Assembly (NCBI GenBank): GCA_026983715.1
Contig: JALSTM010000203.1
Span: forward strand, 1-42,098
Source: Desulfobacterales bacterium
GTDB lineage: Bacteria; Desulfobacterota; Syntrophobacteria; B119-G9
Length of the DNA stretch: 42,098 nt
Direction: 5' to 3'
The translations under genes and the position numbers were made by a program. The notes below the pieces were generated by a model, which did no database searches, was not told the DNA's origin, and saw only the letters and a program-made list of their open reading frames with translations. This document shows, in pieces, positions 1 to 42,098 of the stretch (positions are counted from its first letter, which is position 1; each line of letters opens with the position of its first letter).

Positions 1-19
1 TTAATTCCGATTTCTAGGA

Positions 20-104
20 GTAGCAATCAATTAAACAACTAGGGCGAGCACAACTCAGAAACCGTCATTCCGGCCGGAGCGAAGCGTAGAGCCGGAATCT
101 AGGA
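20..104 (+). repeat. Dispersed repeat unit A, copy 1 (GCCGGAAT palindrome)
   Basis: About 85 bases from TAGCAATCA through the palindrome ATTCCGGC...GCCGGAAT (67-98) to TCTA align by eye to 35473-35556. Both the flanks and the palindrome match, so this is a shared unit and not a chance hairpin. A further shared block (ACGTGCA followed by GTAATTAATCA) follows at about 139-176 and is also found downstream of copy 2. No open frame is associated with it. Confidence 0.7.
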
Positions 105-225
105 TTCTCTAACTGGATGCCTGACCGAGTTCGGCATGACGTGCAAGAGGTCATTGATAAACTAAGTAATTAATCAGAGTATCCATAAAGTTCCGTCACC
201 GATTCAGGTTGTAAATAAGTGACTT

Positions 226-250
226 GTCATTCCCGCAAAGGCGGGATTCC
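226..250. repeat. Short hairpin repeat of the TCATTCCCGC type
   Basis: The arms CCCGC and GCGGG enclose AAAG, in the context TCATTCCCGC...GCGGGATTCC. Short imperfect palindromes of this form are common in intergenic DNA of many bacteria. Only this copy was noticed in the window. Confidence 0.5.
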
Positions 251-295
251 AGTAATTGCAGTTCTCGAAATACCTTGATACCGAATCAAAGTCTG

Positions 296-314
296 CCCCT
301 GACAAGATCAGGGG
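296..314. repeat. Dispersed palindrome C, copy 1 (CCCCTGA/TCAGGGG)
   Basis: A perfect 7-bp inverted repeat with a 5-base loop. The same palindrome with the same flank (TCTGCCCCTGAC) lies at 35587-35605. A diverged form (CCCCTGG...CAGGG) lies near 41921-41938. Confidence 0.65.
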
Positions 315-440
315 GACGGCATGCGAACAGAGCTGTCCGGTCCCGGGAGTTGGTTTTATTCCATCGTCTTACTCCCTTCGTCTTGTAGGCGAGGGGTGGT
401 TAGTTGTGGCCTGTGTGCTAGTGTTAGATGTCAGTGCATA

Positions 441-466
441 AAAAAACCGATGAATCGGTTCTGTGA
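441..466 (+). repeat. Dispersed palindrome D, copy 1 (AACCGATGAATCGGTT)
   Basis: A perfect palindrome, AACCGAT-GA-ATCGGTT at 445-460, preceded by a run of A and followed by CTGTGAT. The whole 26-base context recurs almost exactly, in inverted orientation, at 35896-35919. Variant copies lie at 35762-35782 and 40203-40222. Confidence 0.7.
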
Positions 467-782
467 TAAACTATTGTGTTTCTACCTTAAGACCACACTC
501 TTTGCGCTCTGTGACTAAATGATTAATCTCAATGCGACGACAAGGCTCTCTTTGGTTTGTGTTTTACCCCAGAGCTACAAAGATATGACAATAATCAACC
601 AGACACGGAGAAAGATGTTTTCTTGAGTCAACACGAGATGCTGATTGGCGAAAATGCTAATGTCACATCACAGCACGTATTAACCGGAGTTAGAAGCATT
701 GTCATCCCATACAGGAACAAATGCTCGATTTTCATGGTTTGACGCAGTACCTAAGCACTAGGGGATCTTAATTAGAAAGGGC

Positions 783-2051
783 ATGCATATTTCTCGGTCA
801 ACTCATTCAATTGAGTCAAAAAAGCGCAGGGAAGGAGTAAGAGCAGTTCTTGCGCTTCTTATTGCGTGTACTCTCCTGGCGTCATTTTCATGTGTTCGTG
901 CACCAAGGCCAAAGATAAGTACCAGGGAAGAGGCATTCAAAAAAGTTTCAATAGAAGACCTCAGGTTAGAAGCTGACCCTCTCTCGATAAAATCTTTTCT
1001 GACGGCGTTAAAAGGAAGCATTAGCTACTACGAAAAAGTTCCTCCTACCAGAATTTACCATTTCGGACGCTATATGGTAACTGCAGATAAGCTTTTGCGA
1101 TCCTATAAATCCTTGAGAGATTATGCCGAAGCTCATCCTTCTTTCCGGTTAATATCTAGATTCATAAAAACACATTTTGACGCACTTAAGTGTAATGGTT
1201 ACCGGGGTGACGGGAGGCTTCTTTTCACTGGTTATTACGAACCTAGGGTTCCCGGCAGCTTGAAAAAGACAGGCAGATTCGTGTACCCGCTTTACTCTTT
1301 ACCGGATGATCTTATCTACGTTGATTTAAAGAGTTTCGGTTTTCAGTCTCCGAAAAAAAGGCTCACGGGGAGAATTGACGGGAGGATGGTAAGGCCGTAT
1401 TTTACGCGATATGAAATAGACTTTGAAAAAAAACTTGCTGGGAAAGGGTATGAATTGGTATGGCTAGACGACATAGTGGATTGCTTTTTTATACATGTAC
1501 AGGGATCGGCCGAGATCGTATTACCCGATGGGAATACCATTAGTGTCAACTATGCCGGGTCGAATGGACATCCGTACAAGAGTATTGGAGCTCTACTGAT
1601 CGACGAAGGCAAGATTCCCAGAGAAAAAATGTCGATGGAAGCAATATACACTTACCTTCATGCACATCCTTCCGAGATAAAAAGAGTTTTAAGTTGCAAT
1701 TCCAGTTACGTCTTCTTCAGAAAAGTTAAAAATGGACCAATAGGGAGTATTGGGATAATATTAACTCCCCGCAGATCTGTTGCTGCTGACCCGAAATTCT
1801 TTCCTCCTGGTGCTCTAGCATTTGTTAGGGTTTGTTCCTCTCCTGATAGGAACGGTTGTGGTAGAAACAATGCGATAGAATTTAAGCACATGGTATTTAT
1901 CCAGGATAGAGGAGGGGCAATAAAGGGACCCGGACGGATAGACTATTACTGGGGTAAAGGAAAAAAAGCTGGGAATATTGCCGGATCTTTTAAACCCTGG
2001 GGCGAATTTTTTGTTTTTGTTCCGAGGGACGAAAGCTTCTCTAGGCTTTGA
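783..2051 (+). CDS. mltA: MltA family membrane-bound lytic murein transglycosylase
   Basis: It cleaves the MurNAc-GlcNAc bond of peptidoglycan with formation of 1,6-anhydro-MurNAc, most likely while anchored to the outer membrane as a lipoprotein. The 422-residue protein has a basic N-terminus, a hydrophobic segment (about residues 20-36) and a Cys at 37 in the context ASFSC, a loose lipobox. The MltA fold is recognisable from LLFTGYYEP, GRIDGRMVRPYFTR and DCFFIHVQGSAEI through the GSNGHPYKSIG segment. The C-terminal 3D domain carries the QDRGGAIKGPGRIDYYWG motif, which includes the conserved catalytic-type Asp. Length is close to the family norm. An AGAAAGGG ribosome binding site precedes the ATG. 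The next gene on the same strand also looks like a peptidoglycan enzyme. The family call is confident; the exact substrate and lipidation are inferred. Confidence 0.9.
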   Translation: MHISRSTHSIESKKRREGVRAVLALLIACTLLASFSCVRAPRPKISTREEAFKKVSIEDLRLEADPLSIKSFLTALKGSISYYEKVPPTRIYHFGRYMVTADKLLRSYKSLRDYAEAHPSFRLISRFIKTHFDALKCNGYRGDGRLLFTGYYEPRVPGSLKKTGRFVYPLYSLPDDLIYVDLKSFGFQSPKKRLTGRIDGRMVRPYFTRYEIDFEKKLAGKGYELVWLDDIVDCFFIHVQGSAEIVLPDGNTISVNYAGSNGHPYKSIGALLIDEGKIPREKMSMEAIYTYLHAHPSEIKRVLSCNSSYVFFRKVKNGPIGSIGIILTPRRSVAADPKFFPPGALAFVRVCSSPDRNGCGRNNAIEFKHMVFIQDRGGAIKGPGRIDYYWGKGKKAGNIAGSFKPWGEFFVFVPRDESFSRL

Positions 2052-2171
2052 TAGGGGTCTTTAAGCGCTGCAGAAAGATTTGTAATGATATCCCATTTTT
2101 ATTAAGATATAGTTCAAAGAATCAGATAAGGTGCTTCCGAGATGTTGTGTCAAACAAAAACCTAAAGCAGA

Positions 2172-2314
2172 GTCATTACGAGCGCAGCGTAGCAATCTCC
2201 AAGGCCTTGATGTTACAATGAAATTGCTTCGTCTCCCGCACCCACTTTAAGTCATGCATCTCGATATTAACTCAAAAACATTATCACAAGTGGGTGCGGG
2301 ATCCTCGCAATGAC
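2172..2314. repeat. Nested inverted-repeat (MITE/REP-like) element
   Basis: The outer arms are GTCATTACGAG (2172-2182) and CTCGCAATGAC (2304-2314), complementary except at one position. The inner arms TCCCGCACCCACTT (2234-2247) and AAGTGGGTGCGGGA (2288-2301) are perfectly complementary over 14 bp. The segment GCGCAGCGTAGCAATCTC inside the left arm is typical of the GTCATTGCGAG family of bacterial intergenic repeats. The element lies directly in front of the next gene and supplies a false upstream GTG start (2294). Confidence 0.75.
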
Positions 2315-2359
2315 AGAATGTTGGAAGGTTTTTTAAGAATCGATCCGCTAGAGGTCTTG

Positions 2360-3490
2360 ATGTCGGTACGTAGAAATTGCTGTTTAAAATCAAAGTTGCT
2401 TGCACTATTCTTGTTTCAATTCTTGATATTTTTTCCGTTGCTCCAACGAGGAGAATCTCAATCCTCGGCTATGTTCGAAGAAAAATCGGCAGATCTTGGA
2501 AAGATTACGCCGGTATATTCCATTGCCGAAGATCCTCTCTACTTCATTCAATTGGCCTCGCTTGTGAAAGATAAGCCTGTGTGGAACATCAGGGCTGTTT
2601 CTTACGGTAAAGTAAAAGGAAGGAACAAGCGTAGTAAAAATAGCAGAATATGCAATATACGGCCTTTTGCTTACGGTAAGCTGGAGCGCGACATATGGTT
2701 GGAATTGACGCACCTTAAGAGAAAAAAATACCTGATTCCCGGTGATGAAGTATCTGTGAGAATTTTAGACCTTACCGGCGGAAGATTGCTGGCAAGTATT
2801 AACTCTGATAAGAGGCGGATGGCCGCAAGTTTGATCAAACCGTTCATTATGCTGGCTACCTACGAGCAGATACACGGCGGGAAATTAAAGCGGACCCGAA
2901 GAATCGAAAGGCTTATCCGTAGGATGATAGTTGTCAGTAATAACTGGGCAACCAACAAGCTATTGCAAATACTAGGCAAAGGTAGCTCTGCTAAAGGGAT
3001 CCACAGGGTAAACCTGGTGATAAGGAAATACCGGTTTTTCCATACAAAGGTAGTTGAAACAATCCCGCCCGGCGGAAAAACCTACAGAAATTATACTACT
3101 GCCCGTGACCTCAGCAGGTTCTTTTATCTACTGTATCACAAGAGGCTCGTTTCTCCTTACTATTCAGAGTTGATGATGAAGAAGCTTCTCGATGTCAGGA
3201 CCAGCAGGGTGAGAACGTACGTAGTTCGGAGAGATGGATCGCCGGTAGCTGACAAAACCGGTTTTGTGTGCGGGTTGAACGGGGACGCCGGGATCGTTTT
3301 CCAAAGTAAGGCCATTCGTGGTGGTAAGGATTACATTTTTGTTTTTATGGTTGAAAATAAAAACAAGCCACACACGAGAAGGTGGCGTCACTACAAGACA
3401 AGGGTAATAAGAAGGCTTTCCAACAAGGTATACCTAGCGTTTAGAACCTACGTACTGAGCCAGCCCAAAATGCAGGTTGTGTCTTTATAG
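2360..3490 (+). CDS. Class A beta-lactamase / DD-peptidase-like serine hydrolase
   Basis: Probably an exported acyl-serine enzyme acting on peptidoglycan peptides or beta-lactams. With the start at ATG 2360 (AGAGG five bases upstream) the protein has 376 residues and a signal-like segment (about 10-29). An upstream in-frame GTG at 2294 lies inside the repeat element, so I reject it. The motifs occur in order: SLIK (Ser157, Lys160), SNN (193-195) in place of the usual SDN, and KTG (299-301). An approximately 120-residue basic N-terminal region precedes the catalytic domain and carries two similar segments, NIRAVSYGKVK and NIRPFAYGKLE (about 76-86 and 99-109). The Lys/Arg content is high. It follows the mltA-like gene on the same strand, which fits a wall-remodelling role. 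Whether it is a beta-lactamase or a peptidase cannot be decided from sequence. Confidence 0.75.
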   Translation: MSVRRNCCLKSKLLALFLFQFLIFFPLLQRGESQSSAMFEEKSADLGKITPVYSIAEDPLYFIQLASLVKDKPVWNIRAVSYGKVKGRNKRSKNSRICNIRPFAYGKLERDIWLELTHLKRKKYLIPGDEVSVRILDLTGGRLLASINSDKRRMAASLIKPFIMLATYEQIHGGKLKRTRRIERLIRRMIVVSNNWATNKLLQILGKGSSAKGIHRVNLVIRKYRFFHTKVVETIPPGGKTYRNYTTARDLSRFFYLLYHKRLVSPYYSELMMKKLLDVRTSRVRTYVVRRDGSPVADKTGFVCGLNGDAGIVFQSKAIRGGKDYIFVFMVENKNKPHTRRWRHYKTRVIRRLSNKVYLAFRTYVLSQPKMQVVSL

Positions 3491-3519
3491 ATCTGATGGT
3501 AACAGAAATCAAAAATGTC

Positions 3520-3672
3520 CCTACCAATTTCACCGGGAAAGCGAATATCTTCATACTTCGGTCTCAATAACAAATCCCAAAACATCTTTTTGGCTTTTAT
3601 TCCTTCCGTAAATTTTGTAAAAGGTGTAGTCTAATTCAAAGAAGTCCCGTTAACTTTCACAGGGAAATCAGG
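3520..3672 (+). repeat. Two similar short segments in the aminotransferase leader
   Basis: GTCCCTACCAATTTCACCGG (about 3523-3542) and GTCCCGTTAACTTTCACAGG (about 3645-3664) are related over about 25 bases, both continuing with GAAA, in the spacer before the aminotransferase gene. Each holds a weak inverted repeat (TCCC...GGGA). They may be duplicated leader or operator elements, but the similarity is modest and could be accidental. Confidence 0.3.
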
Positions 3673-3683
3673 GGTAAACGGTT

Positions 3684-4979
3684 ATGAAAGACTTTAGAGG
3701 GAATCCCGGTTACGAGCAACTGGTTAAGAAGAGTGAAAAGCTTATTTCAAAAGCCTTCGGAAGGTATACGCCTATCCCGGTCGATAGTGCCAAAGGGATG
3801 TACCTTTTCGATATTGCCGGTAATAGGTATCTTGATTTTACAGCCGGCATAGCCACGTGTAACGTGGGACACTGCCATCCCGAAGTTGTGGATGCCATAA
3901 AGAAGCAGGCCGACAAAGTAATCCATTTGATGGATCATATTGGTTACTATCCGCCGTACATAGAGCTTGTGGAAAAGGTAAACACGCTGTTACCTGAAGG
4001 TTTTAGGGATGCTGCAGCATTCCTGGTAAACGGAGGATCGGAAGCTGTTGAAGTGGCGATTAAGCTAGCTAGAATGGTGACAGGGAGACCTGTAGTTCTG
4101 AGTTTCCTGGGGGCATTTCATGGAAGAACCATGGGAGCACTGGCATTGACAGCCAGCAATATGAATTACAAGGTAGGTCTGGGGTCTCTTTTTACGGGGG
4201 TTCATCATGTACCTTTCCCCTATAATCCATCGAAAAAAGGAGCAGATCTCACGGAGGAATCACTTGGTTTTATCAGGACATTGTTAAAGTCAGCCATACA
4301 CCCGGAAGACGTGGCCGCCATTATAATTGAACCTATCCAGGGAGAAAGCGGATACAGGATTCCCCCGGACGATTTTCTCCCTGAACTTAGAAAACTATGC
4401 GATGAGTTTGGCTTGTTGCTGATTTTCGATGAAATACAAACAGGTTTTGGGCGTACCGGGAAAATGTTTGCCCTGGAGCACTGGAACGTGGAACCTGATG
4501 TTATTTGCCTAGCTAAGGCTTTTGGCGGTGGGTTGCCACTGAGTGCCATGTTTGCTAAGCAAGAACTTAACGAGAAGTGGCGTCCGGCAGCTCATGGATC
4601 TACCTTTGGGGGTAATCCTCTAGCCATAGCGGCTTCCCTGAAAAGCATCGAAATAATCTTAAGGGACAACCTGGTTCAGAATTCATGGGAAATGGGAAGC
4701 TACCTGGTAAACCTGCTTGAATCAGAGAAGAAACGAGTTAATGCCATCGGTGAGATCAGGGGTAAAGGACTAATGATAGCGGTGGATATTGTTGATAATG
4801 AAGGCAACCCCTTTGAAAACTGCAAGGATATTCTCTACCGTGCCGCGGAAAAAGGGCTGGTCCTTTCTACCTGCGGTACCAATAGTATCCGGATTTGTCC
4901 GCCCTTAATCATCAATAAGTCCCAGGTTGAGGAGGGCGTTGAGATCTTGCTAGATTGTATCGTTGATGCGGTGGGGTAA
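3684..4979 (+). CDS. Class III PLP aminotransferase (4-aminobutyrate / acetylornithine type)
   Basis: A cytosolic pyridoxal-phosphate enzyme that transfers an omega-amino group to 2-oxoglutarate. The 431 residues are typical of the family. The sequence shows the GNRYLDFTAGI start of the fold, NGGSEAVEVAIKLAR (phosphate-binding turn), FHGRTMGAL, IIEPIQGESGY, the LIFDEIQTGFGRTG motif with the cofactor-binding Asp, and CLAKAFGGGLPLSAM with the Schiff-base Lys, followed by HGSTFGGNPLA. The general pattern (GRTMGALALT, EPIQGESG) is closest to GabT-like enzymes, but ArgD, lysine and putrescine aminotransferases share it and no pathway genes lie alongside. The start has an AGGGG ribosome binding site. 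The gene converges with the RelA/SpoT gene, the two stop codons being adjacent. Confidence 0.85.
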   Translation: MKDFRGNPGYEQLVKKSEKLISKAFGRYTPIPVDSAKGMYLFDIAGNRYLDFTAGIATCNVGHCHPEVVDAIKKQADKVIHLMDHIGYYPPYIELVEKVNTLLPEGFRDAAAFLVNGGSEAVEVAIKLARMVTGRPVVLSFLGAFHGRTMGALALTASNMNYKVGLGSLFTGVHHVPFPYNPSKKGADLTEESLGFIRTLLKSAIHPEDVAAIIIEPIQGESGYRIPPDDFLPELRKLCDEFGLLLIFDEIQTGFGRTGKMFALEHWNVEPDVICLAKAFGGGLPLSAMFAKQELNEKWRPAAHGSTFGGNPLAIAASLKSIEIILRDNLVQNSWEMGSYLVNLLESEKKRVNAIGEIRGKGLMIAVDIVDNEGNPFENCKDILYRAAEKGLVLSTCGTNSIRICPPLIINKSQVEEGVEILLDCIVDAVG

Positions 4980-7139
4980 TCAGTGTTCCATTTTAATGTT
5001 GAGGATAAAATCTGAGGCGGGGAGGGTTTTTACCACTTCTCTAAGATCAGAAATAGTTGGAGTATGAATATCCAAAACAACCGGTACCCTTTGTTTTGCC
5101 GTCTTCTTTTTAACTACTTTTTTTATCATTACATCGTGATCAATGTTGGCCAACGCCATGAATAATTCCGATGTGCTGGCATGAGGAAAGGTAATGCGAA
5201 CCTGGTGATTTTCCAGGGATGTTTTTGGATCCCAGATTATGTCGAGCATATCGTGGGGATCTACTTTGTAACGGACGAGTTGATAGCAGTCTTCCCTGTG
5301 AAACGAAATTCCCCTCTCACTTAGCAATCCTACAACGTTTTCTTGTCCCGGATATGGGTGGCAACATTGGGAAAACTTGTAACAAATCGAATCAAGATTA
5401 TCCACGTAGATCTTGTTTCTCTTTTTATGAGAACGCTTTAAGGTTGAAGGTTTTACGTCCTTTGACTGTAACTCGTCCTCGGAGATGCTTATAAAATAGT
5501 AAACGAAAGCGCCAGGCTTTATGGCGTCTTGTCCTATCTTAATATACAATTCTTTCAGACTGTCCATTCGCATGTATTCCAAAACCAGCGAAGCTTTGTC
5601 ACTCGTTAGTATATCTTCGGATAAGCCGTGATTTGCTATTTCCTGCTTAAGTATTGATTCGCCAACTCTGGCTGCAAATTCGCGGCGCTCGTTGTTGATT
5701 TTCTTGTTTATATTGACCCTTGCTTTTGCAGTTCGGGCAAGGTGTTCAAGCCTTATGTCAATAATCTTGGTGGGTTCCTTGCCAGTGATGACTTCCACCA
5801 CATCGCCATCTTTGAGTTCATGATCAGGTTTAACCAGGTGTCCGCCTATTTTGGCCCCAATGCAACAGTTTCCGATTTCCGTGTGAATCTTGTAAGCAAA
5901 ATCTAAAACAATACTTCCCTTGGGGAGATAGTGAATATCACCGTTCGGGGTATAGGTTATAATTTCTTCTCCCTCGGCAGCTCTAATTATTTCTTTTCTT
6001 CTGGATGCTCCGCCCCTGTATTCACCAATGTTTCTGAATATCTCCAGTATTTCCTGCCATGTTTCCTTGGAGAATTCACCTCTTTTCTCCCACTCGGCAA
6101 GGATTCCTTGATTTGCAAAGAGATCCATTTCAGGGGTGCGAATTTTAAAAAGGTATTGTTCACCCATTATGTTACTTCTCGTATGAAGACTCTGGTAGCC
6201 GTTGGACTTGGGATGAGCTATGAAATCTCTCAGTGTTCTTGGCAAGGGCGGAAGCGTTAAATTTAAAATGCCCAGCACCTGGTAGCAATGAAGAAGTGAT
6301 TCTTCCTCCGTAATAATCACGAAGTCAACCCTGTTTTCCGCATTGTCACGACTGAGAGTCTTTTTCAAGGGATCGTAGTAATTCCCAAGTCCCTTTACCC
6401 TGGATCTTATGGTGGCTTTCATGGAATGTTTTGATAAGGCTTCCGATAATTTCTGCTTTATTACGCCCACGATCTCTGACTGCTTGAGCCTCTTTATTTC
6501 CGCCAGAAGTTGCTTGCTTTTTTTAGGAAAAAGATAGCTAAGTGAAAGATGGTAAAGTTCTCTTTTGAGAGGATAAATGTTTAATTTTGCAGCTACTGGT
6601 GCATAAATATCAACCGTTTCACGGGCAATCCTTTGCCTCTTTGATTTGGGTAGGTACTTCAAGGTCCTCAGGTTGTGAAGCCTGTCTGCAAGTTTTACGA
6701 TCAGTATTTCCGGCTTGTTGGCGGCAGAGAGGAAAAACTTGCTGTGAGTCAGGTCTTTGAGAGATGCCTTGTCGGCACCCAGGTATCTCAATTTCGTGCA
6801 GCCGTCAACGATTTCAGCAACGTCGCTACCAAATTCTCTTTCGATATCCGCTATAGTTATCTTGGGGACATCTTCAACGACGTCGTGCAGTAACGAGGCC
6901 GCTAGCAGTTGAGGGTCTCTTAAACGGAATTCTTTTAAAATAATTTCGGCCACGGCGCACGGATGTGTTATATATGGTTCGCCGGATTGTCTTTCGACGC
7001 CATAGTGTAGTTTGTCGGCAAAATCAAGGGCATGGACAAAGAGTTGCTCTTTTTCTTTGTCTTTTCCGAAATAACGAGCTACTCTTTTTTTGTATTCTTC
7101 AATGTCAAATTTTGTAAAATTGTCTGCTTCTTTTGCCAT
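4980..7139 (-). CDS. RelA/SpoT-family (p)ppGpp hydrolase with degenerate synthetase domain
   Basis: A 719-residue RSH protein with all long-RSH domains in order. The HD hydrolase (about 30-200) keeps its metal ligands: His59 in ITHP, His85-Asp86 in LLHD and Asp152 in ADRLHN. A synthetase-fold domain follows (about 245-350), then TGS (about 392-455), a zinc-finger-like/RIS region with the FSQCCHPYPG motif, and a C-terminal ACT domain (about 645-719). In the synthetase fold the RxKxxYSIxxK motif reads RVKGLGNYYD. The DLxAxRxIV segment reads ENRVDFVII, so the Mg-binding Asp becomes Glu268. The catalytic Glu of the ExQIRT motif is Leu330. I infer hydrolysis of (p)ppGpp with little or no synthesis. 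It is divergent from dinG across 118 bp and has no strong ribosome binding site. Confidence 0.85.
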   Translation of the reverse strand: MAKEADNFTKFDIEEYKKRVARYFGKDKEKEQLFVHALDFADKLHYGVERQSGEPYITHPCAVAEIILKEFRLRDPQLLAASLLHDVVEDVPKITIADIEREFGSDVAEIVDGCTKLRYLGADKASLKDLTHSKFFLSAANKPEILIVKLADRLHNLRTLKYLPKSKRQRIARETVDIYAPVAAKLNIYPLKRELYHLSLSYLFPKKSKQLLAEIKRLKQSEIVGVIKQKLSEALSKHSMKATIRSRVKGLGNYYDPLKKTLSRDNAENRVDFVIITEEESLLHCYQVLGILNLTLPPLPRTLRDFIAHPKSNGYQSLHTRSNIMGEQYLFKIRTPEMDLFANQGILAEWEKRGEFSKETWQEILEIFRNIGEYRGGASRRKEIIRAAEGEEIITYTPNGDIHYLPKGSIVLDFAYKIHTEIGNCCIGAKIGGHLVKPDHELKDGDVVEVITGKEPTKIIDIRLEHLARTAKARVNINKKINNERREFAARVGESILKQEIANHGLSEDILTSDKASLVLEYMRMDSLKELYIKIGQDAIKPGAFVYYFISISEDELQSKDVKPSTLKRSHKKRNKIYVDNLDSICYKFSQCCHPYPGQENVVGLLSERGISFHREDCYQLVRYKVDPHDMLDIIWDPKTSLENHQVRITFPHASTSELFMALANIDHDVMIKKVVKKKTAKQRVPVVLDIHTPTISDLREVVKTLPASDFILNIKMEH

Positions 7140-7257
7140 GTCTAGCTACTGGTTACGTTTATCGATATTATTGCTGCCCTTTCCTGATTTTCAATAGTAT
7201 CATATCGGGAGAAGTTTGCATAGCCAGTCATGAATTTAGGGCGGTTTACGGGTTAAT

Positions 7258-9210
7258 ATGATCGACAAGTTGAAGGTAATATTTGGTGAGAACGGTTTTT
7301 TATCCAGGAGTCTTCCCGGTTATGAGCGCCGAGAAAATCAGCTGGAAATGGCACTTGCTGTCGGAGAAGCCCTGGAAGAAAGCAGCCCCCTTCTCGTAGA
7401 GGCTCCCACCGGTATAGGTAAAACTCTTGCTTACCTGATTCCTTCTATATTGAGCGAAAAAAGAGTTATTATTTCAACAGGTACGAAAAATCTCCAGGAT
7501 CAGATTTTTGAAAAAGACATTCCACTCTTGAAAAAATATTTTTGGCCACCCTTGAAAGCTATATGCGTTAAAGGAAGAAATAATTATCTTTGCAAGAGGC
7601 GCTTTTTAGAGACGTTGAGACAACCTTCTGTTATGAGTCTGGGTAGTGGAGCGGTCCTAAAGAAACTCCATTACTGGTATCAGAGAACTTCCACGGGGGA
7701 CAGGGCCGAAATTGAGTGGTTACCGGATGACTCTGTGCTCTGGTCTGAAATTAGCAGCAGTTCGGATCAATGCGTGGGATCTGAATGCAAGCATTATCAC
7801 GAATGTTTTATAACGAGGCTAAAACAGAGAGCCGCTGCATGCGATCTCATAATAGTTAACCATTATCTTTATTTTGCCGATCTTGCGCTAAAGGAGGGTG
7901 ATTTTGGAGCAGTCTTACCCGGACATGAGGCCGTAATATTTGATGAGGCACACCAACTTGACAATGTCGCTACAAACTACTTTGGACAGGAACTCAGCGT
8001 TTACAGGTTTTTGGAGTTGGTTCACGATATTAAAAAAGAACTTTTGAGTGCTGGGGTAAAAAAAAGCGAGGAAATAGATTCCAAGCTTGAGGCCCTAGAA
8101 ATATCGGCGAGGAAATATTTTGCCAGTTTTGATGGTTTCAGGGGCAGGAAAAGGCTTGAAGAGTTTGAGCATATTGATCAACTTGGGGAGGTAGCAGAAA
8201 AAATTTGTAACTTTCTGGATGCGCTTGCTGGCGATCTGGTTACGCTAGTTGATTTAAGCCCGGGGCTTAATTCATGTCATACAAGGGCTCTTAATCTGAA
8301 AAGACTTGTGCATATCTTTACTTCCCGTGACAACCCAGAGATGGTCTACTGGTGTGAAATACGAAAGCGCGGGGCATTCCTGCACGCATCACCGATAAAT
8401 GTGTCTTCATACCTAAAAGAACTCCTTTTCGATAGAATAGGACCTGTCATACTTACTTCCGCTACCCTGGCCATAGGAGATGATTTTACTTTTATGAGAC
8501 AGTGCTTGGGGGTACCTGATGAAGCCAGGGAGATTGTATTGAGTTCCCATTTTGATTTCAAAAATAACCTGATTATTTACGTTCCGAAGGATATTCCAGA
8601 ACCTTCATCACCGCAGTTTATTGGAAGATTCTGCGAAGGTGTGGAAAAGTTATTGTGCATAACGAAGGGGAGAGCTCTTATTCTTTTCACGAGCTACAAA
8701 AACATGGAAGACGCATACAATCTGTTAAGGGATAAGAATTTGCCTTATAGGTTTCTGGTTCAAGGAGAGAAGCCAAGGAATACGCTGCTTAAAGAATTTA
8801 AAGAAGATTTGCACTCGGTGTTGCTAGCCACGGGGTCATTCTGGGAGGGTGTGGATGTCCCGGGGCCTTCGCTAAGCTCGGTGGTAATAGACAAGTTACC
8901 CTTTGAAGTACCCAGTGATCCGGTACTGGCTGCGCGCCTTGAAAAGTTGAGGAACGAGGGGCTGGATCCTTTCTGGCAATATCAGGTTCCCCAGGCGATC
9001 CTCAGCCTAAAACAGGGAGTGGGAAGACTGATAAGAACGGTTGAAGACAGGGGTGTGGTAGCGTTAATGGACGTAAGGATTTGGCGTCGGGCTTATGGGA
9101 AGAAGTTCCTGGAGAATCTTCCCGAATGTAAGGTAACATCGGACTTGAAGGAAATATCCAACTTTTTCAAGAATGATCATGGTTGCAACTTTTTTCAAAG
9201 CGCAAAATAA
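7258..9210 (+). CDS. dinG: DinG/YoaA-family ATP-dependent DNA helicase, Fe-S type
   Basis: An XPD-like superfamily 2 helicase that unwinds DNA 5' to 3' and is used in repair and replication-conflict resolution. The 650 residues contain Walker A APTGIGKT (49-56), DEAH at 229-232, and four cysteines (112, 172, 177, 183) spaced as in the 4Fe-4S helicases. Helicase motifs GSFWEGVDVPG and QGVGRLIR lie near the C-terminus. The length and lack of an exonuclease domain fit the proteobacterial DinG/YoaA group; I cannot separate the two names from sequence alone. The 3' end overlaps the oppositely oriented histidine kinase gene by 44 bp. Its promoter must lie in the 118-bp divergent spacer shared with the RSH gene. 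Confidence 0.88.
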   Translation: MIDKLKVIFGENGFLSRSLPGYERRENQLEMALAVGEALEESSPLLVEAPTGIGKTLAYLIPSILSEKRVIISTGTKNLQDQIFEKDIPLLKKYFWPPLKAICVKGRNNYLCKRRFLETLRQPSVMSLGSGAVLKKLHYWYQRTSTGDRAEIEWLPDDSVLWSEISSSSDQCVGSECKHYHECFITRLKQRAAACDLIIVNHYLYFADLALKEGDFGAVLPGHEAVIFDEAHQLDNVATNYFGQELSVYRFLELVHDIKKELLSAGVKKSEEIDSKLEALEISARKYFASFDGFRGRKRLEEFEHIDQLGEVAEKICNFLDALAGDLVTLVDLSPGLNSCHTRALNLKRLVHIFTSRDNPEMVYWCEIRKRGAFLHASPINVSSYLKELLFDRIGPVILTSATLAIGDDFTFMRQCLGVPDEAREIVLSSHFDFKNNLIIYVPKDIPEPSSPQFIGRFCEGVEKLLCITKGRALILFTSYKNMEDAYNLLRDKNLPYRFLVQGEKPRNTLLKEFKEDLHSVLLATGSFWEGVDVPGPSLSSVVIDKLPFEVPSDPVLAARLEKLRNEGLDPFWQYQVPQAILSLKQGVGRLIRTVEDRGVVALMDVRIWRRAYGKKFLENLPECKVTSDLKEISNFFKNDHGCNFFQSAK

Positions 9211-10960
9211 CATTAACCAAATCTATGATGGTAAAGGGTTTATGGAGACATGCGAATGCTCCCAGCCCCAGCAATTCTTCGGTTAACCCGGGTTTTGCAG
9301 CTCCAGTTATAACCATGCATGGGATAGGCGGATTGAAGCGCTGACACCTTGCCAGGATATGTTCACCGCTGAGTCCCGGCATAAGTAAATCAGTAATCAC
9401 CAGGTCGAAGTGTTCATGTTCAAGCTTATCCATAGCCTCGGAACTGTCATTTTCCGAAATGACACTGTGTCCCCGAGCCCGAAGTAACTTGGTTATCCCT
9501 TCCGCAATTTCCCTTTCGTCGTCCACCACTAGGATTTTCAGGCTTTTCACAGCATGGTCTATGTGATCAGGTACTACCTGATCGGCCAGGTATATTCCTT
9601 TTTCCAATCCTTCCGGTGGGATCGGTATGTAAATCGTAAAGCAAGTTCCCTTGTCAATCTCACTTTCTACTTCTATCCGGCCTCCCAGTGAACTTACTAT
9701 ACCGTGAACCACTGATAGTCCGAGCCCTGATCCCGGGACATCACTATTTCCCCATACTCCCTTTGTGGTAAAAAATGGTTCAAAAATTTTCTCCAAGTTT
9801 TCGCTTGGTATGCCGCAACCTGTATCGCGTATGCTAAGAGCCACTTCACCGTCGGTTTCTCTGGCGGTAATTTCCAGGGTTCCGCCGTCACCCATTGCGT
9901 GGTAAGCATTAATTATAATATTAACCAGAACTTGTTGAAGCTCTGTTTCGCTTGCCCACACCGGAGACAGTTGCTCGGGGAAATCTTTCCTTATTTCGAT
10001 GTTTGATTTTTTCATACTGCTTTCCAGCAGGCTGAGAGAACTTTCACAGCATTTTTGCAAGTTGACGTAATGACGTTCATGTGATGATTGCCTGCTGAAT
10101 GTAAGGAGGTTTCTTGCGATTTGGGATGCCCTCTTTGCAGAATCTATCGCTATATCCACAGCCTTAGCCAGAGACTCCTTGGTATTGTCCAGCTTGGCCA
10201 ATTCAGCGTGTGCTATGATGACAGTGAGTATGTTATTGAACTCGTGAGAAATCCCCGCCGCCAATTGGCCTACTGCTGCCATTCTTTCCGAGTGGACCAG
10301 CGATGCGGTCCTTTGACGTACTGCTTTCTCCAAGTTCCTTGTGTGTTGTTCAAGTTCCTTCTGAGCTTCCATGAGCTTTAACCTTGTCTCAAGTTCCTGT
10401 AGGCTCAGCGTTTCTTTAAATTTAAATCCCACAAGCACGATTATCATCGTAGATACGAGGAAGAAGCTCTGGCTGTAAAAACCCACCAGACCTTTCCCGT
10501 GCATGATGAAAGGTAGGGTTAAAAAAATGTAAGAAGCATATATCAGTACACAGGTTATGATGCCCTCGAAAATTGTCATGGGCATCAATAGTCCTGCAAC
10601 AATGACAGCGAGATTTATCCCGGCGTAATATCCGCTGGACGGACCACCTAAAAAGTATGTCATGAGAGCTATGGATATGCCAACGGAACTGACGCCATAA
10701 ATTGCAAAGTAGTGGCAATATTTTTCCCCGGCTTTGCTTTTGTTCAAAAAATAGACGAGCAGTAAACTTAGGGAACAAACCAATCTGATTGTTAAAAGCG
10801 GTATTAATTGATCCCTTGCCGTCAGGTAATCGAGGATACCAAAAGCCGGTACAAGCAGGCAGCCAATTATACAACCAACTTCTACTGCACGTCGGAGCTT
10901 TTCTTTACGCTCCTTTTCGTAAATTGTTTTAAGCTGAGACCTGTCAGGCTTTAAACTCAT
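9167..10960 (-). CDS. Membrane hybrid histidine kinase with C-terminal receiver domain
   Basis: A sensor kinase of 597 residues from the ATG at 10960; a TTG at 10996 would add 12 residues but has no ribosome binding site. About six hydrophobic segments (roughly residues 28-183) form a membrane sensor without a large periplasmic loop. A coiled coil and the HisKA domain with the phospho-acceptor in GISHEFNN (His239) follow. The ATPase shows NIIINAYHAM (N box), DTGCGIP (G1), FEPFFTTK and GSGLGLSVV. The C-terminal receiver has DDE near its start, the phospho-acceptor Asp524 in ITDLLMPG, and HKPF with the conserved Lys. No DNA-binding output is present, so its target lies elsewhere. It lies 109 bp downstream of, and on the same strand as, the PilZ fusion gene, so co-transcription is possible. 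Ligand unknown. Confidence 0.88.
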   Translation of the reverse strand: MSLKPDRSQLKTIYEKERKEKLRRAVEVGCIIGCLLVPAFGILDYLTARDQLIPLLTIRLVCSLSLLLVYFLNKSKAGEKYCHYFAIYGVSSVGISIALMTYFLGGPSSGYYAGINLAVIVAGLLMPMTIFEGIITCVLIYASYIFLTLPFIMHGKGLVGFYSQSFFLVSTMIIVLVGFKFKETLSLQELETRLKLMEAQKELEQHTRNLEKAVRQRTASLVHSERMAAVGQLAAGISHEFNNILTVIIAHAELAKLDNTKESLAKAVDIAIDSAKRASQIARNLLTFSRQSSHERHYVNLQKCCESSLSLLESSMKKSNIEIRKDFPEQLSPVWASETELQQVLVNIIINAYHAMGDGGTLEITARETDGEVALSIRDTGCGIPSENLEKIFEPFFTTKGVWGNSDVPGSGLGLSVVHGIVSSLGGRIEVESEIDKGTCFTIYIPIPPEGLEKGIYLADQVVPDHIDHAVKSLKILVVDDEREIAEGITKLLRARGHSVISENDSSEAMDKLEHEHFDLVITDLLMPGLSGEHILARCQRFNPPIPCMVITGAAKPGLTEELLGLGAFACLHKPFTIIDLVNVILRFEKSCNHDHS

Positions 10961-11069
10961 ACAAGTATCCGGCAACCAAGTTACCTTGTGTAACAAAGCT
11001 GTATATTGAATTGTTTTTCTTTAATGTTTCAGCATAACAGAAAAATTTTCTTCTAGCCACTGGTTCATG

Positions 11070-14000
11070 TTACTTCCGTGCTTTTACAATAAAGGCCTGA
11101 GCCGGATTGCCATAGGATTCTGATACTGTAATCACTTCTAAACCGACCTCCTGTGTCATTTCCAACAGTTCTTCAAGATGAAAGAAACGGAATTTTCTCT
11201 CGTCCACCAGTTGAATGAGTTGTGCCGCAGAATTTGCAAAATCCCGTACGGCCTTGAGATATCTTTCTTTCTGACCTGGCGGTACAGGAATTGTGCCTTT
11301 GTTCAGGCGATCTACCATTTTCGTAAATATGGTAGACATGTCTGTATCGGGTTTCATGGAGGATATCACCATAATTCCGCCTGGCTTTAAGCACCTTGAG
11401 AACTCTGCAAGGGTATCCAATGGGTTTTTCATGTAAGATAAAACAAGGCTACTTACGATTCTGTCAAAAAGTTCGTTCTCAAAGGGTAGCCTGAATACCA
11501 CATTTTTGAGATCAATACCAAGCAGTCTAAAATCGTTTTGTTGAAATTCATTCGTTAGGTTGTTAGTGCCAAACGATATGAACGGGCATAATGGAGCTAT
11601 CATCTGCCTTATTATCGTTGATACTTTATTAAATTCCAATATTATTTTCTTTTCTTCCCTTGGAAATATGCTATCGAGGTATTCAATGTCTTTATCGGTA
11701 ATTTTCTTCCCCCTCAAAATGTAATATAGACGCCGGCTGAAATTCTTTTTCCAGAGGTTTATAGTGTAGTTCGTAATGGCCGGGATCTGTCCTCTCAAGT
11801 CATCCAATGTACAGTACTCCCCAAGCAAAAATTTTTTTATTGGGAGCGCCTGGTGGATATCCAGGTCTGCCTTAACGATTTCAAAGGCATCAGGCTCTAT
11901 CCCTTTTTCCCTTCCCGAAGAGAGGCATTTGTCCCTGGCCTTGGTTAGTGCCTCATAAACAAGGTCAACAAGGGTAAAAGTAGGGAAAGAAGCAGGGTCA
12001 CGGTCAAAATCTTCTACAAATTGAAGCACTAGATTTCCCGTGCCACATCCCATATCGGCAACTTTCTGGTTATCCTTAACATCAAGGAGTCTTATCTGCT
12101 CACGAATAAACTCGACGTATTCTTCGCAATAGCGTAAGATGTCATAGCCAAGGTCAGATTCATCCTCACCCATTAAGTAATTAGACCAGTACTGGCGCTT
12201 GCTCAGAGTAAACTCTCTAGAGCTGAGTTTCCACTCAAGTTCCTGTTTCTCAATCAACTCGGTGAGGTTTGGGGAAAAATCCACCATTTCTTCCCTGCTA
12301 ATAAATGGCCACATCTCCTCAAAAATAGTCTCGAAAACTCCTAGTGCTTCTTCTCCATTTAACGGTAAATGTCCGGTTGGAATTATCTTGATCTTTTTCC
12401 ATCCCCTTTGCTTGGCTGCCATGAGTTTTTCGACGCTGTCAGGATCAATCCACGAGTCGTAAGCCCCGTATAACCACATCACCGGGATATCTATCCTCGA
12501 CATATCCTCTATGGCTTCTTCCAGGGTTACGTATCCCTTTGCCAGTGCGTCCTCACAGAAACGGTCGCCACCTACCGTTATCCCGAGAATGGTCACTTCC
12601 CCAAGGTGTTTACCACTCCTGTACAAGTCAAAGTAATCTATTCCCCCAGAGACCTTTATTAGAAGGTCTCCCATATCAGTTGCTCCCATCGGCGCAATCC
12701 AGAGGTGCGTACGTTTTCTCCGGTCTTTTACTATAGCCTTTCTCGCAAATAGGGCTCCTATGCTGAAGCTTATGAGAATAATATCTTTCGCAAGAAAATA
12801 GTCGTTGTTTTCTACAAAATCGAGAACGGAGAGGAGGTCTTCTGTACCCTGGGAGAGGGTCATGTGAAGGCATTCTTTCCAGGGCTCCCTGCATTGTGGA
12901 TCCTTGTAACTGTCACCAATATGGTTTGTCGAATCGTACCTTACTACGACGGCATCATTGTATTGATTTCGAAACCGCTCTATAAAATAATGGCTGCAAA
13001 GTCCAAGAGCCTCTTTTCTTTTGCCGTAGGGAGGAGGTAACACGACTACTGTGGCTCTTCTTCGATCTGATGTTTTCCAGGTAGTATTTAAGAATCCTAC
13101 GATTTCCTGGTTTCTTTTATTCAAGGTGGTGAAACGAATCGTATCGGTTGCCTCTCTGCTCGTACCACTACCTTCTTGACCTATTTGAGGCCGGACGCCC
13201 GTTTTTAGTACTTGTTTAAACGTGTTAATTATACTTCCCCTGGGTTTAGCAGGAGCTTTTTCCCTAACGGGTTTTCTTGCCCGTTTCACCAGTTGCGGCT
13301 GCGAGTGTCCCTTGGCAAAAGCCTTGTTTGATATCTGGAGTTGAACTCCGATCTTGAGGTACGGTTCTTCTGAATCCTTCACTACGGGGGTAACGTGCCT
13401 GATTTGACCTGCAGACACAAAGGGCTCCCTGTTTTTGCCAAATATGCGGAGTGTGCTTATGGGAGTTCCTGGTAGGAAATATGCAGAATCTATGGGACAT
13501 TTGAATGCAAAACCACCGGAAGAAATGTCAATAATTTCTCTTTTTATCGTTGCCCCTTTGGGGTACGGAACGGGAATTTCAACCCACATGGTTCCAGGAT
13601 CAACCACAGTTCTTTCTTCCTCCCTGAGAGACGACGAAAGAAGAAGAACGGGGTTCTTAACTACCAGAGTATCCTTGGAAAGTTCTTTTGGGTAAGCAAC
13701 GAAGAGGTGCTGTCTGAAACCGGCTGCCCAAAATACATACAAAGGGTCAGTCAAAGGAGCTTCAAATAATGAACTGCTTGCTTCTATAATCTTAAACAAA
13801 AATTCCCCGTTTGCTTCCGAACGAAAAGATATCTTGGCAACACCGGTGAAATTGTGACCAGTAAAGTATATTATACTTTCGGTGGTCATAAGGTCTTTCA
13901 GAGTGCTAAAAACTTTTTTTTCTTCAAATAAGCCTACGAGGTTCCTGGGAACAAAAAAGGAGGTTCGGTCCGGAATTCTTGAAAACACCTCGCGCCACAG

Positions 14001-14324
14001 AGTTGATATGTAGAAATAAGAGAGCTGCTTTTCATCTTCCCTTTCTGCTTCCACAATGTCAAAGGATATGAAATGGTTCTCGTTATTGCTTTTTTTCACG
14101 TCAGCAACTTCTGCTGTTACGGACAGGTTGCGGTTAAGCTCGTCGGTGCTGATTACGAGGGTTACTAGAGATCCAACTTGAAGTTGCTGGCTCAAAGATG
14201 CATGGATTCTTTTAAGTGAAATCCTAACGCAATTGCCGTGGATCTCGCTCTCGGCATCCTTTACAACTACGGGGATATCGGTTTTAATTTCAGGCAAAAT
14301 TCTCGATTCTTTTGCTACGGACAT
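11070..14324 (-). CDS. PilZ / LuxD-like serine hydrolase / SAM methyltransferase fusion protein
   Basis: A 1084-residue multidomain protein I do not recognise as a named family. Residues 1-215 look like a YcgR-N/PilZ-like beta domain pair. Residues about 230-332 form a PilZ domain with the c-di-GMP signature R234-EEE-R238 and D266-ISSGG. A basic, Pro-rich linker (340-390) follows. Residues about 395-672 are an alpha/beta hydrolase with candidate nucleophile Ser521 in SFSIG, Asp623 in YGAYDSWID and His652 in PTGHLPL. The layout recalls LuxD acyl-transferases/thioesterases. Residues about 735-1084 are a class I methyltransferase with motif I DMGCGTG (757-763), acidic Asp787, an insertion (about 820-945) and the motif IV/V-like PFENELFDRIVSS. 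A good site (TGGAGAAACAG) precedes the ATG. I infer c-di-GMP-controlled acyl and methyl chemistry; substrates are unknown. Confidence 0.72.
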   Translation of the reverse strand: MSVAKESRILPEIKTDIPVVVKDAESEIHGNCVRISLKRIHASLSQQLQVGSLVTLVISTDELNRNLSVTAEVADVKKSNNENHFISFDIVEAEREDEKQLSYFYISTLWREVFSRIPDRTSFFVPRNLVGLFEEKKVFSTLKDLMTTESIIYFTGHNFTGVAKISFRSEANGEFLFKIIEASSSLFEAPLTDPLYVFWAAGFRQHLFVAYPKELSKDTLVVKNPVLLLSSSLREEERTVVDPGTMWVEIPVPYPKGATIKREIIDISSGGFAFKCPIDSAYFLPGTPISTLRIFGKNREPFVSAGQIRHVTPVVKDSEEPYLKIGVQLQISNKAFAKGHSQPQLVKRARKPVREKAPAKPRGSIINTFKQVLKTGVRPQIGQEGSGTSREATDTIRFTTLNKRNQEIVGFLNTTWKTSDRRRATVVVLPPPYGKRKEALGLCSHYFIERFRNQYNDAVVVRYDSTNHIGDSYKDPQCREPWKECLHMTLSQGTEDLLSVLDFVENNDYFLAKDIILISFSIGALFARKAIVKDRRKRTHLWIAPMGATDMGDLLIKVSGGIDYFDLYRSGKHLGEVTILGITVGGDRFCEDALAKGYVTLEEAIEDMSRIDIPVMWLYGAYDSWIDPDSVEKLMAAKQRGWKKIKIIPTGHLPLNGEEALGVFETIFEEMWPFISREEMVDFSPNLTELIEKQELEWKLSSREFTLSKRQYWSNYLMGEDESDLGYDILRYCEEYVEFIREQIRLLDVKDNQKVADMGCGTGNLVLQFVEDFDRDPASFPTFTLVDLVYEALTKARDKCLSSGREKGIEPDAFEIVKADLDIHQALPIKKFLLGEYCTLDDLRGQIPAITNYTINLWKKNFSRRLYYILRGKKITDKDIEYLDSIFPREEKKIILEFNKVSTIIRQMIAPLCPFISFGTNNLTNEFQQNDFRLLGIDLKNVVFRLPFENELFDRIVSSLVLSYMKNPLDTLAEFSRCLKPGGIMVISSMKPDTDMSTIFTKMVDRLNKGTIPVPPGQKERYLKAVRDFANSAAQLIQLVDERKFRFFHLEELLEMTQEVGLEVITVSESYGNPAQAFIVKARK

Positions 14325-14752
14325 CTGTTTCTCCAGGAATAAATTGTGGTTTTTGTCTCTTGAATAAGGTGCTACCCCTTAGAATAGCAAAAGAAATATC
14401 TAGGAAACAATTTTATCTATGGGAAAGTTTTAATAATTGCTCTACATTGCAAAGAGTATGCGTTACTTTATGCCGGTCCTGATCTGATATCCAGAAAAAT
14501 AATATTGTAAATTCCCGCTCCGATCTTGGCTACGGCTAGAGTGACCGAAGTAGCATTATTCGTGTTGTAATATCACGATATTACACATGTGCATTACGGG
14601 GTTTTTGTGGATGATCAGGCAAGCGTGCGAGGCGTAACTAGATCATGCTAGATCCGTCTGCAAGCAAGGTTGTGATGCGGAAACTTCTAGGCCACTTAAG
14701 CCTGGGTGGTATCTTAATGGTAAAAGGGCTTTCTTGTTTTTGTTTTAAAGCC
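14325..14752. other. Upstream region of the PilZ fusion gene
   Basis: About 430 bp without a supported gene. It must hold the promoter for the PilZ fusion. A weak minus-strand candidate (TTGTTT and TATTCT, 18 apart) lies roughly 60-100 bp before the start, but I do not regard it as established. The clearest signal is the palindrome at 14566-14585. No terminator for the upstream MBL-fold gene is obvious. Confidence 0.4.
14566..14585. promoter_or_regulatory. Perfect palindrome, candidate operator
   Basis: TGTAATATC-AC-GATATTACA is a perfect inverted repeat with 9-bp arms and a 2-base centre, the form expected of a dimeric regulator site. It lies about 240 bp before the PilZ fusion start and 167 bp past the MBL-fold stop. 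Its high A+T content and lack of a T run argue against a terminator. The regulator is unknown. Confidence 0.45.
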
Positions 14753-15532
14753 TTAAACGATAACGGGATTGCATGGACACTTTTGCTCGGAGACTTCGAT
14801 GTTCAAATTTTCCCATTCGTTCTGCTCCCGTGCCCGGTTAAACAGGGTTCCCACGATCTCAGGATGGTTGTTGGTTTCACTTAAATGAGCCAAGATCAGG
14901 TGTTTTAAGTTTCTGTGATATACCAGTTCTGTTAGCTTAACCGCATCGATATTTGAGAGGTGACCGTGTTTGCTCCTTATTCTCTTTTTTAATTCCCATG
15001 GATATGGCCCGTTTATCAGTAAATCGGGATCGTGGTTCGATTCAAGTATAAGAGCTTTGCAAGATTTAAGATAGTTAACGACAAGCTTGGTGGCCATTCC
15101 TAGGTCTGTACAAATCCCCACGCTGCTGTTGTTCTCGCTTATTATAAAACCTACCGGATCTGATGCGTCGTGAGGAATTGAAAAGGGATGAATGCAGAGG
15201 TCTCCGAACTCGAAGGTTGATCCGGTTTTAAACAAAAGAACCTGGGAGAGAGGAGCGATTTTTGGCGGAAGGGAATCCAAGGTTCCCTGGTTAACCAATA
15301 CCGGTAAATCGTATCTCCTGCTCAAGACACCAACGGAGCTTACGTGGTCACGATGCTCGTGGGATACGAGAATTGCTTCGAGTTTTTTCGGGTTCCCACC
15401 AGACTCCTTTAGTCTCTTGGTAATCTCTACTCCGGAAAGACCTGCATCAACGAGGATCTGAGTTTTCTCACTGCATATCCATATTGAGTTTCCCTTGGAG
15501 CCGCTTGCGAGTACCTGAATTCTTAAACCCAC
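14753..15532 (-). CDS. YycJ/WalJ-like metallo-beta-lactamase-fold hydrolase
   Basis: A metal-dependent hydrolase of the MBL superfamily, 259 residues from the GTG at 15532. I chose this start because YycJ-type proteins begin with a few residues before the LASGSxGNS segment, here GLRIQVLASGSKGNS; an ATG at 15577 adds 15 unrelated residues and has no ribosome binding site. The metal motif SHEHRDH, followed by SIPHDASDPVGF, GICTDLG and LESNHD, matches the family order. Family members have been linked to cell-wall metabolism and DNA processing in other bacteria; the substrate here is unknown. It lies between the PilZ fusion and a methyltransferase gene, all on the minus strand. Confidence 0.82.
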   Translation of the reverse strand: MGLRIQVLASGSKGNSIWICSEKTQILVDAGLSGVEITKRLKESGGNPKKLEAILVSHEHRDHVSSVGVLSRRYDLPVLVNQGTLDSLPPKIAPLSQVLLFKTGSTFEFGDLCIHPFSIPHDASDPVGFIISENNSSVGICTDLGMATKLVVNYLKSCKALILESNHDPDLLINGPYPWELKKRIRSKHGHLSNIDAVKLTELVYHRNLKHLILAHLSETNNHPEIVGTLFNRAREQNEWENLNIEVSEQKCPCNPVIV

Positions 15533-15619
15533 TCTTCTAGATCCCCGTGTTGAAACATAAAAAAATAATGTAAACATCAGTTAGGAGTCAAAATACAACA
15601 AGATTTCAATCAATGAAAC

Positions 15620-16519
15620 CTAAAATTTTATCTTGAGGAAAAGATTTACGCCTTGCGGTTCGCTTTCAACAGCTATTTGACGATATGAAAGGTTCGCTTT
15701 TGTTGCTAAATCGACAAGCATTTCAGCGGATCTGTGAATTAAAAACCAATGTCCGAATTCCATGTAAGGCCTTGTTGGATTTTTGAGTGAAAAATTGCCA
15801 AGAATTATGTAGCCTCTCTTTTTGATCCATTTTTGAAATCGTTTTAGCAGGTAAAGAAAAACTTTATCGCTCAAGTAATCAAAGACACCTGCAGACCAAA
15901 TAACGTCATAGCGTTTTTGGGGATTAAACCTTAGAATGTTCTTGTGTATAAAGTTTAGTTTCGTAGCGTTTTTTTTGTTTAATTTCAGGGCGTATTGAAT
16001 AGCCTTTTTATCAATATCAACACAATCTATCGAAATATTGGATTCATCAAGGCTCTCGAAGAGCTCTTTCATGTCGCGTCCTGAACCACTACCCACGTTC
16101 AATATGGATAAAGCACCGTTCTTTTCTTTGGCAAGTTTGCTCATGGTATTGATAAAGTACTTTTTCCTGTTTCTAACTGCTTTGACGGCTGCCCGCTCGT
16201 GAAAATACAGGTCCCACTTTGTGAGACCTTTGTCTGGGGAACACCATTTTTGATAAATCCTATCGATAATCTCAAAATCCCCGGCGTAACCGTGAGGCTT
16301 CAGCACAACGAATCCCTGCATAGTATTGACGGTTAAGAAAACTTTCCGAAAGGAAGTCCAGTACTTGGGAATGTCGTCGTAATCGATAATCCCTCTTTTT
16401 ATAGCGTAGTAAAAATTGTTGAAGCATCTCGTTAGATTATCGTACTCTTTTTCTTCAGGGCCGCCGTTATTAATTAGGTGCCTGATAAACTCAACAGATT
16501 CTCGTAAATTCCTGTTCAT
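15620..16519 (-). CDS. Class I SAM methyltransferase with N-terminal GYAGD motif
   Basis: A 299-residue SAM-dependent methyltransferase. The C-terminal Rossmann domain shows motif I LNVGSGSGRD (about 139-148), an acidic VDID after strand 2, and DVIWSAGVFDYL. The N-terminal helical region carries LKPHGYAGDFEIIDRIYQ and AVKAVRNRKKYF. As far as I recall, this combination marks a family often annotated as making 3-hydroxypalmitic acid methyl ester (PhcB-like), but that link is from memory and untested. The product could be any small molecule or lipid. It precedes the MBL-fold gene by 87 bp on the same strand and follows the M16 gene by 68 bp, so it may be the distal part of the long operon. The ribosome binding site is weak. 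Codon use is A+T-richer than its neighbours. Confidence 0.75.
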   Translation of the reverse strand: MNRNLRESVEFIRHLINNGGPEEKEYDNLTRCFNNFYYAIKRGIIDYDDIPKYWTSFRKVFLTVNTMQGFVVLKPHGYAGDFEIIDRIYQKWCSPDKGLTKWDLYFHERAAVKAVRNRKKYFINTMSKLAKEKNGALSILNVGSGSGRDMKELFESLDESNISIDCVDIDKKAIQYALKLNKKNATKLNFIHKNILRFNPQKRYDVIWSAGVFDYLSDKVFLYLLKRFQKWIKKRGYIILGNFSLKNPTRPYMEFGHWFLIHRSAEMLVDLATKANLSYRQIAVESEPQGVNLFLKIKF

Positions 16520-16587
16520 TCCACGCTAACTGGTTAGAGTAGAGGTTGTATGACGGAGGTGTTTGAGACTTTGAGGAATAATTATAC

Positions 16588-17859
16588 CTAAACTTCTCTA
16601 ATATCAACCTTTATGTCACTTTTATTTACCGGGCCAAGAATTTCGAGGGCGATACTTTCGGGATTAAAACTTCTGTTAACCCAATCCTGTATTTGTCTAG
16701 CGGTTACTGCCTCAAGGTTTTCCTCGATCTCTTCGAAGGGCACAAGCCTGTTATAAAGTATTTCATTTTTGGCTAATCTGCTCATCCGGCTATCGGAACT
16801 CTCGGCGTTCAGATACATATTACCTTTTATATGATCCTTTGAAAGTTTTAATTCATCGTGGTTAACAGGTTTAGCTTTAAGTTCTGTTATCGTATCCCGT
16901 ATTGCTTCAAGGGCAGAATTCAGCTTGTCTTTTTGTACGCCGGCATAAATTCCCAACATGCCCGTATCGCTATGGAGTGACGCAAAAGAATAGACGGAAT
17001 ACGCCAGACCCCGTTTTTCACGAACCTCCTGGAACAGCCTGCTGCTCATACTCCCACCGAGTATTATATTGAAAACTCCGCAGAGGTAACGGTCATGATC
17101 TTTGAGGGAGCAAGTTTGAGTCGCGACACAAACGTGGGTTTGTTCCAGATCCTTGGTAGTGCAATAAATATTCGGTTGAGGGCTGGGCTTAGTTCTTCTG
17201 TAGGAGTTCGGGTTTCGTGCCTGGTTTCCGAAAGAATTCTCCACCAAGCTTATCAACTTATCGTGTTCGACATTACCCGCTGCAGCGATGACAATTCTGC
17301 CTGGGTGGTAATGTTTCTGCATATATTTTAGTATCTTGGGTTTATTGAAAGATTGTACAGTTTCTGGGTATCCGTAAATAGGACGCGCGAGGCTGTGGTT
17401 CCCCCAGAAGTGCTCGCTTAAGAGAATGTGGATGTAATCATCCGGGGTATCTTCAACCATGCAGATTTCTTGCAGGATTACGGCCCTTTCGCGGTCCATT
17501 TCTTTTTCATCGAAAGTGGAGTGAAGAAAAATATCGCTCAAGATATCAATGACAAGTGGCAGATGGTAATCTATAACCTTTGCATGAAAGCAGGTGTGTT
17601 CCTTGCTGGTAAAAGCATTGGAGAGACCGCCTATGGCATCGAATTCCTTGGCAATTTGCAAGGCGGATCTCTTTGACGTGCCCTTGAAAAGCATGTGCTC
17701 TATAAAATGGGTAATACCGCTCTCATCGGGTTCCTCATCCCTGGAACCCGCATCAACCCAGATTCCAACCGACACCGAATGGAGGTGGGGAATCTTCTCG
17801 GTAACGATTCTTATACCATTGTCCAGTGTTGTTTTTTTATAATCCAGTGGCCCTCTAAT
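16588..17859 (-). CDS. M16 family zinc peptidase with a probable non-canonical start
   Basis: A zinc peptidase of the pitrilysin/processing-peptidase family; the 5' coordinate is a best guess. The [10 protein letters not shown] segment carries the inverted HxxEH zinc motif. The third-ligand region ERAVILQEI follows about 75 residues later, and the C-terminal half has GLAYSVYSF and the R/Y-type loop. The first usual start codon is a GTG at 17775, but translation in the same frame continues upstream as [19 protein letters not shown], the conserved first strand of the family, with no ATG, GTG or TTG before an in-frame stop. An ATT at 17859 lies nine bases after an AAGGAGG site and overlaps the pnp stop; a CTG at 17847 is the alternative. 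Full length would be about 419-423 residues, normal for the family. It is the M16 gene usually found after pnp in this group. Confidence 0.82.
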
Positions 17860-19957
17860 TTTTAGCGTCCTCCTTCCGCGCTCCCAAAGCAGCTTTTCGG
17901 CTCAATCGAATACGACCATCCTTATCGATATCTATCACTTTTACCAAAACCCGATCTCCTTCCTTGACAACGTCGGATACTTTTCGAACTCTACGGTTTT
18001 CTAACTGGGAGATATGTATAAGGCCTTCGGTATGTGGGAGTATTTCCGCAAAGGCACCATAATCCGTAATTCGGGTAATCTTGGCAAGATAGATTTCGCC
18101 AACTTCCGCCTCAGCAGCCACTCTCTTTATCATTTCCATGGCCTTTTTGCAGCCCTCCAAATCCGGGCTCATTATCGTAATTCTGCCATTATCTTCTATG
18201 TCTATCTTGGTATTTGTCTCGGAGATGATGCTCCTTACCATCTTACCGCCAGGACCTATGACGTCCCTTATTTTTTCGGGGTTTATTTGCATGGTGATCA
18301 CACGTGGTGCATATTTGGACAACTCTGGCCTTGGGGAGCTCAGCACTTCGTTCATTTTGCCCAGGATAAAGAGTCGCCCTTTTCTTGCCTGTTCCAGTGC
18401 ACGCTGAAGAATGTCCCTGGTTAGTCCGGAGATCTTTATGTCCATCTGGAGGGCCGTAATCCCATCTTCCGTCCCTGTAACCTTGAAGTCCATGTCGCCC
18501 AGGTGATCTTCATCACCGAGGATGTCTGAAAGGATGGCAATTTCACCTTTTTCAACCATCAATCCCATAGCAATTCCAGCCACCTGTTTTTTTATGGGGA
18601 CTCCTGCATCCATAAGTGAAAGGGATCCTCCGCAGACCGTTGCCATGGAAGAAGACCCATTTGATTCCATGACCTCGGAAACCACCCTGATGGTATAAGG
18701 AAATTCTTCGCTGTTTGGAACAACTGGCTTTAACGCCCTTTCGGCCAATGCACCGTGGCCGATTTCTCTTCGGCTAGGACCACGAAGCATTTTTACTTCT
18801 CCCACGCAATAAGGGGGGAAGTTGTAGTGGAGCATAAACGACTTGAATGTTTCCCCTGCCAGAGCTTCAACTTTTTGCTCATCTCCGGAAGAACCCAGCG
18901 TAGTTATGGCAATTACCTGTGTTTCTCCGCGTTGAAATAAGCTTGATCCATGAGTTCTGGGGAGTAAGCCCACTTCGCACTTGATGGGGCGAATCTCATC
19001 AAAGGCACGGCCATCAATTCTTCGTTTTTCTTCAATGACCATTTTTCTAACCACTTCTTTTTCTATATCGTGTAGTATCTTGTCCGCCATTGAAGGGTCG
19101 AAAAATTCCTTCTCCTGAAGTGATTGAACAACTTCTTCTTTGAGCCTTCTTTTTTCGGCGTATCTTTCAAGCTTAACGGGAATTCTCATAATTTTATCGA
19201 GTTCGCCATAAGCCTGTTCCCTGATAGCACCTTCCAGTTCTTCTGGGGGGATACTTTCCTCTATCACAACCTTCTCTTTCCCCAGTTTTTCCCTGAGTTT
19301 ATCCTGAATATCCAGCAGGGGCAGGATAGCTTCGTAACCGAAAAATATTGCATCGATGAGATCCTCTTCGGATATGAAGGAAGCGCCTCCTTCCACCATA
19401 ACGATCCCTTCTCTGCTCCCTGCCACAACTAGGTTTATGTCCGTGGTTTCCATGTCTGAAAACGTGGGATTAATTTTAAACTCACCGTTAACCCGTCCAA
19501 CCCTCACCCCGGCAATTGGACCGGCAAAAGGAGCATGTGAAATGTGGAGAGCCGCGGATGCTCCCGTCAGAGCCAGTACGTCGGGCTCATTTTCCGAGTC
19601 CACCGAGAGTACCGTGGCAATGATCTGGGTCTCGTTTCGGTAGCCATCCGGAAAAAGAGGACGTATCGGGCGGTCAATTAACCGGGATGTCAGGGTCTCT
19701 TTCTCGCTGGGACGTCCTATTTCCCTTCGGAAGAAGCTCCCGGGTATTCGTCCCGCTGCATAGCTCATTTCCTGGTAATCCACGGACAGGGGTAAAAAGT
19801 CAATACCTTCTCTGGTTTTTATGTCAGTGACGGCCGTAACCAGAACTACTGTTTCGCCGTACTTTACGATTACGGCACCACTGGCCTGGCGAGCAATCTG
19901 GCCAGCCTCTATAATTAATTCTTTGCCACCAATATCACATTTTACTGTTTCTTTCAT
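17855..19957 (-). CDS. pnp: Polyribonucleotide nucleotidyltransferase (PNPase)
   Basis: A phosphorolytic 3'-5' exoribonuclease and component of RNA-degradation complexes. From ATG 19957 (AGGTG six bases upstream; an in-frame GTG three codons earlier lacks a site) it has 700 residues, the usual length. Both RNase PH-like domains are visible: the first begins [21 protein letters not shown] and contains [13 protein letters not shown]-like sequence ([16 protein letters not shown]); the second has [14 protein letters not shown] and the catalytic [15 protein letters not shown] segment. KH ([15 protein letters not shown]) and S1 ([22 protein letters not shown]) domains close the protein. It follows rpsO after 169 bp and ends at the start of the M16 gene. 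Confidence 0.97.
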
Positions 19958-20126
19958 ATTGTTCACCTAAGTATAGTTTTTATTGTATGGTTATCTATTA
20001 AGCAAATGCCTAATATCCTTGTACGGTCTTAATTTCTCTTCTTCAAAAATTTGGGAGAAACCTTGGTCAAGGTATTCACGAGTACTCTACGATTTGTTTT
20101 TTTAGATTTGTTCAAAGCTTAAACAC
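19958..20126 (-). promoter_or_regulatory. rpsO-pnp intergenic leader
   Basis: The 169-bp spacer is the largest gap inside the operon. It contains a small perfect palindrome ACCTTG-GT-CAAGGT (20059-20072). In E. coli the corresponding leader has a hairpin cut by RNase III and used for PNPase autoregulation. The hairpin here is short, so similar control is an inference. I see no clear terminator or sigma-70 promoter. Confidence 0.35.
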
Positions 20127-20396
20127 CTACCGTCTCAGGCCCAAGCGTTCAATTAGTACTCGGTACCGATCAAAATTTTTCTTTTTCAGGTAATTTAACA
20201 GCTGTCTCCTTTGACCAACCAGCTTGAGCAAACCTCGTCTCGAATGATAATCTTTCTTATGAACTTTAAAATGTTCGGTGAGGTACTTTATCCTCTCTGT
20301 TAACAGCGCCACCTGAACTTCAGGTGAACCAGTGTCGTTGGGATGAATTTGAAAATCTTCGATGATTGACTTTTTCTGTTCAGGGGTCAAAACCAC
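20127..20396 (-). CDS. rpsO: 30S ribosomal protein S15
   Basis: The S15 protein binds the central domain of 16S rRNA early in small-subunit assembly. The GTG at 20396 is nine bases after a GGAGG site and gives 89 residues, the standard length; the frame is open further upstream but that extension has no homology to S15. The typical [12 protein letters not shown] start, [41 protein letters not shown] and [12 protein letters not shown] segments are all present. It lies 31 bp after truB. Confidence 0.97.
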
Positions 20397-20427
20397 TTGT
20401 CCATTCCTCCTTCTTTCTCTAAGTATT

Positions 20428-21420
20428 TTATTGCAATCGTTCACGTATTTTTCCCGCAGGATCAACATCATACAATGCATTGAAATGCGGAAACACCCTA
20501 ATAATTTTTAATTGTCCGCTTCTGTTGTCGATTTTAGCTATTGCAACCAGATCATCTTTTCCACAAAGGATTCGTACATGCTTGCACGAATCCTTATCAA
20601 TTTTGGTTATTTTTGAGGATAGATTTACCTTCTGAGCTCCTCCTGATCTGATGATTTTGCTCTCCGTTTTACTCACCTCTACTGCAGGCAAGTGTCCAAG
20701 GGCAGCACTCATGGAGATAACTCGAGGATAAACCTCGTATTTTTTCACCAAGTTTTTTACATTTTCCAGTGTTACTGCGTTATCCAAAGTAAAACATCCG
20801 CTTCTAAGTCTTCTTAGTTCCTTCACATACACGGGAAGTCCTAGTTTTTCACCAATTACCACCGCCAAACTTCGAACATAAGTTCCCTTGCTGCAGGTTG
20901 TGAAGAAAGCAACCTCGGGCCAGTTATAATGAATCATTACAATCTCGAAAACGGTCGATTTGCGTTTTGGCGGTTCAAATTCTACGCCTTTTCTTGCCAA
21001 TTTGTACATCCTTTTTCCGTTAAGTTTGACGGCAGAATACTTTGGCAAGGGTAATTCGATCTCTCCCATGAGCTCCTTGAGCACACTCTCAATTCTTTCC
21101 GGTTTTACTTTTCCAGGGGTGGTTTCAAATATTACCTTGCCACTAGAATCCCACGTGTCCGTTTCAACCCCAAATCTTGCTGTAAACCAGTATTCCTTTG
21201 TAGTTTCCTCCAAAAAGGGAATAATTCTTGTGGCCTGTTCCAAACATACCACCAGGACCCCTGTAGCAAAGGGATCAAGAGTTCCCGTATGGCCGGCCTT
21301 CTTTACTCCTAGGAGTTTTTTTACCTGTAAAACTGCTCCAAAAGAGCTCATACCCGGGCTCTTGTCAATAACCAGAACGCCGGACACAGGGCTCTTCGTC
21401 AACTCCCCGCTCAGTGTCAT
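20428..21420 (-). CDS. truB: tRNA pseudouridine-55 synthase
   Basis: It isomerises U55 in the T loop of tRNAs. From the ATG at 21420 (GAGAG upstream) the protein has 330 residues. The [13 protein letters not shown] start, [15 protein letters not shown] with the catalytic Asp, [16 protein letters not shown] and [10 protein letters not shown] are all diagnostic. A C-terminal PUA-like region (about 250-320) follows. The upstream 17 codons that remain open overlap the end of the DHH gene and are not conserved. Gene order nrnA-truB-rpsO is typical of deltaproteobacteria. Confidence 0.95.
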
Positions 21421-21445
21421 TTTAAGACTCTCGCGATTCAAGTTA

Positions 21446-22426
21446 CTATTGTTTTTGGTGCAGAAAATCATTTGCCGCTCTCAAGACTTCTTGTTTAACT
21501 ACACCAATCTTATTATTTTTGAATCTACAAGCTGCGGCGTTGTAATGCCCGCCGCCGCCAAAAATTCCGGCAAGCTTCGCAACATTTATCTTGCCGACGG
21601 AACGAAAACTTACGTTTATAACCCTGTTTTCTTCTTCTCGAAAGAATATAGCTATCTTTATACCTTTGATTGCCCTCGGAAAATTGATGAAATCCTCTGT
21701 GTCTCGGGATGTGGTTCCAGTTTTCTGAAACATTTCTCTCGTGGCAGTAATGTGGGCTATGGTATTAGCTGAATCTAATTCCAGGGTACCAAGAACTTCG
21801 TGGAGCAGGTTTAACCTGTTAGGCTTGCAGGTATTATAAATTTTCTCTGCTACTTCCGATGGTGATACCCCGTGTTTTGCCAGGTAAGAGGCTATCTCAA
21901 GGCATCTCTCGTTAGTATTTGAAAACCTGAATGAGCCCGTATCGGTAAAAATGCCAACGTAAAGATTTGTGCAAATTGAAGAGGTCCAGGTTATGTCAAA
22001 AGCGCTAAAAAGATCAAACAGTAACTCCGAGGTGCTGCTGACCCTGGTATCTGCCATCCGCAACTCTGTAAACGGCTTGCCCGTTAAATGATGGTCAATA
22101 TTAATCAGAATAGGTATTGTTTCGATTTTGCTGTCCTCTTTCCCGGTTCTGTTTAACTCTCCGCAATCCAGGATAATGGCAACCTGGAATTTCTCGACAT
22201 TATCAGGAAATTTGCTCTTTAACTTTTCTGCCCCCGGCAAAGTTTTTTGCCACTCCAAGAGTTCGTCCTGGCAGTAAAGTTCAGCCTCTTTTCCCTTTTG
22301 TTCCAGGACTTCACCCATTGCCAGCACAGATCCGATGGCATCACCATCAGGCCTTACGTGGGTAGTTACAAGAAACGTTTGGTGGCGATCTATTTGCTCA
22401 AGAATTTTATCGATCATTTTTTTCAT
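21446..22426 (-). CDS. nrnA: DHH/DHHA1 phosphoesterase (NrnA-like)
   Basis: A cytosolic phosphodiesterase that degrades short oligoribonucleotides and, in related proteins, pAp or cyclic-dinucleotide breakdown products. The 326 residues carry THVRPDGDAIGS (motif I), the AIILDCGE metal-ligand segment, NIDHH (DHH motif) and the C-terminal DHHA1 signature GGGGHYNAA. The length matches NrnA. It overlaps rbfA by 20 bp, which suggests translational coupling. Substrate preference cannot be read from sequence. Confidence 0.88.
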   Translation of the reverse strand: MKKMIDKILEQIDRHQTFLVTTHVRPDGDAIGSVLAMGEVLEQKGKEAELYCQDELLEWQKTLPGAEKLKSKFPDNVEKFQVAIILDCGELNRTGKEDSKIETIPILINIDHHLTGKPFTELRMADTRVSSTSELLFDLFSAFDITWTSSICTNLYVGIFTDTGSFRFSNTNERCLEIASYLAKHGVSPSEVAEKIYNTCKPNRLNLLHEVLGTLELDSANTIAHITATREMFQKTGTTSRDTEDFINFPRAIKGIKIAIFFREEENRVINVSFRSVGKINVAKLAGIFGGGGHYNAAACRFKNNKIGVVKQEVLRAANDFLHQKQ

Positions 22427-22766
22427 GCTTTATCTTTTTCAACAGATCCTCAATGTGTTCCGCATATTCGAGGGAGTCATCCCAGAGAAATTCTATCTTT
22501 GGCAAGTACCTGAGCCTTAATCTTTTTCCCAGTTCCCTCTTGATGAACCCATGTGCTTTTGCCAGACCCACTTCAACGGAATTCTTAGTAGGGCCGCCAC
22601 TCAAAATATTATAGTAGACCCAAGCATGTCGCAAATCCCGACTTACCTTGACCTGGGTTATTGTAACCGAATGCAATCGCGGATCTTTAACCCTCCTGAG
22701 TAAAAGTTCGGAAATTTCCCTTTGCAACAGATCACCAACTCGATCTGCACGCTTGTACGCAAACAT
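22407..22766 (-). CDS. rbfA: 30S ribosome-binding factor A
   Basis: A KH-fold assembly factor for the 30S subunit, needed for 5'-end maturation of 16S rRNA. The 119 residues show the family pattern: RADRVGDLLQREISELLL, VKDPRLHSVTITQVKVSRDLRHAWVYY and LGKRLRLRYLPKIEFLWDDSLEYAEHIEDLL. It lies between the DUF503 gene and nrnA, overlapping the latter. Confidence 0.95.
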   Translation of the reverse strand: MFAYKRADRVGDLLQREISELLLRRVKDPRLHSVTITQVKVSRDLRHAWVYYNILSGGPTKNSVEVGLAKAHGFIKRELGKRLRLRYLPKIEFLWDDSLEYAEHIEDLLKKIKHEKNDR

Positions 22767-22796
22767 CTTTACTTACCATTTATCTTTCTTGCTTGA

Positions 22797-23138
22797 TCAA
22801 AGTGCAAACAGATCTATTTCGTCTTCCACTAATTCTGCAACATTCATCGATTCAACAAAATCTATTGCCCTGTCAAGCACCGAGTTTATGGTTCTGCTAT
22901 CATTTCCTACAACGGCCATGGCAAAAACGGCCCTTTGGAGTTTATCCTGGGCGCCGATTTCTGCCACTGAAATTCTAAACTTGTGGCGAACCTTTTCTAT
23001 AACACTCTTCACGACTTTTCTTTTACCCTTCAATGATGTGTTGCCTGGTAACCGCAGGGTCAACCTGGCAATTCCCACGGTCATTGTCGTGGCATCAAGT
23101 CGATTCGGCAAATGGTCCTCGAAATCCATGACATCCAT
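22797..23138 (-). CDS. ylxP: DUF503 family protein (YlxP-like)
   Basis: A small protein of the DUF503 family, found between infB and rbfA in many bacteria and thought to bind ribosomes or assist assembly; its biochemical role is not established. VGIARLTLRLPGNTSLKGKRKVVKSVIEKVRHKFRIS-type sequence is diagnostic (seen at about residues 21-57). The chosen ATG is 1 bp past the infB stop and has GGAGA upstream; it gives an 18-residue N-terminal extension compared with typical members, which start near residue 19. That later ATG has no clear ribosome binding site. Confidence 0.85.
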   Translation of the reverse strand: MDVMDFEDHLPNRLDATTMTVGIARLTLRLPGNTSLKGKRKVVKSVIEKVRHKFRISVAEIGAQDKLQRAVFAMAVVGNDSRTINSVLDRAIDFVESMNVAELVEDEIDLFAL

Positions 23139-23139
23139 T

Positions 23140-26013
23140 TTATTTATCGTTCTCCGGTTTTTCCCTATCTAGGGAAGGCTGTATTTCCTCAAGTATGTAA
23201 GCCTCCAATACGTCGTTTACCTTAATATCGTTGAAATTCTCAATTCCCACACCGCATTCGTATCCGGCCTTGACTTCCTTTACATCGTCCTTGAATCGTT
23301 TTAGGGATGCAATCTTTCCCTGGTAGACAACAATTCCGTCACGAACCACGTGCACCTGGCTCCCGCGTTCTATTTTCCCGTCCACTACATAACAACCGGC
23401 AACGGTGCCGATTTTAGGGATATTGAAAGTTTGACGAACTTCCGCCCTACCAATCACCACTTCCCTGTATTCGGGTTCCAGCATGCCTTCCAAGGCATCC
23501 TTGACATCGGCGATTAGCTGGTAAATGACATCGTAGAACCTGATATCAACCTGTTCCCTTTCTGCCATTTCAAGCACTTTCATATCGGCCCTCACGTTGA
23601 AGCCTATGATTATCGCATTGGATGCAGATGCCAGCATGACGTCAGTTTCTGAAATGCCACCGGTGGCACTGTGAATGATGTTTACCCTAATCTCGTCTGT
23701 GGCCAGCTTTTTCAACGAGTCTGAAATTGCCTCGAGGGTACCTTGAACGTCAGTTTTCAAAATAATATTTAGCTCTTTGATTTCACCTTCCTTGATCCGT
23801 TCATATAATTTTTCCAGGGTGACCTTCGTTGTGCGTGAAAGTTCTGTTTCGCGCTGCTTCCGTTGCCTGTGCTCAGATATCATCTTGGCCTGCTTTTCAC
23901 TTGCAACCACCGCGAAGTCGTCCCCAGCAGTTGGGACACCTGAGATACCCTGGATTTCCACAGGCACTGACGGTGTGGCCTTAAGTATTCTCTGCCTATT
24001 GCTATCAAATAAGGCTCTTACTTTGCCGTGGTGAACACCGCAAACAAAGAAATCACCGATTTTTAAGGTCCCCTCCTGCACGAGAACCGTTGCAACTGGT
24101 CCACGTCCCCTGTCCAGTTTTGCCTCGATTATTCGGCCTCGGGCTGGCTTGTTTGGATTGGCCTTTAATTCAAGGATTTCCGCCTGCAGAAGTATCATTT
24201 CTAGAAGATCATCAATACCGATTTTTTTCTTTGCCGAAACTTCTACCATGGTAGTATCGCCGCCCCATTCCTCGGGGATTAACCCGTGCTCGGCCAATTC
24301 TCTTTTGACCCTGTCGGGATTGGCGTTTGGTTTGTCAATCTTGTTAATTGCTACCAGGATGGGTATGTTCGCAGCCTTTGCATGGTTGATTGCTTCAATG
24401 GTTTGCTGCATTACCCCGTCGTCAGCGGCTACTACCAGAACGACAAGGTCTGTTACCTGTGCGCCCCTTGCCCTCATTGAGGTAAAAGCTTCATGACCCG
24501 GTGTGTCAAGAAACGTAACTTCGCCACCGTCAACCTTGACCTGGTAAGCACCGATATGCTGAGTAATTCCACCTGCCTCGCGAGCCGTTATATTGCTTTC
24601 TCTAATGACATCCAACAGTGATGTTTTGCCATGATCGACGTGTCCCATAATGGTTACCACTGGCGGTCTTGGCCTTAAATCTTCTTCCTTGTCCGGTTCG
24701 CTTTTGAGCAGTTCTTCTTCCTCAAATGCCGCCTTTTCTACCTCAAATCCAAACTCTTCGGCTACCAGTGTTGCCGTGTCGAAATCGATGGACTGGTTAA
24801 CATTGACCATTAGTCCTAATTCCATCAGTTTCTTTATAACTTCTGATGCAGCGACGCCCATTCGTTTTGCGAGGTTGGCAACTGTAATGGCTTCGTCAAT
24901 TTTGAGGCGACGTTTTATGGCCTTGGGAACAGTAATTTCCGGTTTCTGGTAATCCTTTTCAACCTTTGCAGCCCTGGCGCTCTTCCTGGACTTTTGAATC
25001 CTCTGTGTTTTCAGTTCCGCTTCAGTGTAAAGGTCTTCTCTTGACACAACCTTACGTCTCTCAGGACGTGGCTTTGCTTCTGGAATGGCAAAGGGCTCAA
25101 TCTTGACCCCCTTTTTCTTTTTGCTAGGTACTACCTTCTTCTCGGGGACGGGTGGTTTTTCTTTTTTTGCAACCCTTGCCTTTCTGGCTTCCTCGAGATC
25201 AATAGGTGCTTTTTTCTTCTTGGCTTCTTTCTTTGGTTTAGCTTTTTCAACTGATTCGACAGGCTTTTCAGGCAAAGATATAATTTTTGCTGCTTCTTCT
25301 TTCTTTTCTTTTTTAACCTTTTTCACAGGCTTAACAGGGGGCTTCTCAGCTTTCTCTTTTTCCTTTTTCTCTAGTTTCTCCGGAGCTTTTTCAACTTCGA
25401 GCATTTTCTTGGCTTGTACCTCTATATCTGAAGGTTTTTCGGACCTTGGAACTTCTACTTTCTCTTCCTTTGCTTTTTCAACCTTTTCAGCAGGTTTTTC
25501 CTCGGGGGTTACTTTGGCTGCTTTTTCCTCGGGGGCCATTACTTCTTCAGGCTTTTCAGCCTTTTTGGTTTCTTCGACTTTCTTAGCTACTTCAGCATCA
25601 ACCTTGGTCTCAACCTTCTTTTCTTCCTCGGTTTCTTCGATTTCCCTTGCTTCCTCAGCCTCTGGCACTTCAGTTTTCCTGGCCTCTTCCGCCGATTTTA
25701 CAGTTTCTTCGGCAGGTAGTGGTTCCGGTTTTGCTTCTACTGCCGCCTCCGCTTCACGTGCCGGCTCTTCCTCTGCTTTTTCTTCACTGAGCTTTATCTT
25801 GCGCCTTCTTATAACGCGCCTGCCAATTCTCTTCTCTTCAATAATCGTATTCGAACTGTCCTGAAATAGCGACTTGAGTCTTCCTACGTCTTCGTCTTCA
25901 AGGGTACTCATATGATTCTTGACCGAAATGCCTAGAGAAGTAACCTTGTCTATCAGTTCTTTGGAAGTTATTTGTAATTCTTTAGCTAATTCATGTATTC
26001 TCGTTTTTGCCAT
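23140..26013 (-). CDS. infB: Translation initiation factor IF-2
   Basis: The initiation GTPase that places fMet-tRNA on the 30S subunit and promotes subunit joining. The 957 residues contain the N-terminal IF2-N subdomain ([20 protein letters not shown]), then roughly 270 residues of Lys/Glu/Ala/Pro-rich low-complexity sequence, a second IF2-N-like segment ([21 protein letters not shown]), and the G domain with [18 protein letters not shown] and NKID. Domains II-IV follow, with VQGTLEAI and the C-terminal [15 protein letters not shown]. An AGGGGGC site precedes the ATG. The low-complexity segment is long but such length variation is usual for IF-2. Confidence 0.97.
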
Positions 26014-26079
26014 TAATTGCCCCCTGTTTCTATATCCTTATCTTCAGTACATAAACGTTATACAAAGTTTTTCATTATT

Positions 26080-26379
26080 TTACTCCTGTGGTTTTGTTGT
26101 ATGTACCTGGTTTAAGTTTTTTTGCATCTGTTCTACGGTATCTTTGACAAGTTTTGCACTACTTTTTCTGAAGAAACGTTGTAAGTTCCACATGGCTTCC
26201 AATCCCCTGATACAATCAGGGTGCTTGCATACGTAAGCTCCCCTTCCAGGCAGCCGGTTGAACTTATCCCATTCAATATTACCACTTATTACAACCATCC
26301 TATGGAGATCACGTTTGGCCTTTTTCGCTCTGCATACGATGCAAGTCCTTTGCGGTACATGTCTGGCCTTTCTTTCCAT
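26080..26379 (-). CDS. ylxR: YlxR family (DUF448) RNA-binding protein
   Basis: A small, basic protein encoded between nusA and infB in many bacteria; it has an RNA-binding fold and has been linked to transcription control or RNase P in some species. The 99 residues show the family signatures RTCIVCR near the N-terminus and GRGAYVCKHPDCI. It starts 12 bp after the nusA stop. Confidence 0.92.
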   Translation of the reverse strand: MERKARHVPQRTCIVCRAKKAKRDLHRMVVISGNIEWDKFNRLPGRGAYVCKHPDCIRGLEAMWNLQRFFRKSSAKLVKDTVEQMQKNLNQVHTTKPQE

Positions 26380-26391
26380 GAGCTTCTCTTG

Positions 26392-27744
26392 CTACGCTTC
26401 CAGCTGTTCTTCCTCGCTTCCCTTTATTTCACCTTGCTCAACAAGTGATCCCTCGGAACTAGTTTCTGAAATATCCTCAGCTTCTTTCTCATCGGTGCTC
26501 GAAGCTTCTTTTTCAGGTACCTCTTTTGCACGTTCAATAATCAGTCTTGCTTCTTCAGCATCAAGACCTTCAACCATGTCTGTCAATTCTTCTACTTCCA
26601 TGTTAGCGAGATCTTTCACTGCCGTGATCCCGGACATAAATATTTTATCAAGCAGGTTGCTTCTCATCCCCAGTACCTGTTGAAGCTGCTTGTAATCTTC
26701 TTTCTGGGTTTGCTGGTAAGCAGTTTCTCCCTTCACATCTATTTTCCAGCCGGTAAGCTTGGATGCCAGGCGAACATTCTGACCTCTCTTGCCTATGGCA
26801 AGAGAAAGCTGGTCGTCGGGAACGATGACTTCCATGGCTCTGTTCATCTGGTCAATAATAACCCTTGATATGATTGCAGGTGCTAGAGCATTGCACACGA
26901 ATTTTGCTGGATCAGCATTCCATTCTATTATGTCGATTTTCTCACCGCGCAATTCCTGGACGACGCTTTGGACGCGGCTTCCCTTCATTCCCACACATGC
27001 TCCCACGGGATCAATGTCTGGATCACTCGAAGAAACCGCAATCTTGGCCCTGTTACCCGGCTCTCGAGAAGCGCTCTTTATCGTTACAATGCCTTCGGCG
27101 ATTTCAGGGACTTCCGTTTTAAAAAGTTCTATCAAGAAGTTCGGATGAGTCCTTGAAAGGATTATTTGAGGACCCTTGCTTTCTTTTTTTACATCGAGTA
27201 TATACGCGCGTATCCTGTCACCAGGCCTGTAAACTTCCCTGGGAACCTGTTCCCTCGGTGGTAGAAGGGCTTCAGCTCTTCCAAGATTCACCAGGATGCC
27301 GGTTTTATCTACTCGCTGAACGATTCCATTTACAATTTCTCCCTTCCTGTCATGGAATTCTTCATAGACAACTTCTCGCTCGGCATCCTTCATTTTCTGA
27401 ATAATTATTTGCTTTGCAACCTGTGCAGCAATTCTACCAAAAACATTAGTGTCGATTTTTATGCCGAGGCTGTCATTCAATTCGCACTCAGGATCAAGTT
27501 TCCTAGCTTCTTCCAGCGATATCTCGGTCTCTGGATTTCTGACTTTTTTTACAACCTCTTTAAATTGAAAAGCCTCAATCTCTCCATACTCTTCGTTAAA
27601 AGCCACCTCCAGGTCCAGGTTTTTGCCAAACTTCTTTTTTGCAGCCGAGCGTATGGCATCTTCCAGGGTTGTTATCAGTAAATTACGATCAATACCCTTG
27701 TCTCTGCTTACCTGATCAATTAAACGTTTCAGTTCACTAATCAT
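26392..27744 (-). CDS. nusA: Transcription termination/antitermination factor NusA
   Basis: It binds RNA polymerase and modulates pausing, intrinsic termination and antitermination. The 450 residues contain the N-terminal polymerase-binding domain (about 1-125), an S1 domain (about 130-200, GEIVNGIVQRVDKTGILVNLG), and two KH domains including GACVGMKGSRVQSVVQELRGEKIDI and LAIGKRGQNVRLASKLTGW. One helix-hairpin-helix-like repeat (SGITAVKDLANMEVEELTDM) follows, then a short acidic tail. An AGGAGA site precedes the ATG. An intrinsic terminator upstream of rimP offers a place for NusA to regulate its own operon, as described for E. coli. Confidence 0.96.
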   Translation of the reverse strand: MISELKRLIDQVSRDKGIDRNLLITTLEDAIRSAAKKKFGKNLDLEVAFNEEYGEIEAFQFKEVVKKVRNPETEISLEEARKLDPECELNDSLGIKIDTNVFGRIAAQVAKQIIIQKMKDAEREVVYEEFHDRKGEIVNGIVQRVDKTGILVNLGRAEALLPPREQVPREVYRPGDRIRAYILDVKKESKGPQIILSRTHPNFLIELFKTEVPEIAEGIVTIKSASREPGNRAKIAVSSSDPDIDPVGACVGMKGSRVQSVVQELRGEKIDIIEWNADPAKFVCNALAPAIISRVIIDQMNRAMEVIVPDDQLSLAIGKRGQNVRLASKLTGWKIDVKGETAYQQTQKEDYKQLQQVLGMRSNLLDKIFMSGITAVKDLANMEVEELTDMVEGLDAEEARLIIERAKEVPEKEASSTDEKEAEDISETSSEGSLVEQGEIKGSEEEQLEA

Positions 27745-27769
27745 TTCTTATGAAATCTCCTGCTTTTCA

Positions 27770-28249
27770 TTATAGCTCAAAGTTAGCTATTAAATTGGCC
27801 TTGTATACGTTGTCCAGGCTTATTTCGTGGGTTGTTTCGTCTTTGCATCTGATTGTTATTTTGTTATCTGAAAACTCGGCAATATACCCTCGGAAATTAC
27901 GCCGATCACCGTAGGGTTCCTTAGTCCTGATATGAACTTCTTGACCGAGAAACTTCTTAAAATCACCAGGTCTTCTAATCGGTCTATTTATACCCGGTGA
28001 AGTAACTTCCAGGGTGTATGAGTTTGGTATAATATCTTCCACGTCAAGGAGATCACTTACCTGTCTGCTAATATTTGTGCAATCGGCAATGGTTATGCCT
28101 TTTTCGTGGTCGATATAAAGCCGGAGTACCCAACCCCTTGCCTCTCTTTGGTACTCTACCTCGATTAATTCAATTGATTCAGCCTCTGTTACCGGTTCAA
28201 CCAACTCCCAGACAAGTCTTATTATTTTTTCTCGTCTTTCTTCTTCCAT
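27770..28249 (-). CDS. rimP: Ribosome maturation factor RimP
   Basis: A 30S assembly factor. The 159 residues show the family pattern: IELIEVEYQREARGWVLRLY, GITIADCTNISRQVSDLLDVEDIIP, YTLEVTSPGINRPI with the strongly conserved LEVSSPG-type motif, and a C-terminal SH3-like domain. It is the first protein gene of the operon and starts 36 bp after an intrinsic terminator that follows tRNA-Gly. Confidence 0.95.
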   Translation of the reverse strand: MEEERREKIIRLVWELVEPVTEAESIELIEVEYQREARGWVLRLYIDHEKGITIADCTNISRQVSDLLDVEDIIPNSYTLEVTSPGINRPIRRPGDFKKFLGQEVHIRTKEPYGDRRNFRGYIAEFSDNKITIRCKDETTHEISLDNVYKANLIANFEL

Positions 28250-28284
28250 GTCTCTTAAACCAGTTTTTCAGAGATTCAACTGGT

Positions 28285-28312
28285 AAAAAAAAAGTGAGCC
28301 TTCAGCCCACTT
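28285..28312 (-). terminator. Intrinsic terminator between tRNA-Gly and rimP
   Basis: On the minus strand, AAGTGGGC-TGAAG-GCTCACTT forms an 8-bp stem (one G-U pair) with a 5-base loop, followed by an unbroken run of T. It would end the tRNA-Gly transcript just before rimP, so rimP expression needs read-through or antitermination unless a further promoter lies in the 36 bp left. Confidence 0.8.
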
Positions 28313-28403
28313 CTTTTAGTAGACGCGATTATAATGTTTACTAGCGTAATTATGGCTGATAGTAATAATTACAACCAAGCAATCCACTAATCGAAGTAGG
28401 CCA

Positions 28404-28428
28404 GGAAGTTGTAATAATTTCAACTTCC
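28404..28428. promoter_or_regulatory. Inverted repeat between tRNA-Gly and the rimP terminator
   Basis: GGAAGTTG and CAACTTCC are perfectly complementary 8-bp arms around a 9-base A+T-rich loop. It lies in the roughly 195-base transcribed spacer after tRNA-Gly, where a second weaker stem (AAACCTT/AAGGTTT, about 28453-28482) is also visible. These could be processing or leader structures; the function is unknown. Confidence 0.4.
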
Positions 28429-28507
28429 ACCAGCATCTACCTCAAAAAGGGAAACCTTCCCCGAACTTTCGAGAAAGGTTTGTTCTATACTCTTTCTCAC
28501 ATTTGGT

Positions 28508-28583
28508 TGGAGCGGGCAACGGGATTCGAACCCGCGACACCAAGCTTGGGAAGCTTGTACTCTACCAGCTGAGCTATGCCCGC
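28508..28583 (-). tRNA. tRNA-Gly (anticodon CCC)
   Basis: A complete 76-nt cloverleaf on the minus strand with an encoded CCA end. The acceptor GCGGGCA pairs with TGCCCGC; the D arm is AGCTCAGCTGGTAGAG; the anticodon stem CAAGC/GCTTG encloses the loop TTCCCAA (anticodon CCC); and the T arm contains GGTTCGAATCC. It reads glycine GGG codons. A good promoter lies about 40 bp upstream, and the rimP-nusA operon follows downstream. Confidence 0.95.
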
Positions 28584-28628
28584 TCATCAAACCTGCACAG
28601 CTATCAACCGCTGTTACAGTTCACCGTA

Positions 28629-28657
28629 ATAATAAAAATTTTTGATCTGAGAGTCAA
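28629..28657 (-). promoter_or_regulatory. Sigma-70-type promoter for tRNA-Gly and the rimP-pnp operon
   Basis: On the minus strand, TTGACT (28657-28652) and TATTAT (28634-28629) are separated by 17 bases. Each matches the housekeeping consensus at five of six positions. The start site would fall near 28621, about 40 nt before the mature tRNA end. Confidence 0.7.
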
Positions 28658-28709
28658 GGTTTTTGTCTGGTGTTGTGAGTTATTTAGGTAAAAGGAACTA
28701 TAAACCATC

Positions 28710-28736
28710 TTGACTTAAATTCTATCTAGTGATAAT
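28710..28736 (+). promoter_or_regulatory. Candidate promoter for tRNA-Cys
   Basis: TTGACT (28710-28715) and GATAAT (28731-28736) are separated by 15 bases, shorter than ideal. The position, 15 bp before the mature tRNA, suits a tRNA gene promoter. Confidence 0.5.
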
Positions 28737-28750
28737 AAAGAAACAAACAA

Positions 28751-28825
28751 GGCGGCATAGCCAAGTGGTAAGGCAGCGGTCTGCAAAACCGTTATTCACC
28801 GGTTCGAATCCGGTTGCCGCCTCCA
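28751..28825 (+). tRNA. tRNA-Cys (anticodon GCA)
   Basis: A complete 75-nt cloverleaf with encoded CCA. Acceptor GGCGGCA pairs with TGCCGCC; the D arm is AGCCAAGTGGTAAGGC; the anticodon stem GCGGT/ACCGT holds CTGCAAA (anticodon GCA); and the T arm contains GGTTCGAATCC. It is divergent from the tRNA-Gly gene and followed by an intrinsic terminator. Confidence 0.95.
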
Positions 28826-28837
28826 CGACGATGGCAA

Positions 28838-28866
28838 GGTTGAGAGATAGCTCTCAGCCTTTTTTA
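28838..28866 (+). terminator. Intrinsic terminator after tRNA-Cys
   Basis: GGTTGAGAG-ATAG-CTCTCAGCC forms a 9-bp stem (one G-U pair) directly followed by six T. It ends the tRNA-Cys transcript, so the downstream ATPase gene needs its own promoter or read-through. Confidence 0.85.
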
Positions 28867-28947
28867 TTTTGTATTATTTTCGTCAATGAAGTAACATTTA
28901 AGAGACTTTGAAAGCTGATCTTTTAACTTCTCATAGGAGGGTCCTAA

Positions 28948-30300
28948 TTGGCTGCAAGCAGGTCACCTTTTTCACCGGAAGATGGCAGAGCGATATACCA
29001 GTTTGTTTCTGAATATCTCTATTTTAGTCGACCTGATATCATCGTGCACGGTGAACCGCTTAATTCCACCCTGCTTTTCGCGCTATTGACGGCTCTTGTT
29101 CAAGGGAAAGCAATTATCATTGGTGAACCGGGGCTCGGTAAAACCACTGCCGCTGAGTACATAAGCTCCCTGGTATATCGTTTGCCCCTTGGAACCATTT
29201 GGTCCGGAACCCTCGGAGGGCATCCGGAGCAAACGGAAGAGAAAATAGTCGGCAGGCCTGATCTTGCTATGCTGAATGTTGGGCGTGAAGAAGTTGTGTG
29301 GACCAATTTTGCTCAACTGCCGGTAAAAATCGTGGATGAAATTAACAGGCTTCCGGAAACAAAACAAAGTCTTATTCTGGATGGCATTGATCGGGGACAC
29401 TGGGAATACCTAAATGAAATGATACTAAACGCAGAACACTGCCTCTTTGCCACTGCTAATTATCAGGACAGAGGAACTGGTACTATTATTGCCCCCTTAC
29501 TTGACAGGTTCGATATTATGGTCGAGTCCAAACATCCCGGTCCAAACCTGGCCTTTTCCATAACAGGAATAGATCAAAAAAACGATATACTCAGACATTC
29601 CGGATGTGAGGAAAACCTTCAAACAATACTGAGACAAAGACTTCCATACCATGAAAAAATTGCGGGGATTGATCAAAACTGCGACGAATTTGAAACATAT
29701 ATTCGCGACAGGTATGGGCTTAAGTTACCTAACAGGGTTGAAAGACAACAATTGGTGGAGACAATTAGCGGTATCGATTTTGATATTGATGCAAATGCCT
29801 ATTCCAGGTTCCTGATTGCTGAACTTTGTTTCTGCAACCAGTACGGCCAGAAACGGTCAAACGAAGTTTGCGATGAAGCGTGCCATTTCTCAGGTTACCT
29901 CTGCAGGGAAACAAAGAACTGTATCTCGAACCGATTTCCTGTTTCCATGAAGAGCTATGCCCGGGCCCTCGCATGGTTGCTAGAAAAGGACCTGGTTGAC
30001 CTTGAAGTGCTCAGGACGGTTGCTCCTTATACATTAGCACACCGTATTGAGTGGCGTGATGATGTGATGGCTTATCATCAGAATAGGTGCAGGCTAGATC
30101 CCCTACCGATTTACCTTGCCAAGGAAGCAGTTAAGAAAGTTTACCGTAGGTACGTTGAACAGAATGAAGAGGTAAAAAAAGCCCTGGGGGCGGCCTGTAA
30201 CGCTATTGAAACTGGCAAGGGACGACCGGAAATTAAGGGGGACCACCCACTCTTCCACGAAATTATAAAGGATCTGGGGGTCGGTTTAAGCGAAGAGTAA
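28948..30300 (+). CDS. MoxR-like AAA+ ATPase with a cysteine-rich insertion
   Basis: An AAA+ chaperone-type ATPase, 450 residues from a TTG start placed seven bases after an AGGAGGG site. Walker A GEPGLGKTT (59-67), Walker B VKIVDEINR (126-134), the sensor-1-like LFATANYQDRGTG and an arginine-finger-like LLDRFD are MoxR/RavA-like. Between the ATPase core and the C-terminal lid is a segment (about 290-328) with six cysteines at 294, 296, 308, 312, 319 and 325, which could bind zinc or an iron-sulfur cluster. MoxR proteins usually sit next to VWA/DUF58 partner genes; none is present here, the gene standing alone between tRNA-Cys and a convergent envelope gene. The cellular client is unknown. 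Confidence 0.78.
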   Translation: MAASRSPFSPEDGRAIYQFVSEYLYFSRPDIIVHGEPLNSTLLFALLTALVQGKAIIIGEPGLGKTTAAEYISSLVYRLPLGTIWSGTLGGHPEQTEEKIVGRPDLAMLNVGREEVVWTNFAQLPVKIVDEINRLPETKQSLILDGIDRGHWEYLNEMILNAEHCLFATANYQDRGTGTIIAPLLDRFDIMVESKHPGPNLAFSITGIDQKNDILRHSGCEENLQTILRQRLPYHEKIAGIDQNCDEFETYIRDRYGLKLPNRVERQQLVETISGIDFDIDANAYSRFLIAELCFCNQYGQKRSNEVCDEACHFSGYLCRETKNCISNRFPVSMKSYARALAWLLEKDLVDLEVLRTVAPYTLAHRIEWRDDVMAYHQNRCRLDPLPIYLAKEAVKKVYRRYVEQNEEVKKALGAACNAIETGKGRPEIKGDHPLFHEIIKDLGVGLSEE

Positions 30301-30412
30301 AGCACTTGGTAAGGATGGGGTGGAATTAACTTTTCATTTGGTTTCCAAATAGCAACCAGAAAAAACTTTCAGGCTTTGTGAAAAGTTAACGGCTTAGGAC
30401 TATTGTGCTCGA

Positions 30413-32380
30413 TTAGTTGGCTACTTTGTAATCTTTATCTTCCTCTGGTCCGTTTTCAGTAACAAGAGATATGTCAGGTTTGTAAGTGAAAAAAGTGAGC
30501 CTTTTGAGGTGTTCTCTAATTCTCCCTGCATCCTGGAGACTGCACACGGCCAGTATTTTGTCGATTTCTTCCTCCATAGTTTCCAGTTTTTGGCCGTTAC
30601 CCTTGATTACGAAAATTTTTTCGTGATCTGAGACTATTACTTCTTCGTCACTACCCACAAGTTCTTCATGTAGTTTCTCTCCCGGGCGAAGTCCTATAAA
30701 TTCAATTTCTATGTCCTCGTAAGGCTCAAAGCCGCTCAACCGAATAACGTCTTCGGCAATATCCAGGATCTTTATCGGTTTTCCCATGTTTAGAACAAAT
30801 ATCTCGCCACCACTACCCATCGCACCGGCCTGTAAAATTAACTGACATGCTTCAGGTATTGACATGAAATACCTGGTTATCTCTGGATGGGTAACTGTAA
30901 CGGGACCTCCCTGCCTGATCTGTTTCCTGAAAAGAGGCACAACACTTCCTACGCTTCCCAGAACATTACCGAAGCGGACAACCATATACTTAGTTCTGCT
31001 TTTCGTCCTAGATGCGTACAGTTGAACCAACTGCTCCGCAACCTTCTTTGTTGCTCCCATTACACTTGAAGGGTTTACCGCTTTGTCCGTCGAAACGAGA
31101 ACGAACCTCTCGATTCGAAAGCGATCACTTATCTGCAAAAGATTCCTGGTGCCACCTATGTTATTCTTCACCGCTTCCCATGGGTGCCTTTCCATCATGG
31201 GTACATGTTTGTATGCAGCGGCATGGAAGACCACGTGAGGGTGATACGAACTGAAGGTTTTGAATAATTCTTCGGTATTCTGAACGTCACCGAGTACCGG
31301 TATGGTTAGTAAATCAGGAAAGTGGTGTTTTAGTTCCAATTCGAGGTCATAAAGAGGGCTTTCAGCCCGTTCGTAAAGTACCAATCTTTCGGGTTTAAAT
31401 CTTGCGATCTGTCTACAAAGTTCCGATCCGATTGAGCCTGCTGCTCCAGTAACCAATATACTTTTGCCAACAAGGGTATTAACTATCCGTTTTTCGTCAA
31501 GTTTCACCGGTTCCCTGCCGAGCAGATCTCGGTAGGCTACCTCTCTGACACTATTTATAGAAATTTTACCATCAATAATTTCGGTTAAAGTGGGAACTAT
31601 TTTAAAATCAACCCCGGCTTTCTTGCAATCTTCCACTATCTGGCGCATCTTTTTGTGAGTAGCAAACGGTATGGCGATAAGTACTTCGTCAACATCATAT
31701 CTGAGGGCCACTTCTGGAAGAACGGTTGTATCTCCTAAAACAGGGATTCCATGGAGCAGTTTCTTTACCTTTCTGGGGTCGTCATCGAGGAATCCTATGG
31801 GCTCGTAGTTCATTTTAGAATTTACCCTGATTCCTCTAAGTATTCTTTCACCTGCATCCCCTGCACCTACAATGAGGAGTTTCTTAGCCCTCGGGTTTCT
31901 CTTGATGCTACTGAATAATTGAGACCAGGTGCTAGAGCTACGATCTCCGTTTAAAGAACTGTGCCAGTAGTACCATCTGATAAAGAGACGCAGGCCACCT
32001 ATTAAGATAACGGTCAAGCACCAATCAATTATTACAATGGAACGTGGAGAGAAGACCCTCATCTGGAAAATGGCAAAGGTTATCAACAAGGAGGAAATAG
32101 TAGCGGCTTTGAGCAAATTTATCAGGTCTACAATCCCTGTGTAACGCCACATTCCGCGGTACATGTTAAAGAAATAAAAGAGAAACATCTTAATTAGGAT
32201 TACAAGGAAGATGGTATGTTTGATTGAGTAGAGAACAGAAGGATAGTTTATGTCAAAATTGAGTCTTAAAAGGAATGCACCGATATATGCCGTTGCAATA
32301 AGAACTACGTCTGCTGCTATGATTATAAACGAATTCCGACTCGGCAGATACGCAAAGTGAGTTTTTAGCCAACTCTTCAT
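30413..32380 (-). CDS. Membrane nucleotide-sugar dehydratase/epimerase (WbpM/FlaA1/PglF type)
   Basis: It probably converts UDP-GlcNAc or a similar sugar nucleotide to a 4-keto-6-deoxy product for O-antigen, capsule or glycan synthesis. From ATG 32380 (GGGG eight bases upstream) it has 655 residues; an in-frame TTG at 32479 adds 33 residues without a ribosome binding site. Four N-terminal transmembrane segments are followed by a first Rossmann domain (LLIVGAGDAGERIL) and then the catalytic SDR domain with VTGAAGSIGSELCRQ, HAAAYKHVPMMERHP and VSTDKAVNPSSVMGATKK. Met replaces Tyr of the usual YxxxK, as in WbpM-like 4,6-dehydratases. GGEIFVLNMG and GLRPGEKLHEEL close the domain. No other polysaccharide gene lies nearby, so it is a genomic singleton here. 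Confidence 0.87.
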   Translation of the reverse strand: MKSWLKTHFAYLPSRNSFIIIAADVVLIATAYIGAFLLRLNFDINYPSVLYSIKHTIFLVILIKMFLFYFFNMYRGMWRYTGIVDLINLLKAATISSLLITFAIFQMRVFSPRSIVIIDWCLTVILIGGLRLFIRWYYWHSSLNGDRSSSTWSQLFSSIKRNPRAKKLLIVGAGDAGERILRGIRVNSKMNYEPIGFLDDDPRKVKKLLHGIPVLGDTTVLPEVALRYDVDEVLIAIPFATHKKMRQIVEDCKKAGVDFKIVPTLTEIIDGKISINSVREVAYRDLLGREPVKLDEKRIVNTLVGKSILVTGAAGSIGSELCRQIARFKPERLVLYERAESPLYDLELELKHHFPDLLTIPVLGDVQNTEELFKTFSSYHPHVVFHAAAYKHVPMMERHPWEAVKNNIGGTRNLLQISDRFRIERFVLVSTDKAVNPSSVMGATKKVAEQLVQLYASRTKSRTKYMVVRFGNVLGSVGSVVPLFRKQIRQGGPVTVTHPEITRYFMSIPEACQLILQAGAMGSGGEIFVLNMGKPIKILDIAEDVIRLSGFEPYEDIEIEFIGLRPGEKLHEELVGSDEEVIVSDHEKIFVIKGNGQKLETMEEEIDKILAVCSLQDAGRIREHLKRLTFFTYKPDISLVTENGPEEDKDYKVAN

Positions 32381-32604
32381 TTTAAGTGCCCCAACCATTA
32401 TCAAGCGCAACGTCCTGAACGCTAATGCACTTATATACTTCATCAGTTTACAGATGGCCAGAAAAAAGTCAATATTCAAGCGACTTTTGCATAATTTTTT
32501 GCTAAATATTGTGTGGAAGTAGGAATCAATGGGTGTAAAAGAAGGAATTACCCCTGCTTAAACCTTGGTCACCCCAAAATAATTTTCCTAAAAGGGGCGG
32601 TGAT

Positions 32605-33279
32605 ATGGTTTTTTATGAACCTCCTGAGCCAATCTATCGAGACAGGTTACACGCGGGAAAGGTACTAGCAGAGAGGCTGAAGGATTTAAGAACGACCGAT
32701 ATGGTTATTCTTGCAATAGCAAATGGTGGCGTGCCTGTCGCGGTACCGATCGCAAAGAAACTCGATCTCCCGCTTTATTTAACCATAGTCAGAAAACTCC
32801 AACTACCTGACAACCCTGAGGCAGGTTTTGGCGCCCTGACTTCTGACGGTTTTGTTTTGTTGAATGAAAAACTGGTGAACCATTACGGATTAACGGAAGA
32901 ACAGATTGAATTGCAGCGGAAAAAGGCTTTTGAGAGCATTCGAAAGAGGCAGCAATATTTCGGTAAGTGGGCGGAACCGGAGTCCTTGGAAGATCGAAGC
33001 GTGGTCTTGGTTGATGATGGTTTGGCATCAGGTTTTACAATGCTAGCAGCGGTTCGCTCGGCGAGGCAACAGAGGGCTAGAAAAATCACAGTGGCAGTTC
33101 CCACATCGTCCATGAGTGCTTACAGGCGCCTAGAAGGGGAAGTTGACAGGATAATCTGTCCCCACGTAAGCAGGTTACCTGTATTTGCCGTGGCAGACGC
33201 TTACGCAAACTGGTACGATGTGGATGAGAGCGAGGCAAAAACACTGCTGGATAGTCTCAGTCGGAGAGATGAAAAATGA
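32605..33279 (+). CDS. Phosphoribosyltransferase-family protein
   Basis: A type I phosphoribosyltransferase of 224 residues. The PRPP-binding loop is visible as [19 protein letters not shown] (about 131-149); [21 protein letters not shown] and [18 protein letters not shown] are typical of the stand-alone PRTase group that includes putative erythromycin-esterase-associated and ComF-unrelated members. The base or ligand is unknown; a regulatory role is possible. AGGGGCGGTGAT precedes the ATG. Its stop overlaps the start of the ABC-F gene by 4 bp (ATGA), so the two are translationally coupled. Confidence 0.82.
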
Positions 33280-35255
33280 TTTCTTTTTCCGATGTTACCA
33301 AGAGTATTGGTAAAGTCGATATTTTAAAAAATGTCAGTTTCCATTTGCGCCCGGATGACAGAGTTGGACTAGTTGGTATCAACGGAGCAGGAAAGACAAC
33401 TATTTTCCGTTTGATCTTAAGGAAAGAAGCCCCGGATAGCGGTACCATATCCATAAACAAGCACACGAGAATTGGCTACCTTCCGCAGGATATCTTGGAG
33501 CTGAAGGGTAAAACGGTTCTCCAGCAGGTGCTCGATGTTTCGGCAGATCTCAAGGAAATTGAGGAGGAACTGGAAGAAATAGACAGGGGGCTATCTAAGT
33601 TGATTCCTGAAAGCGAAGCCATGGCCTTGGCCAGCCGACAAAGCCACCTATTGGAAGAATTCGAGAGGTTGGGCGGTTATGACCTTGAGGCCCGAGCCCT
33701 AAAGATACTTGCGGGTTTGGGATTTGATGACGAGAAGCTGGAATTCCCCGTGGAAAACCTAAGCGGAGGATGGATAATGCGGGTGGCGTTGGCCAGAATT
33801 CTACTGGCTGAACCCGATTGTCTCCTTCTAGATGAACCAACGAATCACCTTGATATGGAGTCTCTCCTGTGGTTCGAAAATTACCTTGCAAGTTTTCCTT
33901 CGGCGTTTATTCTTATCTCCCACGATAGGGTCTTTCTGAACAACGTGACTAAAAGGATATTTGAGCTGGAAAATGGATCTTTATATATTCTTGAAGGGAA
34001 TTACGATTTCTACATAGAAAAAAAGAAAGAAAGAATTAATCACCTGCTTTCGGAATACAAGACCCAACAGGCGCGAATTCGCCAGATAGAAGAGTTTATA
34101 GCGAGAAACAGAAGCCGAAAAGACAGGGCTCGCCAGGTTCAGAGCAGGCTTAAAATACTAGAAAACATGCCGAAGATAGAATTACCTAGAGAAACCGGAA
34201 CCATTCATTTCGAACTGCCAGCTCCGGACCGTGGGCCCCAAACCCTGGTTTCTCTGACCAACATTTCCAAGCGATTCGGGGGGAAAACCCTCTTCAATAA
34301 TCTCAATTTTACAATAGATCGAGGCGACAGGATTGCCTTTATCGGGCCCAACGGAGCCGGCAAAAGTACCTTGCTCAAAATAATAGCCGGGGAGATAACG
34401 ATTGACGAGGGAGAAAGAAAGGTATCACCAGGGGTAAAGATTGGATACTATTCACAGCACCAGTTGGAAAACTTAAATCCTGAGAATACTGTCCTTCAGG
34501 AAGTCTCGCAGATAGCAGAAGATATTCCAAGTGGTGTTGTTCGATCTTTACTTGGAGCCTTTCTTTTCCGCGATGATGAAGTATTTAAACTGGTTAAGGT
34601 GCTTAGTGGTGGGGAGCAAAGCAGGTTAAGCTTATGCAAATTGTTACTTCTCCGACCAAACCTTCTGCTCCTAGATGAACCTACCAATCACCTTGATATT
34701 CCTTCCAGGGATGTTCTAGAGGAAGCGCTGCTTAACTATCAGGGGACGATCTGCTTGATAACTCATGACAGGCACCTCATTAACAAGGTGGCAAACAAAG
34801 TGTTGGTTGTGCATGATGGCCTAGCTGAGCTGTTTCCCGGTAATTACTCGGACTATGACACCCTTTGGAGAAAGAGGCTGAAAAAAGTCAAAGACGGTGG
34901 GGAGAAGAACAGGCAATTATCTAATCGTGTAAGGCGCATAGATAGGAAAGAACAGAAAAGGCTGGAAGCTGAACGGAGAAACCGGCTGTATAAAAAGAAA
35001 AAGCCCCTTATGGATGAGCTGGGGAGGGTTGAGAGTAAGCTGGACAGATTAAATGAAACATTGGATGATCTGGCCAGACAACTGGCTTTGCAAGAAACTT
35101 ATGAAAAGCCGGATATTTTCCGCGAATTACATCAGAAGTACCTTAGAACGAAAGCAGAAATTGAAAAATACACTGCCAAGTGGGAAGAAACTGCCCTGGA
35201 ACTGGAAGCTGTGGAAGAGGAATTTAAGGAAACCCTGATAAATTCGGATTTTTAG
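33276..35255 (+). CDS. ABC-F family ATPase (ribosome-associated, Uup/YheS-like)
   Basis: A soluble twin-ABC protein that acts on ribosomes, not in transport: it has no membrane segments. The 659 residues hold two nucleotide-binding domains: Walker [10 protein letters not shown] and GPNGAGKST, signatures LSGGW and LSGGE, and [11 protein letters not shown] twice. The interdomain linker (about 245-290, with [16 protein letters not shown]) is basic, as expected for the tRNA-contacting P-site motif. A C-terminal coiled coil (about 560-655) resembles that of Uup and YheS. The exact subfamily is not resolved. ABC-F members rescue stalled ribosomes or give antibiotic resistance; which applies here is not visible. 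It is coupled to the PRTase gene. Confidence 0.9.
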
Positions 35256-35276
35256 AGCTAGCAACTGGATCCGTAA

Positions 35277-35440
35277 TCGTCCACCTGAGCCGCAGATACT
35301 AGGAAGAGCCCGAGGTACTATAAGTTGGCTATGTCCGGCGGGCGATGACGCCACAGGTGCCGTGCAGGTGGACGACCCGCAGGGCGGAAAAAGATTGCTT
35401 GACAAGGTGAAGAGGAATCCACCGTGGCTGCGTAGCCAAC
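35277..35440. other. Structured segment with long-range inverted repeats
   Basis: TCGTCCACCTG (35277-35287) and CAGGTGGACGA (35365-35375) are perfectly complementary over 11 bp. A second pair, GTTGGCTA (35324-35331) and TAGCCAAC (35433-35440), interleaves with it. It starts 21 bases after the ABC-F stop. It may be a decayed mobile element or a structured 3' region. Confidence 0.35.
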
Positions 35441-35472
35441 AATCAGTCACAAAATTCCGTCACGGATTCAGG

Positions 35473-35556
35473 TAGCAATCAGTTAAATAAGTAGAATGAG
35501 AGCAATTAAAAATCCGTTATTCCGGCCGAAGTGAAGCGGAGAGCCGGAATCTACCT
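35473..35556 (+). repeat. Dispersed repeat unit A, copy 2
   Basis: It aligns over about 85 bases to 20-104, including the ATTCCGGCC...GCCGGAAT palindrome (35519-35550). It is preceded by ATTCCGTCACGGATTCAGGT (35455-35474), whose counterpart lies near 191-210 in copy 1, so the modules occur in different orders in the two places. Confidence 0.7.
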
Positions 35557-35586
35557 ATATATAGACAGGACTCCGGATCGATTCTG

Positions 35587-35605
35587 CCCCTGACTAGGTC
35601 AGGGG
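35587..35605. repeat. Dispersed palindrome C, copy 2
   Basis: CCCCTGA-CTAGG-TCAGGGG: the 7-bp arms are the same as at 296-314, with matching flanks (TCTG before, GG after). Confidence 0.65.
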
Positions 35606-35761
35606 GTAGGGATAACGTGCAGGTGGCCGTGGGGTATTTGAGTAATTAATCAAAAGTTCAATTGTTTTGGAAGCACACAGCTAGGGATCAGTTGAACGGG
35701 TGGGAAGAGAACAGTTCTAAGCCTTTCATTGCTTTGCGAAGTTGCCGTCAGGTGATTCGGG

Positions 35762-35918
35762 AAAACCGATGAATCAGTTCTGCGTTAGCTATCTATTTGT
35801 ACCCACGGATGAATCCGTGGGCTACCCTCCTTATGGCCGGGGCCATCACCCAGTAACCCCCGGTTTTTAACTGTTAGCAGTAACGCCGATGTTAATCACA
35901 GAACCGATTCATCGGTTT
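35762..35918. repeat. MITE-like composite element with terminal inverted repeats
   Basis: The left end (AAACCGATGAATCAGTTCTG, about 35763-35782) and right end (35899-35918, its near complement) form terminal inverted repeats of about 25 bp around 110 bp of core. The core has a perfect hairpin CCCACGGAT-GA-ATCCGTGGG (35802-35821) followed by GCTACC. It is related to the element at 40203-40330, and the outer end matches the single module at 441-466. There is no open frame inside. Confidence 0.6.
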
Positions 35919-35957
35919 TTCTTTTGTCCTGAATAGTTCAGAACAGAGCCACAGAAA

Positions 35958-36212
35958 TCACCGAGGCACTTTACCTTCATATTCTTCAACTCGCCTTAAC
36001 TTTACCAGCAATCGCTCATTATCAGGAAACATCTTGAGAGCAGTCTCTATTGTATTTCTGGCTTTTTTTACATCGCCCTTGATCAAATATAGTTCCGTTT
36101 GTAATTCCCAAAAGGGCGCCTGATGAGGTTCCCGCTTAATCCGCCGCCACATTAGAAATATTGCAACGGTTGCTCCTATCCTGTGAAAGAAGTTCTTTAT
36201 GCGATTCCACAT
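35958..36212 (-). CDS. Small TPR-like hypothetical protein
   Basis: An 84-residue protein with no assigned function. The C-terminal half, ELYLIKGDVKKARNTIETALKMFPDNERL, reads like one to one and a half tetratricopeptide repeats. The N-terminus is basic and aromatic (MWNRIKNFFHRIG) with a short hydrophobic stretch (about 13-21) that is too short for a secure membrane segment. The start lies 1 bp past the holC stop, which indicates co-transcription and supports it being real. Confidence 0.65.
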   Translation of the reverse strand: MWNRIKNFFHRIGATVAIFLMWRRIKREPHQAPFWELQTELYLIKGDVKKARNTIETALKMFPDNERLLVKLRRVEEYEGKVPR

Positions 36213-36213
36213 T

Positions 36214-36660
36214 CTATATCTTTAGTTGTCCCAAGGGCTTATATGGGTGATGCTTCAAATTAAATCCTCTCTTTTTTGCTTCTATCCAGTAATTTCTGCA
36301 CCAGTTCCTGTTTTCTTGGTTGTCCATGTATACGAAATTAACGCTTTCTTCGAAAAATTCTACGAATTCAAGCGGGCATTCTCTACTCATAACCAAAACG
36401 TTAAAACCTGGAATTTTCTTCTCTTCGGAGGCGATGTAAACTGGTGTTAGCGGATTCGGCTTTTCAGGGCACCCAATTTCATGAGGGATGAAACTTCGCT
36501 GATTAAAGACCCATAAAAGGTGGTCTAGGTTCTGGGCTTCCAGGTGTTCAGATACAATTATCTGGATCTTTTTGCCCTGGGTATAAAATCTTCCAACCCA
36601 GTAGCAAAGGCACTTATTTTTTTCGGCTTCCTTGGTTTCGACAAAATGAATTAAGGGCAT
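36214..36660 (-). CDS. holC: DNA polymerase III chi subunit (HolC)
   Basis: The clamp-loader accessory subunit that links polymerase III to single-stranded DNA-binding protein. The 148 residues match the family in length and pattern: an N-terminal beta strand, EKNKCLCYWVGRFYTQGKKI, LDHLLWVFNQRSFIPHEIG with the LW-FxxxxFxPH signature, PVYIASEEK, then FEESVNFVYMDNQENRNWCRNYW. It is the first gene of a two-gene minus-strand unit with the TPR-like gene, and the terminator of the upstream acyl-CoA dehydrogenase operon lies directly before it. Confidence 0.88.
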   Translation of the reverse strand: MPLIHFVETKEAEKNKCLCYWVGRFYTQGKKIQIIVSEHLEAQNLDHLLWVFNQRSFIPHEIGCPEKPNPLTPVYIASEEKKIPGFNVLVMSRECPLEFVEFFEESVNFVYMDNQENRNWCRNYWIEAKKRGFNLKHHPYKPLGQLKI

Positions 36661-36677
36661 GGTTCAGATGGTACAAT

Positions 36678-36722
36678 AAAAAACAGCCCGGAGAATCGCA
36701 AGGGTATTGCAATGCCCCGGGC
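36678..36722 (-). terminator. Strong intrinsic terminator after the acyl-CoA dehydrogenase gene
   Basis: On the minus strand a long hairpin forms between GCCCGGGGC (36722-36714) and its complement ending at 36686, extended by ATTGCAA/TTGCGAT around a 5-base loop, about 15-16 pairs with a few G-U. A run of six T (complement of 36683-36678) follows. It lies 12 bp after the stop codon and insulates the operon from holC. Confidence 0.88.
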
Positions 36723-36734
36723 AGTGACCGTTAT

Positions 36735-37883
36735 TTATCTTTGCTTAAGTATATTTCTAGATATAACAATACGCATGATTTCGTTTGTTCCTTCGTAAAT
36801 CTGCGTAATTTTAGCATCCCTCATGTGCCTTTCCATGGGGTAGTCCTTACAGTAACCATATCCACCCAGGATCTGAACACCTTCCACTGCTGCCCACATG
36901 GCAGTGTCGGATGCAAAGAGTTTTGCCATGGCAGCCTCCTTTTCATAACCTCGACCGTTGTCTTCCAACCATGCTGCTCTCAAGGCCAGAAGTTCCGCCG
37001 CATCTAACTTGGTGGCCATGTCAGCCAGCTTCCATTGGATTGACTGGAAGGACGAAATGGGTCTTCCAAACTGTTCCCTGGTTTTTGAATATTCTATGGC
37101 CTCTTCAAGGGTAGCCCTGCCGATACCTATGGCCTGGGCAGCAATACCTATCCTACCACCATCCAAGGTAGTTAGCATCTGTTTGAATCCTTCTCCCGGT
37201 TTTCCGAGCAGATTTTCTTTAGGGATTCTTGCATCTTCAAAGACCAGTTCAGCGGTTCCGGAGGCGTTAATACCCAACTTCTCTTCAATAGTTCCTACAC
37301 TGAAACCCTTGGTATTTTTCAGATCAACAATAAAGGAACTGATACCCTTGTAGCCCTTTTCTTTGTCGGTAACTGCCGCCAAAACACAATAGTCTGCGAC
37401 GTTTCCGTTGGTTATAAACTTTTTTACCCCGTTTAGAACCCATTCGTTGCCGTCGAGCACCGCGGTGGTACGCATTCTGGCAGGGTCTGAACCTGCGCCT
37501 GCCTCGGTAAGTCCGTAACATCCGAGGGCTTCTCCACTGGCCACGGGAGTGAGGTATTTTTTCTTCTGTTCTTCGGTTCCAAAGGCATAAACGGGGAAAT
37601 TGTACAAGCTGTTGCACACGCTCATAATAACGCCACAGGAGGCACAAGCCTTAGAGATCTCTATAAGCGCCACCACGTAGCTAACATAGTCCATGCCTCC
37701 ACCGCCGTATTCCTCCGGAATAGTGATTCCCATGAGCTTAAGTTCGCCCATCTTTTTACAGATTTCTTCAGGATGTTTGTGAGTTCTGTCAAGCTCAGCT
37801 GCAACCGGTTTAATTTCCTGCTCCGCAAACCGCGCAGCCATTTCTTTAACCATCTTTTGCTCTTCTGTGAGTTCGAAATTCAT
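36735..37883 (-). CDS. Acyl-CoA dehydrogenase (short-chain / butyryl-CoA type)
   Basis: An FAD enzyme that introduces the alpha-beta double bond in acyl-CoA, passing electrons to ETF. The 382 residues are standard. LTEAGAGSDPARM (FAD/substrate loop), FITNGNVADYCVL, GRIGIAAQAIGI, YSKTREQFGRPIS and QILGGYGYCKDYPMER are all typical. The catalytic base Glu364 stands in IYEGTNEI, the position used by short-chain enzymes. It is the third gene of a thiolase-crotonase-dehydrogenase operon, 33 bp after the crotonase stop with an AAGGAGG site. No etfAB or 3-hydroxyacyl-CoA dehydrogenase gene is in the window. Confidence 0.93.
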   Translation of the reverse strand: MNFELTEEQKMVKEMAARFAEQEIKPVAAELDRTHKHPEEICKKMGELKLMGITIPEEYGGGGMDYVSYVVALIEISKACASCGVIMSVCNSLYNFPVYAFGTEEQKKKYLTPVASGEALGCYGLTEAGAGSDPARMRTTAVLDGNEWVLNGVKKFITNGNVADYCVLAAVTDKEKGYKGISSFIVDLKNTKGFSVGTIEEKLGINASGTAELVFEDARIPKENLLGKPGEGFKQMLTTLDGGRIGIAAQAIGIGRATLEEAIEYSKTREQFGRPISSFQSIQWKLADMATKLDAAELLALRAAWLEDNGRGYEKEAAMAKLFASDTAMWAAVEGVQILGGYGYCKDYPMERHMRDAKITQIYEGTNEIMRIVISRNILKQR

Positions 37884-37916
37884 CTTTCCTCCTTATCGCA
37901 ATTCGTATGAAATCAG

Positions 37917-38711
37917 CTAGTTATCGAGAGAGCCCGAGAACTTAGGTTGTCTTTTTTCAATAAATGCTGCAACCCCTTCTTTTGCATCATCGCTGGAGAA
38001 AGCAACGGCAAAAGCATCTACTTCCATTGCACAGCCATGTCTGAGGTCTACTCCAAGCCCCTTGTGGATAACTTGTTTGATACTCCTCAATGCAGCCCGG
38101 CTTTTGCTAGCGAGCAGATTGGCTACTTCGAGGGTTGCTTCCATGAGTTGTTGCTGGGGTATAACCTGGTTTACGAGGCCTATTTCGAGGGCTGCTTGAG
38201 CATCTATCATGTCTCCGGTCAGGCAGAGTTCCAGCGCTCTTGCTCTTCCCACAAGTCGGGAAAGACGTTGAGTGCCGCCAAAACCCGGGATGATTCCGAG
38301 GTTAATCTCGGGTTGTCCAAATCGGGCATTATCCGAGGCATAAATAAAATCACAGCTCATCGCAAGCTCGCATCCTCCGCCCAGCGCGAACCCGTTCACG
38401 CAAGCTATAACAGGAATTGGAAGTTCTTCGAGTTCGAAAAATATTCTTTGTCCCAGTTCTGAAAATCTCTTTGCCGCAAGAGGTGACATGCTTTGAAATT
38501 CTTTGATGTCGGCTCCTGCCACGAATGCCTTTTCACCCGCCCCGGTAAGAATTAAAACCCTCACATCGTCGCTTTTCTTAATATTTTCTACAACGTCAGC
38601 CAATTCTTCCAGGGTCGCCCGGTTTAGAGCATTCAATGCCTTGGGTCGATTAAAGGTAACTATTGCCACTCCGTTGTCCTTTTTTTCAAACAGGATGTTT
38701 TGATATTCCAT
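37917..38711 (-). CDS. Enoyl-CoA hydratase / crotonase
   Basis: It adds water across the 2,3 double bond of enoyl-CoA. From ATG 38711 (GGAGG eight bases upstream) it has 264 residues, the usual size; the open frame continues 22 codons upstream into the thiolase tail without homology. The oxyanion-hole segments AFVAGADIKEF and NGFALGGGCELAMSCD are present, with both active-site glutamates (CELAM and PEINLGIIPGFGGTQRL). The gene lies 20 bp after the thiolase gene. A short-chain substrate (crotonyl-CoA) is inferred from the neighbours. Confidence 0.93.
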   Translation of the reverse strand: MEYQNILFEKKDNGVAIVTFNRPKALNALNRATLEELADVVENIKKSDDVRVLILTGAGEKAFVAGADIKEFQSMSPLAAKRFSELGQRIFFELEELPIPVIACVNGFALGGGCELAMSCDFIYASDNARFGQPEINLGIIPGFGGTQRLSRLVGRARALELCLTGDMIDAQAALEIGLVNQVIPQQQLMEATLEVANLLASKSRAALRSIKQVIHKGLGVDLRHGCAMEVDAFAVAFSSDDAKEGVAAFIEKRQPKFSGSLDN

Positions 38712-38731
38712 AGTGCCAACCTCCGTATCTT

Positions 38732-39910
38732 TTAGCGTTCCACTATTATAGCTGCCCCTTGACCACCGCCAATGCAAAGTGTCGCCAGACCAATTTTGCA
38801 GTCTCTTCGCTTCATCTCGTAAAGTAGTGTAGTTAAAATCCTTGCTCCTGATGCACCTATCGGATGTCCGAGGGCTATAGCACCCCCGTTTACGTTTACT
38901 TTATTCAGATCCCATTTCATCTCCCTATTGACGCTAATAGCCTGGGCTGCAAAAGCTTCGTTAGCTTCAATGAGTTCGAGATCATCAACAGTCAGATTTG
39001 CCTTTTTAAGAGCCTTTTTGCTGGCAGGGATGGGACCGGTACCCATAATTGCAGGATCAACACCGGCCGAAGCGTAAGACCTTATGGTTGCAAGGGGAGT
39101 TAAACCAAGTTCCTCTGCCTTGCTTTGACTCATCAAAACTACCACTGCTGCCCCGTCATTTATCCCGGAAGCGTTTCCTGCCGTTACAGTGCCATCTTTT
39201 TTGAAAGCCGGCTTAAGCCTTGCCAGGGCTTCAAGGGTGGTCCCGAAACGAGGGTGTTCATCAGTGTCGAATATAATCGGGTCTCCTTTCCGTTGGGGTA
39301 CCTCAACCGGAACAATCTCTTCTTTAAATCTGCCACCTTTAATGGCAGCCTCAGCTTTTTGCTGGCTTTCAAAAGCAAACTGGTCCTGTTCTTCCCTGCT
39401 GATATTAAACTTTTCAGCTATATTTTCTGCGGTTATCCCCATGTGGTAGTTATTGAAAATATCCCACAGGCCATCAAATACCATTCCGTCAACAAAATCG
39501 TCATGCCCCATCCTTATTCCCCACCGGGCCCGGTTTAAATAATACGGGGCTCTGCTCATGTTTTCTATTCCGCCCGTAACAACTATGTCTGCGTCACCTG
39601 TCATAATTGCCTGTGCTCCGAGGAAAACGGATTTCAGCCCGGAGGCGCATACCTTGTTTATGGTAAAAGCCGGAACTTCCTTAGGAATTCCGGAACCGAT
39701 GAGAACCTGCCTAGCGGTATTTTGACCAAGACCCGCCTGGAGAACATTCCCGAGTATTACCTCGTCAACATCTTCAGGATTGACTTTTGCTCTAGCCAGA
39801 GCTTCCCTTGTAGCAACAATTCCCAGTTGCACTGCAGGGACATCTTTGAGGCTACGTCCAAAACTTCCCACTGCAGTTCTAGCTGCACTTGCGATAACGA
39901 CCTTTTCCAT
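38732..39910 (-). CDS. Acetyl-CoA C-acetyltransferase (thiolase)
   Basis: It interconverts two acetyl-CoA and acetoacetyl-CoA (or cleaves 3-ketoacyl-CoA). The 392 residues hold the acylated Cys88 in [11 protein letters not shown], the [19 protein letters not shown] motif with the active-site His, and the C-terminal CIGGGQGAA with the second catalytic Cys. [13 protein letters not shown] is typical of biosynthetic-type thiolases. An AAGGAGGAAACTC site precedes the ATG. First gene of the operon with crotonase and acyl-CoA dehydrogenase, which suggests short-chain acyl-CoA oxidation or butyrate-type metabolism. Confidence 0.94.
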
Positions 39911-40339
39911 TTTTGAGTTTCCTCCTTCGTTTCAACTTCAGCTTTTCAAAATACAAAGTCCCTTGAGATAATTTGTTACCGGCGGGAAAAATTAAATTTG
40001 TGTATCTCGAAACTTATAGGAGATATACCGGGTAATGTCAAATACTATGTAATTATCTTGAGCACAGTGAACTATAAATGTGGAAAGGAATTTGAGGGGT
40101 GTTAAGGAGCCTCACAGATACTTACGTCCGTGTCCAGAGGGAGTAGGTCTTGCCTGTCGGTAAATCCTGAGAAGAAAAAATGCGAACTAATCAAAGCAAG
40201 AGAGAAACCAATGAATCGGTACTTTGGTTAGGCATGCCATTTATACCCACAGTTGAAACCGTGGGCTACCTTCCTCATCACCCGGTTAACATTAGGCTTT
40301 AACCCACGGTTTTAACCGTGGGGGATGAGATTGTGTTAA
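39911..40339. other. Non-coding spacer with a composite repeat element
   Basis: About 430 bp without a supported gene. The right part (40203-40330) is a composite repeat, and the left part must carry the promoter of the thiolase operon, which I could not pinpoint. The palindrome CCCACGGTT-TT-AACCGTGGG (40303-40322), 17 bp past the ketoacyl synthase stop, could form a transcript-end hairpin, though no T run follows. Confidence 0.5.
40203..40330. repeat. Composite repeat related to the 35.8-kb element
   Basis: It begins with AAACCAATGAATCGGTACTT (a variant of palindrome D), then TTATACCCACAGTTGAAACC and GTGGGCTACC (imperfect hairpin, 40246-40265), and ends with the perfect palindrome CCCACGGTT-TT-AACCGTGGG (40303-40322). 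The order D module, ttag, TACCCACGG hairpin, GCTACC matches the element at 35762-35918. Confidence 0.6.
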
Positions 40340-41746
40340 CTACTCGAACTTTTTCAAAGCAACCACTGCGTCTCTTCCCCCAAAACCGAAGGAGTTGGAT
40401 AATGCAACGTGAATGTTAGCCTCCCTTGCCTCATTTGGGACATAATCGGCGAGATCACACTCTGGATCAGGGTACTCGTAGTTAACAGTGGGTGGTAAGA
40501 ATTGGTATTTCAAGGCGAGGGCACATACTGCAACTTCTAGCAACCCTGCGGCACCCATGAGGTGACCGGAAAGAGACTTTGTGGAACTCACCGGAATCCT
40601 ATTCGCAAGATCTTGTCCGAATACCAGCTTGATGGCTTTTGTTTCAATCTTGTCATTCATGGGTGTTGAAGTACCGTGTGCGTTTATGTAATCAACGTCA
40701 TCGAGGTTTAGCCTGCCATCTTTCAATGCGTACCTTATTGCAGTAGCTGCGTACTTCCCGTCGGGATTGGGTTGAGTCGGATGATAAGCATCTGCAAAAT
40801 TTCCAAAACCGATAACCTCTGCATAAATTCTGGCACCCCTTTTGCTCGCTTTTTCCAGGTTTTCCATGAGAAGGCATGTGCCGCCTTCTGCCATGATAAA
40901 GCCACTTCGCTCCCGATCGAAGGGCCTAGAAGCCTTCGGAGGTGATTCATACTCTTTGGTGGAAAGTGCCCTAGTTACTTCAAAACCAGAGAGCCCGAGA
41001 TGAGAAAGACTTGCTTCTGATGCAGTGGCAAAAACAACATCCAATGTGCCACGTTTAATCATTTCGTACGCCCTTCCTGCAACCAGGGCTCCGGTAGCAC
41101 ATGCTGCAACGGGGCATTCAATAGGACCGTTTGTCCCTTGCACCCTGGAGATTTCTCCTGCCGCCATATCCACAGGGAGCTTTGTCATGAGATACGGGCT
41201 CACCCTTTTTATTCCCTGGCTTAAAAAGCGAAGGTAAGTTTCTTCCCAGGTGATCATTCCCCCCATGCTACTTCCCGCCACCACGCCTATACGCTCAGAT
41301 GGGTAAAAGCTGGTTATTTCAGGCCCAAGCCCTGCGTCTTCCTTGGCAACCTCACTTGCCGCCAGAGCAAATTGCTGAAATCGATCCGTTTTTCTCGCGT
41401 CCTTGACTGAGATGTACTTCTCGGGACTGAAATTCTTTACCATACCCACGTATCTGACCCTTGGGCTCTTTATTTTTGCAAGGTATTCCCGCTCAAGGTA
41501 TTCATGCAAAAATCGGAAAAGACTTTCAATTTCCGTTGACTCGAGTTTTTTGGTTTCGGCATGCTGCCTCGCCTTTGTCAAGAAATCCTTAATCTTTGTG
41601 GAAAGAAAATGTGAAGGTGGAGCGAGACCGAGTTTATCTATAGACACGATCCCCGACCTTCCTTCTTGAAGGGATTGTAATACTTCTTTTACGTTATTAC
41701 CAATTGGTGAAAAAACCCCAATACCCGTTATTGCCACTCTATGCAT
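40340..41746 (-). CDS. Beta-ketoacyl-ACP synthase (FabF/KAS II-like) with an N-terminal insertion
   Basis: A condensing enzyme that elongates acyl chains with malonyl-ACP. The catalytic triad of the KAS I/II family is present: Cys216 in PVAACATG, His in NAHGTSTPMND and His in SGHLMGAAG. RSGFIMAEGG and NSFGFGGRDA are typical. At 468 residues it is about 55 longer than FabF; the extra length lies at about residues 41-97, between GRSGI and the segment matching normal FabF, and is charged and probably helical. No acyl carrier protein or other fab genes are adjacent. It may be a dedicated synthase for a secondary lipid or polyketide, or a diverged FabF; the sequence does not decide. The AAGGAA site is moderate. 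Confidence 0.87.
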   Translation of the reverse strand: MHRVAITGIGVFSPIGNNVKEVLQSLQEGRSGIVSIDKLGLAPPSHFLSTKIKDFLTKARQHAETKKLESTEIESLFRFLHEYLEREYLAKIKSPRVRYVGMVKNFSPEKYISVKDARKTDRFQQFALAASEVAKEDAGLGPEITSFYPSERIGVVAGSSMGGMITWEETYLRFLSQGIKRVSPYLMTKLPVDMAAGEISRVQGTNGPIECPVAACATGALVAGRAYEMIKRGTLDVVFATASEASLSHLGLSGFEVTRALSTKEYESPPKASRPFDRERSGFIMAEGGTCLLMENLEKASKRGARIYAEVIGFGNFADAYHPTQPNPDGKYAATAIRYALKDGRLNLDDVDYINAHGTSTPMNDKIETKAIKLVFGQDLANRIPVSSTKSLSGHLMGAAGLLEVAVCALALKYQFLPPTVNYEYPDPECDLADYVPNEAREANIHVALSNSFGFGGRDAVVALKKFE

Positions 41747-42098
41747 GTGAATATTCCTTGTAGTTGATATCTAAGCTCGCTGGAAAATAAAACCATTTTG
41801 TCTCGCCTTAAATGTACCAAAACGGACCAGTTAAAGACAACTCTTTTGGGACCCCAGGCCCATTATTGAGATGATTAAGTAATGGTTTCTAATTTCCTGC
41901 TCGATGCCGGATCGAGCATGCCCCTGGTCCAGTCAGGGTGCCGGCCTTCCGACTTGGTTTTTGACTAAGCCTCAGTAACGAGGGACGTTTGCCCCTCCCC
42001 TTTCCCCGCATCCATTTTAGGATATCGCCTTCAAAGTATCGTATACCGGTTGTAATATTTACGGCAGCATTTTGTTACCCATCATATCTGTAAAATGC
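41747..42098. other. Non-coding end of window with a diverged repeat
   Basis: No open frame with gene-like features. A palindromic segment GCCCCTGGTCCAGTCAGGG (about 41920-41938), preceded by GATCGAGCAT, resembles palindrome C (296-314 and 35587-35605, where the second copy is likewise preceded by GGATCGATTCTG). The rest, including the upstream region of the ketoacyl synthase gene, shows nothing I can name. Confidence 0.45.

Follow-up and report, generated by a model that had tools for sequence, protein, structure and literature searches.

Does a single gene in this uncultured bacterium really encode a c-di-GMP sensor joined to two enzymes, and what would such a protein do? We analyzed a 42,098-nucleotide stretch of DNA (the window), together with two related genomes, G001 and G002, the latter from a second species of the genus. 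An initial annotation, made from the letters alone, had placed a PilZ domain, a LuxD-like hydrolase, and a SAM methyltransferase in one 1084-residue protein. We found that the gene is a single minus-strand open reading frame running from ATG to TAA with no internal stop, and that every motif of the initial annotation falls in this one frame, residue for residue. The three-part layout held, but it had overlooked a degenerate PilZ domain at residues 5-102, a barrel at about 135-230, and an insert in the methyltransferase (Table 1). Our preferred reading, to which we give a probability of roughly 0.5, is a cytosolic bifunctional enzyme, hydrolase and methyltransferase, under direct c-di-GMP control.

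Table 1 Features of the fusion gene and its downstream neighbor in the window.
Feature	Position	Strand	Details
Fusion gene, PilZ / LuxD-like hydrolase / methyltransferase	11070..14324	-	1084 aa; kept in G002, partly in G001
Degenerate PilZ, residues 5-102, without RxxxR/DxSxxG	14019..14312	-	PF07238 34-35 bits, cut-off 22.5; modelled beta-barrel plus helix
Second beta-barrel region, residues ~135-230	13635..13922	-	Modelled strands 150-230
Canonical PilZ, residues 234-332, predicted c-di-GMP receptor	13329..13625	-	PF07238 27.5-28 bits, cut-off 22.5
RxxxR, R234-EEE-R238	13611..13625	-	Identical in all three genomes
DxSxxG, DISSGG, residues 266-271	13512..13529	-	Complete in G002; DISS up to contig end in G001
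Basic linker, low conservation, residues 338-393	13146..13313	-	55% identity to G002
LuxD-like alpha/beta hydrolase, residues 394-675	12300..13145	-	PF02273 above cut-off; 1THT first by profile; fold model
Predicted nucleophile Ser521, in SFSIG	12762..12764	-	Pairs with LuxD Ser114; modelled strand-turn-helix elbow
Predicted acid Asp623	12456..12458	-	Pairs with LuxD Asp211; invariant across 13 hydrolases
Predicted base His652	12369..12371	-	Follows last core strand in model; aligns with LuxD catalytic His region
Class I SAM methyltransferase, residues 690-1084	11073..12257	-	Methyltransf_23/11/31 above cut-off
SAM motif I DMGCGTG, residues 757-763	12036..12056	-	Sequence motif
Methyltransferase insert, residues ~816-930, ahead of LPFEN/FDRI motif	11535..11879	-	Gap separating two HMM stretches
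Hybrid histidine kinase with receiver, downstream	9167..10996	-	HisKA, HATPase_c, Response_reg; 73-base gap to fusion

The N-terminal part matches PilZ (PF07238) twice above the curated cut-off, and the RxxxR and DxSxxG motifs of the proposed c-di-GMP signature are both present within the second match. The region between the two matches had no Pfam match. When the N-terminal model region was compared with the PDB using Foldseek, the top structure was PlzA with c-di-GMP, followed by MrkH, YcgR, and Alg44. The PilZ fold was predicted clearly for the degenerate domain, while the canonical domain was modelled at low confidence only; its assignment is based on Pfam and the two motifs. The second barrel, which lies directly before RxxxR, may correspond in position to the N-terminal domain of YcgR. 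The canonical PilZ is a predicted c-di-GMP receptor. Six GGDEF domains above cut-off were found in the window's genome, so c-di-GMP synthesis is likely there.

The EEE spacer between the two arginines is unusual and acidic, and may weaken ligand binding. It is one of the points that could suggest a PilZ part that has lost c-di-GMP binding and serves just for docking or dimerization, leaving the enzymes constitutive. The first PilZ, which has neither motif, and the scaffold role of non-canonical PilZ domains (PMC10333796) point the same way. We consider this unlikely: G002 retains R234, R238, D266, S268, and G271, and no segment is better conserved than the canonical PilZ, while identity (to G002 and G001) over the first 230 residues is only 36-46%.

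PilZ domains were also observed in other proteins. In the window's genome, L044:736-3009 (+) (G000:C61) encodes 757 residues with TPR, PilZ, and Ser/Thr protein kinase domains, a possible c-di-GMP-linked kinase; L050:19-1842 (+) (G000:C190) encodes a histidine kinase (PAS-HisKA-HATPase) with PilZ at its C-terminus; and L047:679-1866 (+) (G000:C260) encodes one protein that combines PilZ with FHA and cyclic-nucleotide-binding domains. L012:1-2055 (-) (G056:C276), from a different family of the phylum, is cut by the contig end; the 685 or more residues that it encodes include a Pfam PilZ at 309-422 and an apparent second PilZ-like stretch closer to the start.

LuxD is the fatty-acid-releasing enzyme of light-making bacteria. 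Among the Pfam and NCBIfam families tested on the hydrolase, LuxD came first with E = 1e-10, against E = 0.21 for BioH. The LuxD family PF02273 (Acyl_transf_2) spans residues 413-645 and scored 40 bits on the whole protein (cut-off 20.3), 43-44 bits when run on the genome match and on the hydrolase segment by itself, and 51 bits in G002. Generic alpha/beta hydrolases of the class were far weaker on the hydrolase profile than LuxD. The LuxD equivalog NF052253 gave 41 bits, with a cut-off of 420. On sequence grounds, the hydrolase is classified as LuxD-like, not as a LuxD equivalog.

The hydrolase profile placed 1THT first in the PDB, with an HMMER alignment spanning core and cap. The alignment paired S521 with S114 and D623 with D211, LuxD residue numbers being counted from the printed alignment. 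We take the catalytic triad of LuxD to be S114, D211, and H241 (Lawson et al. 1994). The spacing from D623 to H652 is 29 residues, compared with 30 in LuxD. MAFFT alone displaced the nucleophile region by three columns; we favor the LuxD register, to which both the pairing by HMMER and the strand-turn-helix modelled at S521 point. Of the proposed triad, Ser521 and Asp623 were thus put in the LuxD places by alignment, and His652 by its order and the topology of the model. This model, built from 13 sequences, is an alpha/beta hydrolase (pTM 0.69, mean pLDDT 61, cap below 50). Its fold matches esterases, lipases, and LuxD, with LuxD at rank 4 in the PDB. We also searched the genome, which is 94% complete, for a LuxE partner. 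The best score was 21.8 bits with a cut-off of 24.9, and a LuxCDE-type reductase pathway was rejected because no LuxE lay above the cut-off.

The C-terminal part is, by its domain matches, a class I SAM methyltransferase, as first proposed: Methyltransf_23/11/31 lie above cut-off, with the Pfam span at 919-1066 and motif I upstream of it. The insert is about 115 residues long. Methyltransferase matches in related genomes were mostly to the conserved LPFE region. No equivalog cut-off in NCBIfam was reached by the methyltransferase. BioC (TIGR02072) scored 25-36 bits with a cut-off of 185, and BioH (TIGR01738) scored 11 bits on the hydrolase with a cut-off of 207. Identity of the two enzymes as BioH and BioC was rejected by these family cut-offs.

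In the preferred reading, the canonical PilZ would bind c-di-GMP through R234/R238 and D266/S268/G271. Binding would change the relative orientation of the tandem barrels, as it does in YcgR, MrkH, and PlzA, and the attached enzymes would be switched allosterically. In PlzA, c-di-GMP rearranges the tandem barrels (PMC8323883), and PilZ domains fused to enzymes affect catalysis (PMC10333796). Through the proposed Ser-Asp-His triad, following LuxD chemistry, Ser521 would be acylated by a thioester or ester substrate and would then hand the acyl group on to water or a different acceptor. The methyltransferase domain would move the methyl group of SAM to a substrate held partly by the insert. The methyl acceptor would probably be that acyl compound or one related to it, which would place both enzymes in a shared pathway. 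A full-length model from four sequences had a mean pLDDT of 42 and was poor beyond the N-terminus, so no domain contacts can be read from it. The acidic RxxxR spacer and the lack of a LuxE match above cut-off count against this reading.

The two enzymes could also oppose each other. By analogy with BioG-BioC of Bacteroides fragilis, a hydrolase-methyltransferase fusion that acts on ACP chains in just such a manner (PMC3494674), the methyltransferase would make a methyl ester on an acyl-carrier chain or a protein, the serine hydrolase would cleave it, and c-di-GMP would set a reversible methylation. The fused methyltransferase does have a weak BioC match (35.7 bits), but of the 19 BioC-like matches in the genome it is one of the lowest-scoring, far under the cut-off, and the hydrolase is much closer to LuxD than to BioH. 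We therefore regard opposing activities as improbable.

A special case of the preferred reading, and the idea of the initial annotation, is that the freed fatty acid is converted to its methyl ester or a comparable lipid signal, and only when c-di-GMP is at a given level. LuxD frees the fatty acid from acyl-ACP by way of an acyl-serine, which is then hydrolyzed (PMC8301110), and the covalent joining of both enzymes is consistent with such a product. However, the sequence gives no evidence of a carboxyl or lipid acceptor, the NCBIfam search yielded no equivalog, and no lipid or signal receptor gene was identified among the neighbors. We consider this special case quite doubtful. It is likewise a rather slim prospect that the protein is a single-polypeptide synthase, in which c-di-GMP would directly switch acyl-chain release and methylation to give a methylated lipid or diffusible signal.

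The fusion was sought in related genomes as a test against a sequencing join, and was found in G002 and partially in G001, in the same neighborhood. One G002 contig carries a single frame for residues 140-1084, with 69% identity, and another ends in the start of the same fusion gene. The contigs have 220 bases in common (99.5% identity), so we rejected the idea of two fusion paralogues in G002. In G001, residues 1-269 are present up to the contig end. By segment, identity to G002 is 85% for the canonical PilZ (231-337), 78% for the hydrolase, 68% and 77% for the core parts of the methyltransferase, and 61% for its insert. Conservation is thus highest at the predicted c-di-GMP site and next highest in the enzymes, and G002 retains all of the sensor and catalytic residues that were checked. 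Compared with G002, third codon positions are near saturation across PilZ, linker, hydrolase, and methyltransferase (identity 0.36-0.44), while second positions reach 0.91 for PilZ and hydrolase. The difference between 0.91 and 0.44 indicates purifying selection on the sensor as well as on the enzymes. Metagenome assemblies are fragmented (the window's genome comprises 276 contigs), but an assembly join or chance frame can be practically dismissed, given the in-frame contig, overlapping start contig, and same neighbors in an independent species and the codon-position pattern. The fusion is genuine and conserved within one genus of uncultured bacteria.

We analyzed the gene neighborhood and found that the upstream order of M16 peptidase, 299-residue methyltransferase, MBL hydrolase, and fusion is the same in the window's genome, G001, and G002. 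The pnp gene precedes this row in the window and G001. The hybrid histidine kinase comes next after the fusion in both the window and G002, and is a possible operon partner. The 299-residue protein (15620-16519, -) is a separate SAM methyltransferase with an HGYAGDFE motif; its best plasmid match lies within an Enterobacter ludwigii type I polyketide synthase. The gap before the fusion gene is 428 bases (14325-14752), compared with ~131 and 98-146 in the two relatives, where the G001 start is uncertain.

To describe the distribution, we searched further genomes for relatives of the fusion. None was found in 53 other genomes of the class or in 247-395 sampled genomes of the phylum. Searching with separate segment profiles, we found the shared architecture within the genus and nothing beyond it in the genomes covered: 56 class genomes (E ≤ 1e-6) and 395 phylum genomes (E ≤ 1e-4) for the hydrolase, and 297 genomes each for the methyltransferase (E ≤ 1e-12) and the PilZ region (E ≤ 1e-8). 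Because each profile came from just two to four close sequences, and two of the searches used strict cut-offs, more distant relatives could have escaped them. For other phyla, coverage came from a peptide pattern scan of 84,980 species, which detects close relatives and returned no fusion relative. Among the genomes listed, the genus is the sole member of its family. The one PF02273 match elsewhere in the phylum that was read, L040, was an ordinary alpha/beta hydrolase. The plasmid search returned one acyl transferase beside an acyl-CoA reductase, in an E. coli pOX38 record, which is luxD, and nothing else; no relative was found in viral contigs.

PilZ outputs have so far been mainly motility, polysaccharide synthesis, transcription, and adaptors. 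If the preferred reading is true, small-molecule or lipid chemistry, comprising acyl and methyl transfer, would come under direct c-di-GMP control. Since the fusion is one soluble protein, this can be tested in vitro by ordinary assays. The initial annotation knew of no described protein with the combination of PilZ, LuxD-like hydrolase, and methyltransferase, and we likewise found none among the open-licence papers searched. The fusion of PilZ to an enzyme is a known theme, and this combination is a new variant of it.

Known systems share single aspects of the fusion. LuxD of Vibrio harveyi, a myristoyl-ACP thioesterase (1THT), has in common with the hydrolase an RYDSxxHxGxS segment and an alignable core and cap, but the two are only 23-24% identical and the hydrolase is embedded in a larger protein. 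The xPilZ-PilZ receptors YcgR, MrkH, and PlzA also have degenerate barrels ahead of a canonical PilZ with RxxxR and (D/N)xSxxG. They are flagellar-brake or DNA/RNA-binding proteins, whereas the fusion adds one barrel region and two enzyme domains. In the cellulose synthase BcsA, PilZ is likewise joined to an enzyme and controls its activity, but BcsA is a membrane glycosyltransferase with a C-terminal PilZ. MapZ-CheR1 also puts a methyltransferase under PilZ control, but through two separate proteins, with CheR methylating chemoreceptors. The CsdK1/CsdK2 PilZ-DnaK proteins of Myxococcus likewise combine PilZ with an unusual large soluble partner, in that case a chaperone (PMC10313047). BioG-BioC also unites an alpha/beta hydrolase and a SAM methyltransferase in one protein (PMC3494674); it has no PilZ, and the fusion described here carries a LuxD-like rather than BioH-like hydrolase and a methyltransferase that is not BioC.
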